Shown: positions 1 through 60,658, counted from the stretch's first letter. The stretch is 60,658 nucleotides of DNA from Candidatus Neomarinimicrobiota bacterium (GCA_017656425.1 JACDNV010000002.1:247512-308169); one strand, 5' to 3'. Translations and numbers: made by a program. Notes: generated from the sequence alone by a model not told the origin.

Positions 1-283
1 TATTCCAGAATTTTATATTGTTTTTTTCATTCACCAGTAAAACTCCACATGTAAGGTTATCAGCAAGCTGTTCAAATAATTTCATATTATGCAAATTTTT
101 TTGTGGTAGCCTCTTAAAAATGGTCATTATAAAATATAGAAGAGCAGATATCTGGAATAGAATCCCTAGTATTAAAAATGTTGGCTCGCTAATTTTTACT
201 TGAAAGAAGTATAGTAATTCTATGGATAAGCCTGAAACAAATAGAACGGTAAAAATTATAATGAACGTTTCTTTGACTTTCAT
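1..283 (-). CDS. Partial membrane sensor protein, probably a PAS-containing histidine kinase (N-terminal 94 residues)
   Basis: An open frame runs leftward from an ATG at 281-283 to the window edge with no stop, so only the N-terminus is seen. An AGGCGG ribosome binding site lies just upstream. The translation shows two hydrophobic segments (about residues 6-20 and 36-52) separated by a short charged loop. A soluble part follows (LFEQLADN, then GVLLVNEKN and FWN) that resembles the start of a PAS domain. Two membrane helices followed by PAS are common in sensor histidine kinases and diguanylate cyclases, but the catalytic part is outside the window, so the enzyme class is an inference. It is divergent from uppS, with a 165-bp gap holding both start regions. 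Confidence 0.6.
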   Translation of the reverse strand, partial: MKVKETFIIIFTVLFVSGLSIELLYFFQVKISEPTFLILGILFQISALLYFIMTIFKRLPQKNLHNMKLFEQLADNLTCGVLLVNEKNNIKFWN

Positions 284-405
284 ATTACCGCCTAAATTTA
301 TTTATTTTTATCATTTTTAAAAATTAAGAAAGCTTAATTTCAACCAGCTTTTTCAGAAATGAGATTTCATTGTTTATTGAAAGAGGTATTATAAATTTAT
401 TTCCA

Positions 406-434
406 TTGACTTTATAGAGTATTGAATTTAATTT
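406..434 (+). promoter_or_regulatory. Possible sigma70-type promoter for the uppS-bamA-lpx operon
   Basis: TTGACT at 406-411 and TAATTT at 429-434 are separated by 17 bases, upstream of uppS. The -35 is good and the -10 is weak (3 of 6). Transcription would start near 441, giving a very short leader. This would favour the ATG at 455 over the GTG at 449 as the uppS start. Confidence 0.35.
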
Positions 435-448
435 CACAGGGCATTTAG

Positions 449-1222
449 GTGATTATGAGCGAGAAGGAAGAATTAGAAAAACTACGAAAAGAAGTACTTG
501 AGCGAGGCGATCTTCCGCGCCATATTGCTATAATAATGGATGGTAATGGAAGATGGGCGAAGGAAAGGGGCTTGCCAAGAATAGCCGGGCACAATGAAGG
601 GATAAATTCTGTTCGAGAGGTAACCAGAGAATGTGGACAAATTGGTATTGAAGTCTTAACTTTATATACTTTTTCAGTTGAAAATTGGGCAAGACCAAAA
701 AGTGAGGTAAATGCTCTTATGAATCTATTATTGAGAACTATTCAGAATGAGATTGGTGAGTTGATGGAAAACAATGTTAAACTGGTGACTATAGGGCACT
801 TAGAGGATTTACCTGAAAAACCGAAGCAGGGTTTGCTTGAGGCAATAGAAAAAACCAGCAATAATACAGGTTTGATTTTAAATCTTGCAATATCCTATGG
901 TGGAAGGCTTGAGATAATCGATGCGGTAAAGCAGATTGCAAAAATGGTTAAAGACGGAAGGTTGGAACCAGAAGATATTAATGATAACATTTTCTCTCAA
1001 TATTTGTATACAAGAGACTTGCCTGACCCTGATTTGCTAATTCGGACAAGTGGTGAGTCAAGGGTCAGTAATTTCCTATTATGGCAAATTGCCTATACGG
1101 AGCTATACATAACGCCGGTCTACTGGCCAGCTTTTAGAAGGAAGGAGCTTTTAACTGCTATTCTTGATTTTCAGAAAAGGGAAAGAAGGTTTGGTAAAAT
1201 AAGTGAACAACTAAGGCCGTAA
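449..1222 (+). CDS. uppS: Isoprenyl (undecaprenyl) diphosphate synthase UppS
   Basis: A cytosolic cis-prenyltransferase of 257 residues, the usual family length. It condenses isopentenyl diphosphate onto farnesyl diphosphate to make the C55 lipid carrier for peptidoglycan and surface glycans. Visible motifs are IMDGNGRWA with catalytic Asp31, FSVENWARP (75-83), NLAISYGGR (145-153) and RTSGE (199-203) followed by SNFLLWQ. These cover the conserved regions of the family. The first possible start is GTG at 449, with ACAGGG 7 bases upstream. ATG at 455 is an alternative that removes two residues. The next gene, bamA, starts on the base after this stop codon, so the two are surely co-transcribed. 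In many bacteria cdsA follows uppS; here bamA does. Confidence 0.95.
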   Translation: MIMSEKEELEKLRKEVLERGDLPRHIAIIMDGNGRWAKERGLPRIAGHNEGINSVREVTRECGQIGIEVLTLYTFSVENWARPKSEVNALMNLLLRTIQNEIGELMENNVKLVTIGHLEDLPEKPKQGLLEAIEKTSNNTGLILNLAISYGGRLEIIDAVKQIAKMVKDGRLEPEDINDNIFSQYLYTRDLPDPDLLIRTSGESRVSNFLLWQIAYTELYITPVYWPAFRRKELLTAILDFQKRERRFGKISEQLRP

Positions 1223-3568
1223 ATGAAAAGAATTATTTTTGTTATTATTTCAATTTTTATTATGTATGCATTTCCACAGGAGAAAGCTAAAATTTTAGGT
1301 ATTACTGTTAAAGGTAACAAAACCATTAAGGAGGAAAGTATAAAACTTCAATCAGGATTATTTGAGGGGAAAAGTATTGGAATTGAGGGTATCCAGAATG
1401 CAATAAAGCGATTATGGAATTTAAAGTTATTCTCTGATATTAAAATTTATCTTGATAAAGCGACAAGTGATGGGGTTTTTCTAATAATAGAGGTTAAAGA
1501 ATATCCAAGGCTTGGTAATGTAAGTATTACAGGAAATAAAAAAATAAGCAAAAATAAGATAAAGGATCAAATAAAACTGATTAAGGGACAGGTATTATCA
1601 AATAGTAGAATTTTTTCAGTAAGAAAGAAAATTATTGATCTGTATAAAGAGGAAGGGTTTTTGAACGCTAAAGTTGAAATTGAGACTAAAAAGACTGCCG
1701 ATGAAAATGTTGTGGATCTGGTGGTCAGGATAAGAGAAAACAAAAAAGTAAGAATTGGTGATATAGTATTTACAGGAAATAAAGCTTTTTCCGATTCACG
1801 ATTAAGAAGGGTGATGAAAGAGACCCACAAAAGGAATCTTTTTCTATTAAGAATTGGTGAGTTTAAGAAAGATAAGTATGAAGAGGATAAGGAAAATGTT
1901 TTAAAATTTTACAGAAATCATGGGTATAGAGATGTTGAAATATTATATGATACAATTAAGTATGCTAAAAATGGAAAGAGGATGATCATAGAAATAGGGA
2001 TATATGAAGGTCCTCAGTATAAATACAGAAATTTTGAATTCGTTGGAAATAGACTTTATTCGGACAGCGAGCTAATGAGAGTTTTAAATTTAAAGCGAGG
2101 TGATGTTTATAATGAAGAAGAATTTCAACGGGCAATTTATGAGAGACTGAACGGTCTATATATGGATCAGGGTTATCTATTTTTTCAGGTAGATCCCAAA
2201 TTAATACCTGTTGATGATGATAGCCTCGATGTAAATATATTCATAACAGAAAATAAAATTGTTAAGGTTAATAAGATAAATATATATGGTAATGATAAAA
2301 CCCATGAGAATGTTATAAGAAGGGAGCTTTTTATTTATCCCGGTGACATTTTTAGGAGAGATGTCTTAATACGAAGCCAGCGAAATATATTCTTACTTAA
2401 TTATTTTAGTAATGTTGAGCCAAATATAATACCAGTAGATGAAGATAAGGTTGATCTGGAAATCAAGGTTGAGGAAAAATCATCTGATAGAGCAAATCTT
2501 TCTTTTAGTTATAGTGAACTTTACGGTTTGGTTGGTGGAGGTGGATTAGAGTTTACAAATTTTCGAGGTAGAGGACAAAGATTATCTTTAATGTATCAAC
2601 GGGGAACGGGATATTCTTTTTATACAGGTACAGCTCCAGGATATGAGTCTTTTAGCATCAGTTTTACTGAGCCCTATGTTTTTGGGACACCGAATCTTTT
2701 CGGATTTTCTATATTTTATTATCAAAGAGGTGGAGGTGCTTACTATTATCCTTTTGATCTTGATCAACAGGGATTTTCTTTGAGATGGGGAAGGAGATTC
2801 AGATGGCCCGATAGATATTTCAGAGGGACATGGATTCTCAATGTAAGTAAGAAAAAATATAAAAATGTATCTCAATCATACATAGAGAGAGTACTATATG
2901 GTGAAGACAATCCCAGAGGAGTTAGCATTACTCAAATTATTAGAAGGGATAGCAGGGATAAGCCAGAGTTTCCGACAACAGGTTCCGTTCTGGAGGTTGT
3001 AAATACACTCTCTGGTGGTGTACTAGGTGGAAATGAGGAATTTCATAAGCATCAATTTTCCATAGAGTTTTATACTCCGACTTTCTGGAAACTAGTATTA
3101 TTTAATCACTTGGAATTTGGTATAATAAAAAGGCTGCATAAGGAGTCTTTTTTGCCACCAGATGAAAGGTTTTATTTGGGTGGCTCTGGTATCTACTATG
3201 GTATAGCCCTGCGTGGTTATGATGATTTATCAATTGGTCCTCGGCAGAGTTGGGGGGCGGTTAGTCCATATGGTGGTGAGACATATCTTAAATATACTTT
3301 TGAATATAGGATGGGATTGTCAGAGAATCCAACTATATATTTGTTGACGTTTTTTGAAGCTGGAAATACGTGGAAAAGTCTCTCTGTTACGGATCCTTTT
3401 GATTTGAAAAGGTCACTGGGTGTGGGAGTGAGATTTTTTATGCCAGCCATTGGAATGATTGGATTTGATTTTGGATATGGATTTGATGATGTAGACGAGC
3501 CTGGTACTGAAGGATGGGGTAAGCCAGAGGGCTGGAAGACACATTTTATATTTGGGATGCCATTTTAA
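1223..3568 (+). CDS. bamA: Outer membrane protein assembly factor BamA
   Basis: The central Omp85 protein that inserts beta-barrels into the outer membrane. The 781-residue product starts with a signal peptide ending near PQ19. Five POTRA repeats follow at roughly 22-92, 94-174, 176-265, 266-345 and 347-418. Each begins with a V-x-x-x-G-N-x-x-x-S/T pattern (VKGNKT, ITGNKK, FTGNKA, FVGNRL, IYGNDK). The C-terminal barrel spans about 425-781, and the last residue is phenylalanine, the classic outer-membrane signature. The length and five POTRA domains match BamA rather than TamA. It starts directly at the uppS stop and is followed 30 bases later by the periplasmic chaperone gene, the usual bamA-skp-lpxD order. 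Confidence 0.95.
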   Translation: MKRIIFVIISIFIMYAFPQEKAKILGITVKGNKTIKEESIKLQSGLFEGKSIGIEGIQNAIKRLWNLKLFSDIKIYLDKATSDGVFLIIEVKEYPRLGNVSITGNKKISKNKIKDQIKLIKGQVLSNSRIFSVRKKIIDLYKEEGFLNAKVEIETKKTADENVVDLVVRIRENKKVRIGDIVFTGNKAFSDSRLRRVMKETHKRNLFLLRIGEFKKDKYEEDKENVLKFYRNHGYRDVEILYDTIKYAKNGKRMIIEIGIYEGPQYKYRNFEFVGNRLYSDSELMRVLNLKRGDVYNEEEFQRAIYERLNGLYMDQGYLFFQVDPKLIPVDDDSLDVNIFITENKIVKVNKINIYGNDKTHENVIRRELFIYPGDIFRRDVLIRSQRNIFLLNYFSNVEPNIIPVDEDKVDLEIKVEEKSSDRANLSFSYSELYGLVGGGGLEFTNFRGRGQRLSLMYQRGTGYSFYTGTAPGYESFSISFTEPYVFGTPNLFGFSIFYYQRGGGAYYYPFDLDQQGFSLRWGRRFRWPDRYFRGTWILNVSKKKYKNVSQSYIERVLYGEDNPRGVSITQIIRRDSRDKPEFPTTGSVLEVVNTLSGGVLGGNEEFHKHQFSIEFYTPTFWKLVLFNHLEFGIIKRLHKESFLPPDERFYLGGSGIYYGIALRGYDDLSIGPRQSWGAVSPYGGETYLKYTFEYRMGLSENPTIYLLTFFEAGNTWKSLSVTDPFDLKRSLGVGVRFFMPAIGMIGFDFGYGFDDVDEPGTEGWGKPEGWKTHFIFGMPF

Positions 3569-3598
3569 AGAATTAAAATTTATATGAGGAGGTTAAAA

Positions 3599-4123
3599 GT
3601 GAAAAGATTTGGATTATTTGCTATTATTGCTATTTGTCTGATAATTCTTGCCGGGAATCTAAATGCCCAGTTAAAAATAGGTTATGTTAATTCAGAAGTG
3701 ATTTTAAAAGAGTATGATGAGGCAAGAGAGGCACAGGCAAAGCTTGATATGGAAGCTAAGAAGATTCAGGATGAATATCAGAGAATGCTTGCAAAACTTG
3801 ATAGCTTACAGAGAGAATATGAAAGGCAAAGACTGATAATGAGTGAGGCGCGAAGGACTGAGAAAGAAAATGAAATCGCATCTCTTCAGAGAGAAATACA
3901 GGAATATCAAATTAAAAAGCTCGGACCTGATGGTGAAATTTATAAAAAGCAGGCAGAGTATGTCGGTCCTGTGCTTGAAAAGATAAGGAAGGTTATTCAA
4001 AAAATCGGTGAAGAGGGAAAATATGATTATATTTTTGATTCGGTAGCTGGGAATATTTTATTTGCAGATCCTGCTCATGATTTAACTGATCAAGTGTTAT
4101 ATGAATTGAAAAGAATGCAATAG
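3599..4123 (+). CDS. skp: Periplasmic chaperone OmpH/Skp
   Basis: A 174-residue exported protein. Its signal peptide (hydrophobic core about residues 5-19, cleavage near NAQ24) is followed by the family opening LKIGYVNSE and a long charged coiled-coil (about 40-110) forming the tentacles. In this family three such chains clasp unfolded outer-membrane proteins in the periplasm. I chose the GTG at 3599 because a perfect AGGAGG lies at 3587-3592, six bases away. The upstream in-frame ATG at 3584 would overlap that site. The gene sits between bamA and lpxD, as in Proteobacteria and many FCB genomes. Confidence 0.9.
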   Translation: MKRFGLFAIIAICLIILAGNLNAQLKIGYVNSEVILKEYDEAREAQAKLDMEAKKIQDEYQRMLAKLDSLQREYERQRLIMSEARRTEKENEIASLQREIQEYQIKKLGPDGEIYKKQAEYVGPVLEKIRKVIQKIGEEGKYDYIFDSVAGNILFADPAHDLTDQVLYELKRMQ

Positions 4124-4128
4124 ATAGT

Positions 4129-5160
4129 ATGAAATTTACATTGGCACAGATTACTGAGCTTATTAAAGGCAAGCTCGAAGGAGATGAAAATATTGTAATT
4201 ACAGATGTGGCGGAGATTCAAAACGCTATAGATGGTCAAATAAGCTTTTTACACAATCCTAAGTATTATAAATACATTGGTGTGACAAAAGCGAGTGCGG
4301 TAATTGTCCCCAATAATTTTAAAGGAAGTTATAAGAACCTGATATATGTTGATAATCCAAACTATGCTTTTTCTCTTTTGATAAAAAAGTTTCGTCCTGA
4401 GCCGTCTTTGCCAGAGCCAGATGTGGATAAAACTGCAATTATTAGCAATAAGGCTAGTGTTTCTAATAAAGCTTATATAGGACCATATGTTGTCATTGAA
4501 GAGGATGCGATCATTGAAGATGGTGTGGTAGCTTATGGTCATTCCTACATAGGCAAAGGGGTATCAATAGGTGCGAATACAGTTATCTATCCAAATGTGA
4601 CTATTTATAGAAATTGCCATATTGGAAGAAATGTGATGATACACTCGGGAACTGTAATAGGTAGTGATGGCTTTGGTTTTACTCAGGTAGGTGGAAGAGT
4701 GGAAAAAATCCCTCAGGCTGGTGGGGTGATCATAGAGGATGATGTAGAAATAGGTGCAAATTGTACTATTGATAGGGCTACTATAGGCAATACTGTCGTA
4801 GGAATGGGTACAAAGTTAGATAATTTGATTCAGATAGGTCACAATGTTAAGATTGGCAAATTTTGTCTTTTTGCTGCGCAGACAGGAATTGCAGGTAGTA
4901 CAACAATTGAAGACGGAGTGCTATGTGGTGGGCAGGTCGGTATATCTGGCCATCTTCACATTGGAAAGGGTGCAAAAATAGCTGCTCAATCAGGTGTTTC
5001 GAAGGATATACCACCTGGAGCTACTGTATTTGGATATCCAGCGAGAAATGCAATGAAAGTAAATAGAGAACTAGCTTATATCAGTTCTCTACCAAATTTG
5101 TTTAAAAAAGTTAAAGAAATAGAGGAAAAACTGAAAAAGGGAACTGAAAATGAGAAGTAA
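4129..5160 (+). CDS. lpxD: UDP-3-O-acylglucosamine N-acyltransferase LpxD
   Basis: Third acylation-stage enzyme of lipid A synthesis; it transfers a 3-hydroxyacyl chain from acyl carrier protein to the 2-amine. The 343-residue protein has the LpxD N-terminal uridine-binding domain (about 1-95, with ISFLHNPKY). A left-handed beta-helix of hexapeptide repeats follows (about 100-300, repeated I-G-x patterns). The catalytic-His region reads LIQIGHNVKIG, followed by AAQTGIAGS, as in the family. A C-terminal helix ends the protein. Its last 11 bases overlap the start of lpxC-fabZ, which suggests translational coupling. Confidence 0.95.
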   Translation: MKFTLAQITELIKGKLEGDENIVITDVAEIQNAIDGQISFLHNPKYYKYIGVTKASAVIVPNNFKGSYKNLIYVDNPNYAFSLLIKKFRPEPSLPEPDVDKTAIISNKASVSNKAYIGPYVVIEEDAIIEDGVVAYGHSYIGKGVSIGANTVIYPNVTIYRNCHIGRNVMIHSGTVIGSDGFGFTQVGGRVEKIPQAGGVIIEDDVEIGANCTIDRATIGNTVVGMGTKLDNLIQIGHNVKIGKFCLFAAQTGIAGSTTIEDGVLCGGQVGISGHLHIGKGAKIAAQSGVSKDIPPGATVFGYPARNAMKVNRELAYISSLPNLFKKVKEIEEKLKKGTENEK

Positions 5161-6544
5161 TCAGAGGACCATCAAGAATGAGGTAAGCGTATCTGGTATA
5201 GGATTACATACAGGAGTCGAAAGCACTATTACATTTAGACCCTCCCCTGTAAATACAGGAATAAAGTTTGTACGTACTGATGTTGATGGTTGTCCCGAAA
5301 TACCAGCGGATATAGATCATGTTGTCGATATATCTCGCGGGACTACAATAGCGCAAAATGGTTTTAAAGTTCATACAGTAGAGCATGTTCTGGCAGCTGT
5401 TGCAGGGCTTGAGATAGATAATGTATTAATTGAGTTGAATAATATAGAGCCTCCTGTCTGTGATGGAAGCGCCCTGGAATTTGTTAATGCTTTAAAAAAG
5501 GCTGAGATCGTTGAGCAGGATGAAAAGAGAGAGGTTTTAATAATTGATAAGATTATTACATACACAGATCCAGAAAACAGAGTTGATATTCATGTATTAC
5601 CAGCCGATGATTTTCGAATAACTTTTTTAATTGATTATAAATATATAGGGATAGGTACTCAGTATTCAGCAATGTACTCTTTGAAGGATGAATTTGAAAT
5701 AGATTATGCTGCGGCGAGGACTTTTTGCTTTTTAAGTGAAGTGATCTATTTAAAAGAAAGAGGTTTGATAAAGGGGGGTAGCCTCAATAACGCTTTAGTA
5801 TTTGCAGATAAAGAATTAACACCTGAGGAAAAAAGAAAAATTAAAGATCTCTTTGGACTTTCGGAGGATATTATAATAGGTCCTAACGGATTAATCGGCA
5901 GTTCTGATCTAAGGTACTATAACGAACCTGTACGACATAAAATTTTAGATTTAATAGGGGATCTTGCGCTTCTGGGAATGCCAATTAAAGGACATGTTAT
6001 AGCAGCAAGAAGTGGCCACTCTCATAATGTCAATCTTGTTAAGAAAATAAAGAAAGAATATGAGAAGCAACTGATTAAGCAGAAGTTTCAGAGGGAAGAG
6101 ATAAAAGGTGCTCTATTCGATATTTCGACTATTGAGTCTGTTCTTCCGCACCGTTATCCTTTTCTATTAGTGGATAGGATAGTTGACCTTGTGCCAAGGG
6201 AACATGTCATAGCTATTAAAAATGTTACAGTTAATGAACCCTATTTTGTTGGTCATTTCCCCGTAAAGAAAATAATGCCCGGTGTACTGATTGTAGAGGC
6301 ACTTGCACAGGCGGGAGCATTTCTACTTTTGAATACAATTGAAGATCATGATAAAAAACTTGCTTATTTTGCGGCAATAGATAATGTAAGGTTTAAAAGA
6401 CCTGTGATACCAGGTGATCAGCTCCGACTTGAAGTAAAGATGCTTAATTATAAATTATCCACGTGTAAAATGCATGGACAGGCGTTTGTTGATGGAGAGC
6501 TGGCAGCTGAAGCAGTAATGATTGCCTCAATAGTAAATAGGTAA
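5150..6544 (+). CDS. lpxC/fabZ: Bifunctional LpxC-FabZ: UDP-3-O-acyl-GlcNAc deacetylase fused to 3-hydroxyacyl-ACP dehydratase
   Basis: A single 464-residue chain joins two enzymes. The LpxC half (about 1-305) performs the committed zinc-dependent deacetylation of lipid A synthesis. It keeps Glu78-His79 in VEHVLAA and His263, Lys264 and Asp267 in RHKILDLIGD. The FabZ half (about 324-464) dehydrates 3-hydroxyacyl-ACP. It shows PHRYPFLLVDR, His369 in GHFPVKKIMPG and Glu383. Both active sites look intact. The fusion is known from Bacteroidota and related FCB lineages and is the strongest taxonomic marker here. It could help balance hydroxyacyl-ACP use between lipid A and phospholipids, but that is inference. 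Confidence 0.95.
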   Translation: MRSNQRTIKNEVSVSGIGLHTGVESTITFRPSPVNTGIKFVRTDVDGCPEIPADIDHVVDISRGTTIAQNGFKVHTVEHVLAAVAGLEIDNVLIELNNIEPPVCDGSALEFVNALKKAEIVEQDEKREVLIIDKIITYTDPENRVDIHVLPADDFRITFLIDYKYIGIGTQYSAMYSLKDEFEIDYAAARTFCFLSEVIYLKERGLIKGGSLNNALVFADKELTPEEKRKIKDLFGLSEDIIIGPNGLIGSSDLRYYNEPVRHKILDLIGDLALLGMPIKGHVIAARSGHSHNVNLVKKIKKEYEKQLIKQKFQREEIKGALFDISTIESVLPHRYPFLLVDRIVDLVPREHVIAIKNVTVNEPYFVGHFPVKKIMPGVLIVEALAQAGAFLLLNTIEDHDKKLAYFAAIDNVRFKRPVIPGDQLRLEVKMLNYKLSTCKMHGQAFVDGELAAEAVMIASIVNR

Positions 6545-6554
6545 AAGTACAATT

Positions 6555-7316
6555 GTGATAGATAAATCAGCAATAGTAAGTCATTGTGCGAAAATTGGTA
6601 AGAACGTGGGAATTGGTCCGTATGCATATATAATGGATAATGTAGAAATCGGTGATGGAACTCAAATTGGTGCCCATGCAGTTATTGCATCTGGAGTAAG
6701 AATTGGGAAGAATTGCAGGATATTTCATCATGCAGTAATTGGAGAGGTCCCACAGGATTTAAAATTTGAAGGTGAAGAGACAGTAGTTGAAGTTGGTGAT
6801 AATACTACTATAAGGGAATTTGTTACAATAAATAGGGGGACAAAAGCTACTGGTAAAACTATTGTGGGGTCTAATTGCTTTTTGATGGCTTATGTACATG
6901 TTGCCCATGATTGTAGAGTTGGGGATAATTCAATACTCGCAAATGCGGTGAATCTTGGTGGACATGTTGAAATGGATGATTGGGTTGTTATTGGTGGTTT
7001 GGTTGGTGTGCATCAGTTTGTAAAAATAGGTAAACATAGCTTTATTGGTGGTGGTTTCAGAGTTACAAAGGATGTTCCACCATATGTCCTTGCTGCAGGT
7101 GAACCTTTGAGGTTCGAAGGGCTGAATGTCGTTGGACTGAGAAGGAGAGGTTTTAGTTCTGAGCAGATAAAGAAAATAAAGGACGCTTATAAAGTAATTT
7201 ATAATACTAATCTTAATGTGTTAGATGCTGTTAAAAAGCTGGAAAAAGACCCATCGGATGAGGTAAAAACCATAATTGAATTTATAAAAAGCAGCTCAAG
7301 AGGCATAATAAGATAG
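6555..7316 (+). CDS. lpxA: UDP-N-acetylglucosamine O-acyltransferase LpxA
   Basis: First enzyme of lipid A synthesis, a trimeric cytosolic left-handed beta-helix. The 253-residue product (family about 260) opens with the typical IDKSAIVS and runs through hexapeptide repeats to about residue 185. A helical C-terminal domain (LRRRGFS, IKKIKDAYKVIY) follows. The catalytic histidine lies in AYVHVAHDC. Translation starts at a GTG ten bases after the lpxC-fabZ stop. No lpxB follows; the next gene is an unknown exported protein. Confidence 0.94.
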   Translation: MIDKSAIVSHCAKIGKNVGIGPYAYIMDNVEIGDGTQIGAHAVIASGVRIGKNCRIFHHAVIGEVPQDLKFEGEETVVEVGDNTTIREFVTINRGTKATGKTIVGSNCFLMAYVHVAHDCRVGDNSILANAVNLGGHVEMDDWVVIGGLVGVHQFVKIGKHSFIGGGFRVTKDVPPYVLAAGEPLRFEGLNVVGLRRRGFSSEQIKKIKDAYKVIYNTNLNVLDAVKKLEKDPSDEVKTIIEFIKSSSRGIIR

Positions 7317-7323
7317 AACTGTT

Positions 7324-8019
7324 TTGAAAATAAAGATTCTAATCTTTAGAGCTATATTTACACTAATCGTAGTGCATAATATTTTATATCCTTTGTCATT
7401 AAAGTTGGGTGAGAAAGGGAATGCCAGGGTGGTAGTGATGCCACTGGCAAGAATTATTAAAGCACAATCCTTACTATTTTCTGATCTGGTCGCTTCCGGT
7501 CGAGATCCTGATATTCTACTTACCTTTGGTTTGCCATCCATTATTTTACAAAATGGAAATAAAATTGTGCACGGTTACCCTACCTTTAGTGGAATGCTGG
7601 ATCTATCTCTACATGTAAGTCTCGGAGTTTCATTTTTTTCGGGAAGGTACTATGATGACAATATCAATATAATTAATCCACGTTTTATGGTTAGTGTTAA
7701 TAATGAACTGATTTCCGAAGGTTTTGTTATAGTAAATTTTATACGAACGATTGGGCCTGATGATTTTCGGTTTTTCTCCCGGGATATTTCGTTTATAAAA
7801 AGATTTGAAATGGAAGGATATAGTCTATTTCTCGGGATGACTTTTGGGGAACTGGAGTGTAGAAATGAAAAGCTGATGCCATTTTCTTTTAAGGAAACAG
7901 TTGTTGATTTTCAAAGCGGGGTCTTAACAAGGCTAAATAGTAATATTTTCACAGGATTTGAATTTAAAGCTGGTAAAAATTTTCTTTACTTTAATTTAAA
8001 CTTCATCATAATTATATGA
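7324..8019 (+). CDS. Unknown exported protein between lpxA and dxr
   Basis: I do not recognise this 231-residue protein. Its N-terminus has a basic start and a hydrophobic segment (about 7-24), consistent with a signal peptide. The rest alternates hydrophobic and polar residues with many aromatic positions and ends in a very hydrophobic stretch (FNLNFIIII). A small outer-membrane barrel or surface-associated beta protein is possible but unproven. The start is a TTG eight bases after the lpxA stop, and dxr begins seven bases downstream, so it belongs to the envelope operon. Confidence 0.7.
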   Translation: MKIKILIFRAIFTLIVVHNILYPLSLKLGEKGNARVVVMPLARIIKAQSLLFSDLVASGRDPDILLTFGLPSIILQNGNKIVHGYPTFSGMLDLSLHVSLGVSFFSGRYYDDNINIINPRFMVSVNNELISEGFVIVNFIRTIGPDDFRFFSRDISFIKRFEMEGYSLFLGMTFGELECRNEKLMPFSFKETVVDFQSGVLTRLNSNIFTGFEFKAGKNFLYFNLNFIIII

Positions 8020-8026
8020 GAATAAA

Positions 8027-9172
8027 ATGAAGAGAATAGGCATATTTGGTTCAACAGGGTCAATTGGAAAAAACACTATCAGGATAATTAGGGAATTTCC
8101 CGATAAGTTTCGGGTAATATATCTTGCATGTGGGAAAAACTATAGAGAATTAATTGATCAGGCGAAATTATTGAAGCCTAAAATGGTTGCAATATATGAT
8201 GAGAATTTTGTTGATATTGTGAAAAGTGAGCTTTCTTCTTATGGTATAAAGATACTCTCGGGAAATAATGGTATTAGGGAGCTTGCAGAATGCAAAGAGG
8301 TAGATCTTGTGGTAAATGCAATAGTGGGGTTTAAAGGTCTGGAACCTACATATATTTGTGTCAAAAATGGAGTGAATATTGCCCTTTCTAACAAAGAATC
8401 CATTGTGATGGCAGGTGAAATAATTACTTCAATTGTTAAAGATAAAGGGATTAATTTACATCCTATTGATAGTGAGCATAGTGCTATATGGCAATGTATT
8501 ATTGGCGAGGATAAAAATTTTATAAAGAGAATTATTTTAACAGGGTCAGGTGGTCCATTTAGGCAAATACAGAAAGAATGTTTTGCGAATATAACACCTG
8601 AGCAGGCATTGAAACATCCTACATGGAGTATGGGCAAGAAGATTACTATTGACTCTGCAACCATGATGAATAAAGGGTTGGAAGTAATAGAAGCCAGATG
8701 GCTTTTCGACATTCCAGCAGAGAAAATAGATATACTGATACATCCTCAGTCAATAGTACATTCACTTGTCGAATTTGTTGATGGTTCGGTTAAGGCACAA
8801 CTTGGGGTTCCGGATATGAAACTTCCAATACAATTTGCTCTTTCATATCCAGAAAGATTTGATAAAGCCTGGGAGAAATTGAACCTAGAAAATATTGGGA
8901 CATTAACATTTGAACAGCCTGATATAGAAAAATTCCCCTGTATAAGACTTGCATATGAGTCAATTAGTATAGGGGGTAACGCACCTGCCATATTGAATGT
9001 AGCCAATGAACTTGCCGTTTATGCTTTTCTTGATAGAAAGATTAAATTTAACGAAATTTCTGTGTTAATTGAGAAAGCACTAAAGGAGATTGATATTATA
9101 AAAAATCCTTCGATAGAAGATATATTTTTAACGGAGAAAGAAGTATCGAAGTATATAAATTTGTTAATTTAA
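8027..9172 (+). CDS. dxr: 1-deoxy-D-xylulose 5-phosphate reductoisomerase
   Basis: Second enzyme of the methylerythritol phosphate (non-mevalonate) isoprenoid pathway; it makes MEP with NADPH and a divalent metal. The 381 residues show the NADPH site GSTGSIGKNT near the N-terminus and SNKESIVMAGE. The metal and substrate region follows: DSEHSAIWQC, GSGGPFR, PTWSMGKKITIDSATMMNKG and LEVIEARWLF. Length and motifs are standard. With ispG at 21.0 kb it shows that the cell uses the MEP route, which supplies UppS upstream. It is 19 bases from rseP, a pairing common in bacteria. Confidence 0.96.
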   Translation: MKRIGIFGSTGSIGKNTIRIIREFPDKFRVIYLACGKNYRELIDQAKLLKPKMVAIYDENFVDIVKSELSSYGIKILSGNNGIRELAECKEVDLVVNAIVGFKGLEPTYICVKNGVNIALSNKESIVMAGEIITSIVKDKGINLHPIDSEHSAIWQCIIGEDKNFIKRIILTGSGGPFRQIQKECFANITPEQALKHPTWSMGKKITIDSATMMNKGLEVIEARWLFDIPAEKIDILIHPQSIVHSLVEFVDGSVKAQLGVPDMKLPIQFALSYPERFDKAWEKLNLENIGTLTFEQPDIEKFPCIRLAYESISIGGNAPAILNVANELAVYAFLDRKIKFNEISVLIEKALKEIDIIKNPSIEDIFLTEKEVSKYINLLI

Positions 9173-9191
9173 TAAAGGAATAAAGAGAGAA

Positions 9192-10256
9192 ATGCTAACG
9201 ATAATTTCTGTATTGGTGGTTATAGGTGGGGTTGTATTGGCTCATGAATTGGGACATTTTGTGTTTGCAAAACTTACTGGTATGAGGGTAGAGATTTTTT
9301 CTATCGGTTTTCCGCCTAAATTGTTTGGTAAAAAGATAGGAGAAACTGAATATAGAATATCTGCAATACCGCTTGGTGGATATGTAAAGGTATCTGGTGT
9401 AGTAGATGAATCTATGGATACAGAAATAAAAGGTGAGCCATGGGAGTTTCAGTCGAAAAATATTGTGCAGAAATTACTTTTTATATCCGGAGGTGTGCTT
9501 TTTAATCTTTTATTCGCTGTTTTTATTTTCAGCATACTAACGGGGTTATCTGGGATATATGAGGCAGATAATTCTCCTGTAATTGGTGAGGTTATGGGAA
9601 AATTCCCTGCTGATTCGATTGGTCTTATTGCAGGTGATAGAATTTTAGCTGTAAATGGTATCCCAACCAACAGCTGGAATGAAATCACAGAGATTATACA
9701 TTCCTATCCAGATACAATAATTAGAATAAAATGGGAGAGGGACGGAGAAGTTTTTGAAAAGGAAGTTCACACCCTTAAAAATAGGATTTTAAAAGGTAGC
9801 AAATTTGTAGAAGTAGGTTTGGTGGGTATATCACCGATATTGCATTGTAAGAAAGCTACCTTTTTTAGTGCGATAGGGAGAGGATTCGAGAATACATTTT
9901 ACTGGTTGAAAGTAACTATTATTTCTGTTAAGCTTTTAATTACGGGACAGGAATCTATAAGAAATATTGGAGGACCAATTTTTATCGCACAACTTGCTGG
10001 TCAAACAGCAAGAACAGGTGGTCTGAGCGCTCTGGCTGGATTAATGGCAATAATAAATATTAATTTAGGACTTATAAATATTTTACCACTTCCTGCCCTT
10101 GATGGGGGTCATTTCTTAATTACATTGATTGAAGGTATAAAAGGTAAACCTTTAACTACAAGAACGAAATTAATAATCCAACAGATTGGAATAGCTATAA
10201 TTATACTTTTGACTATTCTTGTTTTCTACAATGATATATCCAGGTTATTTAGGTAG
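9192..10256 (+). CDS. rseP: Site-2 intramembrane metalloprotease RseP (M50)
   Basis: A 354-residue inner-membrane zinc protease that in other bacteria cuts anti-sigma factors and remnant signal peptides. HELGH with both zinc histidines (18 and 22) lies in the first membrane helix. The third ligand is the Asp in the LPALDGGH motif near residue 300. One PDZ domain is visible around 125-200 (GLIAGDRILAVNG), whereas E. coli RseP has two, so this is the one-PDZ form. Several membrane segments and a C-terminal helix complete it. It closes the lpx-dxr operon. Confidence 0.93.
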   Translation: MLTIISVLVVIGGVVLAHELGHFVFAKLTGMRVEIFSIGFPPKLFGKKIGETEYRISAIPLGGYVKVSGVVDESMDTEIKGEPWEFQSKNIVQKLLFISGGVLFNLLFAVFIFSILTGLSGIYEADNSPVIGEVMGKFPADSIGLIAGDRILAVNGIPTNSWNEITEIIHSYPDTIIRIKWERDGEVFEKEVHTLKNRILKGSKFVEVGLVGISPILHCKKATFFSAIGRGFENTFYWLKVTIISVKLLITGQESIRNIGGPIFIAQLAGQTARTGGLSALAGLMAIININLGLINILPLPALDGGHFLITLIEGIKGKPLTTRTKLIIQQIGIAIIILLTILVFYNDISRLFR

Positions 10257-10273
10257 CGTAAAGGAAGAAACAT

Positions 10274-11464
10274 ATGGCTAATGATATTAAAATATACAAA
10301 TCAAGGTGGATCGTACCAGTATCGAAACATCCCTTAAAAGATTCCTATATTATTGTTAGTGAAGATAAGATTCATAGTGTGGTTACAGAATTACAGGAAG
10401 AGTATAAAGACTATGAAGTTGTAGATCTCGGTAATTCAGTTGTTTTTCCAGCATTTGTTAATACTCACATACACCTCGAACACTCTTCGCCGGTATTTGT
10501 CCCCACAAATTTTAAAGAATATTTATTTAAATGCTATGAAGAGGAGCGAGAACCTGACGATATCAGAAAGAATACTATAAATGAAAATATTAAAGATGTT
10601 TTAGGATATGGTACTATAGCAGTGGCTGATTTTAGCTCAGATGGAATTTCAGTAAATCCTTTAATAGAAAGTGAATTGTTTGCCAGGGTCTTTATTGAAA
10701 TAAAAGGATTTAGAAGATTGCAGAAAGATTTTATTCTTAAAAGGTATAAAGATATAATAGATTTTTTGCCGGTAAGTAAAAAAGTTACATGTCATTTTAC
10801 CCCTTCTTCGCTTGCCCTTACAAATGAAGAACTCCTCAGGGCGATTTTTTACAGAGAGAAACATATTGCTATGCATTTTGGATTTGAAGAGTGTGAAAGG
10901 CAGTTGCTCTTGAATTGTAACGGGTTATTGAAACAATATTTGCTTAGTGTTGAAGATTATGACTTTGACTGGAAATGTCCGGGAAAGAGCCCTGTGAATT
11001 ATATGATGGAAAATATGCTATATACAAAGCACAACTTATTAGTCCACTGCTGTGATCTAACGGAAGAGGAGATTGAAAGACTAAAAGAGTTACCGGAAAA
11101 AATAAATATTAGTATTGCACCACGAGTTTATGATTCATTATCAATCAAACCTCCTGACATTCATAAATTGATTGAGAATGGATTTAACATATGTCTTGGT
11201 ACTGAAAGTAGAGTGGTTAACAATGATCTGGACTTAAGAAATGAAATGATTAGATGCGTCACGAAATTCAAGGTTAGTTATGATAATGCTTTAAAATTTG
11301 CTACATTGAATGGTGCTTATGCTATCGGATTTCACAGGGAAGTAGGTAGCTTAGAACCAGGTAAAGTGGCAAAATGTCTTGTCATAAAGAATATAGATGA
11401 GGAAATTGATGATCCATATAAACCTATATTTAATCCTGATTATAAAATAGAGTGGTTATTATAA
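10274..11464 (+). CDS. Amidohydrolase-superfamily deaminase-like enzyme
   Basis: A 396-residue member of the TRZ/ATZ/cytosine-deaminase-like metal-dependent hydrolases, probably cytosolic. The metal site HxH is seen in FVNTHIHLEHSS, later histidines in AMHFGFEE and LVHCC, and the C-terminal composite domain in LEPGKVAKCLVI. The usual GTDS motif carrying the catalytic Asp reads GTES here, and the usual HxAES reads HFGFEE, so the active site departs from the mainstream. Aminodeoxyfutalosine deaminase (menaquinone synthesis) is one plausible role in this lineage, but nothing in the neighbourhood proves it. ATG start with GGAAG upstream, 17 bases after rseP. Confidence 0.8.
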   Translation: MANDIKIYKSRWIVPVSKHPLKDSYIIVSEDKIHSVVTELQEEYKDYEVVDLGNSVVFPAFVNTHIHLEHSSPVFVPTNFKEYLFKCYEEEREPDDIRKNTINENIKDVLGYGTIAVADFSSDGISVNPLIESELFARVFIEIKGFRRLQKDFILKRYKDIIDFLPVSKKVTCHFTPSSLALTNEELLRAIFYREKHIAMHFGFEECERQLLLNCNGLLKQYLLSVEDYDFDWKCPGKSPVNYMMENMLYTKHNLLVHCCDLTEEEIERLKELPEKINISIAPRVYDSLSIKPPDIHKLIENGFNICLGTESRVVNNDLDLRNEMIRCVTKFKVSYDNALKFATLNGAYAIGFHREVGSLEPGKVAKCLVIKNIDEEIDDPYKPIFNPDYKIEWLL

Positions 11465-11553
11465 TATTTTTTATTTTGCTATTGAAAAATTCAAAAAGAT
11501 TCATTAATAAAAAATTAGATGTTTTATTATCGCAATTATAAAAGTATCAATTA

Positions 11554-11574
11554 TATAAAAATCGGGGTTTTATA
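11554..11574 (+). promoter_or_regulatory. Inverted repeat just upstream of the eRF1-like gene
   Basis: TATAAAA (11554-11560) and TTTTATA (11568-11574) form a perfect 7-bp dyad around the loop ATCGGGG. It ends six bases before the GGAGG ribosome binding site of the next gene. It could be an operator or a weak hairpin in the leader. Confidence 0.35.
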
Positions 11575-11590
11575 AAACTGGAGGAAAAAG

Positions 11591-12727
11591 ATGGGTGAAT
11601 TTAGCCTGTTACGAGATTTTTTGAAAATCAAGACAAAGAGATTCCCTGTTACTACGGCCTACCTTACCAAGAATATTGTAGGGCGAGGGAAGATGAGTTA
11701 TATGACGGAATTGAAGAAATTAATTCGGTACAAGCAAAATAAGTCCTATTATAGAGAGTTAAGTGAGGAGGAAAGGAATTTTGTTTCTCAAGATTTTGAA
11801 AGAATTTTAAAATTTGCAAATGAGGATTTTCCTATTAATGGCAAACTTACAAGTGTTTGTTTTTCTTCAGTAGGAGAAAACTTGTGGGAAGTGGTAAATT
11901 TTGATGTTCCATTTATGACAGAAGTAGAAGTTCAGCCTTTTGTATATATTAAGCCTTTAGCAAAATTGTACAGTCATTACAGGAATTATGGATTAGTATT
12001 GGTGGATAAAGCTAAAGCAAAAATATTTGAAAGAAGACTTGGTAGCAATATTGAGCATTTCCAGGTAAGAAGTAATCAGGTAGAGTCTATTAAATATGGT
12101 GGTTATAAGGGTAGGGATGAAAGAAGCGTTGAGAGGAATATTCACAACATAATATTAGGTCATTACAAAGAGGTTTCCAAAAAGGTTTCTGAATTAGATA
12201 GCAAGTTGAATTTCAATTGGATTATACTTGGAGGACACAGAGATGTATTAAATGAGTTTAAAAAATATCTAAAAGATGACATCTTATGTAAAGTACTTGG
12301 TGAAATGATAATAGGCCCTGAAGTGCCTACTGACGATGCTTTCAAGAAAGTTGAATCGATGGAGGATATTATAAAGGCTGAATATGAGAAAAGATTGATT
12401 CAAAAGGTGAGGGAACTATCAACAGAAAATTATGCTGTAGAGGGTATACAAGCTGTTATTATTTCTAGCAGGAAAAGAGCAGTAAAAACACTTTTATTCG
12501 CAGAAGATTTTATTCAAAAGGGTCATTATTGTAAAGATTGTGGTTTAATTGATACCGGGGATGCTACTAAATGTCCCGATTGTGGTAATAACCTAATGAT
12601 AACAAACGATGTAACAGAAAATTTGATACATTCCGTTCTGGAAAATGGTGGTAATATAGAAGTCATTGAGAAAGAAAAAGATAAAATCCCTGGAATAGCA
12701 GCAATTTTATATTTTCCAATTGTATAA
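11591..12727 (+). CDS. Bacterial eRF1/aRF1-like protein (baeRF type) with GGY loop and zinc ribbon
   Basis: This 378-residue protein has the layout of archaeal/eukaryotic release factor 1. An N-terminal mixed domain (about 1-120) is followed by a middle domain (about 130-265) and an L7Ae-like third domain (about 270-378). At the start of the middle-domain helix, where eRF1 carries the peptidyl-tRNA hydrolysing GGQ, the sequence reads KYGGYKGRDERS, i.e. GGY at 170-172. Charged residues and the RN helix follow in the eRF1 order. The third domain contains a zinc ribbon with CKDC (314, 317) and CPDC (328, 331). Bacterial relatives (baeRF families) are proposed to act in ribosome rescue or stress. 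It stands alone, with its own leader and an ideal GGAGG seven bases before the ATG. Confidence 0.75.
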   Translation: MGEFSLLRDFLKIKTKRFPVTTAYLTKNIVGRGKMSYMTELKKLIRYKQNKSYYRELSEEERNFVSQDFERILKFANEDFPINGKLTSVCFSSVGENLWEVVNFDVPFMTEVEVQPFVYIKPLAKLYSHYRNYGLVLVDKAKAKIFERRLGSNIEHFQVRSNQVESIKYGGYKGRDERSVERNIHNIILGHYKEVSKKVSELDSKLNFNWIILGGHRDVLNEFKKYLKDDILCKVLGEMIIGPEVPTDDAFKKVESMEDIIKAEYEKRLIQKVRELSTENYAVEGIQAVIISSRKRAVKTLLFAEDFIQKGHYCKDCGLIDTGDATKCPDCGNNLMITNDVTENLIHSVLENGGNIEVIEKEKDKIPGIAAILYFPIV

Positions 12728-12793
12728 AAAGATTTGGTTTTTAATATTTGTTTAAATTACCAGAAAATAGAGATAAATGTTTTGATTTTTAAC

Positions 12794-12822
12794 TTGACTA
12801 ACAGGCATTAGTTAAATATATT
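12794..12822 (+). promoter_or_regulatory. Strong sigma70-type promoter of the motor operon
   Basis: TTGACT at 12794-12799 and TATATT at 12817-12822 are spaced by exactly 17 bases. The spacer contains a small dyad ACTAA-CAGGCA-TTAGT that overlaps the -35 edge and could be an operator. Transcription would begin near 12829, giving a leader of about 60 bases to the ATG at 12889. It lies in the 161-bp gap before the lipoprotein-motA-motB-fliF-fliG block. Confidence 0.6.
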
Positions 12823-12888
12823 TACAGAAGCAAGGTTAGTTTTGAATTATGTTAATAAACTTAAAAAATTTTCCGAAGGGTGGGAATA

Positions 12889-13809
12889 ATGAAACAAAAA
12901 TTTATAATCATTCTATCCGCTTTTATATTTATAGTTTCCTATAGTTGCGGGATTTTTAAAGAGGTAAAAAGAGAAGAACCTGTTAAAGAGTTGCCAATAG
13001 AAGAAAAGGAAATTCAAGAGCCTACTGAAGAGACTACTCGCGTTGGGTTAAAAATTCCAGAGCAAGTTTCAGATAAAGAAAAAGAAGAAGTAATTAAGGA
13101 ACTGTCTTTTGAAGTTAAAAAACTAACCGCAAAGGTCTCATCACTTGCTAACGATTTAAACGAATTAAAAGCAAGAGCTCAAATATGGCAGAATCCATTT
13201 TCTTTTTATGACAAAGAAATAATACTAACCAATGGGACATCTATTTTCGGGAAGATAATATACCAAGATGATGAGATTATCAAAGTGGAGACACTTATTG
13301 GTTATCTGGTTGTAAAAAGAGATGAAATTGTAAGGATTGTGTCGAATACAGTAGCTCAGGCAACAGAATATGTAATTCCTGAAGAGGTAGAAAAACGAAT
13401 GGAGTCTCAGGCCCCAACCACCCAGACGCAAACAGTCTTAATTCCTAAAACTCAAACTAAGGTTTCTGCTATAGGCACTGGACAGGCAAATTGTGTACTG
13501 ATGGGATCAGTTAAAGAAAGAAAAACATCAACGGGTAACCTGGTTCTTTATGGAGAGGTTAAAAATATTGGGACAAGAAGAGCAGATTTTGTCAAGATTA
13601 ATTTTGTTTTTCGTAGGGATTGGAGCGGAACAAAGGATATAAAAACGGTTTTTGTAGAAGGTTCTAGTTATACATTTAAAAAAACAGGGATTACTACCAG
13701 TAATTCACTTCAGCCCGGGGAAACTGGGAAGTTTGAGCTAATATTACCTAAAAATTTCGGGACATTTGTTAGCTATAGTTATAATATTGAATGGGAGTAT
13801 TTTGATTAA
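12889..13809 (+). CDS. Lipoprotein with coiled coil and FxLYD-like domain, first gene of the motor operon
   Basis: A 306-residue exported protein. The N-terminal hydrophobic segment ends in a lipobox-like VSYSC, so the mature form should be a lipid-anchored envelope protein. A Glu/Lys-rich linker and a short coiled coil follow (about 60-95). Next comes a small beta module with LTNGTSIFGKI and VKRDEIVRI, a type common in FCB envelope proteins. The C-terminal beta domain (about 195-306, LVLYGEVKNIG and SLQPGET) resembles FxLYD. The ATG at 12889 is preferred over the in-frame GTG at 12880 because AAGGG lies 8 bases before it. The stop overlaps the start of the next gene (TAATG). A role in the motor complex is inferred only from the operon. 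Confidence 0.75.
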   Translation: MKQKFIIILSAFIFIVSYSCGIFKEVKREEPVKELPIEEKEIQEPTEETTRVGLKIPEQVSDKEKEEVIKELSFEVKKLTAKVSSLANDLNELKARAQIWQNPFSFYDKEIILTNGTSIFGKIIYQDDEIIKVETLIGYLVVKRDEIVRIVSNTVAQATEYVIPEEVEKRMESQAPTTQTQTVLIPKTQTKVSAIGTGQANCVLMGSVKERKTSTGNLVLYGEVKNIGTRRADFVKINFVFRRDWSGTKDIKTVFVEGSSYTFKKTGITTSNSLQPGETGKFELILPKNFGTFVSYSYNIEWEYFD

Positions 13810-14570
13810 TGAATAGAATATATTTATTAATTGTAATGATAATATTTGTTTGTTTAAGTAATCTACAAGCTCAGGATGTAAATAAAGAGCTTGAAGAGAA
13901 AAGAAAAGAGCTTGAAAAAAAGGCTGTAGAAATTCTTGATTTACGCTCTGCTCTTATAATCCAGCAAGCAGAGCTTAATCAGTTAAGGAAAGAACTTGAA
14001 AAGTTGAGAATTCAAAATGAGATTTTAAATGACTCGCTAAGGAGGAAGGAATCAAAGATTAAAAATCTCGAAGAGCTTCTAAAAACAGTAAAAGAAGATA
14101 AAGAGCTGTCCACGGCGATAATTAGGAATATAAGATCATCTGCAGATACTCTTTCAGAAGAAAAAAGTATAGTCGATTCTGTTTTGACCGATGAGGAGTA
14201 TATTTCAATATATAATAATGCTCTATCGATGTACTTTAATAAAGAGTATAGAGCCAGTATGGATAAATTTGAATATCTTGTGGTTGCTAACAGTAAGCAT
14301 CCGTTAGCCGATAATGCTCAATACTGGTTGGGAGAATGCTATTATTCAATGGAAAGGTACCAAGATGCTATTGAAGCATTTCAGAGGGTATTAGATCTTG
14401 GTGATGGTAATAAGTCTGATGCAGCTATTTTTAAGATCGGATTGAGCTATCTAAAACTTGGGAATAAGATAAAAGCACATGAGATATTTGTAGATCTTGA
14501 AAAGAGATATCCTGACAGTGAACTGGTTGAAAAAGCAAAAGAGTATATGAAATTAGATACAAGTTTTTAA
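13809..14570 (+). CDS. CpoB/YbgF-like periplasmic coiled-coil TPR protein
   Basis: 253 residues: a signal peptide (cleavage near LQAQ22), a long coiled coil (about 24-98) and a C-terminal TPR block (about 130-250, with YWLGECYYSMERYQDA and IGLSYLKLGN). This architecture matches the Tol-Pal-associated YbgF/CpoB family, which coordinates peptidoglycan synthesis and outer-membrane constriction. Here there are no tol-pal genes. The neighbours are the lipoprotein upstream (overlap TAATG) and, after a 213-bp gap, the barrel-TPR protein and motAB. It may therefore serve the motor as a periplasmic scaffold, which is an inference. Confidence 0.75.
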   Translation: MNRIYLLIVMIIFVCLSNLQAQDVNKELEEKRKELEKKAVEILDLRSALIIQQAELNQLRKELEKLRIQNEILNDSLRRKESKIKNLEELLKTVKEDKELSTAIIRNIRSSADTLSEEKSIVDSVLTDEEYISIYNNALSMYFNKEYRASMDKFEYLVVANSKHPLADNAQYWLGECYYSMERYQDAIEAFQRVLDLGDGNKSDAAIFKIGLSYLKLGNKIKAHEIFVDLEKRYPDSELVEKAKEYMKLDTSF

Positions 14571-14642
14571 TGATACTGTTTACCGGCATTAAATATTGTT
14601 ATGAAAATCTTGAGGAATATATAATTCCATATAATAAATGCA

Positions 14643-14671
14643 TTGTTTTAACAAATTGGTGCTATTATATA
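14643..14671 (+). promoter_or_regulatory. Possible internal promoter before the barrel-TPR and motA genes
   Basis: TTGTTT (14643-14648) and TATATA (14666-14671) are spaced by 17 bases inside the 213-bp gap 14571-14783. The -35 is weak. It could give separate expression of the genes from 14784 onward. Confidence 0.3.
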
Positions 14672-14700
14672 TTTCAAAGTCTCACTTTTTATCACAATTT

Positions 14701-14712
14701 AACTTATAAGTT
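14701..14712. promoter_or_regulatory. Perfect 12-bp palindrome AACTTATAAGTT
   Basis: A perfect self-complementary 12-mer lies about 72 bases before the ATG at 14784 and about 30 bases after the possible -10. It is flanked by CACTTTT on the left and AAAAGTG on the right. Its position suggests a repressor site, but AT-rich palindromes can also arise by chance. Confidence 0.3.
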
Positions 14713-14783
14713 TAACAAAAGTGAAAATTTTACAATTGGAAAAGTGAAAAAAGAATAGTTAATTATGTACTGAGGGAACAGGA

Positions 14784-16130
14784 ATGATATTGAGGAAAAC
14801 AATATACCCTATTGTAATACTCATTTTGGAAATGGTCTGTCTGGCGTTTACTAGAGGCATAACCAGAGTTTCATTTACAAGACCTAGTTATATGATGAAA
14901 ATTCCAATCAGTAGTAAAGAAATAAGCCCGTATGTATTTAGAACGGGATTATCAACAGAGATGTTTGATTTTTCCGACATAGTTGTAAATACAGAAGCTG
15001 TATATTTTGAGACAGATTTGACAGCATCTTTTAAATTAGGAGTGACTACCATTCAGGGTGTTGCTGGTGATTCGCCAGTAGAGATTGGTTTGCATTTTCA
15101 GAAAAAGTTTTTTGAATATAGCGATGTAAGTTTTTCTGCTGGATTATATGATTTTGTATTTCAGCAAGGTAGCAGTAAGATGTCCCTTGATACCAGAAGT
15201 TTATCTCTTTTCGGTGTTTTAGGAAATGAGAAAGAATTTGAAAATTATAAGCTAAATACTTATATAGGTATAGGCACAGGTGGATTTTCAAAAGAGAATG
15301 TGAGGAGTGATTCAGCCCGTGGTAATCAACTTGGTTTTTTTGCAGGAATAATGTTGAATACATCTGCAATGCAGGAAAAGGGTGGTATTGATTTCATTGC
15401 AGAGTATGATGGGACAGGTGTAAATATGGGAATTAGAGTACCAATTGGTTCAAATTATAAAATTAATTTTGGTGTAATACATATGGAGAATCTTCCGAAA
15501 TTTGGGAAGTCCTACCGATGGGATTCTCCAGCTTTTGTTGTGAGTCTTGATTTTGTAGTTCCCAGAATTAAGGAAATAAAAACCGAAAAACCTGGAATGC
15601 AGGTTCCTCAGAGGCAATCTACTATTAAGGAATTAAATGCTCAGGAGTATTATGAACAAAAGATAGATTCGATATTAAAAGCATGCGATATCATTATAGC
15701 CGGTTTGCGAGATTCAATAGAATTTTATGAAAGTCAAATTAAATATTTGTCTAATGAAATTACATACTTGAGGCAGAAAATTGGTGTATTAGAGGATTCT
15801 GTTAGAAGTGTTAAACTGGCAAAATATGCAATGGAGAGAAATACCAATATGGCATTGAGGCATCTATCTAAATCACTGAGGTACTTTTATGAGGGGGATT
15901 ATATAGGAGCGTTGAAGGAGGTTGAAAAAGCGATTGAATTAAATCCAAATCTTGCTCTTGCTTATGCAAGAAGGGGATCGATTTATTACAAGTTAGGCGA
16001 TATAGAAAGGGCAACTTTAAACTGGAATCTTGCCCTAAGGCTTGACCCGGATTATGAAGATGTGAGGAATATTTTAAAGGCAATGAGCGAGTATAGATTA
16101 AAAAGTGTGAAAGGATTGGGGAAGGAATAG
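14784..16130 (+). CDS. Exported beta-rich (probable outer-membrane) protein with coiled coil and TPR tail
   Basis: 448 residues in three parts. After a signal peptide (about 1-25) comes a beta-strand-rich, Gly/aromatic-rich region (about 30-265) that looks like a small outer-membrane barrel. A coiled coil follows (about 280-350), then TPR repeats (about 355-435, with YFYEGDYIGALKEVEKAIE and ARRGSIYYKLGD). I know no named family with this order. It precedes motA by seven bases and would be suited to connect the outer membrane to periplasmic parts of the motor. GAGGG lies before the ATG. Confidence 0.7.
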   Translation: MILRKTIYPIVILILEMVCLAFTRGITRVSFTRPSYMMKIPISSKEISPYVFRTGLSTEMFDFSDIVVNTEAVYFETDLTASFKLGVTTIQGVAGDSPVEIGLHFQKKFFEYSDVSFSAGLYDFVFQQGSSKMSLDTRSLSLFGVLGNEKEFENYKLNTYIGIGTGGFSKENVRSDSARGNQLGFFAGIMLNTSAMQEKGGIDFIAEYDGTGVNMGIRVPIGSNYKINFGVIHMENLPKFGKSYRWDSPAFVVSLDFVVPRIKEIKTEKPGMQVPQRQSTIKELNAQEYYEQKIDSILKACDIIIAGLRDSIEFYESQIKYLSNEITYLRQKIGVLEDSVRSVKLAKYAMERNTNMALRHLSKSLRYFYEGDYIGALKEVEKAIELNPNLALAYARRGSIYYKLGDIERATLNWNLALRLDPDYEDVRNILKAMSEYRLKSVKGLGKE

Positions 16131-16137
16131 GTAAAAG

Positions 16138-16932
16138 ATGGACATTGCAAGTTTATTAGGGATAATAGCAGGTACTGGATTAATTTTAATGGGGATATAT
16201 CAATTAACCCCTGATTTTATAATTTTCGTGAGTTTACCCAGCTTTTTAATTGTAGTAGGCGGATCTCTTGCTGCAACGATGATAAGTTTCTCAATGGGAG
16301 AAGTGTTGGGGATTATTAAGTCTGCAATTGCTGTTTTCCGTAGGGAAAAAATAAAGATGGCGGCAATAGTAGATACCATTGTAGAACTTGCACCTATAGC
16401 TAGAAGAAGCATGCAGGATTTGGAGAAGGAGATTCCCCGTATTTCAGAACCATTTTTAAGAGACGGAATTCAGATGATTGTTGATGGGTATAACAGAAAT
16501 GAAATCAGAACAATACTCGAAACGAGAATCATAAATAGGGCACAGAGAGAGAAGGCTGAAGCTAATGTTTTGAAAACAATGGGTAAATTTTCACCTGCTT
16601 TCGGTATGATCGGGACACTAATTGGACTCGTAGTTATGTTATATGGTATGAGTGAATTTTCTGCGGCCGGTGAGGACCCAATGAAAACTCTTGGTGCAGG
16701 TATGGGTGCTGCATTGATAACCACATTTTACGGAGTGATATTAGCTAATTTAATTTTTAATCCAATGGCTGTAAAATTCGAATCGAGAATTGAGAAAAGA
16801 AATATGCTTCAGAGGATGCTTATAGAGGGTATATTGCTTTTACATGAAAGAAAACACCCTCTTATTATCAGGGAAAGATTAAATTCTTATCTTAGACCGA
16901 GGGAATGGAAAAGAGAAGAGGAAGCAAGATAA
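16138..16932 (+). CDS. motA: MotA-family stator protein
   Basis: A 264-residue inner-membrane ion-channel subunit of the MotA/PomA family, about the normal length. Four membrane segments are visible (about 3-22, 27-52, 151-172, 186-208). The large cytoplasmic loop keeps charged residues after the second helix (ARRSMQDLE, Arg89-Arg90 and Glu96), which in MotA touch FliG. Pro153 in SPAFGMIGTLIGLV corresponds to the conserved MotA proline beside the MotB aspartate, and GMGAALITTFYG with NPMA completes the signature. It is clearly closer to MotA than to ExbB/TolQ. It is seven bases after the barrel-TPR gene and three before motB. Confidence 0.93.
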   Translation: MDIASLLGIIAGTGLILMGIYQLTPDFIIFVSLPSFLIVVGGSLAATMISFSMGEVLGIIKSAIAVFRREKIKMAAIVDTIVELAPIARRSMQDLEKEIPRISEPFLRDGIQMIVDGYNRNEIRTILETRIINRAQREKAEANVLKTMGKFSPAFGMIGTLIGLVVMLYGMSEFSAAGEDPMKTLGAGMGAALITTFYGVILANLIFNPMAVKFESRIEKRNMLQRMLIEGILLLHERKHPLIIRERLNSYLRPREWKREEEAR

Positions 16933-16935
16933 AAA

Positions 16936-17613
16936 ATGTATGAAGGTAATGATATAGAGAAATTTGCGGTTGAAAAACCAGCTGAGGAGGAGCAGCCGTG
17001 GTTATTGACCTACGGTGATATGATGACTCTTCTTCTGACGTTTTTTGTTCTATTGTTTTCAATGTCTACAATTGATCCTGTTAAGCTTGAGATGTTCAGT
17101 AATTCCGTTGGTAAGGCACTTGGAATAAAAAAGGCAAAGACATATTCTTTAAGTGAGATTTATCGAGAAGTTGTTCGAGTTGTTGAAGAAGAAAATTTAA
17201 AGAAAGTAATTGAAGTGCAGACGAGTGCACGTGGAGTAGCAATAAAAATACCGAGTGAGATAAGCTTTGAATCGGGTTCAGCAGAGCTTGATCCAAGAAT
17301 TTATCCAATTTTAAATAAAATTGAGCCCATGATGAGACGGTCTGTATTCCCTATTGCTATTGAGGGGCATACAGATAATGTTCCAATTTCGTCGGGAAAT
17401 TATCCATCAAACTGGGAGCTTTCATCAGCTCGAGCTTGTAGAGTTGTAAGATATTATATTAATAGGGGATTGGATCCTTCGCGTTTCCGTGCAATTGGAT
17501 ATGCATCTACACGTCCACGTGCCCCAGGGAGAACGGTTGAAGAAGCGAATGATACTCCCCAAAAAAGGGCTCAAAATAGAAGAGTTGAGATTGTATTTTT
17601 AACAGTTGAATGA
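16936..17613 (+). CDS. motB: MotB-family stator protein with OmpA-like peptidoglycan-binding domain
   Basis: 225 residues with one N-terminal membrane helix (about 22-44). The ion-carrying aspartate is Asp28 in PWLLTYGDMMTLLLTFF, equivalent to E. coli MotB Asp32. A periplasmic plug/linker follows, then an OmpA-C domain (about 110-225) with EGHTDNVP, SNWELSSARA and NRRVEIVF, which anchors stators to peptidoglycan. All hallmarks of a working MotB are present. Together with motA it forms the stator, and the fliF- and fliG-like rotor genes follow directly. It ends before the AAAGGAG of the fliF-like gene. Confidence 0.94.
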   Translation: MYEGNDIEKFAVEKPAEEEQPWLLTYGDMMTLLLTFFVLLFSMSTIDPVKLEMFSNSVGKALGIKKAKTYSLSEIYREVVRVVEEENLKKVIEVQTSARGVAIKIPSEISFESGSAELDPRIYPILNKIEPMMRRSVFPIAIEGHTDNVPISSGNYPSNWELSSARACRVVRYYINRGLDPSRFRAIGYASTRPRAPGRTVEEANDTPQKRAQNRRVEIVFLTVE

Positions 17614-17629
17614 TAAAGGAGTAAATAAA

Positions 17630-18901
17630 ATGAGGTATCTAAAAATTTTAATAGTAGTTTTTGTATTTGTGCCATTTATTCTACCTCAGGTCTCACATTT
17701 ATCTTACTATTCACAAAAAATTATGCTTGAGAATGCAATAAAAGATAGAATAAACGAAGCTTTAAATAAAATTCTTGAGGATATAAAATTTGTTGTAGAT
17801 GTAAATATTGAATTGGATTACCAAACCAGTCAGCAAGAGATTCGGTCAAAAGAAGAGGTTGGTGAAAAGCCTACTACCGAAAGCAAATATTTACCTTTAC
17901 CAGGATTTGAAACTCCCAGTGATCTTACTATAGAGGAACAGCAAGAAGCCACCAGTGTAGAACAACAAAAAACAGTTACACCTCCTTCTGGTGTGCCTAT
18001 TATAAAAAAGCAAACAATAAATATTATACTGGAAGAAGGGATATCGTCAGAACTGATACAAAGTGTCAGAGAGGTTGCAAGCGTTGCAGCACATCTTGAT
18101 AAAACAAGGGGTGATGAGCTAATTATAAAAACAGCCCCATTTACAAAACAGAAAGGCGATGCTGAGGCGCTGATTTTGAAAAATATAGCAGAAAAGATAG
18201 ATGAAATAGATAAAAGGCAAAAAGATATTGAAGGAAAAGCGAGACTTGAGGAGGAGAAAAGGAGAGAAAGGGAAAGGATAGTACAGGATTCTTTAAGAAT
18301 AGCACAATTGGAGGAAGAGTTACAAAGGCTTAAAGAAATATTGGCAACGCAACAGTTGACTGAGGCACAAAGGAGGATTACAGAGGATCAGGCAACAGAG
18401 AGGGAGCGACAAATTGATACATTGAAGGCACAGCTTGAGGAAAGTAATCGGAAGCTACAAGAACTTGAAAAAAGTTTGGCCGGGACTCCGCCCAGAGGGT
18501 TCTTATCTCTGGGTAATAATTATTTGATGTACTTAATATTAGGTGTATTAGTATTACTATTGATTATAGCACTTATATTGATTCTTACAATGAGACGTTC
18601 TGTTAAACCAAATTCAGTGGTAACTGAAAGGGTTGAAGAGCCAGTTGTTATAAAACCCCAGTCCAAACAACAGGTAGTTACCCAACCTCAGATAGAGGTA
18701 GAAAAAGCTGTAAATGAAACTAAACTAAGGCAAGAAGAGGAGCGTTTGAAAAAACTTGAAGAGTTGGAGCAGCAGAAAGAAGAGTTAAAATCGTTGAAAC
18801 AGTCGGTCATTTCTATGAGTGTTGGGCAACCGGATGCGGCTACAAGAATATTAAGGGAATGGTTAAAAGTTTCAAAGTCAACAGAATCTGAAGAAGAATG
18901 A
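17630..18901 (+). CDS. Minimal FliF-like MS-ring protein lacking the export-ring domains
   Basis: 423 residues. An N-terminal membrane/signal segment (about 4-20) leads straight into a region like the third ring-building motif of FliF: FVVDVNIELD near 54-63 and, after a low-complexity loop, DKTRGDELIIKTAPF at 157-171, matching FliF's RGD-x-pF ending. A periplasmic coiled coil of about 100 residues (183-285) is inserted next. A second membrane helix follows (298-322), then a cytoplasmic tail. The tail ends in GQPDAATRILREWLK (about 399-413), which resembles the FliG-binding C-terminus of FliF. The first two ring motifs (YscJ/FliF region) are absent; normal FliF is about 550 residues. The ATG at 17630 has AAAGGAG eight bases upstream; an earlier in-frame start at 17606 would overlap motB. 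Confidence 0.8.
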   Translation: MRYLKILIVVFVFVPFILPQVSHLSYYSQKIMLENAIKDRINEALNKILEDIKFVVDVNIELDYQTSQQEIRSKEEVGEKPTTESKYLPLPGFETPSDLTIEEQQEATSVEQQKTVTPPSGVPIIKKQTINIILEEGISSELIQSVREVASVAAHLDKTRGDELIIKTAPFTKQKGDAEALILKNIAEKIDEIDKRQKDIEGKARLEEEKRRERERIVQDSLRIAQLEEELQRLKEILATQQLTEAQRRITEDQATERERQIDTLKAQLEESNRKLQELEKSLAGTPPRGFLSLGNNYLMYLILGVLVLLLIIALILILTMRRSVKPNSVVTERVEEPVVIKPQSKQQVVTQPQIEVEKAVNETKLRQEEERLKKLEELEQQKEELKSLKQSVISMSVGQPDAATRILREWLKVSKSTESEEE

Positions 18902-18920
18902 AAATATTTTGGAGGATATA

Positions 18921-19853
18921 ATGGCTGAAGAGAAGGTTTATGATGGTATTGATAAAGTAGCGATTTTATTTAAAACGCTAGGCTTTCATCTGGCGGCACA
19001 GCTTTTTAAAGGGATATCACCACAGGATTTGCATAGAATAAAGCTGCGTATGGAGGCAATAGGGGAAGTACCTTTTAAAGTGAAAAGGTCAATTCTTGAA
19101 GAATTTTATGTTACATTCATCCAGGAGAAAGTAAAGCCAGCGGGTAAGGAGACAAGAAAACCTTTTGAATTCCTTGAGAGGTTAACTGATGAACAAGTTG
19201 CTTATCTAATTTCCAATGAACCACCGAGAATAATGGCTTTGACAATTGCACAGCTGGATGTCGATAGACAATCAAAAGTTATACAATTACTCGATCCTAC
19301 CATACAACCAAAGGTGTTGACTGAGATGGGAAATCTTGACGATATTCCCCTTGAGGGTGTTGTTAGTATAGCGTCTGAGTTGAAGGAAAAAGCCAATTTT
19401 CTGCCCAAGGAATCTGAATTTTCCAGAGGTGGTGGAAAGAGTGTCGCTGGTATTTTATCCCGTTTGAGACCAAGTGATGAGAAAAGATTTCTGGAATATC
19501 TTGAGAAGGAAGCTCCTGAACTTGTCAAAGAAGTAAAAAGGTATTATATAACTTTTGAAGATCTCGTGAAATTGCCATCAGGTATTCTGGCAGATGTTTT
19601 GAAGTCTGTCGAGGTCTCTGATATTGCTTATGCACTTAAGGGGCAGCCAGATAATATTCAGGAAAAGTTTATAAACGTATTGCCCCAAAGAACCAGGATA
19701 ATCCTTGAAGACGAAATGAAGCTTATTGAGGGACCACAGCCCAGGAGAAAAGTAGAAGCTGCTCAAAAAAAGATTGTAGATAAAGCAAGAGAGCTTGAGC
19801 GAGAAGGCCGATTTAGTCTGCAGGATCTGTTAGAAGAAGACGTTATAGAATAA
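18921..19853 (+). CDS. fliG: FliG-like rotor protein
   Basis: 310 residues aligning with FliG over the full length (family about 330). An N-terminal FliF-binding domain (about 1-72) with KVAILFKTLG comes first. The middle domain (about 80-165) has the FliM-binding EHPQ motif changed to EPPR at 100-103. A Gly-rich hinge GGGKSVAGIL follows at 170-179. The C-terminal torque domain contains ITFEDL, ALKG and EGPQPRRKVEAAQ. The charged residues that interact with MotA in E. coli have counterparts: Lys240, Arg257, Asp264 and Glu265 (E. coli Lys264, Arg281, Asp288, Asp289). The ATG at 18921 has GGAGG five bases before it. A torque-generating role with the adjacent MotA is therefore likely. Confidence 0.9.
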   Translation: MAEEKVYDGIDKVAILFKTLGFHLAAQLFKGISPQDLHRIKLRMEAIGEVPFKVKRSILEEFYVTFIQEKVKPAGKETRKPFEFLERLTDEQVAYLISNEPPRIMALTIAQLDVDRQSKVIQLLDPTIQPKVLTEMGNLDDIPLEGVVSIASELKEKANFLPKESEFSRGGGKSVAGILSRLRPSDEKRFLEYLEKEAPELVKEVKRYYITFEDLVKLPSGILADVLKSVEVSDIAYALKGQPDNIQEKFINVLPQRTRIILEDEMKLIEGPQPRRKVEAAQKKIVDKARELEREGRFSLQDLLEEDVIE

Positions 19854-19895
19854 TCTATTTTTTATTCATAAATATAATAGGATTGTGGGATATTA

Positions 19896-21038
19896 ATGAG
19901 ATTGAAGACTGTTTTATATGTATTTATTAATATAATCATACTTTATAGACTTGTGAACTCAAATGAGTTAATTGAAGATAATACCGACGAGATACTAGAA
20001 GGCGTAAAATCAATATATAGACTTGACTATAATAGGTCTTATGAAATTTTTCTGGAAAATTTTGAAACCCATCCATTATCACCATTTGGGTTAATAGCTG
20101 TAGAGTGGTTGAAAAACCAACAGATTGAATCCATGAAAAGAGCAAATGACAAACTCGAACAGGACATAAAAAGAGTCGCTTCTTATTATAAAGAGAAATT
20201 AGAAAATAATAGAGAAGATTATTATAGTTTGTTCTATTATGGATTGACTCTGGGATTAAAAGCAAGATTATCGCTTGCAAAAAAGGATTGGCTTGGGATT
20301 CTAATAAATGGATATAAAAGTGTGAAATATATGAAGAGAGCTATAGATAATATTAAAGATGATTATGATGTATATCTACCTGTAGGTCTATTTAGTTATT
20401 ATGTCGGAATATCTTCTTCTTATATGAAAATTGCTTCTTACATATTAGATATTGCAGGTTCAAAGGAAGAGGGATTAGAATATATGAAATTGACAGCTGA
20501 TAATGGTAAATACGGGAAATATGAAGCTCAGGGAATTCTTGCTTTTGTATATTTATATATTGAGGGCAATTATAATGAATCATTAAAATATTCTAGGCTA
20601 TTATCAGAAGAATTTGACGAAAATCCGTACTATAAGTATCTTATGGCAGAGGCATATTTAGAGATAGGCCAACTAGATAAGGTAATAGAATTAACTAAGG
20701 GAATCGAAAAATATTTGCCCAATCTAAATAACAGAGTCAAAAGGGAAAACGAATTTCGCTATAATCTTCTCAAGGGTAGTATATACCTTTATACGAACCA
20801 GTTGTATGACTCAGAGAAATTTTTAACGAAATGTTTAAATTTTGACGATTTTGATCTGGATTATGAACTTGGGAATTTGTATTTAAGGCTTGGTTTTTTA
20901 TATGACATGTTGGGAAAGCGTACTAATGCAAAATTCTGGTATCGAAAGGCAATTGAATCTGATAATAGAAGTATTACAGTTAAGAGGGCAAAATATTATT
21001 TGAATACTCCATTTAATTTAGAAAAAAATGGTGGATAG
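19896..21038 (+). CDS. Exported TPR-repeat protein at the end of the motor block
   Basis: 380 residues with a signal-like N-terminus (about 1-20) and helical repeats throughout. TPR-like units are clear near 215-260 (ILAFVYLYIEGNYNESLKYSR, LMAEAYLEIGQLD) and 290-365 (LLKGSIYLYTNQLYDSEKF, GFLYDMLGKRTNA). It is probably periplasmic. It follows fliG by 42 bases with no visible terminator, and its last 11 bases overlap ispG. It could be a motor scaffold or an unrelated passenger gene. Confidence 0.7.
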   Translation: MRLKTVLYVFINIIILYRLVNSNELIEDNTDEILEGVKSIYRLDYNRSYEIFLENFETHPLSPFGLIAVEWLKNQQIESMKRANDKLEQDIKRVASYYKEKLENNREDYYSLFYYGLTLGLKARLSLAKKDWLGILINGYKSVKYMKRAIDNIKDDYDVYLPVGLFSYYVGISSSYMKIASYILDIAGSKEEGLEYMKLTADNGKYGKYEAQGILAFVYLYIEGNYNESLKYSRLLSEEFDENPYYKYLMAEAYLEIGQLDKVIELTKGIEKYLPNLNNRVKRENEFRYNLLKGSIYLYTNQLYDSEKFLTKCLNFDDFDLDYELGNLYLRLGFLYDMLGKRTNAKFWYRKAIESDNRSITVKRAKYYLNTPFNLEKNGG

Positions 21039-22098
21039 GCAGAAAAGAAGAAGAACAAGGAAAATAAAAGTTGGTGATATCTATATTGGTGGAGATTCAC
21101 CGATTTCCGTTCAATCTATGACAAAGTCGAAGACATGGGATTTGGAGAATTTATATAAGGAGATTGATGAACTTGTCAATGAGGATTGCCAGATCATAAG
21201 AATAACTGTACCAGATGATAAGTCCGCCTCCGTTTTGAAAAAAATCAGAAAATATACGACCAGACCACTTGTAGCGGATATCCATTATGATTACAGAATG
21301 GCAATAAAGGCTATCGAGGCTGGCTTTGATAAAATTAGAATAAATCCTGGCAATATTGGTGACAGCTGGAAAGTAAAAGAGATTATAAAATGTGCAATAG
21401 ATCACAACATTCCAATTAGAATAGGTGTAAACTCGGGCTCAATCCCCAGAAAAATATTGGAAAAATATTCTCGTCCAACTGCAAAAGGAATGATGGAAAC
21501 AGTTGATGAATATATTAAATTTTTTAACGATAATGGTTTTTTTGATATAGTTGTTTCATTAAAATCAAGTGATGTTAAGTTGACTATACAGGCAAATACT
21601 TTATTTTCCAAGAAGTATGACTATCCACTACATATAGGATTGACCGAGGCAGGACCTGGAATGAAGGGAATAATTAAATCTTCTATTGCGATTGGATATT
21701 TGCTTCTAAACGGTATTGGGGATACGATTAGAGTGTCTTTAACAGGAAGCTCAGCAGAAGAAGTGAGGGCTGGCTACTATATTTTAAAATCCATCGGTTT
21801 TAAAATACCTGGAATAAATATTATTTCATGTCCTACCTGTGGCAGGACTCAGGTGAATCTTGTTGAAATGGTTAATCTATTTGAGAAAAAAACACGAAGA
21901 ATAAAGAAAGACCTCACAGTAGCCATTATGGGATGTGTTGTGAATGGTCCCGGGGAGGCACGAGAAGCGGATGTAGGAGTGGCTTTTGGTAAAAGCGATG
22001 CTGTTTTATTTAAAAGAGGTGAGATTATTGAAAAAATTAGGGGAGATCAAGCAGTGAATAGGTTGATAGAAGAGGTAAAAAAATTTGATGAGGAATGA
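21028..22098 (+). CDS. ispG: 4-hydroxy-3-methylbut-2-en-1-yl diphosphate synthase IspG
   Basis: An iron-sulfur enzyme of the MEP isoprenoid pathway. The 356-residue bacterial short form has the TIM-barrel N-terminus (VGDIYIGGDSPISVQSM, PLVADIHYDYR, KIRINPGNIG). The cluster ligands sit in CPTCGRT and in GCVVNGPGEAREADVG. No insert domain is present, unlike plant and some FCB long forms. The ATG at 21028 overlaps the preceding TPR gene by 11 bases. It complements dxr at 8.0 kb. Confidence 0.95.
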   Translation: MVDRQKRRRTRKIKVGDIYIGGDSPISVQSMTKSKTWDLENLYKEIDELVNEDCQIIRITVPDDKSASVLKKIRKYTTRPLVADIHYDYRMAIKAIEAGFDKIRINPGNIGDSWKVKEIIKCAIDHNIPIRIGVNSGSIPRKILEKYSRPTAKGMMETVDEYIKFFNDNGFFDIVVSLKSSDVKLTIQANTLFSKKYDYPLHIGLTEAGPGMKGIIKSSIAIGYLLLNGIGDTIRVSLTGSSAEEVRAGYYILKSIGFKIPGINIISCPTCGRTQVNLVEMVNLFEKKTRRIKKDLTVAIMGCVVNGPGEAREADVGVAFGKSDAVLFKRGEIIEKIRGDQAVNRLIEEVKKFDEE

Positions 22099-22102
22099 GT
22101 CC

Positions 22103-22546
22103 ATGGGAAAGAAAGCATCTTTATTATTAATAATTGCGTTGTTTTTCTATGGCATATGCATTGGGCAGGTTAGTAAAGACAATACACCACTTGCAACTGC
22201 TATCTACTGGAAACTTCTTGATCGGGACAGTAAAAAAGCCTTTTTATATGCTTATCTTTACAGAACACACGAGGTTTATCGTCAGATAGAGGCTAAAGAT
22301 TCGAAAGGGGACTGCCTTATATTTTATCGAGAGTTTATTTCATATCCTCTTTATGAGATTTACACAACTTTTAAAGATAATACAAAAGATGAAATGATAA
22401 AGTATATCGATAAGTTTTATAAAATGGAGTTTAACTATTCTGAGCCGTTTTATAAAGCTATTGAATACGCTTGCGAAATGGTAAAGGTAGGTGATAAAAC
22501 TTTAAAAGAACTTGTAGAGTATTATATTCAGAAACAATCAAGATGA
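22103..22546 (+). CDS. Small exported protein of unknown function
   Basis: A 147-residue product with a clear signal peptide (hydrophobic core about 5-17, likely cleavage near GQ22) and a mostly helical mature part. No family recognised. The Lys/Tyr/Glu-rich helices (LYRTHEVYRQIEAKD, YKAIEYACEMVKVGDK) resemble small periplasmic helical proteins. The ATG at 22103 is preferred because AGGA lies eight bases upstream; earlier in-frame starts at 22085-22088 overlap ispG. It overlaps the acyltransferase start by four bases (ATGA). Confidence 0.65.
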   Translation: MGKKASLLLIIALFFYGICIGQVSKDNTPLATAIYWKLLDRDSKKAFLYAYLYRTHEVYRQIEAKDSKGDCLIFYREFISYPLYEIYTTFKDNTKDEMIKYIDKFYKMEFNYSEPFYKAIEYACEMVKVGDKTLKELVEYYIQKQSR

Positions 22547-23418
22547 TATTCCCTTCTATAAAAATTTGGCTATCTTTTTCCCTTTTGAGCCTTTTAAAAA
22601 AAATACTATTGGGTATCGGTGAGACAGGTCGTAGAAATCTTTCCCTTTTTGTAGGCAAGCTCTTTTTTTTCATATTAAAGAAAAGAAAGAAGGATGTTTT
22701 AAATAATTTAAAGATAGCTTTTCCTGATAAAGGGGAATATTGGAGAAAAAGAATATGTTACAAGACATACCTTCACTTTTCGCAAGTTTTTCTTGATTTT
22801 TTACCCCTTTATTTTGCAAGTGATAAATGGATAAAGGGGAAAATAGTAATTAATAATTTGGATACAGTTAAGGATTTAACGACAGATACCGGATGTGTTA
22901 TTGTCGGCTTTCATTTTGGTAACTGGGAAATAATACCAGAGGTACTGGTAAGGAGAAGATTTAATCTAGCATCAGTTGCAAAGTCTTTAAAGAATAGAGC
23001 TATTAACGATATTGTCAGGGATATTCGCATAAGAAATGGAATGAAGATTATAGATATGAATGATAGTGTATTAAAAATGGTTTCTCATGTAAAGAGAGGC
23101 GGAATTCTTTATATAATTCCAGATCAATATGCAGGAAGAAGGGGCAGAGATTTGGATTTTTTTGGGATTAAGACGAAAGTATTTATTGGTCCATCGAGAT
23201 TATCTCTGAAATTGAACGTTCCTATGATACTTGCCACCTGTAATTTGGTAAATGGGAAATATTATGTTAATTTTGATGCGTTAAAATTTGATAAACATGA
23301 TTATTCTGAGGAGAATGTTTTAAAACTAACCGGAATCTATTTTAGGTATTATGAGGAGAAAATATGTAAAAATCCGGAACAGTATTTCTGGTTCCATAGG
23401 AGGTGGAAAAAGAGATGA
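22543..23418 (+). CDS. LpxL/HtrB-family lipid A (lauroyl-type) acyltransferase
   Basis: A 291-residue inner-membrane acyltransferase that in this family adds secondary acyl chains to lipid A. It has an N-terminal membrane helix. The catalytic HxxxxE box lies in GFHFGNWEI, the substrate-site PDQYAGRRG and GIKTKVFIGPSRLS follow, and the C-terminal signature reads EQYFWFHRRWK. The length is typical. It starts within the stop of the small exported gene (ATGA), and the next gene starts within its own stop. With the MsbA-like transporter two genes on, it completes a lipid A maturation and export set. Confidence 0.88.
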   Translation: MIFPSIKIWLSFSLLSLLKKILLGIGETGRRNLSLFVGKLFFFILKKRKKDVLNNLKIAFPDKGEYWRKRICYKTYLHFSQVFLDFLPLYFASDKWIKGKIVINNLDTVKDLTTDTGCVIVGFHFGNWEIIPEVLVRRRFNLASVAKSLKNRAINDIVRDIRIRNGMKIIDMNDSVLKMVSHVKRGGILYIIPDQYAGRRGRDLDFFGIKTKVFIGPSRLSLKLNVPMILATCNLVNGKYYVNFDALKFDKHDYSEENVLKLTGIYFRYYEEKICKNPEQYFWFHRRWKKR

Positions 23419-24050
23419 CTCAGGTAATTAAGGCAAAAGATTTAAAAGGTGATATCATTCAAAAAATATACAATTCACTTAGGAATGGTGAAGTGATAGC
23501 TTATCCAACGGATACGATTTATGGACTTGGCGTTGACGTATTTTCTCAAGAAGGGATAGAGAGACTATCCATTCTAAAAGGAAGGGATGTAAATAAACCA
23601 TTCAGTGTTTTATATAAATCCAAAGGAGAATTATTAAAAGATTTTGATGGTGTTTTAAATTTTTATCAGAAGGAGTTTGTCGAGAAGTTGTTACCAGGCA
23701 AGATTACTCTCGTTCTTCCAGTTCCAGAGAATAAGAAATTTCCACAGGAGCTTATTAAAGATGGTTTTATTGGCGTGAGAGTTGTGAATGTCTCTGTAGT
23801 AAGTGAATTACTGCGTGATTTTGAAAACCCGATTACCACGACGAGTGTTAATCCAGCTGGAAAACCCCCAGCAAAAAATTTGACGGAGATTCTTAAATAC
23901 TTTGATAAAAAGCTTTCCTTTGTTATATATACTGGTTATGTTAGAAAGCCCTCCGTTTCTACAGTGATAAAAGTGACGGAAAGCGATTTCCAGATTTTGA
24001 GGGAAGGGGCAGTAAGTATATTTGAAATAATAAACAAGATAAAAAAATAA
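23415..24050 (+). CDS. Sua5/YciO/YrdC family threonylcarbamoyl-AMP synthase
   Basis: A 211-residue protein of the YrdC fold. The family makes threonylcarbamoyl-AMP for the t6A37 modification of ANN-decoding tRNAs. Motifs seen are AYPTDTIYGLGVDV, KGRDVNKPFSVL, PGKITLVLP, GVRVVN and ITTTSVNPAGKPP. It lacks the extra Sua5 C-terminal domain, so it is a TsaC/YciO-sized form. The ATG at 23415 overlaps the acyltransferase stop (ATGA), with AGGAGG at 23398-23403. An earlier in-frame GTG falls inside that site. Confidence 0.88.
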   Translation: MTQVIKAKDLKGDIIQKIYNSLRNGEVIAYPTDTIYGLGVDVFSQEGIERLSILKGRDVNKPFSVLYKSKGELLKDFDGVLNFYQKEFVEKLLPGKITLVLPVPENKKFPQELIKDGFIGVRVVNVSVVSELLRDFENPITTTSVNPAGKPPAKNLTEILKYFDKKLSFVIYTGYVRKPSVSTVIKVTESDFQILREGAVSIFEIINKIKK

Positions 24051-24056
24051 TTAAAA

Positions 24057-25877
24057 ATGTATCTTCGAGTTGCTCGAATTTTTGTACCATATTGGAAGTA
24101 TATTGTTATAGGTTTTATTGCCTCCTTACTGTATGTTGCATTTAATAGCGCATCTGTATGGATGACGGCATCTTTTATTAATGTAATTTTCCCGGCAGAG
24201 AGAACATCTAATATCGAAAAAAGAGAAACAGTAAATAATTCTTTAAATGAAAAACTAAAATATTATACGAATAAAATCATTATAAATAAGAATCCTTATA
24301 TTTCCCTGAGGAATCTATGTGTTTTTATATTTATTGCATTTTTTCTTAAAAATATATTCTTTTATTTAAAGGGAATATCCTTTTCATATGCTCAGTTGAA
24401 ATTTATAACAGATTTGCGAAATAAAGTTTATTCACACATTCAGGATATGTCATTGTCCTTTTTTAAAAAAGTTAAGGCTGGAGAGATAACATCGATAATT
24501 ATAAATGATGTCGAGGTGTTAAGAAGAACGTTTGGCGTAAGTCTTAATAAATTGATTGTAGAGCCTATCAACATATTGACATTTGCCATATTGCTTTTCA
24601 TAATTTCATGGAAATTAACACTGATATCGCTGATAATACTTCCAGTTTCTGGATATGCTATTATTAAGATAGGTCAAAGTATAAGGAGAAAATCATTTCG
24701 AAGTTCAAAACAAATAGCTGGTATTATGTCTATTCTAAATGAAACAACGAATGGCATCAGAGTTGTAAAAGCCTTTGCAATGGAAGAGTTTGAAAAAAGA
24801 AGGTTTTTTAGAGAAACGTTAAAATATTTCAGACTGCTTTTCAAAAGGGCAAGGTTGAGAATGATTTCTACACCTGTTTCGGAAACCATAGGAGTTTCTA
24901 TAGGGGTAATTCTATTATGGTTTGGTGGTAAACAGGTGCTTTCAGGTTCAGGATTATCTGCTGAAGATTTTGTAAGATATATTCTTTTACTATTTGCAAT
25001 TCTAAATCCGATAAAAAATTTGAATAATGTAAATGTAGATATTCAACAGGGGATGGCATCTGCTGGTAGAGTTTTTTCATTGCTTGATGAGAAATGTGAT
25101 ATAATCGAAATAGAAAGACCGGTGCATATTGAGGACTTTGAATCAGAAATTATTTATGATCACGTATATTTTAAATATGAGGAAAATAAAGACTATATAC
25201 TAAAAGACATTAACTTAACAGTAAAGAAGGGGGAGGTTGTTGCAATTGTTGGTTTCAGCGGAGCCGGGAAGTCTACATTGGTTGATCTCCTGCCTCGATT
25301 TTACGACCCCGTAAAAGGAAAAATATTGATAGATGGAGTTGATATAAAAAATATTTCATTAAAGTCATTGAGATCATTAATGGGTATTGTCACGCAGGAA
25401 GTAATACTTTTCAATGATACTATATATAATAACATAGCCTATGGTCTTGAGAATATTGATTTTAGTAGGGTAGTGAGTGCGGCAAAGGCAGCCAATGCAT
25501 ATGAATTTATTAATAAATTGCCAGATAAATGGGATACAATAATAGGAGATAGAGGTACAAGACTATCTGGTGGTGAGGCACAAAGAATAGCAATAGCGAG
25601 AGCTCTGTTGAAAAATCCTCCAATTCTAATACTTGACGAAGCTACATCCAATCTTGATGTTGAATCTGAACGAAAAGTGCAGGATGCCATAGAAAAACTT
25701 ATGAAAGATCGAACTGTGCTTGTAATAGCTCATAGACTATCCACTGTCGTGGGTGCTGATAAAATTATTGTACTGGAGAATGGCTCTATAGTTGAAATAG
25801 GTAATCATAATGAACTTATAGAAAAAAAAGATGGGCTTTATTATCATTTCTATAACATGCAGAGTTTGGGTGATTGA
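24057..25877 (+). CDS. msbA: MsbA-like ABC exporter (half transporter)
   Basis: 606 residues in the half-transporter layout: six membrane helices (about 15-330) fused to an ATPase domain (about 360-600). The ATPase shows Walker A GFSGAGKST, the Q-loop in VTQEVILFND, signature LSGGEAQR, Walker B ILILDEATS and the H-loop AHRLST. It has a long loop of about 45 residues between the first two helices. MsbA flips lipid A-core across the inner membrane. Here the lipid A acyltransferase is two genes upstream and LPS-core/polymer genes follow, supporting that role. The substrate is inferred from context, and other lipid-linked glycans are possible. Confidence 0.85.
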   Translation: MYLRVARIFVPYWKYIVIGFIASLLYVAFNSASVWMTASFINVIFPAERTSNIEKRETVNNSLNEKLKYYTNKIIINKNPYISLRNLCVFIFIAFFLKNIFFYLKGISFSYAQLKFITDLRNKVYSHIQDMSLSFFKKVKAGEITSIIINDVEVLRRTFGVSLNKLIVEPINILTFAILLFIISWKLTLISLIILPVSGYAIIKIGQSIRRKSFRSSKQIAGIMSILNETTNGIRVVKAFAMEEFEKRRFFRETLKYFRLLFKRARLRMISTPVSETIGVSIGVILLWFGGKQVLSGSGLSAEDFVRYILLLFAILNPIKNLNNVNVDIQQGMASAGRVFSLLDEKCDIIEIERPVHIEDFESEIIYDHVYFKYEENKDYILKDINLTVKKGEVVAIVGFSGAGKSTLVDLLPRFYDPVKGKILIDGVDIKNISLKSLRSLMGIVTQEVILFNDTIYNNIAYGLENIDFSRVVSAAKAANAYEFINKLPDKWDTIIGDRGTRLSGGEAQRIAIARALLKNPPILILDEATSNLDVESERKVQDAIEKLMKDRTVLVIAHRLSTVVGADKIIVLENGSIVEIGNHNELIEKKDGLYYHFYNMQSLGD

Positions 25878-26266
25878 TGGTCGGGAATAAGAAATATAAA
25901 GTTATTTTTGATATATACCATCTGTGTCATTTACCACAATTTGAACCTGTTATAGAAATGCTAAAGGATACTGAAGATTTTAAAATTTTTTATTCGATAT
26001 CGAATTCTATTTCCGAATGTGAATATAAAATTACACTGAAAGTTTTGAAAAATAAGAATGGTGATGAGTTGATATTAGCAAAGGATGAAGAAGAGAGAAA
26101 ACAAAAATTAAAAAATTCAAATTTCGATGTATTCATTTCTGGGTGGTCAAGATATCCAATTCAGAAATTTGTATCCGATAACATTGTCTGTGCTATGATA
26201 TATCATGGTATTGGAATAAAGCCACTTGCCGAATACCTGATTAACTATCTGAGCGAAAGAAAATAA
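25877..26266 (+). pseudogene. Truncated CDP-glycerol-phosphotransferase-like gene remnant
   Basis: A 129-residue frame that resembles only the N-terminal third of the 357-residue protein at 28.0 kb. Both open with a KVLFN/KVIFD strand, then LPQF-x-PV, a short helix, an F-x-IF strand with SNS, NFDV, and end at a YHGIG(I/F)K motif. After GIGIK this copy ends within 16 residues, without the catalytic C-terminal part. It starts in the ABC transporter stop (TGATG) and is followed by an intact AAAGGAGG for the next gene. I read it as a deletion remnant of a paralog. A retained small protein cannot be excluded. Confidence 0.6.
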
Positions 26267-26277
26267 AGGAGGTAGTT

Positions 26278-27018
26278 ATGATAGCTGTTATACTTGCGGC
26301 AGGAGCTTCGAGAAGATTAGGTAATATTACGGATGGTTTACCAAAGACAATGATTAGATTTGGTGATAAGCCATTACTACAATACCAGATGGAATCTTTA
26401 TTGGGCTCAGATGTTGATAAAGTTTATATTGTTGTGGGATATAAGAAAGATATTATAATTGATTATTTCGGGAATAGATTTGCAGATTTGCAATTAGACT
26501 ATATTGAGAATAGGGAATATATGAATACGAATACAATTTATTCTCTCTGGCTTGCAAAGGAATACTTTATTAATAATGACTTTATTTACTTTAATGCCGA
26601 TGTGCTTTGTCATCCTGATGTCCCGAAGAGGGTTTTAAAGTCGGCTCACTCAAATGTCATGGCTATTGAAGAAAAGGATTGCGGTGAGGAGGAAGTAAAG
26701 GTAATCTGTGATCATAATGGTAAAATTTTAAGAATTGGTAAAGATATTAATCCCGATAAATGCAAAGGAGAATTTATAGGTATAGCTAAGTTTAGTTCGG
26801 ATTTAACGGAGGACTTTGCTGATTGTATGGAAAGGATAATATCAGCTGGAGGAGAAAAAAATTTCTTTGAAAAAGCGGTGGATAAGCTTCTTGATAAATT
26901 TGATTTTTATATTGAAAATATAACTGGTCTTCCAGTGATTGAAATAGATTTTCCAGAGGACCTTGAAAGAGCAAGGTTGGAAGTATACAATAGAATTATT
27001 AGTGAATATAACTGGTGA
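26278..27018 (+). CDS. LicC-like nucleotidyltransferase (probable CTP:phospho-alcohol or choline-phosphate cytidylyltransferase)
   Basis: A 246-residue GT-A nucleotidyltransferase. The signature loop is VILAAGASRRLG with downstream LPKTMI, and further motifs are VGYKKDII and FNADVL. YMNTNTIYSLWLAKE is shared with LicC-type phosphocholine and related cytidylyltransferases. ID-FPEDLERA near the end is the second metal-site region. Directly downstream are two CDP-glycerol-phosphotransferase-like genes, so it may supply a CDP-activated alcohol for them. The exact substrate cannot be read from sequence. AAAGGAGG lies five bases before the ATG. Confidence 0.8.
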   Translation: MIAVILAAGASRRLGNITDGLPKTMIRFGDKPLLQYQMESLLGSDVDKVYIVVGYKKDIIIDYFGNRFADLQLDYIENREYMNTNTIYSLWLAKEYFINNDFIYFNADVLCHPDVPKRVLKSAHSNVMAIEEKDCGEEEVKVICDHNGKILRIGKDINPDKCKGEFIGIAKFSSDLTEDFADCMERIISAGGEKNFFEKAVDKLLDKFDFYIENITGLPVIEIDFPEDLERARLEVYNRIISEYNW

Positions 27019-28040
27019 TGTATAAAAGTTTTTTGATTCTTATTCCAAAAAGGTTCGGGGAAATAGTTCTGGCTACTCCTATTTTCAGGAATATAAAAAG
27101 TAACCTACCAGAATCAATTATAACTGTAACAATATACGATAGATATAAATCAATAATTGAAAATAACCCTTATATTGACCATATAATAAGCTTAGACGAA
27201 AAAAGATTTGTTTCAGAATTTTTAAAAAGTTTATTTAAGGAGAGAAATAACTATGATGTTACTATAGATATCCTGTCTTTACCATCAACAGCTCTTATTA
27301 CATGGTATATAAATTCCCCTATTAGAATTGGATTAAATAAAAGAGTGAGAAAATATTTTTATAATTTGCACTACAATGAACAAAGACTAAACAATACTCC
27401 TTATATGGCTGATTTCCGGTTAAATTCTATACGCTTAATGTCAATGAAAGTAGATTCAGTAAAAAGGGATATATTTATTGATGATATATCATTTGAACAG
27501 GCGATGAAAATACTTTCAGTATCTGGTGTGAACGAGGATGAAAAATATATAACAATCACTCCCATATCACCTGCTTTCTATAAACTATGGCCGCATAGGT
27601 ATTATGCCAGACTTATTGAACGTATTTATTGTCATTTAAAATATAAAATTATACTATTATGTGGTCCAGGGGAGTACTGGCATCTGGAGCAGATAGGACA
27701 TATGATGGGTGGAAAGTACGACGTGGCGAGACTTGAGATTGATGGTATAAAAAAGATAGCAGCAATTATTTCAAAATCCAGCTTACATATAGGGAATGAT
27801 GGCGGCTTGAACCATATTGCTCAATCTTTAAATATTCCCACAATAACAATTTTTGGTCCGACCGATTATAGGATATGGAATGCACCTGAGGAGCATTGTA
27901 TTGCTGTATCTAAAGAAGTTAATTGTAGGAGGAGAAAGTGTTATTTAAATTGTACTAATAATCTTTTTTGCTTACGGAAGATTACACCTGAGGAAGTATT
28001 TGAAAAGGTAAAATTTTTATTATCAAAATATGCTAATTAA
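27018..28040 (+). CDS. Glycosyltransferase family 9 (heptosyltransferase-like)
   Basis: A 340-residue GT-B enzyme of the ADP-heptose:LPS heptosyltransferase family. It opens with the family's LIPKRFGEIVLATPIFRN (usually GDxVLxTP). The donor-site block is SLHIGNDGGLNHIAQSL then TIFGPTDYRIW. A Cys-rich stretch (NCRRRKCYLNC) in the C-terminal part matches the CxxxxC region seen in many members. It probably acts at the cytosolic side on LPS core. The TGATG junction with the upstream gene shows coupling. The donor sugar is unknown. Confidence 0.85.
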   Translation: MYKSFLILIPKRFGEIVLATPIFRNIKSNLPESIITVTIYDRYKSIIENNPYIDHIISLDEKRFVSEFLKSLFKERNNYDVTIDILSLPSTALITWYINSPIRIGLNKRVRKYFYNLHYNEQRLNNTPYMADFRLNSIRLMSMKVDSVKRDIFIDDISFEQAMKILSVSGVNEDEKYITITPISPAFYKLWPHRYYARLIERIYCHLKYKIILLCGPGEYWHLEQIGHMMGGKYDVARLEIDGIKKIAAIISKSSLHIGNDGGLNHIAQSLNIPTITIFGPTDYRIWNAPEEHCIAVSKEVNCRRRKCYLNCTNNLFCLRKITPEEVFEKVKFLLSKYAN

Positions 28041-29103
28041 AGTACTTTTTAATGTAGAATATATATATTACCTACCACAATTTTTACCTGTGGCAAAAGA
28101 GATGGAAAAATCTGGTGAATTTGAGATATTTTTTACTGCTTCTAACAGTAAATTCGTAGATTACGCAATGATTAAAAAGATAGTTCATGGAAATAGATAT
28201 CATTTTATTGAATCTGAGAGCGAAGGGGATAAGATAAAGAAAATTAGATCTGAGAATTTTGATGTGACTGTGTTTGGTAGAAGTGCCCACGCAAAAAAAT
28301 ATTGCTCAGAGAAAACCATGGCGGTTTTACTTTATCACGGGATAGGTTTCAAGAAATGTTATTATACCGATTATGACTCCAGAATAGATGTTAGATATGT
28401 TGAAAGTGAATATAGACGGGAGCAACTTCTAAAATATAATTATAGATATGATATAGTTGTTACAGGATTTCCGAAGCTTGATCTGCTTTTGGATTCCAGT
28501 GTTACTGCTGATATTAAAATAAATAACCAGAAGCCAGTTCTTTTGTATGCTCCGACATTTTACCCAAGCTCAATAGAGCATGTCGCAAAGTATCTCCCTT
28601 TTCTATCTGATGTTTACAATGTTGTTATCAAGCCCCACCAGTTCACATTTACTATGAAAAAATATGAGAAGCAGAAGAATATTTTGATAGATGTGTCGAA
28701 AAAAGGAAAAGATATATACCTTATTGATTATGGTGAGTTTAACATTATACCTTACTATAAAATATCAGATGTTTTATTATCTGATTACTCATCCACTGTA
28801 TTTGAATATCTGGCTACCGAGAAACCAATAATACTGTGTGATTTTTATAAGCCAAGATGGAAACACAGAATATTTCGAAGTTTTTTCTGGTCATCAAGAA
28901 TGGACAAAGAAATTTTTAAATATATAGATTTCGCTTTTGTTCTGAAAAAGCCCGAGGATATTTATAAAGTGGTTGATTCATTAACAGAATTTGAGACAAA
29001 AAAACTTGATAGGATTAGAGAAAGAAAAGAAATGTTTCTTGGTAAAGTAGATGGTAAAACTTCTATAAGGATTGTGGAAGATATAATAAAAAGAGTTAAA
29101 TGA
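28030..29103 (+). CDS. CDP-glycerol glycerophosphotransferase-like enzyme (first copy)
   Basis: 357 residues with the GT-B-like layout of the TagB/TagF family that polymerises poly-glycerol- or ribitol-phosphate. Landmarks are LYHGIGFKK, TGFPKLDLLL, LLYAPTFYPSS, KPHQF and ISDVLLSDYSSTVFEYLATEKPIILCD, the family's signature. The C-terminus is short. In Gram-positive bacteria such enzymes make teichoic acids. Here, in an LPS-making cell, they may build a phosphodiester-linked surface polymer or modify core. It overlaps the GT9 gene by 11 bases and the next copy by four. Confidence 0.82.
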   Translation: MLIKVLFNVEYIYYLPQFLPVAKEMEKSGEFEIFFTASNSKFVDYAMIKKIVHGNRYHFIESESEGDKIKKIRSENFDVTVFGRSAHAKKYCSEKTMAVLLYHGIGFKKCYYTDYDSRIDVRYVESEYRREQLLKYNYRYDIVVTGFPKLDLLLDSSVTADIKINNQKPVLLYAPTFYPSSIEHVAKYLPFLSDVYNVVIKPHQFTFTMKKYEKQKNILIDVSKKGKDIYLIDYGEFNIIPYYKISDVLLSDYSSTVFEYLATEKPIILCDFYKPRWKHRIFRSFFWSSRMDKEIFKYIDFAFVLKKPEDIYKVVDSLTEFETKKLDRIRERKEMFLGKVDGKTSIRIVEDIIKRVK

Positions 29104-30134
29104 AGAGATACTTACACTTTGTAACTAAGCCATATTCATTCCCTGTTATAAAACCATTACTTGAAACAATTAATAATTATAAAAAGGGAGAAAGTCTTGT
29201 CTATGTACATAAAAGTATTTTAGATAAGGTTCCTTCATACGTCAGTTCGAATGTCACCGACTCCATCTATGATGCAATCAAATTTAAGCCTGATATAGTC
29301 TTTATCCCGGGCAATATTGTTCATCCTAATTTACCAGGGATCAAAGTTCAGGTATTTCATGGTCTTTGTGAGGAAAAAGGTGGGCATTATAAGATTACTG
29401 GATTTTTTGATATCTATTGTACAAGTGGTCCTTTGATTACCAGCAAATTTAAGAGGTTGGAGAAAAAATATGGGCATTTTGTAGTAGTTGAGACAGGCTG
29501 GCCAAAGGTTGATTACATATTAAGTTACGAGCTTGATCAGAAGTACAGAGAGAAAATAGTAGGCAATACAAGTATGAAAGTAATATTGTATGCTCCAACT
29601 TTTAGTCCAAAATTTAAATCAACAAGCAAACTAATGCCTGTTTTATCCAGTATTATAAGAGATGATGAAATAGTAATTGTGAAATTTCATGATCTTGCAA
29701 GAAGAGAAGAAATTAATGAGGCAAAAAAAATTGGAGACAATAGGATAATTGTTTTGAAAGATGCTGATAACGTCCCTTTATTGCACCTTGCTGATATTTT
29801 GATTTCAGATACATCGTCAATCGTTTATGAATTTTTATTATTGGGGAAACCAGTGATAACAATTGGAGCAAAGGTCAGGCAAGAGAAGGGTATCAATTTA
29901 AAGGATGTCAATTTGTTAAGAGCTGCGATAGATAAGCTTAGAGAAAACCCTGACTTGAATTTGGAGGCTAGAGATAAAATAATTACTCAAGTACAGGCAT
30001 ATCGCGATACAAAAAATAGTTTAAGAGTGATAGAATCAGTAGATAAAATAATAGAATCGGGTGCTTTGAGTAAATTAAGAAAAAAACCCTTAAACTTTTT
30101 TAGAAAGTATCAGGCTTATAGGTTCTTTAATTAA
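29100..30134 (+). CDS. CDP-glycerol glycerophosphotransferase-like enzyme (second copy)
   Basis: A 344-residue paralog of the preceding protein. Conserved points are VFHGLCEEKGGHY, TGWPKVDYIL, LYAPTFSPKF, VKFHDLARRE and LADILISDTSSIVYEFLLLGKPVI. The first histidine region is divergent (FHG rather than YHGIG). This suggests a different acceptor or donor, e.g. a primase/polymerase pair as in teichoic acid synthesis. It is coupled to the upstream copy (ATGA overlap). A kinase-like gene follows. Confidence 0.8.
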   Translation: MKRYLHFVTKPYSFPVIKPLLETINNYKKGESLVYVHKSILDKVPSYVSSNVTDSIYDAIKFKPDIVFIPGNIVHPNLPGIKVQVFHGLCEEKGGHYKITGFFDIYCTSGPLITSKFKRLEKKYGHFVVVETGWPKVDYILSYELDQKYREKIVGNTSMKVILYAPTFSPKFKSTSKLMPVLSSIIRDDEIVIVKFHDLARREEINEAKKIGDNRIIVLKDADNVPLLHLADILISDTSSIVYEFLLLGKPVITIGAKVRQEKGINLKDVNLLRAAIDKLRENPDLNLEARDKIITQVQAYRDTKNSLRVIESVDKIIESGALSKLRKKPLNFFRKYQAYRFFN

Positions 30135-30150
30135 TTTTAATGTCGTTTTG

Positions 30151-30927
30151 ATGATAAGCGAAGAATACATTGGGAAAGAAATAAATATTAATATTTTGAA
30201 TAATTTAAAATCAAGGCAGTGGATTGAATTAAATGCGGAAAAAATTTACAAAAACAAAGTAAATATTGTCGCATCATTAAAACTTAATTTAGATGGTACA
30301 ATAAAAAATTATGTTATCAAATATTTTGGCTGGAGAAACAAAATATCCTACATGTTAAGTCCTTTTATGAGGTCAAGAGCAAAAAAAACATATGATAATT
30401 CGCTATTACTGTTAGAAAATGGTGTTAATGTGCCTAAACCTATAGCTGTATATACAGAAAGGAAACTTGGGTTTATAATGACTAATTTTATTATTATGGA
30501 AGAAATTGAAAATTATAGATTAGCTAGGTCAGTGCTAAGGGATATTAGTGTAAATTTTGAAGATAAAATAAAAATAGTAAAAAAGATTGCTGAATTCGTG
30601 AAAACAATTCACAATATGGGCTTTACCCACAATGATTTAACCCTTGGTAATTTTTTAATAGATAGTAATGGGAAGGTATTTATTGTGGACTTAAATAGGA
30701 TGAAGAGAAAGGTATTTCTATCATCGTATTTTAGAATGTATGACATATCTAAATTGAATTTGTGTAATTGTAGGCTTGAGTATGAGCATGATAATTGTTT
30801 ATATAGGGAATTTTTAAAAGAATATTCAATTCAACCAGAAAAAGATGTTGGAAAGTTGCAAAAGGCTATAAAAAATAACCTTTTAAGGCATAACACAAAA
30901 AGGTTTTTCAGGCAGTACAGGAGGTAA
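30151..30927 (+). CDS. WaaP/KdkA-like LPS core kinase
   Basis: A 258-residue protein with a protein-kinase-like fold. The catalytic loop is GFTHNDLTLGNFLI and the metal-binding Asp lies in IVDLNRMKRK, where WaaP/Kdo kinases read IDLHR rather than DFG. The N-lobe lysine is plausible in YVIKYFG. Such enzymes phosphorylate sugars of the LPS inner core at the inner membrane. The neighbours (GT9 and phosphotransferases) agree. The in-frame TTG at 30148 immediately precedes the chosen ATG, and no strong ribosome binding site is visible. Confidence 0.78.
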   Translation: MISEEYIGKEININILNNLKSRQWIELNAEKIYKNKVNIVASLKLNLDGTIKNYVIKYFGWRNKISYMLSPFMRSRAKKTYDNSLLLLENGVNVPKPIAVYTERKLGFIMTNFIIMEEIENYRLARSVLRDISVNFEDKIKIVKKIAEFVKTIHNMGFTHNDLTLGNFLIDSNGKVFIVDLNRMKRKVFLSSYFRMYDISKLNLCNCRLEYEHDNCLYREFLKEYSIQPEKDVGKLQKAIKNNLLRHNTKRFFRQYRR

Positions 30928-30929
30928 TT

Positions 30930-31673
30930 TTGAGAAGATACTTATTGCTGGTTGTTTTAACTATTATTCTTATATGTCGATTATACTCCCAAAACGGGTT
31001 TGGTATTGGAGAAAAACTTGAGTTTTCAATGTGGTACAATTTTATAAAAGCTGGATATGCAGAAATGAGTGTAGATTCTTTAATAAAGACCAGAAATGGT
31101 TTTGCATACATAATTTCATATAAAGCTATCTCAACAGGAATTTTTGAAAAAATATATAAAGTCAGGGATTATATGATATCAATTGTTGATGCAGATAAGT
31201 TTTATTCTTGTGGATTTAAAAAAAATATTCGGGAGGGAAGTTATAGGAAAAATTATAAGGTTGATTTTGATTATGTTAATATGGAAGCCAGAAGTAACAG
31301 TGATACGATATCTCTCAATGGATATGTTAATGATCCAGTGTCAATTTTTTATTATGTGAGAAGATTGGATCTTAATCCTGGAGAAGAATATTCCGTTGAG
31401 AGTTTTGATAATAGTAAAATAAGTAAATATAAGTTAATAGTTAGTGATGTTAAAACCATCAGTACTATATTTGGAGACCAGAATTGTCTAGTTATAAAGC
31501 CAATTGGATTTGATAATAAACCTTTCAAGTACGGTGGACAGGCGGTCATCTATCTGTCTATTGATAAAAGGGTTCCTGTCCTGATTGAAACATCTTTTAA
31601 ATTCGGTAAAGTAAAAATGCGATTGGAAAAATACTATCCTTCTAACAATAATAATCGAATGAAAATGGAGTAA
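30930..31673 (+). CDS. DUF3108-family exported protein
   Basis: 247 residues: a signal peptide (hydrophobic core about 3-16, cleavage near YSQ) and a beta-rich mature domain. It begins with GFGIGEKLEFSMWYNFIKAGYAEM, of which the GEKLxFxxxYxxIKAGxA pattern is typical of DUF3108. The YPSN end follows LVIKPIGFDN and KRVPVLIE, also family features. Periplasmic and of unknown function; members often sit near LPS or cell-wall genes. The start is a TTG supported by CAGGAGGT five bases upstream. wecB begins two bases after it. Confidence 0.8.
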   Translation: MRRYLLLVVLTIILICRLYSQNGFGIGEKLEFSMWYNFIKAGYAEMSVDSLIKTRNGFAYIISYKAISTGIFEKIYKVRDYMISIVDADKFYSCGFKKNIREGSYRKNYKVDFDYVNMEARSNSDTISLNGYVNDPVSIFYYVRRLDLNPGEEYSVESFDNSKISKYKLIVSDVKTISTIFGDQNCLVIKPIGFDNKPFKYGGQAVIYLSIDKRVPVLIETSFKFGKVKMRLEKYYPSNNNNRMKME

Positions 31674-31675
31674 GT

Positions 31676-32743
31676 ATGGCGGCAAAGATTGTATCAATTG
31701 TTGGAGCAAGACCGAATTTTATTAAAGCATTTTCTGTTTCAAGGGAAATTAGAAAGGAATTTAAAGAAGTAATAGTTCATACAGGTCAGCACTATGATTA
31801 TTTAATGAACAAGGTCTTTTTTGATGAGCTTGGGATGCCAGAGGTTGATTATCATTTGGGTGTTGGATCTGGTTCACATGCTTACCAGACTGGTGAGATG
31901 CTGAAAAGAATTGAAGAGGTATTAATCAATGAAAACCCTGATCTGGTTTTGGTCTATGGTGATACCAACACAACGCTAGCTGGAGCTCTGGCAGCTTCAA
32001 AGTTGCACATTAAAATAGCTCATATAGAGGCTGGTTTGAGGAGTTTTGATAAATCAATGCCTGAGGAGATAAATAGAATCCTAACCGATCATTGCTCGGA
32101 TTATTTGTTCTGTCCAACACAGACTGCAGTTAATAATCTTAAAAACGAATCTATTGTTGAAAATGTGTTCATGACTGGCGATGTAATGGTTGACGCTCTA
32201 AAAAGTTGTATAAATATTATTGATGAAGAAAATATTTTATCAAAAATTGATGTAACACCGGGAGATTATTATCTTGCAACAATTCACCGTGCAGAGAATA
32301 CCGATAATATTGAAAGACTATCTAATATATTAAGAGCATTTAAAGAACTTGGAAATATTGTATTTCCAGTACACCCGAGAACTAAGGGAGCTTTAGAAAA
32401 TATTCCCTTAAGTAGAGATATTATAAACGGAATAAAAATAATTGAACCAGTAGGATATCTTGATATGCTGGCGTTGGAAAAAAATGCAAAAAAAATTATA
32501 ACTGATTCAGGAGGTGTACAGAAGGAAGCATATATTCTGGGCATACCATGTATTACTATACGTAATAATACTGAATGGGTAGAAACATTAGAAGAAGGAT
32601 GGAATATTTTGGTAGAGGCAGAGACAGAGAAAATTTTCGAAGTGGTATCAAAATTTAATCCTACAAAACAGAGAAGTAATTTATTTGGTAATGGAGAAGC
32701 AAGTAAAAGAATCAAGGAGATTTTAACCGACATATATCACTAA
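31676..32743 (+). CDS. wecB: UDP-N-acetylglucosamine 2-epimerase (non-hydrolysing)
   Basis: 355 residues of the WecB/MnaA family, which interconverts UDP-GlcNAc and UDP-ManNAc in the cytosol for surface polysaccharide synthesis. Visible are IVGARPNFIKAF, HTGQHYDYLMN, VYGDTNTTLAG, HIEAGLRSFD, PEEINR and HRAENTD. Further on are VHPRT and TDSGGVQKEAYILGIPC with its catalytic-region Asp and Glu. The length is normal. It closes the polymer island; a 1-kb non-coding stretch with a decayed gene follows. Confidence 0.95.
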   Translation: MAAKIVSIVGARPNFIKAFSVSREIRKEFKEVIVHTGQHYDYLMNKVFFDELGMPEVDYHLGVGSGSHAYQTGEMLKRIEEVLINENPDLVLVYGDTNTTLAGALAASKLHIKIAHIEAGLRSFDKSMPEEINRILTDHCSDYLFCPTQTAVNNLKNESIVENVFMTGDVMVDALKSCINIIDEENILSKIDVTPGDYYLATIHRAENTDNIERLSNILRAFKELGNIVFPVHPRTKGALENIPLSRDIINGIKIIEPVGYLDMLALEKNAKKIITDSGGVQKEAYILGIPCITIRNNTEWVETLEEGWNILVEAETEKIFEVVSKFNPTKQRSNLFGNGEASKRIKEILTDIYH

Positions 32744-32907
32744 AGGAGTTTTGGTTTACTGAACTCGCCAAATTTGCAATTTAATAAATAAAATTATTAT
32801 ACAACTTTACCTTTAATATATTAACACATTAAAATATTAATAGGTTAATGACGCTCTGATACTAAGACGTTATAATTTTTAGAAGATATTAAACAACTCT
32901 TTACTAA
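32744..32907. other. AT-rich non-coding stretch between wecB and the pckA remnant
   Basis: Very AT-rich, without a believable gene. An AAAGGAG at 32743-32750, just after the wecB stop, has no start codon at the right distance. It may be the ribosome binding site of a lost gene, perhaps the missing 5' part of the neighbouring pseudogene. Confidence 0.4.
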
Positions 32908-33577
32908 GTTGATTATGATGTGATAACCGAAAAAATTAATCTCAGTAGTGATCGATTAACCGAGAATTGCAGAGCTTCATATCCTTTGTATTTTATAGAT
33001 AATACGAAATTGGACAGGAAAGGGCCCACATCCAAAGCACATAATATTTTTAACCTGTAATGCATTTGGTGTTATGCCTCCTGTAGCAAAGCTTGATTTA
33101 AATTAAGTGGTGTATCATTTTATGTTTGGGTAGACTTCTAAAATTTGTGGTACTGAAGGAGGGCAGGATAAAAAGCCTATTCCAACTTTCAGCAACTGTT
33201 TCGGTGCACCTTTTATAGTTATATATCTGTTGAAATATGCATTAACGCTTAAGGAGAATGTAAAAAAGTACAAATCGGAAGTGTGGCTTGTGAATACAGA
33301 ATAGATTGTTGGTCCTTATGGATTAGGGAATCTGTAGGTATAAAATACACCAGAGAAATTTTAAAAAAATATACTAAATGGCAAATTTAATAAAGTAAAA
33401 TTTATAGCCGATCCAATTTTTGATTATAAAATTCCTGCTGAATGTGATGGTATCCCTTTGGATATTTTATTTTCTGAGAGAAATTGGGATGATAAAAATA
33501 AATATTTGACCAAATATAAGGAACTTGCTAAATATTTTATTGAAAATATTAAGAGATTTGGGAGTACAATTTCATAA
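32908..33577 (+). pseudogene. pckA: Decayed phosphoenolpyruvate carboxykinase (ATP) gene, C-terminal part
   Basis: Translated piecewise in shifting frames, this stretch matches the C-terminal half of ATP-type PEPCK in order. The blocks are LTENCRASYP (TENTRAAYP), [110 protein letters not shown] and RNWDDKNKY to the end. In-frame stops replace the Tyr of GYTSK, a Gln, and the Trp of NTGW. At least two frameshifts lie near 33320-33390. The first roughly 300 codons are gone. This is a dead gene. Whether another pckA exists in the genome cannot be seen. Confidence 0.85.
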
Positions 33578-33703
33578 TATATACCCAAAGGTGGACCTTT
33601 CATTTGAGATGTCAAAAGTAATTCACGAATAATTATAATTGAATCCATATTTATTGTACTATTAAAATAATCATTTCAAATAATTAAGTACAAATTACTT
33701 TTG

Positions 33704-33732
33704 TTGCAGTTAATTAGTCTTGAGGTTAAATT
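33704..33732 (+). promoter_or_regulatory. Possible promoter for the serine-palmitoyltransferase-like gene
   Basis: TTGCAG (33704-33709) and TAAATT (33727-33732) are 17 bases apart. They lie 40 bases before the ATG at 33772, in the 194-bp gap after the pckA remnant. GAGGGAG serves as ribosome binding site. Confidence 0.35.
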
Positions 33733-33771
33733 AGAGCAACATGAATGGAATTGAATTGAGGGAGAAATATT

Positions 33772-34956
33772 ATGGACATTTTTGAAAAGTGTTACAGGTT
33801 TCATGATGCTCAAATAGCAAGAGAGCAGGGCTGGTATCCCTATTTTGTTCCTTTTACAGGTGGTGATGGAACCGTCGTTGAGTATAACGGAAAAAATATT
33901 ATTATGATCGGTTCCAATAATTATCTTGGATTAACAAATCATCCAAGGTTAATTGAGGCAGCTGAAAATGCATTGAGGAAGTACGGGACGGGAAGAACTG
34001 GGAGTCGCTTTTTAAATGGGACAATTGATATTCATTTGGAATTCGAAAAAGAACTGGCAGAGTTTGTTGGAAAAGAATCGGCATTAATCTTCTCAACCGG
34101 TTATCTTGTAAATCTTGGTGTAATCTCTACACTGCTTGGAAAGAATGATGTAGTGGTTATAGACAGACTTGACCATGCAAGTATAGTTGACGGTTGTCTT
34201 CTTTCCAGAGCTGAAATATTAAGGTTCAGACATAATGATATAGAGAATTTGAAGCAAGTTATTTTTAGAATTCCAAAAGATAAGGGAGTCCTGGTTGTTG
34301 TAGATGGTATTTTTTCTATGGAAGGGGATATCGCTAAGCTGCCGGAAATTGTTGAAATAGTGAAAAATAGAAAAGGTGCAAGGTTAATGGTGGATGATGC
34401 CCATTCTTTAGGTGTATTGGGACCAAAGGGAAGCGGTACTTCTTCTCATTTCGGACTTACAGAGCATGTAGATTTGATAATGGGGACGTTTTCAAAATCC
34501 TTTGCAGCTGTCGGTGGATTTATAGCTGGAGATGAATATGTTATAGATTATATCAGGCATCATACGAGAAGTTTTATTTTTACCGCAAGCCTTCCGCCTA
34601 GCGTCGTTGCATCCACAAGGGAAGCTTTAAAAATAATAAAAGAAGATGACCAGAGGCGTGAAAATCTTTGGAAAATAAGTAATTATATGAGAGATTCTTT
34701 CAAGAGTTTAGGATTCGATACTTCAACAAGTGAGACCCCGATTATACCTATAGTTATCGGGGATAGTATCAAGACTTTCCTATTTTGGAAGAAGCTATTT
34801 CAGGAGGGTGTATATACAAATGCAGTTGTTGCACCTGCCGTTCCTGAAAATTCTGCACGATTGAGAACCAGCTATATCGCTACTCATACATTTGAGCAGA
34901 TGGATTATGTTTTAAGTAAGTTTGAGAAAGTAGGCAAAGAGCTGGGAATAATATAA
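33772..34956 (+). CDS. Alpha-oxoamine synthase, serine palmitoyltransferase-like
   Basis: A 394-residue PLP enzyme of the AONS/KBL/SPT/ALAS family, which condenses an amino acid with an acyl-CoA or acyl-ACP. Motifs are MIGSNNYLGLTNHP, YGTGRTGSRFLNG, DHASIVDG, DGIFSMEGD and DDAHSLGVLG, plus the PLP lysine in GTFSKSFAAVGG. The N-terminus, beginning with DIFEKC and containing YPYFVPF, is that of the FCB group usually annotated as serine palmitoyltransferase or glycine C-acetyltransferase. Sphingolipid synthesis is therefore plausible, since many FCB bacteria make sphingolipids. The exact substrate is not decided by sequence. It has its own promoter region. Confidence 0.8.
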   Translation: MDIFEKCYRFHDAQIAREQGWYPYFVPFTGGDGTVVEYNGKNIIMIGSNNYLGLTNHPRLIEAAENALRKYGTGRTGSRFLNGTIDIHLEFEKELAEFVGKESALIFSTGYLVNLGVISTLLGKNDVVVIDRLDHASIVDGCLLSRAEILRFRHNDIENLKQVIFRIPKDKGVLVVVDGIFSMEGDIAKLPEIVEIVKNRKGARLMVDDAHSLGVLGPKGSGTSSHFGLTEHVDLIMGTFSKSFAAVGGFIAGDEYVIDYIRHHTRSFIFTASLPPSVVASTREALKIIKEDDQRRENLWKISNYMRDSFKSLGFDTSTSETPIIPIVIGDSIKTFLFWKKLFQEGVYTNAVVAPAVPENSARLRTSYIATHTFEQMDYVLSKFEKVGKELGII

Positions 34957-34972
34957 TTAGAATTGGTAAAAT

Positions 34973-36667
34973 GTGATAAATTTCCATTATAACAGATTTT
35001 TATTGACAGGTTCTGCGGTTTATATAGTTTTAGTGTTAGCTATTTTTATAGGTTGTGCTGCTATATCACCTCCTACTGGTGGTCCAGAGGACAAAAGGGG
35101 ACCAGTTTTAATATCAACAATACCTGAAAATCAGTCGACAAATATATCGGACCTCGATTATATAGAATTTATTTTCGATGAGCACATCCAAATTAGGAAT
35201 CCTGAGGTTTATCTTTCTATCACGCCAAGTTTAGATTATAAACCTGAGATAAAGGTTAAGAAAAAGAGAATAATAATTGAAAATTTGAAAAGTTTAAAAG
35301 ATAATACAACTTATGTATTTTCCTTTGGAAGGTCTGTACAGGATGTTCATGGAAACTTTGTTGATAAGGAAGTTAAACTTGCATTTTCAACGGGAGAGGA
35401 GTTAAACAAGGCTGAAATAAGAGGGAAAATTTATAATATTCCGGAAAAAATGAAATGTTTTGTTCTCGCTTATAATATGGATAGGATATCAGTAGATACC
35501 TTGCTTAATTATTCATGGGATTATATTGTGGAAACGGAAAAGGATGGGAATTTTGTTCTAAATTATATAGCTCCAGGTAGATATAGACTTTTATCTATTT
35601 GTACCAAAAGAAGCTATTATAAAGCTGGACAGGTTATAAGATTTGCAGGTGTATCAATCTTTAACGAATTGAAAGTGTTTCATAAAGATCAGGTAATAGG
35701 TGGTATTAAGTTTTACGTTACTGAATTTGATATTGAACCTTTGAAAGTTACTGGGATGAATATCGACAGTTTTGGAGTAATAAAATTAAATTTTAATAAG
35801 CCACTGAAGGAAGATTCAGTAAGAAATTTTCTGTTATATTGTAGTGATAACTCATTAAAAAGGTATGATATATTGGCAAGATGGGTTGAAAGTGAGGGTA
35901 AGAACCTTAACGTCATTGTTAATGGTAAGATTTTGGAAAGGGGTGGAAAACTTTATTATAAAAACGTAAGGGATATTTATGGTAATAAGTCAGGAGGAGA
36001 AATTAAAATTAACGCGAAGGAAGTTTTAGCAGATACTATCCCACCTGCAATCAGTAGAATGTATCCCTCGAGTAAGTCATCTAGAGTTAATCCTAAATTT
36101 GATTTTATAAGAGTGGATTTTTCTGAGGCTGTTATGTTAATGCCTGGATATATGATTTTAAAGGTGGATAACGATACCATGAGGTATAGTGATATTAAAA
36201 TAGATGATAATACCGTTTTAATTTATCCATCTATTAGTCCATTAGTTGGTAAAACTATTGAATTAATTTTTAATGGAAATAAAATTACAGATGTGAATAA
36301 TAATATTATGGGAGATACATTAGTAATTTATCATTTTAAAACTGTTGAAGAGAATAATACCGGATCAGTTTCGGGTAAAATCAGTTCTGATTTCAAAGAT
36401 AAAAATAAGTTGAGAATTCGCTTAGTAAATGTTGATGATAATTACACAATGACAACACGAGTCGGGGAAAATGCAGAATTTTATATAAACTATCTATTGC
36501 CAGGAGATTATTCTATTTTTGTCTGGTATGATGTCAATGAAAACGGGGTATTTGATACTGGAAGTCTGATACCATACAGGGAGTGTGAACCGTTCTGGTT
36601 TATTCCTGGTAAAGTAAGTGTTAGAGCAAGGTGGGAAACAGCAGGATTGGAGATATCCCTTGATTGA
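34973..36667 (+). CDS. Ig-like domain lipoprotein (PTGGP type)
   Basis: A 564-residue exported protein. The N-terminus has a hydrophobic segment ending in IFIGCAA, a lipobox, followed by the FCB hallmark SPPTGGPEDKRGP. An SbsA/Big_5-type Ig domain (about 45-140) contains IPENQSTNIS, FIFDEHIQI and NTTYVFSFG. A second similar segment lies around 365-470 with RMYPSSKSSRVN, then a C-terminal CnaB/prealbumin-like domain ends with YDVNENGVFD. It is probably outer-membrane anchored; the function is unknown. The start is a GTG at 34973 (the ATG two bases earlier is out of frame and hits a stop). It overlaps dapF by eight bases. Confidence 0.8.
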   Translation: MINFHYNRFLLTGSAVYIVLVLAIFIGCAAISPPTGGPEDKRGPVLISTIPENQSTNISDLDYIEFIFDEHIQIRNPEVYLSITPSLDYKPEIKVKKKRIIIENLKSLKDNTTYVFSFGRSVQDVHGNFVDKEVKLAFSTGEELNKAEIRGKIYNIPEKMKCFVLAYNMDRISVDTLLNYSWDYIVETEKDGNFVLNYIAPGRYRLLSICTKRSYYKAGQVIRFAGVSIFNELKVFHKDQVIGGIKFYVTEFDIEPLKVTGMNIDSFGVIKLNFNKPLKEDSVRNFLLYCSDNSLKRYDILARWVESEGKNLNVIVNGKILERGGKLYYKNVRDIYGNKSGGEIKINAKEVLADTIPPAISRMYPSSKSSRVNPKFDFIRVDFSEAVMLMPGYMILKVDNDTMRYSDIKIDDNTVLIYPSISPLVGKTIELIFNGNKITDVNNNIMGDTLVIYHFKTVEENNTGSVSGKISSDFKDKNKLRIRLVNVDDNYTMTTRVGENAEFYINYLLPGDYSIFVWYDVNENGVFDTGSLIPYRECEPFWFIPGKVSVRARWETAGLEISLD

Positions 36668-37430
36668 GATTAATTTCTGGAAAGTACAGGCTTGCGGAAA
36701 TGATTTTATAATGATAGATAATATGCAAGAGGCATTAAGTGGGGAATTTTTTAAGAAAATTACGCCATTCCTATGTGATCGGAGATTTGGAATTGGAGCT
36801 GACGGCGTTATATTTATAAATAAGGCAGAAGGTTTTGATTATGAAATGCGCTATTATAACAGTGACGGATCAGGTCCTGTTATGTGTGGTAATGGTGGAA
36901 GAGCGTCTGTATTATTTGTGTTTGAGAAACCAATTGTGAGAAAAAAATGTTATAAGTTTCTGTCAATCGATGGCGAGCATACTGGTATTTATAGTAATAG
37001 AGCGGTTTCTGTAACTGTTAGAGGTGGTGAAGTGGAATGTCTGGATAATGAAAGAGAAAAAATATTTTTTGTTAACACTGGTGTACCGCACATTGTGATA
37101 GTTAAGGATGAAATTGACAATATTGATATCGATGAGTATGCACAGGGGTTTAGAAGAAAGTATGATGCCAATGTAAACTTGATAGAGAGGGAAAAGTTAT
37201 CCCATTGGAAAATAAGGACATATGAGAGAGGAGTTGAAGGAGAAACCTATTCTTGCGGTACAGGCACTGTGGCGTCTGCTCTAGTAGTGAGCAGAATTTT
37301 TAATGAAAATTTCCCTATTAGATTAAAGGCATTAGGTGGTGATCTGGAAGTGGACTTTATTGACGATCAATACTGGCTAAGTGGTGAAGTAAAAAAGGTT
37401 TTTGAAGGTAAAATAACCTGTGAGGTATAA
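36660..37430 (+). CDS. dapF: Diaminopimelate epimerase
   Basis: A PLP-independent racemase of 256 residues that converts LL- to meso-diaminopimelate for peptidoglycan and lysine. The two catalytic cysteines are in PVMCGNGGRA and YSCGTGTVAS. The opening motif reads FWKVQACGNDF, where most members have GxGND, so a Cys sits in the usual Ala/Gly position. Other landmarks are RRFGIGADG and NTGVPHIV. A TTG at 36660 is the likely start: GGAGA lies six bases before it, and the protein then begins as the family does. Longer upstream extensions in this frame overlap the lipoprotein gene and are not conserved-looking. Confidence 0.9.
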   Translation: MIEINFWKVQACGNDFIMIDNMQEALSGEFFKKITPFLCDRRFGIGADGVIFINKAEGFDYEMRYYNSDGSGPVMCGNGGRASVLFVFEKPIVRKKCYKFLSIDGEHTGIYSNRAVSVTVRGGEVECLDNEREKIFFVNTGVPHIVIVKDEIDNIDIDEYAQGFRRKYDANVNLIEREKLSHWKIRTYERGVEGETYSCGTGTVASALVVSRIFNENFPIRLKALGGDLEVDFIDDQYWLSGEVKKVFEGKITCEV

Positions 37431-37432
37431 AA

Positions 37433-38500
37433 ATGTATGTGGTGATATTAGCTGGAGGTGCTGGTAAAAGATTCTGGCCATTGAGCAGGAGAGAAAATCC
37501 GAAACAATTTCTGGATATTATTGAGAAGAATAGGTCTATGTTGCGTCTGACATATGATAGGCTAAAAAATATAACAGGAATCGAAAATATTTATCTGGTA
37601 GCTGGAAGTCAGTTTTTTGAAAAGACACTTGATGATTTGCCAGAGTTTCCACAGGAAAATTATATAATGGAACCGAGCGGTAAAAACACTGCTCCATGTA
37701 TAGGACTTGCGGCTATTCATTTAATGAAAAAGGATCCAGAGGCTGTAATGGGTGTTTTCCCTGCAGATCATCACATATTAAACACAGATGAATTTATTGA
37801 GACCGTAAAACTGGGAGAGAATATTGCTAGAGAAAAGAATGGGCTTGTTACCTTTGGAATCAATCCAACCAAACCTGCTACTGGTTATGGGTACATTCAA
37901 ATCGATAAGAGAAATGAGTTTATTAAGAATAAGGTTTATAAGGTTAAGACATTTGCAGAAAAGCCGAACCTTGAAACGGCTGTTAAATTCTTAGAAACCA
38001 GAGAATTTTTATGGAACAGTGGTATGTTCGTGTGGAAGGTAAGCGTAATTATGAATGCACTCAGGGTATACATGCCTGAATTGTATGAAAGTTTGATGCG
38101 TATTCATGATGCAATAGACAAACCCAGGTATGAACATGTATTAAAAACCGAATGGGCATTAATTCATCCTGAATCAATTGACTATGGTGTGATGGAAAAA
38201 GCAGGAAATGTATTTGTTGTAAAAAGCGATTTCTTCTGGAGTGATGTGGGCTCATGGGATTCAGTGTATGAGTTGAGTAAAAAAGACGAAAGTGGCAACG
38301 TTGCATCGGATAAGTTTGTAGAGATAGATACAGAAGGATGTTTGATATCTTCAAAAAAATTAGTGGCTACTGTTGGAGTTAAAGATTTGATAATAATTCA
38401 GTCAGGTGATGCAGTTTTGATAGCGAAACGTGGTGAATCTGAGAAAGTGAAACAGATAGTCGAAAAACTTGAAAAAATGGGATTGAATAAATACTTATGA
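37433..38500 (+). CDS. manC: Mannose-1-phosphate guanylyltransferase
   Basis: 355 residues of the GDP-mannose pyrophosphorylase family, single-domain form without the phosphomannose isomerase half. Signature loop LAGGAGKRFWPLSR with NPKQFL is followed by EPSGKNTAPCIGLA, FPADHHI, PATGYGYI, FAEKPN, EFLWNSGMFVW and SDVGSWDSV. It supplies GDP-mannose for surface glycans made by the glycosyltransferases at 45-49 kb. It starts two bases after dapF and overlaps the next small gene (ATGA). Confidence 0.94.
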   Translation: MYVVILAGGAGKRFWPLSRRENPKQFLDIIEKNRSMLRLTYDRLKNITGIENIYLVAGSQFFEKTLDDLPEFPQENYIMEPSGKNTAPCIGLAAIHLMKKDPEAVMGVFPADHHILNTDEFIETVKLGENIAREKNGLVTFGINPTKPATGYGYIQIDKRNEFIKNKVYKVKTFAEKPNLETAVKFLETREFLWNSGMFVWKVSVIMNALRVYMPELYESLMRIHDAIDKPRYEHVLKTEWALIHPESIDYGVMEKAGNVFVVKSDFFWSDVGSWDSVYELSKKDESGNVASDKFVEIDTEGCLISSKKLVATVGVKDLIIIQSGDAVLIAKRGESEKVKQIVEKLEKMGLNKYL

Positions 38501-38775
38501 AGCTATCTCGTCTTGCTGGATATAAAAAAAGAGAGCTAAGGAATCAACTTGTAGAGGTACTTGAAAAATTGGGTTATGCAGTGATTTTTGATAGAGGTGA
38601 TTTTTCAAATGGTGCATGCAAAGTTTATGAGGATAACAGGGTAGTAATTAATAAATTTTTCCCCATCGATGTCCATTTAGAGTTTTTACTGGACTTCTTA
38701 AGTGAGAAGGACCTTTCTAAAATATATCTTTTACCCTCAGTTAGGGAATTGATCGAGAGCCGAGTAAAGAAATAA
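38497..38775 (+). CDS. Small conserved-looking protein, function unknown
   Basis: 92 residues, soluble and highly charged, with no signal or membrane segment. The pattern (a helix, then a GYAVIFDRGDF strand-turn, a strand with VVINKFFP and a terminal LPSVRELIE) resembles short uncharacterised proteins that I recall from FCB genomes. Start overlaps the manC stop (ATGA), and the M48 protease gene begins one base after its stop, so it is translated as part of the operon. No function proposed. Confidence 0.7.
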   Translation: MKLSRLAGYKKRELRNQLVEVLEKLGYAVIFDRGDFSNGACKVYEDNRVVINKFFPIDVHLEFLLDFLSEKDLSKIYLLPSVRELIESRVKK

Positions 38776-38776
38776 T

Positions 38777-39895
38777 ATGCGAAACAACGATAAAAAAGAG
38801 AAACAATATGAATTATGGAAGCTCAGTATCGGCATTATAGAGTTTGTTCTTGTTATAATTTTACTAATAGCTATTGTTGCTTCTGATTTCAGCTTTTTTC
38901 TTGAGAATATTTTCTATAAAGTTTTTTCGAATAAGTACATTATATTTGTTGGATTTTCACTGGTTTTGGCTATAGTTCTGGGTATTATACTCTTTCCGTT
39001 TAATTTTATTTCGTCCTATATAATAGAACGTAAATACGGATTAAGCAATCAGTCTCTTGTAAAATGGATAATTGAGGAGACAAAGTCTATTGGTATTGGT
39101 TTGCCAATTCTTTTGCTAATTCTATTAGTTTTTTATGCTATTATCGTCAATTTTCAAAAGATGTGGTGGATTTTATTTGCTACAGCAATGATATTGTTTT
39201 CATTGTTAATTAACTATATAGCACCTGTTATTATTATGCCGATATTTTATAAGTTTGAAAAGGTAGGTGATGAAGGTCTGGTGGATGAGATAAAAGAGTT
39301 TTGTAAGAAGATGGGTTTCAAGATTGGAAATATCTATAGATTTAATCTCAGCAAGACGACAAGGAAAGCAAATGCAGGATTTACAGGAATAGGTAAGACA
39401 AAGCGAGTAATTATTGCCGACAATCTTATTGACAATTTCGGAAAAGGCGAGATATTAAGTGTAATTGCTCACGAGATAGGACATTATAAATTGGGTCATA
39501 TTTGGAAGAATTTTCTATTTCAGATTTTAATTGTTTTCTCTCTGCTATTTGTTGCTGACCAGGTGTATTTTAAAATAATTTTTTCAATGGGAATATCTGA
39601 TAAGTCAAGAATAGCGCTATTACCTATCCTTTACGTGATAATTATAATTGTTCAATTTATTATATCGCCTGTTGTGAATAGTTTTTCGCGTTATCTGGAG
39701 TTTGAAGCTGATGAATTTGTGCTTCGTAAAGCCGGAATGGTAGATTCTTTCATATCTTCTTTGAATAAACTTTCAGAAATAAACCTTATTGATCGACGGC
39801 CTCAAAAGATTGTGGAGTTCTTTTTTCATTCCCATCCATCTGTTGAGCGAAGAATAAAAAGAATCAAAACGTTAGCTGAGAAAGGTTTAAATTGA
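38777..39895 (+). CDS. Ste24/CAAX-protease-like M48 membrane metallopeptidase
   Basis: 372 residues with at least five membrane helices (about 16-35, 53-75, 108-125, 132-155 and two near 245-300). The zinc site is HEIGH (His232, Glu233, His236), and the third ligand region reads LEFEADEF (308-315). A C-terminal helix with HSHPSVERRIKRI is the usual family ending. This matches the type I CAAX protease (Ste24) branch rather than HtpX. In bacteria such enzymes degrade or process membrane proteins; prenylation is not expected. It overlaps the next gene by four bases. Confidence 0.87.
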   Translation: MRNNDKKEKQYELWKLSIGIIEFVLVIILLIAIVASDFSFFLENIFYKVFSNKYIIFVGFSLVLAIVLGIILFPFNFISSYIIERKYGLSNQSLVKWIIEETKSIGIGLPILLLILLVFYAIIVNFQKMWWILFATAMILFSLLINYIAPVIIMPIFYKFEKVGDEGLVDEIKEFCKKMGFKIGNIYRFNLSKTTRKANAGFTGIGKTKRVIIADNLIDNFGKGEILSVIAHEIGHYKLGHIWKNFLFQILIVFSLLFVADQVYFKIIFSMGISDKSRIALLPILYVIIIIVQFIISPVVNSFSRYLEFEADEFVLRKAGMVDSFISSLNKLSEINLIDRRPQKIVEFFFHSHPSVERRIKRIKTLAEKGLN

Positions 39896-40605
39896 GATTT
39901 AAAAAACTATATTCAGTTTTGACTGCCTTTTTATGTTTATCCGTTTCATTCTGCAGATGCGGTGAAAAGGATTTTGTCAGCCTGAGGAAACGAATGGTGA
40001 CTACTCAAATAATTGCACGAGGAATCATAGATAAAAAGATCATAGATGCGATGATGAAAGTTCCAAGACATCTTTTTGTTCCAGCGGAGTATGTAAGCGA
40101 AGCCTATAATGACTGTCCGTTACCGATAGGGTATAGGCAGACGATTTCGCAGCCATATATCGTTGCATTTATGACCGAAAAATTGGAATTGGATGGTGAT
40201 GATAAGGTATTGGAGATAGGGACTGGTTCTGGTTATCAGGCAGCTGTGCTTGCCGAAATTGTAGACTCTGTGTTTACTGTAGAAATTATTAAGGCACTTA
40301 GTAAAAGAGCACAAGAGGTGATAAAGAAATTGGGTTATAAAAATGTACTCTTTAAAGTGGGGAATGGATGGTTTGGCTGGAAAGAGCATGCTCCTTATGA
40401 TGCAATAATTGTTACCGCTGCAGCTGATACGATACCCGTAGAACTTGTGAATCAGTTAAAAAACGGTGGTAGAATGGTAATTCCAATAGGTCCTCAATTC
40501 TCATTGCAGTTTCTCTATCTAATAGAGAAAAAATTGAATAGGATAAGTATTAAGAATCTTTTACCTGTAAGATTTGTCCCGCTTATTAAAGAAAGTGAAG
40601 AGTAA
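39892..40605 (+). CDS. pcm: Protein-L-isoaspartate O-methyltransferase with an export signal
   Basis: 237 residues. The enzyme part (about 30-237) is a standard PCMT: ARGIIDKKIIDAM, VPRHLFVP, PLPIGYRQTISQPYIVA, SAM-site EIGTGSGYQAAVLAE and PYDAIIVTAA. It methylates isoaspartyl residues of damaged proteins using SAM. Unusually, about 23 extra N-terminal residues form a basic-hydrophobic segment with a lipobox-like SVSFC, suggesting export or membrane anchoring. The start is a TTG overlapping the M48 stop. A cytosolic enzyme starting near Met35 is the alternative, but the upstream codons read as a typical signal. Confidence 0.85.
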   Translation: MRFKKLYSVLTAFLCLSVSFCRCGEKDFVSLRKRMVTTQIIARGIIDKKIIDAMMKVPRHLFVPAEYVSEAYNDCPLPIGYRQTISQPYIVAFMTEKLELDGDDKVLEIGTGSGYQAAVLAEIVDSVFTVEIIKALSKRAQEVIKKLGYKNVLFKVGNGWFGWKEHAPYDAIIVTAAADTIPVELVNQLKNGGRMVIPIGPQFSLQFLYLIEKKLNRISIKNLLPVRFVPLIKESEE

Positions 40606-40623
40606 ACCTTTTGAAGGGTGAAG

Positions 40624-41219
40624 ATGAAGAGGAGAGATTTTTTTAAATGGCTGTCTTTTAGCACTGGTTTCTTTTTTATCACAAAGGGAGTAAAAGGATT
40701 GGAGTATTATCCAAATCCATCGGATAAAAAGTGGGCAATATTATATAGTACCTGGTGTGGTACTGCAAGGGATGCTGCGGTATGGATTTCGGAAGGTATG
40801 GGTGGTATTGCCAATGTATTTGATATAAGAGAAGAGGTTAATTTAAATCCTTATGATCATATTATTGTTGGTGGAGCTATTAGATATGGGCGGACGTCAG
40901 ATAGGCTTGAGAAGTATTTAAGAGAAAATAGCGACTGGCTGTCGAAAAAATTATGCGGGTTATTTGTTGTCTGTGGTAATATGCAAAGACCTGTGACACC
41001 TGAAGTTCATCGAAAATTATTGATAACTATCTTGCAATTATCTGTAAGGTTGGCGGTGTTCCATCGAGGGTATTTCTTGGAAGAATGACACTAGTTTTAC
41101 TAGAACCTGAATTAAGGAAGATGATAAAACCCTTTAGTGAATATGATAACCTGAAAAGAAAAGAATGTATGGAATTTGGTGCTGAGGTTTATAACTATGT
41201 TAACTCGGTAAAAAAATAG
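40624..41219 (+). pseudogene. Tat-signal flavodoxin-domain (HemG-like) protein, frameshifted
   Basis: The N-terminus carries a twin-arginine signal, RRDFFKWLSFSTG. A flavodoxin-like domain follows with YSTWCGTARDAAVW (FMN loop), IIVGGAIRYGR and GLFVVCGN, as in the HemG type. The frame ends at 41088 with an atypical tail. From about 41027 another frame continues the family: DNYLAIICKVGGVPSRVFLGRMT, through FSEYDNLKRK to a stop at 41219. One missing (or two extra) bases near 41027-41033 in AAAATTATTGAT explains this. It may be a real mutation or a sequencing error in a short A/T run. The ATG at 40624 has AAGGG five bases before it. Confidence 0.7.
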
Positions 41220-41259
41220 GAAATGATTACTTCTATCTAATGTTCAAGAACGATTAACT

Positions 41260-42309
41260 TTGAGTGTTTTAAAGCGAATTTTAAATAATAAAATTTTTTT
41301 GAAAACAGGGGTAAAAAATATAAATTTTTTTATGGTTGCTTCTCTTGATTTCGAAGACTACAACGAATCATATAGATACAAGTGGGACGAATTTGTTGAA
41401 AATAGTGCCAATGGTACAATTTTTCATCTTAGAAAATTTCTTTCATACCATCCTCCTGATCGATTCAATGATTCTTCGATTGTAATCAAGAAAAATGATC
41501 AGATATTTGCGTTATTTCCTGCAGTGAGTGTTGATTATATGGGGAAAAGGGCGCTTTTTTCTCATCGTGGAGCGAGCTATGGGGGTTTTGTTTATAATGC
41601 TACTCTTTCGATATCTTCTGCGTTCAGTATGGTGAGACGCCTTGTGGATTATGCTTATGAAAAGGGATTTGAGAAGATAGTTATTACAATACCCCCGATA
41701 ATATATAGTAAAAGACCTTCGCAATATATAGATTTTTCACTGTTGAAAAATGGTTTCAAATATTTAAAAAAAGAGCTTTCAAGTATTCTTTTTCTTGAGG
41801 AGAGTATCGAGGAAAATGTGAAAAAATTTAAGCAGGTGAACAGGACTGCTTTTAGAAAAGCTATGAAGCTGGGAGTTGAGGTTCGAGAGAGTGAGGATTG
41901 GGAGGTTTTCTATGACATTTTAAAAAATAATTTAAAAATCAGGCACAATGTAAAGCCAACGCACTCCCTTGAAGAATTACTGAAATTGAAAAATATTTTT
42001 CCCGATAGAATTCGACTTTATGGTGCATATTTAAGAGATGAAATGATAGCTGGTGTTGTGATGTTTGATTGTAATTCTCAAGTTTCACTTGCTTTTTATA
42101 TTAGTCATCGAGAGGATATGCAGCAATATCGTGGTGTGAATTTATTATTTTACTATATAATAGAGGATTCAATTAAGAGGGGATTTAAGTATCTAGATTT
42201 TGGAATTTTCACTGTTAATATGGAGCCAAATTTTGGATTGGGGAGATTTAAAGAAGGATTTGGAGCCACTGGAATTTTTAGAGATACTTTCTATATTGAC
42301 CTAAAATAA
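41260..42309 (+). CDS. FemAB/GNAT-like acyltransferase
   Basis: A 349-residue protein of the FemAB-like (peptidoglycan bridge or exopolysaccharide-linked) acyltransferase group. Landmarks are WDEFVENSANGTIFH near the start, SYGGFVY, FKQVNRTAFRKAMKLGVEVR, GAYLRDEMIAGVVMF and YYIIEDSIKRGFKYLDFG. Such proteins occur in FCB surface-glycan loci and may transfer an aminoacyl group. The TTG at 41260 has no good ribosome binding site. The ATG at 41332 begins right at the family's conserved region and is a strong alternative. The two flippases follow. Confidence 0.7.
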   Translation: MSVLKRILNNKIFLKTGVKNINFFMVASLDFEDYNESYRYKWDEFVENSANGTIFHLRKFLSYHPPDRFNDSSIVIKKNDQIFALFPAVSVDYMGKRALFSHRGASYGGFVYNATLSISSAFSMVRRLVDYAYEKGFEKIVITIPPIIYSKRPSQYIDFSLLKNGFKYLKKELSSILFLEESIEENVKKFKQVNRTAFRKAMKLGVEVRESEDWEVFYDILKNNLKIRHNVKPTHSLEELLKLKNIFPDRIRLYGAYLRDEMIAGVVMFDCNSQVSLAFYISHREDMQQYRGVNLLFYYIIEDSIKRGFKYLDFGIFTVNMEPNFGLGRFKEGFGATGIFRDTFYIDLK

Positions 42310-42330
42310 AATTATAATCCTGAGCTAAAA

Positions 42331-43782
42331 ATGTCGATGAGCATAAGAAGTTTAACAAAGCAGACACTTATTTATGGCGTTGGGACTATTCTGGCAAGAT
42401 TTGTTACATTTCTTCTATTACCTTTGTATACAAACATATTATCCCCAGAAGATTATGGTCTTACATCGCTTGTATTTGCCTTTCTGGGTTTTATGAATAT
42501 TATATATAACTATGGTCTGGACTCTGCAATGATGAGGTTTTACTCGGATGATTCAAATACAAAGGATAAAGATATTATATTTTCAACATCGGTGTTTTTA
42601 TCTATTCTAACAAGTTTAATTTTTACTATGCTGATTTTATTCTCCTGTAGGTATTTAAGTGGTATGCTTCTCTCCTCTAAAGAATATAGTGTTCTTATAA
42701 AATACGCAGCTTTTATATTACTTTTTGACTGTCTTGCACATCTGCCTTATGCGTTATTGCGTCTGAAAGAGAAGGCTCTCCTTTTTATGTCAATACGGAT
42801 TGCAAATGTTGTTATTGTCTTTACACTGAATATTTATCTAGTAGCTATGCTAAGGAAAGGTGTAGAGGGGATATTTTTAAGTAATCTTGTGACTAGTGTT
42901 GTTACTACCATAATTCTTTATCTGCTCATTTTAAGAGAGATTAAACCATTATTTTCATTTATGCATGTGAAGCAGTTAATTCTTTTTGGACTTCCCTTCG
43001 TTCCTGCTGGACTTGCCTCTGTAACAATGGAAATGCTGAATAGGTATATCATAAGTCATATGCTTGATTTAAAAGCGGTTGGTATTTTCAGTGCGGGTTT
43101 TAAACTCGGGATTTTTATGTTGCTTTTGACCACTGCATTTTATTATGCCTGGCAACCTTTTTTTTTAAAAGCGGGAAAGAAGGAGAGCTCGAAAGTTTTA
43201 TTTTCAAAGGTTTTTAACTATTTTGTGCTTGTCGCAATGTCGACCTGGCTTATCCTGACAATTTTCATAAAGGAAATTGTTAATTTTCATATTGGTAATA
43301 TTTATCTGGTTGGCAAAGAATATCAATCGTGTATTTCAATTGTTCCATACATACTACTGGGATATGTTTTTTATGGAATTAATATAGTATTTCTACCTGG
43401 AATCTATTTTGAAAAAAAGACCAAGTTTATTGCTATAAATACACTAATTTCAGCAGCTATAAATGTTGCATTTAATTTTATTCTAATACCTTATCTTGGT
43501 ATTGTAGGATCGGCGATTGCCAGCCTTATTGGATATGTTACGCTTGCAATATTAACTTTTTTTACATCGCAAAGATGTTTTAAAATAAATTACAATTTTA
43601 GAAGAGTGTTTGTAACTTTATTAATTTCCATTGTAATAGGTTACATTTTATTTGTTACTCAGCCCTCATCAATTATTAAAATTCTATCAATCATTGTTTA
43701 TGCAATGTTACTTATAATTTTTGGCTCAATTAAAAAAGAAGAAATAAATTCAATAATAAGTGCCTTTAAAAAATATCTATGA
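42331..43782 (+). CDS. Wzx-type polysaccharide flippase (first of two)
   Basis: 483 residues with about 12-14 membrane helices spread over the whole length. The MATE/Wzx N-terminus reads TLIYGVGTILARFVTFLLLPLYTNILSPEDYG, of which the ILARFVTFLLLPLYT core is typical of the oligosaccharide flippase family. The family moves undecaprenyl-linked sugar repeats across the inner membrane. It overlaps the second flippase by four bases and shares its architecture with it. The lipid-linked substrate is unknown. Confidence 0.87.
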   Translation: MSMSIRSLTKQTLIYGVGTILARFVTFLLLPLYTNILSPEDYGLTSLVFAFLGFMNIIYNYGLDSAMMRFYSDDSNTKDKDIIFSTSVFLSILTSLIFTMLILFSCRYLSGMLLSSKEYSVLIKYAAFILLFDCLAHLPYALLRLKEKALLFMSIRIANVVIVFTLNIYLVAMLRKGVEGIFLSNLVTSVVTTIILYLLILREIKPLFSFMHVKQLILFGLPFVPAGLASVTMEMLNRYIISHMLDLKAVGIFSAGFKLGIFMLLLTTAFYYAWQPFFLKAGKKESSKVLFSKVFNYFVLVAMSTWLILTIFIKEIVNFHIGNIYLVGKEYQSCISIVPYILLGYVFYGINIVFLPGIYFEKKTKFIAINTLISAAINVAFNFILIPYLGIVGSAIASLIGYVTLAILTFFTSQRCFKINYNFRRVFVTLLISIVIGYILFVTQPSSIIKILSIIVYAMLLIIFGSIKKEEINSIISAFKKYL

Positions 43783-45203
43783 TTAAGGATGGACAAAATA
43801 TTTTTAGATTGTTTAAAACGTCATTTGTTTATATAGCTGCAACGGTTATTTCACGATTTATTACTTTTGCCCTTCTTCCTGTTTTTACAAATTTTTTAAC
43901 AGCAGAAGAATTTGGTATTTTCTCTCTGATAATTGCTTTTATCAGCTTTGTGGCAGTTTTAGTACCAGTTGGTACTGATTCCGCATTATTGAACTACTAC
44001 ATAAAATTTCCTGAACAAAAAAAGTCATATTTTAGCGTTGCCTACTTCATGACTTTATTCAACCTGCTTTTATTCTCTTTATTGTTTTTTTTGTTGAGAA
44101 AATTTATTATGCGATTTGTTATTCCAGATGAAAATTTTTTTACAGTATTTTTAGTGTTACTACTGGTAGTAATAGAGGTTCTTAATATCTTTCCACGACT
44201 AATATTTAGGGCGGAGAATAAAGCCATCCTGTTTTTTCTCGTAAGTGTCATTCATTCAATATTCATGTTTACCCTTTGTTATTTATTTGTAGCAAAATCC
44301 AATATGGGGGTAAGAGGAATAATTCTTGGCTTTTTGCTATCTGATGTTACTGTATTCATTTTTACGTTACCCTCTATTTTTAAAAATATTCACTTTAGAA
44401 TTCCGATAGAAGTTGTAAAGAAGATAATTACGTTTTCTTTCCCATTTGCAGTTTCTGCGGTATTTGGAATGTTGCTCGAAGTATCTGATAGATTTATACT
44501 GAAATTTTTTTCAGATTTAAAGGCAGTAGGGTTATACAGTGCTGGATACAGAGTCGGGTCTTTAATGAATATTTTAGTTATAGGATTCAATCTAGCATGG
44601 TATCCGTATTTTTTAAATATTATTAATAAAGAAGATGCAAAAAGGAGACTATCCAATACAGTGACTATCGTAATTACCGTGTTTTTATATTTATGGTTTC
44701 TTATCTATTTATGGATAGCAGATTTTTTAAAAATAAGAGTATTTGGTGTTTATTTAATGGGTGGAGATTACTGGCCTGCTATATCTATTATCCCGATAAT
44801 TGCCCTTGGGTATATATTTCTTTTATTTTATAACCTTCAAATACCTGGTATCTTTCAGCTTGAAAAGACTAAATATGTACCCATAGCCTATGGAGTTGCC
44901 ACTACTATTAACATCATTCTGAATATAATATTGATTCCCATATTAGGTTACAGTGGAGCTGCTATATCAACGTGTATATCCTACTTTGTACTCAGTTTTG
45001 TTATATATATTGTTAATAATAAAATATATCCGATGCAGTATCAATGGAGTAAAATAACTTTAAATGTATTTTTTATAGGATTAATGATTTTGTTTGTATC
45101 TTTTTATAAATCTATAACCATAAAGGTCTTAATAACGGTATTCGTCTCTGTCCTGCACTGTTTCTATATTAGGAGGGTTTTATCTATAAAGAGACAAAAT
45201 TGA
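43779..45203 (+). CDS. Wzx-type polysaccharide flippase (second of two)
   Basis: 474 residues, polytopic, with the same opening pattern as its neighbour (VISRFITFALLPVFTNFLTAEEFG) and the same internal DRFILKFF-SDLKAVGLYSAGY segment (neighbour: NRYIIS-LDLKAVGIFSAGF). The pair look like an old tandem duplication with separate substrates. Its last 24 bases overlap the end of the convergent glycosyltransferase gene. Confidence 0.85.
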   Translation: MIKDGQNIFRLFKTSFVYIAATVISRFITFALLPVFTNFLTAEEFGIFSLIIAFISFVAVLVPVGTDSALLNYYIKFPEQKKSYFSVAYFMTLFNLLLFSLLFFLLRKFIMRFVIPDENFFTVFLVLLLVVIEVLNIFPRLIFRAENKAILFFLVSVIHSIFMFTLCYLFVAKSNMGVRGIILGFLLSDVTVFIFTLPSIFKNIHFRIPIEVVKKIITFSFPFAVSAVFGMLLEVSDRFILKFFSDLKAVGLYSAGYRVGSLMNILVIGFNLAWYPYFLNIINKEDAKRRLSNTVTIVITVFLYLWFLIYLWIADFLKIRVFGVYLMGGDYWPAISIIPIIALGYIFLLFYNLQIPGIFQLEKTKYVPIAYGVATTINIILNIILIPILGYSGAAISTCISYFVLSFVIYIVNNKIYPMQYQWSKITLNVFFIGLMILFVSFYKSITIKVLITVFVSVLHCFYIRRVLSIKRQN

Positions 45204-46334
45204 TCTAGCAAATATTTCGGAGTTAAAATTTTTGATGATGTAATTTCTTATTGTCTCTGGATTGTATTTATTGTAGTCATAGATAATTCTCAGCATTGCA
45301 TCAATAAGGTTTTTATAATTATTTATATCAACTAAAATACCATTGTTTTTGTTTATAAAATCTTCTGGTCCTCCACATTTAGTTGAAATTACTGGCAAGC
45401 CAAGAGCCATCGCTTCCACTATTGACATTCCGAAAGTTTCAACTCGACTGGTTTGTATATATGCGTGACATTTCTGCAATATTTTTATTATTTCTTCTTT
45501 GCTTAGATAGCCAGTCAATGTAATAAACTTTTTAACGTTTAATTTGTTAATCAAACGAAATATGTTATTTTTTTCAGGACCATCCCCAATTATTACCAGT
45601 CTTAAATTTTGTCTTTCTCTAACCAGTTCTTTAAAAGCTTTTATTAACCAATTAATCCTTTTTTCTGGTCTGAATAGTGAGACGGTGACAAACTTAAATT
45701 CAGATATGTCTTTTTTATGTACTATTTCAGCCGTTAGGAATGCCTCGTCAACGGGGTTTGGAATTACTGTTACTTTTTCTCTATCCTGATGAAATTTTTT
45801 CAAAATAGACTTTTTCATTGCGGAACTCGGTACTATAATCTTATCTACAAATTGATAGGTTTTTTTGATTAGGTTTTTTTGAAATTTAGAAAAGCCATTA
45901 TCGAGTAAAAATTCCTTTAAGTGTTCAGAGATGAATATAGGTACTTTGTTTTTTATACAGTAATCTACTACTGATGCGCCTGACCAGATTGAAGAGTAGG
46001 AAATGATAAAATCTGGTTTACCAAATTCTGTTAGAGCTTTTTTAAGCATCTTGATGATACTTGTTTTATTAGAGTAATAATACATTCTCTGGATTTTAGG
46101 TAATGGCGGGAATTTTTCTTCTCTAATGACATTAAGTCCATTTTCAACAAATAGTCCCTTTTTGAATTTTCTTAATTTTGAGATACTAAATTCCTTTGGT
46201 GAATATATAAGTGATGAAATTACCACCAAATTATCAACATAGTTTTTTAATATTTTAGCCTGTTGTTCAAAAAATGTACCCGAATGTGGATAAATTTCCG
46301 AAGGGTACCAGCTTGGGATTACAAAAAGGTTCAT
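45180..46334 (-). CDS. Glycosyltransferase family 4 (GT-B)
   Basis: A 384-residue retaining GT-B glycosyltransferase. The N-terminus reads MNLFVIPSWYPSE with HSGTFFEQQA, a common GT4 opening. The donor domain has VTVSLFRPEKRINWLI, LVIIGDGPEK and the E-x7-E motif in RVETFGMSIVEAMALGLPVI, then TKCGGPEDFI. The ATG at 46334 gives the typical start; an in-frame TTG at 46352 would add six residues. It lies opposite to its neighbours, converging on the second flippase (24-base overlap) and diverging from the next transferase across about 100 bp. Confidence 0.88.
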   Translation of the reverse strand: MNLFVIPSWYPSEIYPHSGTFFEQQAKILKNYVDNLVVISSLIYSPKEFSISKLRKFKKGLFVENGLNVIREEKFPPLPKIQRMYYYSNKTSIIKMLKKALTEFGKPDFIISYSSIWSGASVVDYCIKNKVPIFISEHLKEFLLDNGFSKFQKNLIKKTYQFVDKIIVPSSAMKKSILKKFHQDREKVTVIPNPVDEAFLTAEIVHKKDISEFKFVTVSLFRPEKRINWLIKAFKELVRERQNLRLVIIGDGPEKNNIFRLINKLNVKKFITLTGYLSKEEIIKILQKCHAYIQTSRVETFGMSIVEAMALGLPVISTKCGGPEDFINKNNGILVDINNYKNLIDAMLRIIYDYNKYNPETIRNYIIKNFNSEIFARSILSLYR

Positions 46335-46432
46335 TTTATAAAAAATTCTCAATTTAAATTAATTTCCGTCTAAATATAGTAAAATATATGTGGAAATACT
46401 ATATTAAGCAGGTATTATTGAATTAAGTAAAA

Positions 46433-47521
46433 ATGCTAAAAATTTTATACATATCGCCAGAAAATACAGTTGGAGTCTTATCTATATGGAAAAGAGCTCA
46501 TGAGGAAATGGGTAACTATTGTAGGTTTGTTACTTTTTATCACCACAAAGCCGATTATGAGGAAGATATATGTTTGAACTTACCGCTTATATCTACTTCT
46601 GAGTTTTTTATCAAATTCAGAGAAATTTTCAGTAAAGTTCTAGAAAAAAGGGACTACTGGGATGAGCTTGAAGGCTATCCTCCCTATTGGAATCCACCTC
46701 ACTGGAAGAGGGTATTGTTTGGCCTCAGAGATAAGATATGGGAACCAAAGGTGAAAAGGGCAATAAAAGAATACAGTCTTGAAGATTTTGATGTTTATCA
46801 TTTTGAATGGGGTATTGACTTTTTCCGTGATTGTAGATTTGCAAAAAGATTGGAGAGAATGGGTAAAAAAATTATCTGTCATTATCATGGTAAAGATATT
46901 CGCAATAGGGGAGTGATAAGGGAGCTTGATGATATTAGTGATTTGAATTTGACTAATGAACTTGATTTACTCTATAAACACCCAAAGATGAAATATCTAT
47001 TTTTACCATTTGATGTAAGATCTTTTAAAGTAAAAGATAAAATAGGTGACCCAATAACAATAGTTCATGCCCCCACGAATAGAAAAATTAAAGGGACTGA
47101 GTTTATATTAGAGGCTATTTCAAAACTTAAGAAAAAATATAGATTTAATTTTATTATTCTTGAAAATATGCCTTACCCTGAGGTATTAAAGATAAAAAAG
47201 AAAGCCGATCTGGTTATTGACCAAGTTACAGACCTTGCGTGGGGATACGGCATGAATTCAATTGAGGCTCTGTCTATGGGTATTGCCTGTGCCACATATT
47301 TAAATCCAACATATGAAGAATTTATCCCTGATCACCCGTTTATTAATATTTATAAGGATGAGCTTGAGAGTAAACTGGAAGAAATTCTCAAAAATCCAGA
47401 AATTTTAGCTGAAAAAGGCAGGCAGGGGCGTGCCTGGGTTGAAAAATACCATGATTATAGAAATGTGGTAAGAAAGTTATATGAGTACTATAAGACTGAC
47501 TTAAATATTAGGGGGATTTAA
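46433..47521 (+). CDS. GT-B glycosyltransferase (GT1/GT4-like)
   Basis: 362 residues beginning with ILYISPENTVGV and containing the GT-B C-terminal signature VIDQVTDLAWGYGMNSIEALSMGI, where the Glu pair of the E-x7-E type is partly replaced. It also has HYHGKDIR and IVHAPTNRKIKG. The acceptor and sugar are unknown. It begins the second + strand glycan block after the inverted GT4 gene, and a small unknown gene follows after one base. Confidence 0.8.
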   Translation: MLKILYISPENTVGVLSIWKRAHEEMGNYCRFVTFYHHKADYEEDICLNLPLISTSEFFIKFREIFSKVLEKRDYWDELEGYPPYWNPPHWKRVLFGLRDKIWEPKVKRAIKEYSLEDFDVYHFEWGIDFFRDCRFAKRLERMGKKIICHYHGKDIRNRGVIRELDDISDLNLTNELDLLYKHPKMKYLFLPFDVRSFKVKDKIGDPITIVHAPTNRKIKGTEFILEAISKLKKKYRFNFIILENMPYPEVLKIKKKADLVIDQVTDLAWGYGMNSIEALSMGIACATYLNPTYEEFIPDHPFINIYKDELESKLEEILKNPEILAEKGRQGRAWVEKYHDYRNVVRKLYEYYKTDLNIRGI

Positions 47522-47522
47522 G

Positions 47523-47903
47523 GTGAAAATTCTGTTCTTAATTGATAAGAAAGATTCTAATGGTTTTATAAAGTTTATTGAGTCCAGGATTTCCGCAGAC
47601 TATGAAAATAAAATTGTTATAATAACTGATGACAAAAATTGTATATATAAATTTTCTAAAATTCCAGCGATGGTAAGTATTTATCATGTCAGGAAGATTT
47701 TACCAAAATATCTATTTGAGTCTGACAAGGTAGTTTTATCGAATCCCAGTCTGGCTAAAAAGTTGAAAAAGTCTGTCCACAATTATCAGAAGATATGCGT
47801 TTTTTCTAAAAATGGTACGGGAAATGTAAGGAATTTTAATATAAAAATTCTCAAAAATTTCTCTGAGCTTGAGAAAGAATTATATAAAAATCATGATAGA
47901 TAG
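47523..47903 (+). CDS. Small unknown protein in the glycan block
   Basis: 126 residues, soluble, starting with a GTG. It opens with the Rossmann-like strand KILFLIDKKD and alternates strands and helices, so it could be a half GT-B fold or a sugar-binding accessory. No motif of a catalytic family is visible. Its final 11 bases overlap the start of the GT2 gene, and it is one base from the upstream transferase, so it is a genuine operon member. Confidence 0.6.
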   Translation: MKILFLIDKKDSNGFIKFIESRISADYENKIVIITDDKNCIYKFSKIPAMVSIYHVRKILPKYLFESDKVVLSNPSLAKKLKKSVHNYQKICVFSKNGTGNVRNFNIKILKNFSELEKELYKNHDR

Positions 47904-48834
47904 TAATAGGTATAGGTTTATCTCTATAATCGTTCCATGCTATAATTCGAAGAAAACAATTAAAGAATGTGTCAGTAGTATTGTCAGTCAGGATTATCCA
48001 GAAGATTCATTTGAAATATTGATCATAGATGATGGGTCAAATGATGGGACGAGAGATATTTTGAAGGAAATTGGCAGGGGGAAAAATATTAAATTATTTT
48101 TCCATGCAGAAAATAGGGGGCTTGCTGCTGCAAGAAATACCGGTATTGGAAATGCTAATGGTGAAATATTACTATTTGTCGATTCGGATATGATCCTTAG
48201 TGAAAGATTTTTGCAAAAGGTTAACAATTTATTTGCAAGGGATGATATAATAGGGGTTATCGGGAAAAGGATTTCGCATCATACTGTTAAAATGGATAAA
48301 TATCAAAGATATCGCAATGAATACAAGAGAATAAAAAATTGGTCTAAACCAATACCATTTTATTATTTTCTATTCAATCTTACTGCGGTTAGAAAAGAGG
48401 TGATTGAGGAAGTGGGTTATTTTAATGAGACGTATAAAATCTGGGGTGGCGAAGATAATGATCTGGCTTATAGAATTTATAAGAAATATCCTGCAGGTTT
48501 ATACTTCAATCCTGAACTGATTGGCTATCACAGGCACTATAAACCTCTGAAAAACGAGCTTGAAAATATATATAAATTTGCTATGATAAACCTACCCATG
48601 CTTGTAAGGGGAGGGGAAGAAATGGTTAAGGCTTATAAATTGGAGTATTCCACGGCATATACTGGTTCAAATTTCTTAAAAGCATGGGTCGGTAGATTTC
48701 TTATAACAGGGTTGGTAAAAAAAGCTGGAATTTTCTTTTATGAGATTTCTTTTTATCCCCTATCAAATATTTTTTTAAAGCTTTTATTTGCAAATTATCT
48801 ATTACGAGGTTTTTCTAAAAGTGCCAATAAGTGA
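47893..48834 (+). CDS. Glycosyltransferase family 2 (GT-A)
   Basis: 313 residues. The GT2 nucleotide-sugar domain is clear: ISIIVPCYNSKKTIKECVSSI, DDGSNDGT, GLAAARNTGI and the metal motif DSD in LLFVDSDMIL. The acceptor region has NLTAVRKEV and WGGEDNDLAYR (ED motif). A short hydrophobic C-terminal part may associate with the membrane. ATG at 47893 (an upstream in-frame TTG at 47869 lies inside the previous gene). It overlaps the DUF72 gene by 14 bases. Confidence 0.9.
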   Translation: MIDSNRYRFISIIVPCYNSKKTIKECVSSIVSQDYPEDSFEILIIDDGSNDGTRDILKEIGRGKNIKLFFHAENRGLAAARNTGIGNANGEILLFVDSDMILSERFLQKVNNLFARDDIIGVIGKRISHHTVKMDKYQRYRNEYKRIKNWSKPIPFYYFLFNLTAVRKEVIEEVGYFNETYKIWGGEDNDLAYRIYKKYPAGLYFNPELIGYHRHYKPLKNELENIYKFAMINLPMLVRGGEEMVKAYKLEYSTAYTGSNFLKAWVGRFLITGLVKKAGIFFYEISFYPLSNIFLKLLFANYLLRGFSKSANK

Positions 48835-49624
48835 GAAAATAGTAGTTGGTACTTCAGGTTATAGTTATTATGATTGGAAAGGTGTGTTTTATCCTGCTGA
48901 TATTAAGAGCAGTGAGATGCTGGCGTTTTATTGTACAAAATTTAATGGGTTGGAGATTAATTCATCTTTTTATAAACTTCATATATATAGATTTTATAAA
49001 AATCTTGATGAGAAGACACCTGATTATTTTCAGTTTATAGTAAAAATTTTTAGGGATATAACGCATAAAAGGAGAGAGATAGACGAGGCTCTCAGGAAAT
49101 CGAAGCAGGCAGTGGAACCTCTCATAGCTAAAGGTAAATTTGGGGGTTTTTTAGCCCAGTTTCCACCTTCATTCTCATTTAGTCAGATCAATTTAGACTA
49201 TATAAAAAATGTTAAAGAAGCACTTGTTGATTTGCCTCTATTTATTGAGTTTAGAAATCCATCCTGGTGCAGGGAAGAAACTTATATAAGTTTTCAGAAG
49301 AGTGATATTTCTTATGTGTGTGTTGACGGACCAAAACTACCTGAGCTTATGCCAAGACAGGATATAGTTACCACAAAGTTTGCTTATATGCGGTTTCACG
49401 GTAGGAATAAAGAGGCATGGATGAAACCGCCCATGGGTAAGAAATATAACTACAATTATAGCTATGAAGAGTTGATTGAGTGTAAGGATAAAATTAAGAA
49501 AATGCTGGATAAGTGTAATAAGATATTTATTTTCTTTAATAACGGAATTAATGGCTATGCTCCAAAAAATGCTTTACAATTAATGGAGATGCTGGGACTG
49601 AAAAGTGAGAGTTGCTGTAATTGA
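48821..49624 (+). CDS. DUF72-family protein
   Basis: 267 residues with the complete DUF72 TIM-barrel signature: VVGTSGYSYYDWKGVFYP near the start, EINSSFYKL, FQFIVKI, FLAQFPPSF, PLFIEFRNPSW, YMRFHGRN and a terminal FFNNGINGYAPKNAL. The function is unknown; the family is widespread and its conserved polar pocket suggests an enzyme. The GTG at 48821 fits the family start; an earlier in-frame TTG would extend into the GT2 gene. It overlaps the next gene by 20 bases. Confidence 0.88.
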   Translation: MPISEKIVVGTSGYSYYDWKGVFYPADIKSSEMLAFYCTKFNGLEINSSFYKLHIYRFYKNLDEKTPDYFQFIVKIFRDITHKRREIDEALRKSKQAVEPLIAKGKFGGFLAQFPPSFSFSQINLDYIKNVKEALVDLPLFIEFRNPSWCREETYISFQKSDISYVCVDGPKLPELMPRQDIVTTKFAYMRFHGRNKEAWMKPPMGKKYNYNYSYEELIECKDKIKKMLDKCNKIFIFFNNGINGYAPKNALQLMEMLGLKSESCCN

Positions 49625-50507
49625 TCTCGGAAGCAATTCAGTAATTCTTTCTATTGCCGAGAGAATCAATAATCATATCAAGGCATTATATGAAGAATCG
49701 ATTATTACAAGGATTGGGAGGAATATTGAAAAACATCGAAACCTTAATCCCGATTCTAGGAATAATACAATTGATGTTTTAAAAAAGTATAAAGAGATCG
49801 CCGATAACCTGGTTGTAGACATAATCATTTGTTTTGCTACCGATGCTTTAAGAGATGCAGAGGATTCGCAGGATTTCCTTGATGAAGTATATGAAAAAAC
49901 CGGGATTGAGATAAAAATTATTTCAGGAGAGGAAGAGGCAGAGCTGACATTTTACTCTGTTAAAATAGAATTTGGAGATATATGCAATAAATTCTTTTCT
50001 ATAGATGCAGGTGGAGGTAGTGTAGAGCTTGCTAATGGTACTGATAAAAATATAGAGTTTGCTAATAGTCTAAAGATAGGGGCAGTCAGGATTAAGAATA
50101 AATTCCGAATTCAGGATAATATAGATCATAATACATTTGTAGAAGTTAATAGATTTATTAAAAGCCAGTTACCAAAGATCATAATCGATGATGGTTATTT
50201 AACTGTTGCGACTGGCGGTACTATCACTACTCTTCAAGCAATAAATTTGGGGTTAGAAAAATTCGAACATGAGAAAGTACATAAGAGCAAGATAACATAT
50301 GAACAGATGCGGATTTTATTTGACTATTTAAACAGAATAACCTTTACAGAAAGACTGAATATACCGTGCCTGGATCCGGGTAGAGCGGATATTATTCACA
50401 TAGGAGCTTTAATATTTCTATCTATTATGGAAAAATATAATATTAAAAATATGTTTGTTTCAAATCGTGGAGTACGGTGGGGTTTTATATATAAATTGCT
50501 GGATTAA
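49605..50507 (+). CDS. Ppx/GppA family exopolyphosphatase-like protein
   Basis: A 300-residue member of the ASKHA superfamily. Motifs are AVIDLGSNSVIL (phosphate 1), CFATDALRDA, ISGEEEAELTF, SIDAGGGSVELANG (phosphate 2) and VATGGTITT. This is the short one-unit form lacking the C-terminal HD-like domain of E. coli Ppx. It would hydrolyse polyphosphate or pppGpp. GTG start overlapping the DUF72 gene. It converges with the rhomboid gene one base away. Confidence 0.9.
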   Translation: MRVAVIDLGSNSVILSIAERINNHIKALYEESIITRIGRNIEKHRNLNPDSRNNTIDVLKKYKEIADNLVVDIIICFATDALRDAEDSQDFLDEVYEKTGIEIKIISGEEEAELTFYSVKIEFGDICNKFFSIDAGGGSVELANGTDKNIEFANSLKIGAVRIKNKFRIQDNIDHNTFVEVNRFIKSQLPKIIIDDGYLTVATGGTITTLQAINLGLEKFEHEKVHKSKITYEQMRILFDYLNRITFTERLNIPCLDPGRADIIHIGALIFLSIMEKYNIKNMFVSNRGVRWGFIYKLLD

Positions 50508-50508
50508 T

Positions 50509-51375
50509 CTATTTTTTATCCTTTTTTGCAAAATACTCACTCGCTAGTAGTAGTAATTTCTTTTCTTCATCTGTAAGGCTATCATAGCCACTTTTGCTGA
50601 TTTTGTCAAGTATCCTGTCGACTTCCTCTCTTAAGGTTTCGTCTGTATCGTAGGCATCAAAATGTTTTGTGGATTTGTTTATAGGTCTGGCAAATTTTTT
50701 AACAAAACTTTTGAAATTTATATTTGGAGTGTATCTTTTTAATCTGAATATTATCCATTCTTTTTTCAAATAAATATAACCAATTATTAACCCTCCGAGA
50801 TGGGTAAGGTGACTTATATTGCTATAACCGGGACTTAAGGAAGATATAAATGTCATTATTCCGATAAATATGACAAAGTATTTCGCCTTGATTGGTATAA
50901 GGAAATAGAAGTAGATGTATCTATTTGGAAACATCATACCAAAGGCTAGTAGTATCCCATAAATAGCACCACTAGCACCTACAACCGGTACTGTAGAATT
51001 AATATTGAATAAAAAGGTAATTATCCCAGCTCCAATGCCTGTTATAAAATAATATTTGATGAATTCTCGCCTCCCCCAATAGTTCTCAATTTCAGTTCCG
51101 AACATCCAGAGGACAAACATATTCCAGAAAATATGCCAGAAGCCACCATGAACAAACATATAGGTAGCCAGTTGCCATATATAACCTCTTGATAATATAT
51201 AATGAGGAACAAGTCCAAAAAACCTGTGAAAGAAACTCTGAATTCCAAACAAAAGTCCAAAAAGGTAAACGGCAACATTTATAATTATTATTGTTCGTAT
51301 TGCTCCACCGCTAAAAAGTCTTGGCCTGAAATAACCGTAATCATAATTGCTCCAATACCCTCGATAATATCTCAT
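50509..51375 (-). CDS. Rhomboid-family intramembrane serine protease
   Basis: 288 residues with six membrane helices between about 24 and 205. The catalytic dyad is Ser135 in VGASGAIYG and His192 in ISHLTHLGG. WQLATYMFVHGGFWHIFWNM is the conserved L1/helix 2 region. A soluble C-terminal tail (about 210-288) with charged helices is added. Substrates are unknown. It overlaps recO by four bases (ATGA) and ends the leftward operon. Confidence 0.92.
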   Translation of the reverse strand: MRYYRGYWSNYDYGYFRPRLFSGGAIRTIIIINVAVYLFGLLFGIQSFFHRFFGLVPHYILSRGYIWQLATYMFVHGGFWHIFWNMFVLWMFGTEIENYWGRREFIKYYFITGIGAGIITFLFNINSTVPVVGASGAIYGILLAFGMMFPNRYIYFYFLIPIKAKYFVIFIGIMTFISSLSPGYSNISHLTHLGGLIIGYIYLKKEWIIFRLKRYTPNINFKSFVKKFARPINKSTKHFDAYDTDETLREEVDRILDKISKSGYDSLTDEEKKLLLLASEYFAKKDKK

Positions 51376-52142
51376 TTTGCTTCTCCAATTCTCTTACTTA
51401 TCATACTAAAAACTTTAAAACTTTTCAACTCCAATTTTATATCGATATTAAAAAATAACCATTTTAATAAAAACTCAATGGTTTTAATTTCATCAGATTT
51501 TGATTCGTACTTGGTTTCCTTGGTTACAGGATATTTAGACAAACTATTAATCAAATTTATCATTTTTTCACTAATCATTATAAAATCATCTACCATATAA
51601 CAGCATTCCTCGCAATAACATTCACCTGATTTGGTATCAAAATATGCTATTTTTAGTTTTTTCCCACAGTTTTTACATTTTATTATTTCAACTTTATATC
51701 CATGTAGTTGTGAGAATTCAATTAAAAATTTTATAAGGCACAACTCAGCATGTTCAGGATGTGTTTCCATACTTGAAAATGTATCGACGATTAGATTATA
51801 AACGGGTTCTGCATCATCTTCGGAGGTGGGAATTTTTTCAACAAGTTCTATAATTAAATAGGGAATGAATAGTTTTTCAAGATCGTCTATGTTTTTGAAA
51901 AAAGACCTTTTTAGCTCAGAAGATGATAGAGTTTGAATATCGCGTGTGCTTTTATAATAATAAATTACCTCAATTTGATTGAAGGTCTCGAGATTACCTC
52001 TAAAAGGGCTTTTTATCCTCCTTGCCCCTTTTGCTATTACTGTTGCTAAGCCATGTTTTTGGGTAAATAGTTTGACAATGCTACTTGACTCGTGATAGGG
52101 GTGAGTCCTTAAGACGATAGCCTCTGTTTTTAATATTGACAT
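51372..52142 (-). CDS. recO: DNA repair protein RecO
   Basis: 256 residues. The OB-fold N-terminus has KTEAIVLRTHPYHESSSIVKLFT, HGLATVIAKGAR and SPFRGNLE. A helical C-terminal domain follows with a zinc knuckle: CKNCG near 159, then CYCEEC near 175. RecO anneals single strands and loads RecA with RecR at gaps. It is 18 bases from proS in the same leftward operon. Confidence 0.9.
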   Translation of the reverse strand: MSILKTEAIVLRTHPYHESSSIVKLFTQKHGLATVIAKGARRIKSPFRGNLETFNQIEVIYYYKSTRDIQTLSSSELKRSFFKNIDDLEKLFIPYLIIELVEKIPTSEDDAEPVYNLIVDTFSSMETHPEHAELCLIKFLIEFSQLHGYKVEIIKCKNCGKKLKIAYFDTKSGECYCEECCYMVDDFIMISEKMINLINSLSKYPVTKETKYESKSDEIKTIEFLLKWLFFNIDIKLELKSFKVFSMISKRIGEAK

Positions 52143-52160
52143 AGATTACCTGAGTTGGAA

Positions 52161-53597
52161 CTAATAAGCACGAGCAAAGATGACTTGAGTTGAGGTTTCT
52201 TTCCCGGTGAAGATACATTTACCTTTGCCTGATTGATTAAATGGGACGCATCTTATCGTAGCTTTAGTCTCTTCCTGGATTCTTTTTTCATCTTCTGAAC
52301 TGCCAGCCCAGAAAGCTTTTGCAAATCCACCTTTTTCCATTATTTCCTTTAACTCTTCATAGGAGGTGATATTGTATGTATTTTCTTCCCTGAATTTTAG
52401 AGCATTATAAAATAGGTTTTTCTGAATTTGTATCAGTTTTTCTTTTACTATTTCGATGATATTATCTATTGATGCCTGTTCTTTACCAGCTTCATCGCGT
52501 CTTACAAGGACAACCGCGTTGTTTGTTACTTCTCTTGGTCCAACCTCAATTCTTAAAGGTACTCCTCGCATTTCCCATTCGTTGAATTTCCATCCCGGGG
52601 TAACCTGTTCGTTATTGTCAAAATAGTATCTTATGCCTGCTTCTTTTAGTCTGGATATAAGTTTTTCGTTTATAAAATCAATGACGGCTTGTTTGTCAGT
52701 GTCTTTTTTCCATATAGGGACGATGACAACCTGATATGGTGCAACTTCAGGAGGAATTACTAATCCCTTATCATCGCCATGCACCATAATAACAGCGCCT
52801 ATGAGTCTCGTACTTATCCCCCAGCTGGTAGCATATACATATTCTAGCTCGTTGTTTTCATTCAGAAATTTTACATCAAAAGCTTTTGCAAAATTTTGAC
52901 CCAGATTGTGAGAAGTGCCTGCCTGTAATGCTTTTTTATCACCGGTCATAGCCTCCACTGTGTAGGTATGTACTGCACCAGCAAACTTTTCATTTTCTGT
53001 TTTCTTACCAACTATTACGGGTATGGCAAGATAATCTTCGAGGAGTTTTCTATAGATTTCGATCATTCTTCGTGCTTCTTCTTCAGCTTCTTCGAAAGTG
53101 GCATGAGCTGTGTGTCCTTCTTGCCATAAAAATTCTGTTGTTCGAAGAAAAAGCCTTGTTCTCATTTCCCAGCGTACTACATTCGCCCATTGATTTATAA
53201 GCAGTGGCAGGTCTCTATAGGATTTTATCCATTTTTTGTACATTGCCCAGATAATAGTTTCGGAAGTAGGTCGTACGTAAAGAGGCTCTTCCAGCTCTTT
53301 GCCTCCACCGTGAGTAATTACAGCACATTCTGGTGCGAACCCTTCGACATGCTCAGCTTCTTTCTTCATAAAACTTTCCGGTATAAACATCGGAAAGTAG
53401 GCATTTACATGACCGGTCTCTTTGAACATTCTATCAGCAATCTTTTGTATATTCTCCCATATTGCGTATCCGTACGGTCTTATTACCATTGTTCCTTTGA
53501 CGGGACCGTAGTCTGCAAGCTCACAGCGTATTATTACGTCAGTATACCATTTAGAAAAGTCTTCGCTCTTCTTTGTTACAGCCCTTTCATTGCTCAT
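52161..53597 (-). CDS. proS: Prolyl-tRNA synthetase, archaeal/eukaryal-type short form
   Basis: A 478-residue class II aminoacyl-tRNA synthetase. It lacks the bacterial editing insertion (the common bacterial form is about 570 residues) and has the C-terminal extension ending in IFARAY, so it is the ProS type 3 found in archaea, eukaryotes and some bacteria. Landmarks are [12 protein letters not shown] (motif 1), RPTSETIIW and [24 protein letters not shown] (motif 2, conserved core RTTEFLWQE). Other landmarks are [14 protein letters not shown] and [10 protein letters not shown] (motif 3 region). It overlaps the phoU-like gene by 11 bases. Confidence 0.95.
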
Positions 53598-54270
53598 TTT
53601 GATTTTTCCCTTTTTCTATATATCCTATTCTGTGGAATGGATTTACTACACTGGTACAAATATTATGTAGGTGTGCTGCAATTCTTTTTAAGTAGCGCAA
53701 ATAAAGAGCCAAGGTAACAGCATCAGAAGGGGTAAACTCATTCGCATCTTCTATAAGTGAGTTTATTGTCCTATCGCAGTAACCTGATATTTTTTTATAA
53801 TCTATCATTACTAGTCTTGCGGTATCCCTATTTGACTTCGAAAATGCATCAATAGTCATATCGAAAAATTGGGTTACTTTAGATTCTTTATTTTTTAACT
53901 CTTTTTCGAAGGAACCAGCGTGGAGTTTCGTCTTATGGGCAAGTGCTAAGTCCATTATATTTTTTGTGTAATCTCCTATGCGTTCTATATCTATAACTAT
54001 GCTTACAAGTACAAGACCTGATGGGATTTCAATTTTGCCTGACATTACGAGATGTGTTAATACTTTCTTTCGTACGTCCCTCTGATATTTGTTTATCAGT
54101 TTGTCCTTATTGAATACATCTTCGGCATATTCTCCTGTGTCGCTTGTTCTGAGAGATTTTACAGCTTCTTCAAACATCTCTTTGTCTACTTTTAACATTT
54201 CCACAGACTCTTCAAAAGCCTGAGAAAACAAATCTTTTTTCTTCCATATTGATAATATTTCTTTAAACAT
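53587..54270 (-). CDS. PhoU-domain protein
   Basis: 227 residues, all helical, with two PhoU-like three-helix repeats. These contain E-x-x-x-D metal-site patterns: [14 protein letters not shown] in the first repeat and [15 protein letters not shown] in the second. PhoU proteins restrain phosphate transport and signalling. It is three bases downstream of the Na/Pi symporter in the same leftward operon, and that partner supports a role in controlling phosphate uptake. Confidence 0.87.
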
Positions 54271-54273
54271 TGC

Positions 54274-55362
54274 TTACTCCACCAATAAAATTAAGATAAA
54301 TGGTATTAAAAAAAATGCAATAATTATATATAAAATTGGTAATAATTTGTTCCTCATGGAGATTTTACTGAAAAATTTTGCCATACTAATTGGGATTTTC
54401 CTTAGGGGTAAAAATATAGCTGTACCTATGATATTGAAAAACAGGTGACAGAAAGCGACAGTAATTGCCGATATCTCGCCAGTTGCAAGAGCTGCAAGAA
54501 GAGCTGTAATGGTTGTCCCGATGTTCGCCCCAAGAGTATATGGAAATATTTTTTCAATAGTCAGAATACCAGCGCCAGCGAGAGGAACAGCAAGTGATGT
54601 TGTAATGGAACTGCTCTGGACTAATACTGTAAAGATAAGACCGAGCAAGAGAGCCCTTAGAGTGGTTTTGAACAAGTATTTATTAAAGTAAATTTCAATT
54701 TTTCTTATCACTATCTTTTTCATAAATAAAACAATATATCTGAGAGAGAAAAACAGTAGAGCTAATGATAATATTACACCTAACCATGGGGTCTGTTCAA
54801 TAGTGTGTAGTATTAGCTTGGAAGTAGGGTTAAGAATGGTAGATAAAGGGTTGAAGACTTTCAAACCTCCAACGTTCTGAAATAAATTAGCTGTTCCAGT
54901 AGCAAGGATTCCAAGAAAGTTAAAGAAGTATTGTAAAGGGAATAAAATTAATACATTTAAAAAGTTAAAAAAATCGTGGACTATGCTAGCAGAAAAGGCT
55001 CTTTCAAATTCTATAGAGTTTCTGATGTGTCCCAGGGAAACTATTATATTTGTAATGGTAGTACCTATATTGGCTCCTATTACTATTGGTATAGCGATAT
55101 AGATCGGCATAACTCCAGTAGCGACAAGGCCGACTACCAGCGAGGTTGTCATGGAAGAGCTTTGTACAATGCTTGTGGTTAGTATTCCAATGAATAAACC
55201 TGCAAAGGGGTTGCTTGTGGTTTTGATTAGTGTTTCTGCAAAGCCCTTGCCCATGAGTTTAAATGATCCACCTATTAGTTTTATACTTAGAAGAAATAAG
55301 TATAGTAAAGCAAAAAAAGTAAACAATTTCAGTATACGACGGAATATCTTTTTGATGTCCAT
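54274..55362 (-). CDS. Na+/Pi-cotransporter (PNaS/NptA family)
   Basis: 362 residues with about nine membrane helices. The duplicated QSSS motifs that define the family are present: TSIVQSSSMTTSLVVG near residue 65 and VLVQSSSITTSLAVPL near 245. Each is followed by a GANIGTTITN/A segment. It would import phosphate with sodium across the inner membrane. The neighbouring phoU-like gene is often fused to this transporter in other bacteria. It is the first gene of the leftward block; no convincing promoter was seen upstream. Confidence 0.92.
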   Translation of the reverse strand: MDIKKIFRRILKLFTFFALLYLFLLSIKLIGGSFKLMGKGFAETLIKTTSNPFAGLFIGILTTSIVQSSSMTTSLVVGLVATGVMPIYIAIPIVIGANIGTTITNIIVSLGHIRNSIEFERAFSASIVHDFFNFLNVLILFPLQYFFNFLGILATGTANLFQNVGGLKVFNPLSTILNPTSKLILHTIEQTPWLGVILSLALLFFSLRYIVLFMKKIVIRKIEIYFNKYLFKTTLRALLLGLIFTVLVQSSSITTSLAVPLAGAGILTIEKIFPYTLGANIGTTITALLAALATGEISAITVAFCHLFFNIIGTAIFLPLRKIPISMAKFFSKISMRNKLLPILYIIIAFFLIPFILILLVE

Positions 55363-55514
55363 TAACTTAATCCTACTTAGCCAAAAAATAGCGTTTAAAT
55401 TAAAAATAAAAAGGTAAAATTCATTGAAAAAATTGGATGTCTGGTAATATAATTATTTGTCGGCAGGATTTTATGAATAGCGTATATAAGTAAGCTATGA
55501 GGTGATCTATCCAC

Positions 55515-55560
55515 TGTCATTGCGAGCGTAGCGTAAGCGAAGCGAAGCAATCTCATCTGA
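55515..55560 (+). repeat. REP-like element, forward copy 1
   Basis: Starts TGTCATTGCGAGC and ends GCAATCTCATCTGA, with internal GCGTAAGCGAAGCGAAG. The same core recurs at 55855 and 55991. It directly precedes the 8-bp array. Confidence 0.75.
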
Positions 55561-55564
55561 TTGA

Positions 55565-55820
55565 GATGGCGAGATGGCTAGATAGCTAGATGGCTGTATA
55601 GCTTGATGGCTAAGTAGCTAGATGGCTAGATAGCTGGATAGCTGGATAGCTAGATGGCTGGGTAGCTAGATAGCCGGATGGCTAAGAGGTAAGTGGTCTA
55701 ACTGGCTGTTAAACTATCAAACTAACTGGCTAACAAGCTAACCAGCCAACAAGCTAACAGGCTGTCAGACTAGCAAGCCAGTAAGCTGGCCAGCCAGCAG
55801 GCTAACAAGCTAACCAGCTA
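55565..55820. repeat. Minisatellite of 32 degenerate 8-bp units (NNNNGCTA)
   Basis: The stretch splits without any register shift into 32 consecutive 8-mers. Units 1-15 are GATGGCTA/GATAGCTA variants, and units 18-32 are mostly ACAAGCTA, ACCAGCCA or ACTGGCTA variants. The second half of each unit (GCTA/GCTG) is most conserved. The left half has many GGCTGG/TAGCTGG and the right half CCAGC/CTAACC, so the two halves are partly complementary and could fold into one long imperfect hairpin. It is bracketed by forward REP-like copies. The unit length is not a multiple of three and the frames are broken, so it is not coding. Confidence 0.85.
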
Positions 55821-55854
55821 GAAAATTAACTTAGTGTAACTACTTCAGTAGCCC

Positions 55855-55980
55855 CTGTCATTGCGAGCGAGCGTAAGCGAGCGTGGCAATCTCATCTGAT
55901 CAGGTGGAGATGGTACATTTTGAGTGTCGAGTCTCTTCTGAAGCAGATCGCTTCGTCGCCTTTGGCTTCCTCGCGATGAC
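55855..55980. repeat. REP/MITE-like element A with inverted ends
   Basis: Forward arm 55855-55902 (TGTCATTGCGAGC to GCAATCTCATCTGA) and a reverse-oriented arm 55943-55980 (GCAGATCGCTTCG to CGCGATGAC) enclose about 40 bases. Total about 126 bp, able to form a long hairpin. No transposase is present, so it is non-autonomous. Confidence 0.75.
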
Positions 55981-55990
55981 CTACCTGGTA

Positions 55991-56123
55991 CTGTCATTGC
56001 GAGCGAGCGCAAGCGAGCGTGGCAATCTCTTTTGTATAAGCGAAGTAGTATATATTTATAGCTTCAATTATTTTATAAAGCAGATTGCCATGTCGCTCAC
56101 CGACGTTCGCTCCTCGCAATGAC
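55991..56123. repeat. REP/MITE-like element B with inverted ends
   Basis: Forward arm 55991-56033 (CTGTCATTGCGAGC to GCAATCTC) and a better-preserved reverse arm 56080-56123 (GCAGATTGCC to CTCGCAATGAC) enclose about 46 bases. Total 133 bp, the same design as element A ten bases to its left. A partial forward copy at 56132-56160 (TGTCGCTGCGAGC to GAAGCAGTCT) follows. Confidence 0.75.
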
Positions 56124-56160
56124 GTGTCGATTGTCGCTGCGAGCGATGGCGAAGCAGTCT

Positions 56161-56408
56161 ATAATGAAGAGAGTAATTAGAACTCAGAATACTCTATGGA
56201 TGTTTATATTTAAAGAAATAGTGCGCAGTATAAATTCCTAATAGTCTCCTCGAAGCAACTCATTATAGAAACATGAAAAGACATTTCTCCTTACATTCTC
56301 CTAGAGGTTTGATATATAACTATGGAATCATTTTTTTTAATTCGGCTAATGGATGGAGCAAGCAACTTTTAAATATCAAATTGCTATGTTTAGTTTAATC
56401 TACTTTAA
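56161..56408. other. Non-coding stretch after the repeats
   Basis: AT-rich and without a believable gene, RNA or terminator that I can support. It lies beyond the 3' end of the barrel-protein gene. The rest of the 55363-56408 gap is filled by the repeats listed separately. Confidence 0.4.
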
Positions 56409-57821
56409 CTATCTTATAGGAAAAAATATAAATACTGAGAATAGACTTCCGCCACGGTGTGATATTTTTCTATCGGGATATTTTTTTCTGAGACTTATTT
56501 TGCTCTTATCCAATCGATGAATAATAGGTATAAATTGATTGCAGGTGAAATTTATATTTGTTTTTCTAATAGATATAGAAATGTTATAATTTAACTCCAG
56601 AAGTTGTATCCTGTATTTTAAATGAGTATCTATTGGAGTGGAAATAAGCCCAAATAAAAGTTTTGCATCTCCTTCTATAGGCGTTAAAAGATAGCCATAA
56701 GAATACGATATTTTGAATGTATTATTAAATAGAATTATTTTGTGTTTGTTTTTTATAATAAGGTGAAAAAAGTAGGTATTACCGTTTTTTATATTGCCAG
56801 TAATTCCGTGTGATATTGGAAATATCTTCGAAAAATATCCCATTACTGGAGTGTGCATATCTAAGTTTGCATTAAAAATATATCCTGAGAATCCAGGTTC
56901 AATTGTAGTTTTCAATATCTTGTATGCTGATGAGAAAAACATCCCTATACGATAAAATTTGAAATATCCAAGGCTCTTGAAGTCTGTAGATGAAGGAGGG
57001 TTATTATCAGTATTAAGCAATATTTTATCTTCAAAAATTGAAAGACTGAGCATATCTAATCTGAGGGAGGGTTTAATATACAATGTAAGCATAGATGAAT
57101 TAATGTTAATTGGGACTGTCAGTTTTCTTTTACCCGCTAACTCAGGTCTGTTTGAAGTGTTGGTATAGTTAATGTTAGTGCTGCTATTTACTATTGTTTT
57201 TGAAATCAAAACACCGGGTTTTAAGTGACGAGTTTTATTAGCTAGTATAGTAGTTATATTAAAATTGAAAAAGTCGATAGAAGTTATTAATTCCCTACCA
57301 AATGCTGGCTCCAGCCAGTCATAAAAGAATTTATTAACAGGTACATCATTTGATCTTGGATAGTTATTTATGTGAAATGTTCCTTTTGAGCTTGATATTC
57401 CATAGCTTATTTCAGCCTGAAAAATATTTCTTTTAAAAGGTAATAGCATTTTAAATTTGGTCCCATTAAAGCTGATAGGATAATTGGTAACAACAGACAC
57501 ATGATCTTTTCCATTATTAAACTTTAGCTCTTCATGTACAAAGTCCAGTTTGAATCGTGTTTTATTATTTTTAAATAAAGGTAGATTCAATGAAAAAAAG
57601 GATTGGTTTTCGTAGATAGATAGAGACTTTATACCATTTGTTCGTTTTCTATAAATATCAAAGAATGTTAATCTGAATTCGTTATATGGGTTGGCAGCCG
57701 GCAGGTGAGAGAGAGGAGTTTTATATCCTGTTATATTTTTTAGAAGTTTTGTTAACCCTGCCTGCTGCGCAAATGTAAAAGAGCAAATCAATAAAAAAAC
57801 CAGCGGTATTTTCTTCTTCAA
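56409..57821 (-). CDS. Probable outer-membrane beta-barrel protein, unknown function
   Basis: 470 residues. A signal peptide ends near TFAQ19. The remainder is a long series of alternating polar/hydrophobic strands with frequent Gly, Asn, Lys and aromatic residues, finishing with a strand SVFIFFPIR. This pattern fits an outer-membrane barrel, but I recognise no family. It starts two bases after the T9SS-sorted protein on the same strand, suggesting that the two work together, for instance as surface anchor or partner. Confidence 0.65.
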   Translation of the reverse strand: MKKKIPLVFLLICSFTFAQQAGLTKLLKNITGYKTPLSHLPAANPYNEFRLTFFDIYRKRTNGIKSLSIYENQSFFSLNLPLFKNNKTRFKLDFVHEELKFNNGKDHVSVVTNYPISFNGTKFKMLLPFKRNIFQAEISYGISSSKGTFHINNYPRSNDVPVNKFFYDWLEPAFGRELITSIDFFNFNITTILANKTRHLKPGVLISKTIVNSSTNINYTNTSNRPELAGKRKLTVPININSSMLTLYIKPSLRLDMLSLSIFEDKILLNTDNNPPSSTDFKSLGYFKFYRIGMFFSSAYKILKTTIEPGFSGYIFNANLDMHTPVMGYFSKIFPISHGITGNIKNGNTYFFHLIIKNKHKIILFNNTFKISYSYGYLLTPIEGDAKLLFGLISTPIDTHLKYRIQLLELNYNISISIRKTNINFTCNQFIPIIHRLDKSKISLRKKYPDRKISHRGGSLFSVFIFFPIR

Positions 57822-57823
57822 TT

Positions 57824-60169
57824 CTACTTCAACAGCGTCAATTTCCTTGTAAATACTCTGTTATCAGCTTTTAAAACACAGATATAAGTACCAGATGGCA
57901 AGTTATCGGGTTTCCAGATGTAAGTTTTTCTTCCAGCATTCAGTCTGTTATTTTCCAGTCTAACTACTATTTCCCCTCTTAGGTTAACAATTGTGAGCTC
58001 TACATGTGATTGCTTTGGTAGATCAAACGAAATGAAAGCAACAGGATTAAACGGATTTGGATAAATGGGCGATAGTTTGAACTCAGCTGGTACAGGTTTT
58101 TCTGCAACCGTACCTACTTTAAATCTGTCAGGGAATAGACCTCCGAGTGTAGAATCTATTCCATATACATAATCTTTCCACATCTGCAGAAAACTTGTTG
58201 GTGGGTTATCAAACCATGCTGATAGATTGACTCTCTCTCCGTCGATTGTAATAGTTGAATCAGGCTCTTTAAAATCAATATAAATTGCGTTGGTGATATC
58301 TTTTGCCATTAGCATTTGAAATTCGAATTCATCACCATCGATACCAAAGTCATCCTGATATGGATAAACTGCAACGGAAAGATCATGCATATTCTCAAAG
58401 AAATGACTTATTTCACCGAAAGCACTTTCAAGCCAATCGCCGATTTCAATGAACTTCTGTCTTCCATAATCTGTCAATGTAAGAAAATCAGGATTTGCTC
58501 TTTCTAATATTGCAATAATGTCTGAATCGCTTTCAGCTTCCGAAAAATCCAGTTCATCTGGATTTAGATCAAGAATAAATATTTTATCTATTTCGTTATA
58601 GAAATCAACAGCTGCATCAGCGATTTGTTGTAAGCCGTTGCATATAAGGTCTACCGTATTTACGACAAGTTTAACCTGAGGTTTTAATAAAACGATAAAT
58701 TCAAAATTATCGTCTGCATCAATCATATACGGATGTCCATCGTCGTCGTAGTCTTTCACAAGTATTACAAAATTTGTGACCTCACCGGAGTTTATATATT
58801 GATCAATATGATATCTTATTTCTTTAATTTCAGCAGAGTAATTGAAGTTTTCCCAATCGTAGTAGAATAATAGACTGTCTATTCTACCCTGTTCAAGATA
58901 AAACAGGACGTTTTCAATATCGGCATATATATTTTCATCCGTTAATAGTTTAATAAGTTTAATTAAACCGATGCCTAGATGTTCATCAGGTTCTATTGGC
59001 TCCTGTGACCAATGATTGAGAAGAGTATCCAGCCTTGCCATAAAGGCTTCAAAATCGTCTTCTGAGTACAGTACCGCATCAGATTTTATCATTGAATACA
59101 TATTATTTGTAATACCGTTTGGAAATATTCCACCGAAAGTATATGCCAGATCTTCACCTGCTCTATAAAAATCTTTGAATAATTCTTCAAAACTCCTACC
59201 AGGCATATTCTCAATTATAGCTAATGGTTTAATGGTTTTACCTTCAGATTCATCCCCTATCGGATATTCTTTCCCACCTAGAAGTGTGTCGATTTCAGCA
59301 ATAAAAGATTTTAAAGAGTCTAAACCACTAACATTCAGCTCCAGCGGTGCAAAAGGTTGATGATTCAGCATATATTTTACTGTATCAATCATCAATGAAA
59401 TGTAATCCAGTCCCGTTCTGAATGATACTATTGCGGGAGCTACATCTCCATTTTCTACGTCTACTATAGAATCCATTTTTGCAAAACCATCGTTGAACGA
59501 AGAGTCTATTTTCGTGCCGATACAATCAATATCTATCAGTAGATTAAAGAAATCACGAGATATGATGAATACTGTATCCTCATAGGCTGATCCCATTATT
59601 TTAAATACGAAATCAAAGTCCGTTGTGGAGTTAAATACACTATCGATGCTGAGGCCTACCTCTTCAAAGTATAAATCGACCTCATTGAAGAATTTGTACA
59701 GCTCGCTATCAATATTTTCAATATTCTGACTGACCGAGAGAAATAGATTTTCTAATGAATCTCTAAAGGTCTCATAGTCACCATTATTGAAGAAATTGAT
59801 TAGATAATCGAAAAACTCATCCTGATTCTGTGCTGTAATTAGAGGATAAATAGTTTCAGTAGTTATGTCAATTGCTATAGATAAATCGTTTTCTAATCTA
59901 TTTCCCAGACTGTCAATAGCAGTAAAAGAAGAATTTGCCTGAATATTGGCTTTTGCAAGCTGGATAAGAGCGATACCGATATATGCTTTCATAATTGATT
60001 CGTCATTTGAACTTTGCAGTATAGTATCATTAAAAACTGTCTCCATACTATCAAGATAATCGATGTAATCTTCAGTAATATTTGTTTGCAGAATTAAATC
60101 TGGCACCTGTTGTGGATAAACCAGTGTTATTATTAAAAATAGCATTAATAGTCCATTAACAACTTTCAT
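57824..60169 (-). CDS. Large secreted protein with a type IX secretion C-terminal sorting domain
   Basis: 781 residues. The signal peptide (1-18, ending near PQQ) is followed by a long helical, Asp/Asn/Phe-rich region with many acidic patches (about 20-690). I see no enzyme motif in it. The last ~90 residues form a small beta domain: FKLSPIYPNPFNPVAFISFDLP, of which YPNPFNP is diagnostic, then VELTIVNLRGEIV and GTYICVLKADNRVFTRKLTLLK. This is the T9SS type A sorting domain of FCB bacteria, cleaved at the outer membrane. An AAAGGAGG lies nine bases before the ATG at 60169, so an earlier in-frame GTG at 60196 is rejected. Confidence 0.85.
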   Translation of the reverse strand: MKVVNGLLMLFLIITLVYPQQVPDLILQTNITEDYIDYLDSMETVFNDTILQSSNDESIMKAYIGIALIQLAKANIQANSSFTAIDSLGNRLENDLSIAIDITTETIYPLITAQNQDEFFDYLINFFNNGDYETFRDSLENLFLSVSQNIENIDSELYKFFNEVDLYFEEVGLSIDSVFNSTTDFDFVFKIMGSAYEDTVFIISRDFFNLLIDIDCIGTKIDSSFNDGFAKMDSIVDVENGDVAPAIVSFRTGLDYISLMIDTVKYMLNHQPFAPLELNVSGLDSLKSFIAEIDTLLGGKEYPIGDESEGKTIKPLAIIENMPGRSFEELFKDFYRAGEDLAYTFGGIFPNGITNNMYSMIKSDAVLYSEDDFEAFMARLDTLLNHWSQEPIEPDEHLGIGLIKLIKLLTDENIYADIENVLFYLEQGRIDSLLFYYDWENFNYSAEIKEIRYHIDQYINSGEVTNFVILVKDYDDDGHPYMIDADDNFEFIVLLKPQVKLVVNTVDLICNGLQQIADAAVDFYNEIDKIFILDLNPDELDFSEAESDSDIIAILERANPDFLTLTDYGRQKFIEIGDWLESAFGEISHFFENMHDLSVAVYPYQDDFGIDGDEFEFQMLMAKDITNAIYIDFKEPDSTITIDGERVNLSAWFDNPPTSFLQMWKDYVYGIDSTLGGLFPDRFKVGTVAEKPVPAEFKLSPIYPNPFNPVAFISFDLPKQSHVELTIVNLRGEIVVRLENNRLNAGRKTYIWKPDNLPSGTYICVLKADNRVFTRKLTLLK

Positions 60170-60204
60170 AGTCTCAATCCTCCTTTTAATAATCACAAAT
60201 AAAA

Positions 60205-60238
60205 TATAGCAGGAAATTTTTTATATTACCTTGCTATA
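60205..60238. promoter_or_regulatory. Inverted repeat upstream of the secreted-protein gene
   Basis: TATAGCA (60205-60211) and TGCTATA (60232-60238) form a perfect 7-bp dyad with a 20-base centre, and GG/CC bases next to the arms extend it. It lies 36-69 bases upstream of the start at 60169 and could be an operator. A second small dyad CCGTA/TACGG lies near 60249-60266. Confidence 0.35.
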
Positions 60239-60318
60239 AATCACACATTTCCGTAATCTAATATACGGCATAATAGTGTTAATTTATAGCCCTTTTTGGT
60301 AAAGAATTATAATTTACT

Positions 60319-60347
60319 TTGATAACGTTGCTACTTAATTAATAATG
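60319..60347 (+). promoter_or_regulatory. Possible promoter of tRNA-Lys
   Basis: TTGATA (60319-60324) and ATAATG (60342-60347) are spaced by 17 bases (18 for TAATGG) and end 25 bases before the tRNA. The -10 is weak. Confidence 0.3.
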
Positions 60348-60371
60348 GATTAAATTTACACGCTTTTGAAT

Positions 60372-60444
60372 GCCCCGATAGCTTAATTGGTAGAGCAGCG
60401 GCCTCTTAAGCCGACGGTTCCAGGTTCGAGTCCTGGTCGGGGCA
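60372..60444 (+). tRNA. trnK-CTT: tRNA-Lys (anticodon CTT)
   Basis: 73 bases folding as a cloverleaf. The acceptor stem GCCCCGA/TCGGGGC is perfect, with discriminator A. The D arm is GCTT-AATTGGTA-GAGC, the anticodon loop CTCTTAA with anticodon CTT, and the T arm CCAGG-TTCGAGT-CCTGG. The anticodon stem GCGGC/GCCGA has one G-A mismatch at its outer pair. The 3' CCA is not encoded. Tandem tRNA-derived repeats follow on the next base. Confidence 0.93.
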
Positions 60445-60555
60445 CAAACTCAGTGGTGTGTTATAGAGATGGTTAATTGGTAGGTTAGTTTCTCTTAAGC
60501 CGACGGTTCTCCCGGAGGGATCCCTATGGGACAGGTTTGAGTCCTGGTCGGGGCA
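60445..60555 (+). repeat. tRNA-Lys-derived tandem repeat, unit 1 (111 bp)
   Basis: A degenerate copy of the adjacent tRNA. The 5' acceptor half is lost (CAAACTCAGTGGTGTG instead), but TTAATTGGTAG, CTCTTAAGCCGACGGTTC and GTCCTGGTCGGGGCA are kept. Between GACGGTTC and CAGG a 22-base insertion at 60510-60531 consists of two adjacent 11-nt mini-hairpins, TCCCGGAGGGA and TCCCTATGGGA. It cannot form a normal tRNA. Confidence 0.85.
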
Positions 60556-60658
60556 CAAACTCAGTGGTGTGTTGTAGAGATGGTTAATTGGTAGGATAGT
60601 TTTTCTTAAGCCGACGGTTCTCCCGGAGGGATCCCTATGGGACAGGTTTGAGTCCTGG
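60556..60658 (+). repeat. tRNA-Lys-derived tandem repeat, unit 2 (cut by the window edge)
   Basis: The same 111-bp unit as the preceding one, differing by three substitutions in the 103 bases visible, with the identical double mini-hairpin insertion. The array presumably continues beyond the window. Confidence 0.85.

Follow-up and report, generated by a model that had tools for sequence, protein, structure and literature searches.

Why should a bacterial locus keep stator and rotor genes of a flagellar motor side by side, behind genes for envelope proteins and with no gene for the rest of a flagellum among them? We addressed this question for a locus in a 60,658-nucleotide stretch of DNA, hereafter the window, from a Candidatus Neomarinimicrobiota bacterium (GCA_017656425.1, JACDNV010000002.1:247512-308169). 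The answer that we think probable is that these genes specify the torque-generating half of the motor as a rotary machine of its own, driven by ions and working at the outer membrane.

Gene content and order of the locus

ORF calling revealed eight collinear ORFs at 12880-21038 of the window, all on the + strand. The first three encode envelope proteins: LP (12880..13809), a lipoprotein in this clade and the first gene of the conserved module, with an LA_0442-like small domain followed by an FxLYD-like domain at the C-terminus; a CpoB/YbgF-like protein (13809..14570) with a signal peptide, a coiled coil and TPRs, whose match to TIGR02795 scored 80.8 bits, under the 90.1 cut-off; and BCT (14784..16130), the module-specific marker, predicted to have an outer-membrane beta barrel, a coiled coil and C-terminal TPRs. 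These are followed by the stator subunits MotA2 (16138..16932) and MotB2 (16936..17613), and by FliF2 (17630..18901) and FliG2 (18909..19853). The consecutive MotA, MotB, FliF-like and FliG genes behind three envelope proteins that the initial annotation had described were thus confirmed by the ORFs, by Pfam and NCBIfam models and, for the FliF-like protein, by Foldseek. For FliF2, a start at 17630 (ATG with AGGAG) is better than one at 17606. The eighth ORF, a downstream TPR protein (19896..21038), is present as had been noted, but it is a local neighbour conserved only within the taxonomic order of the window genome and lies outside the core module. The ORFs that we examined near the locus included no gene for FliM or FliN, nor for export, rod, hook or filament, as the initial annotation had stated.

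In most relatives a second CpoB-like copy precedes the barrel gene; it is missing in the window genome, where a 213 bp gap (14570-14784) marks its position. Upstream, 11591-12727 encodes a bacterial eRF1-like protein (baeRF family 10), which often lies upstream of the module in several families. Farther away, a single 464-residue ORF at 5150-6544 resembles, by eye, an LpxC-FabZ fusion.

MotA2 and MotB2 are flagellar-type stator subunits

Stators divide into flagellar and generic clades, and R90 and E98 are residues of named stator-rotor pairs (PMC12505986). MotA2 matched PF01618 (7.9e-28) and the PomA/MotP models (~185 bits) in Pfam and NCBIfam, its nearest PDB chains are MotA/PomA, and the equivalents of the above two residues, R89 and E96, are conserved in at least 90% of 76 sequences. 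Pro153 and the cytoplasmic charges that had been read from the MotA2 sequence are present, the latter also in the R89/E96 alignment. That the best NCBIfam models are those of sodium-type PomA/MotP may be a clue to the ion used, as a hint and no more. MotB2 matched MotB_plug (2.8e-18) and OmpA (2.5e-16) in Pfam, the latter being the peptidoglycan-binding domain, and its DMMTLL and WELS motifs are conserved in at least 90% of 67 sequences, with the ion-binding Asp (Asp28 in the window protein, as reported earlier) kept. The pair thus has the features of a flagellar-type MotAB stator: the torque charges in MotA and, in MotB, the plug/TM, the Asp and the OmpA domain.

FliF2 is a shortened FliF and FliG2 a three-domain FliG homologue

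By itself, the window FliF2 gave a weak match to PF08345, the Pfam family of the FliF C-terminus (E=0.015). The assignment as a FliF is based on its family and its predicted fold: PF08345 was matched by 40 of 43 FliF2 relatives (best 1.8e-15), a FliF2 family profile run against the PDB returned M-ring chains first (E=3.9e-5), and each of the 16 PDB matches that Foldseek gave at E<=0.001 was a FliF MS-ring (S-ring/RBM3) structure. After an N-terminal hydrophobic segment, the AlphaFold model has the RBM3 topology (helix-strand-loop-strand-helix-strand, pLDDT ~95), then long helices at 177-285 corresponding to a coiled-coil stalk of ~109 residues, a single membrane helix at 291-323 and C-terminal helices. 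Stalk and tail make up most of the protein, which keeps whole-query TM-scores low, and comparison with a single flagellar FliF sequence aligned only 43 columns, weakly. The sequence is poorly conserved except in RBM3 and in the tail, whose consensus, SVVSMSVGQPxxATxIVxEWL, is similar to the end of FliF that binds FliG; the FliF-type FliG-binding tail singled out in the initial annotation is found in the window protein as QPDAATRILREWL. RBM1/RBM2 (PF01514, YscJ_FliF) are missing from FliF2, and a PF01514 search of the window genome returned the flagellar FliF only (see below). FliF2 is therefore a FliF cut to the RBM3 ring domain, plus a coiled-coil stalk, a membrane helix and a FliG-binding tail. 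Stalk length correlated with MotB2 linker length in the raw data (rho 0.55), but with independent contrasts r was 0.03 (rank 0.29, p=0.03), and this covariation is unusable as a sign of a shared gap.

FliG2 matched FliG_N (7.8e-14), FliG_M (8.2e-14) and FliG_C (1.6e-28), all over the curated Pfam cut-offs, and in a tree its clade is separate from flagellar FliG with 100/100 support. Within the EHPQ motif for FliM contact, E alone is invariant in 53 FliG2 sequences, with H, P and Q replaced, whereas E, P and Q are invariant in flagellar FliGs (n=13); judged from these alignments, the FliM-contact motif is lost from FliG2. The torque-helix charges noticed earlier in the window protein proved to be there, K264, R281, D288 and D289 all being kept in it and in its order. 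Outside that order, the torque helix is shortened in most lineages and the equivalents of D288/D289 are lost (P occupies the D288 position in 41 of the 53 FliG2, while K264 and R/K281 stay), and torque transfer there cannot therefore be canonical.

BCT is a predicted outer-membrane barrel

AlphaFold modelled BCT as a 12-strand barrel with a coiled coil and TPRs (pLDDT 83), for which Foldseek found FapF, KdgM, NanC and a designed 12-strand barrel, besides TPRs. The model thus suggests that BCT resides in the outer membrane. The Pseudomonas amyloid transporter FapF, which gave the best barrel matches, also has a coiled coil, but identity is only 13-15% over the aligned part, and BCT differs in its additional TPRs and in its place in a motor gene cluster.

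The window genome also has a flagellar cluster

The initial annotation had presented the locus as one without a flagellum. This is wrong for the window genome (2.8 Mb, 99.7% complete), and we rejected the idea that it is flagellum-free: contig C3 holds, at 130000-180000, a flagellar and chemotaxis cluster with P- and L-ring, rod, hook, export-gate, FliI, FliM and FliN/FliY genes, and also with chemotaxis genes, a FliF of 534 residues, a FliG of 336 residues and a MotAB separate from that of the window. A check of the genome for further flagellar genes thus located fliM, FliN/FliY and the export gate on this contig. The cluster is not a flagellar regulon without its own motor genes; it has its own motAB, fliF and fliG, so that the motor set in the window is an additional, independent one.

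The module is widespread in the phylum and independent of the flagellum

When sought in related genomes, the gene order proved to be conserved across the phylum, most of the genomes concerned having no flagellum. A first comparison with 41 relatives found it in many families, and LP-CpoB-like TPR-BCT-MotA-MotB-FliF2-FliG2 is the order that recurs throughout Candidatus Neomarinimicrobiota (Marinimicrobia/SAR406; Fidelibacterota). Searching the GTDB genome collection with a module-specific BCT alignment gave 141 loci, of which the best 80 are from Candidatus Neomarinimicrobiota/Marinimicrobia or are labelled only 'FCB group' or 'bacterium'; a pattern search of this kind favours close relatives, and the module may also occur in other phyla. 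Of these 80 public contigs, 58 carry the full run BCT-MotA2-MotB2-FliF2-FliG2; in each of the others, one or more of its genes are absent or incomplete within the sequence retrieved, in most cases where a contig or flank ends. LP was found at 72 of the 80 loci, and the remainder are mostly cut by contig ends. Neighbour clustering identified LP, the CpoB-like protein, BCT, MotA2, MotB2, FliF2 and FliG2 as the sole recurrent genes in most loci.

We then tallied the module (BCT marker at E<=1e-50) and FlhA (over its cut-off) in 245 genomes of the phylum, some of them incomplete. The module was present in 164 and FlhA in 42: both in 33, the module only in 131, FlhA only in 9 and neither in 72. There is therefore no association of the module with FlhA (Fisher p=0.10), and FlhA is not required beside it, 131 of the 164 module genomes having no FlhA over the cut-off. 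Several near-complete genomes (G036, a single contig, and G037, G026, G014 and G025) have the module but neither FlhA nor FliM. In the 41 genomes tested for FliM, it tracks FlhA with two exceptions (G006, with FlhA but no FliM match, and G034, with the module and a partial FliM but no FlhA) and is absent from nearly all flagellum-free carriers of the module. Across nine pairs of related loci, LP, BCT, MotA2, MotB2, FliF2 and FliG2 had dN/dS values of mostly 0.01-0.1 (highest 0.14), and hence all module genes tested are under strong purifying selection.

A probable rotary machine and its alternatives

In the machine that we propose, the MotA2B2 stator, held to peptidoglycan by the OmpA domain of MotB2, would push a ring of FliG2 carried by the cytoplasmic tail of FliF2. 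The RBM3 domains of FliF2 would form a periplasmic ring, kept off the inner membrane by the coiled-coil stalks, and torque would reach the BCT barrel via ring and stalk, probably with the CpoB-like and LP proteins as intermediates. The output would be mechanical work at the outer membrane, most likely the moving or remodelling of outer-membrane or surface proteins and not swimming; movement of surface proteins as the specific output is a tentative assignment, with about one chance in three of being right. With no export gate, no rod, hook or filament would be made, and a machine lacking FliM/FliN would not be expected to switch direction in the way that the flagellum does. Fidelibacter multiformis IA91 (2.79 Mb genome, 45.6% G+C), the sole isolate that the phylum has, is reported to be non-motile (PMC11652737); if it carries the module, swimming is not the module's function. 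The envelope-spanning rotary machine suggested in the initial annotation is thus the best-supported reading, in which assembly of the ring, its rotation, the coupling with the barrel and the output are the parts that we infer; the gliding, surface movement or energised transport proposed there would be candidate outputs.

The alternative that survives best, unlikely as we consider it, is that FliG2 and FliF2 are a static dock that recruits and gates MotAB, the 5:2 stator itself working on the outer membrane; the CpoB-like, barrel and peptidoglycan-binding parts would then make up a Tol-Pal-like envelope machine, comparable to TolQR, ExbBD or GldLM. The YbgF/CpoB-like partners in the module would fit such a machine, as would the degraded torque helix of FliG2 in many lineages, the non-motility of the isolate and the fact that the sole TolQ/ExbB-type protein found in the window genome adjoins ExbD and TonB. 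A Tol-type machine, however, needs no three-domain FliG mounted on a FliF RBM3 with a FliG-binding tail, and MotA2 keeps the flagellar-type charges of the torque interface, with the canonical FliG torque residues also kept in the window's order.

Still more doubtful is a role as the motor for T9SS, in secretion or in the movement of T9SS surface proteins. The phylum does appear to have a vacancy for one, as sorting domains occur in 41 of 41 genomes (81 matches in the window genome) and SprA in 40 of 41, with the GldL model over its cut-off in 0 of 41. But module-less genomes (e.g. G002, G005, G031) keep SprA and many T9SS cargoes, and the module is therefore not needed for secretion; moreover, another candidate competes for this role, namely a third MotAB pair whose neighbour is PorQ-like. 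An obligatory T9SS energiser was accordingly rejected as stated, SprA and cargo being kept in genomes without the module, which could nevertheless move T9SS-displayed surface proteins.

It is very improbable that the locus supplies spare or specialised parts, with its stator and rotor as a second set exchanged into the motor of the cell's own flagellum. Some flagellated bacteria are known to have two stators, and the window genome does have a flagellar cluster, but the distribution largely refutes this reading, given the module genomes without FlhA and the flagellum-free carriers without FliM described above, and in each of the 13 flagellar FliGs used for comparison, EHPQ still has the P and Q that are lost from FliG2. 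A decaying remnant of a lost flagellum, to which the partial flagellar gene set at the locus might point, has next to no probability, being ruled out by the low dN/dS across the nine locus pairs and by a gene order intact across the phylum, besides which a flagellar cluster coexists in the window genome and the partners BCT and LP are not flagellar genes.

Relation to known systems

The proposed rotary machine has in common with the flagellar motor a homologous stator and rotor, with the MotA torque charges, the MotB Asp, the FliF RBM3 and the FliG-binding tail. It differs in having no export gate, rod, hook or filament but outer-membrane barrel and TPR partners, a FliF that is without RBM1/RBM2 and gains a coiled-coil stalk, and a FliG that has lost the FliM-contact motif, FliM itself being absent from nearly all flagellum-free carriers. 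Like TolQR-Pal/CpoB, ExbBD-TonB, GldLM (T9SS) and AglRQS (Myxococcus), it would use ions to drive a motor in the inner membrane that acts on the outer one, and a CpoB-like partner is a further likeness to non-flagellar 5:2 motors; these, however, are without a FliG/FliF rotor, and the A subunit of the module is of the flagellar type. MotA2 matched flagellar MotA models, the GldL model passing its cut-off in none of the 41 genomes, and for Tol-Pal the comparison involves a CpoB-like partner under the YbgF cut-off and a single ExbB-type protein, found with ExbD and TonB. The injectisome (non-flagellar type III secretion), which also retains part of the flagellum, is its mirror image: there the export half is kept and the motor is absent, whereas in the module the motor is kept and export is absent.

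We found no account of this module in the open literature, subscription papers and preprint servers being mostly outside the search. Its component families are known, but a stator combined with a FliG/FliF rotor in the absence of an export apparatus is an assembly that we could not match to any described kind. On balance, we lean towards an undescribed class of trans-envelope rotary machine, in which MotAB turns FliG/FliF without type III export and ring and stalk drive a barrel complex, present in most of the phylum with or without a flagellum. The known non-flagellar ion motors would thereby gain a machine with a rotor, and the module bears on the modular assembly of the flagellum. Rotor proteins in non-motile species have been described as an open puzzle (PMC12199754), of which the locus is a conserved and concrete instance, open to testing, in which a stator and a rotor under purifying selection occur together beside outer-membrane partners but no flagellum. 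The host phylum is one of the widespread uncultured ocean phyla, mostly marine, and annotation of FliG, MotA or FliF in such genomes should not count as evidence of a flagellum.

Other MotA/ExbB-family genes in the window genome

A search for the MotA/ExbB family in the window genome found no separate TolQ. An ExbB-ExbD-ExbD-TonB operon lies at C8:22646-24753. The third MotAB pair, which belongs neither to the flagellar set nor to that of the window, is at C1:278264-279776, where its neighbours are a large hypothetical protein and an outer-membrane protein with a weak likeness to PorQ; the pair is a candidate motor for T9SS, which here lacks GldL.
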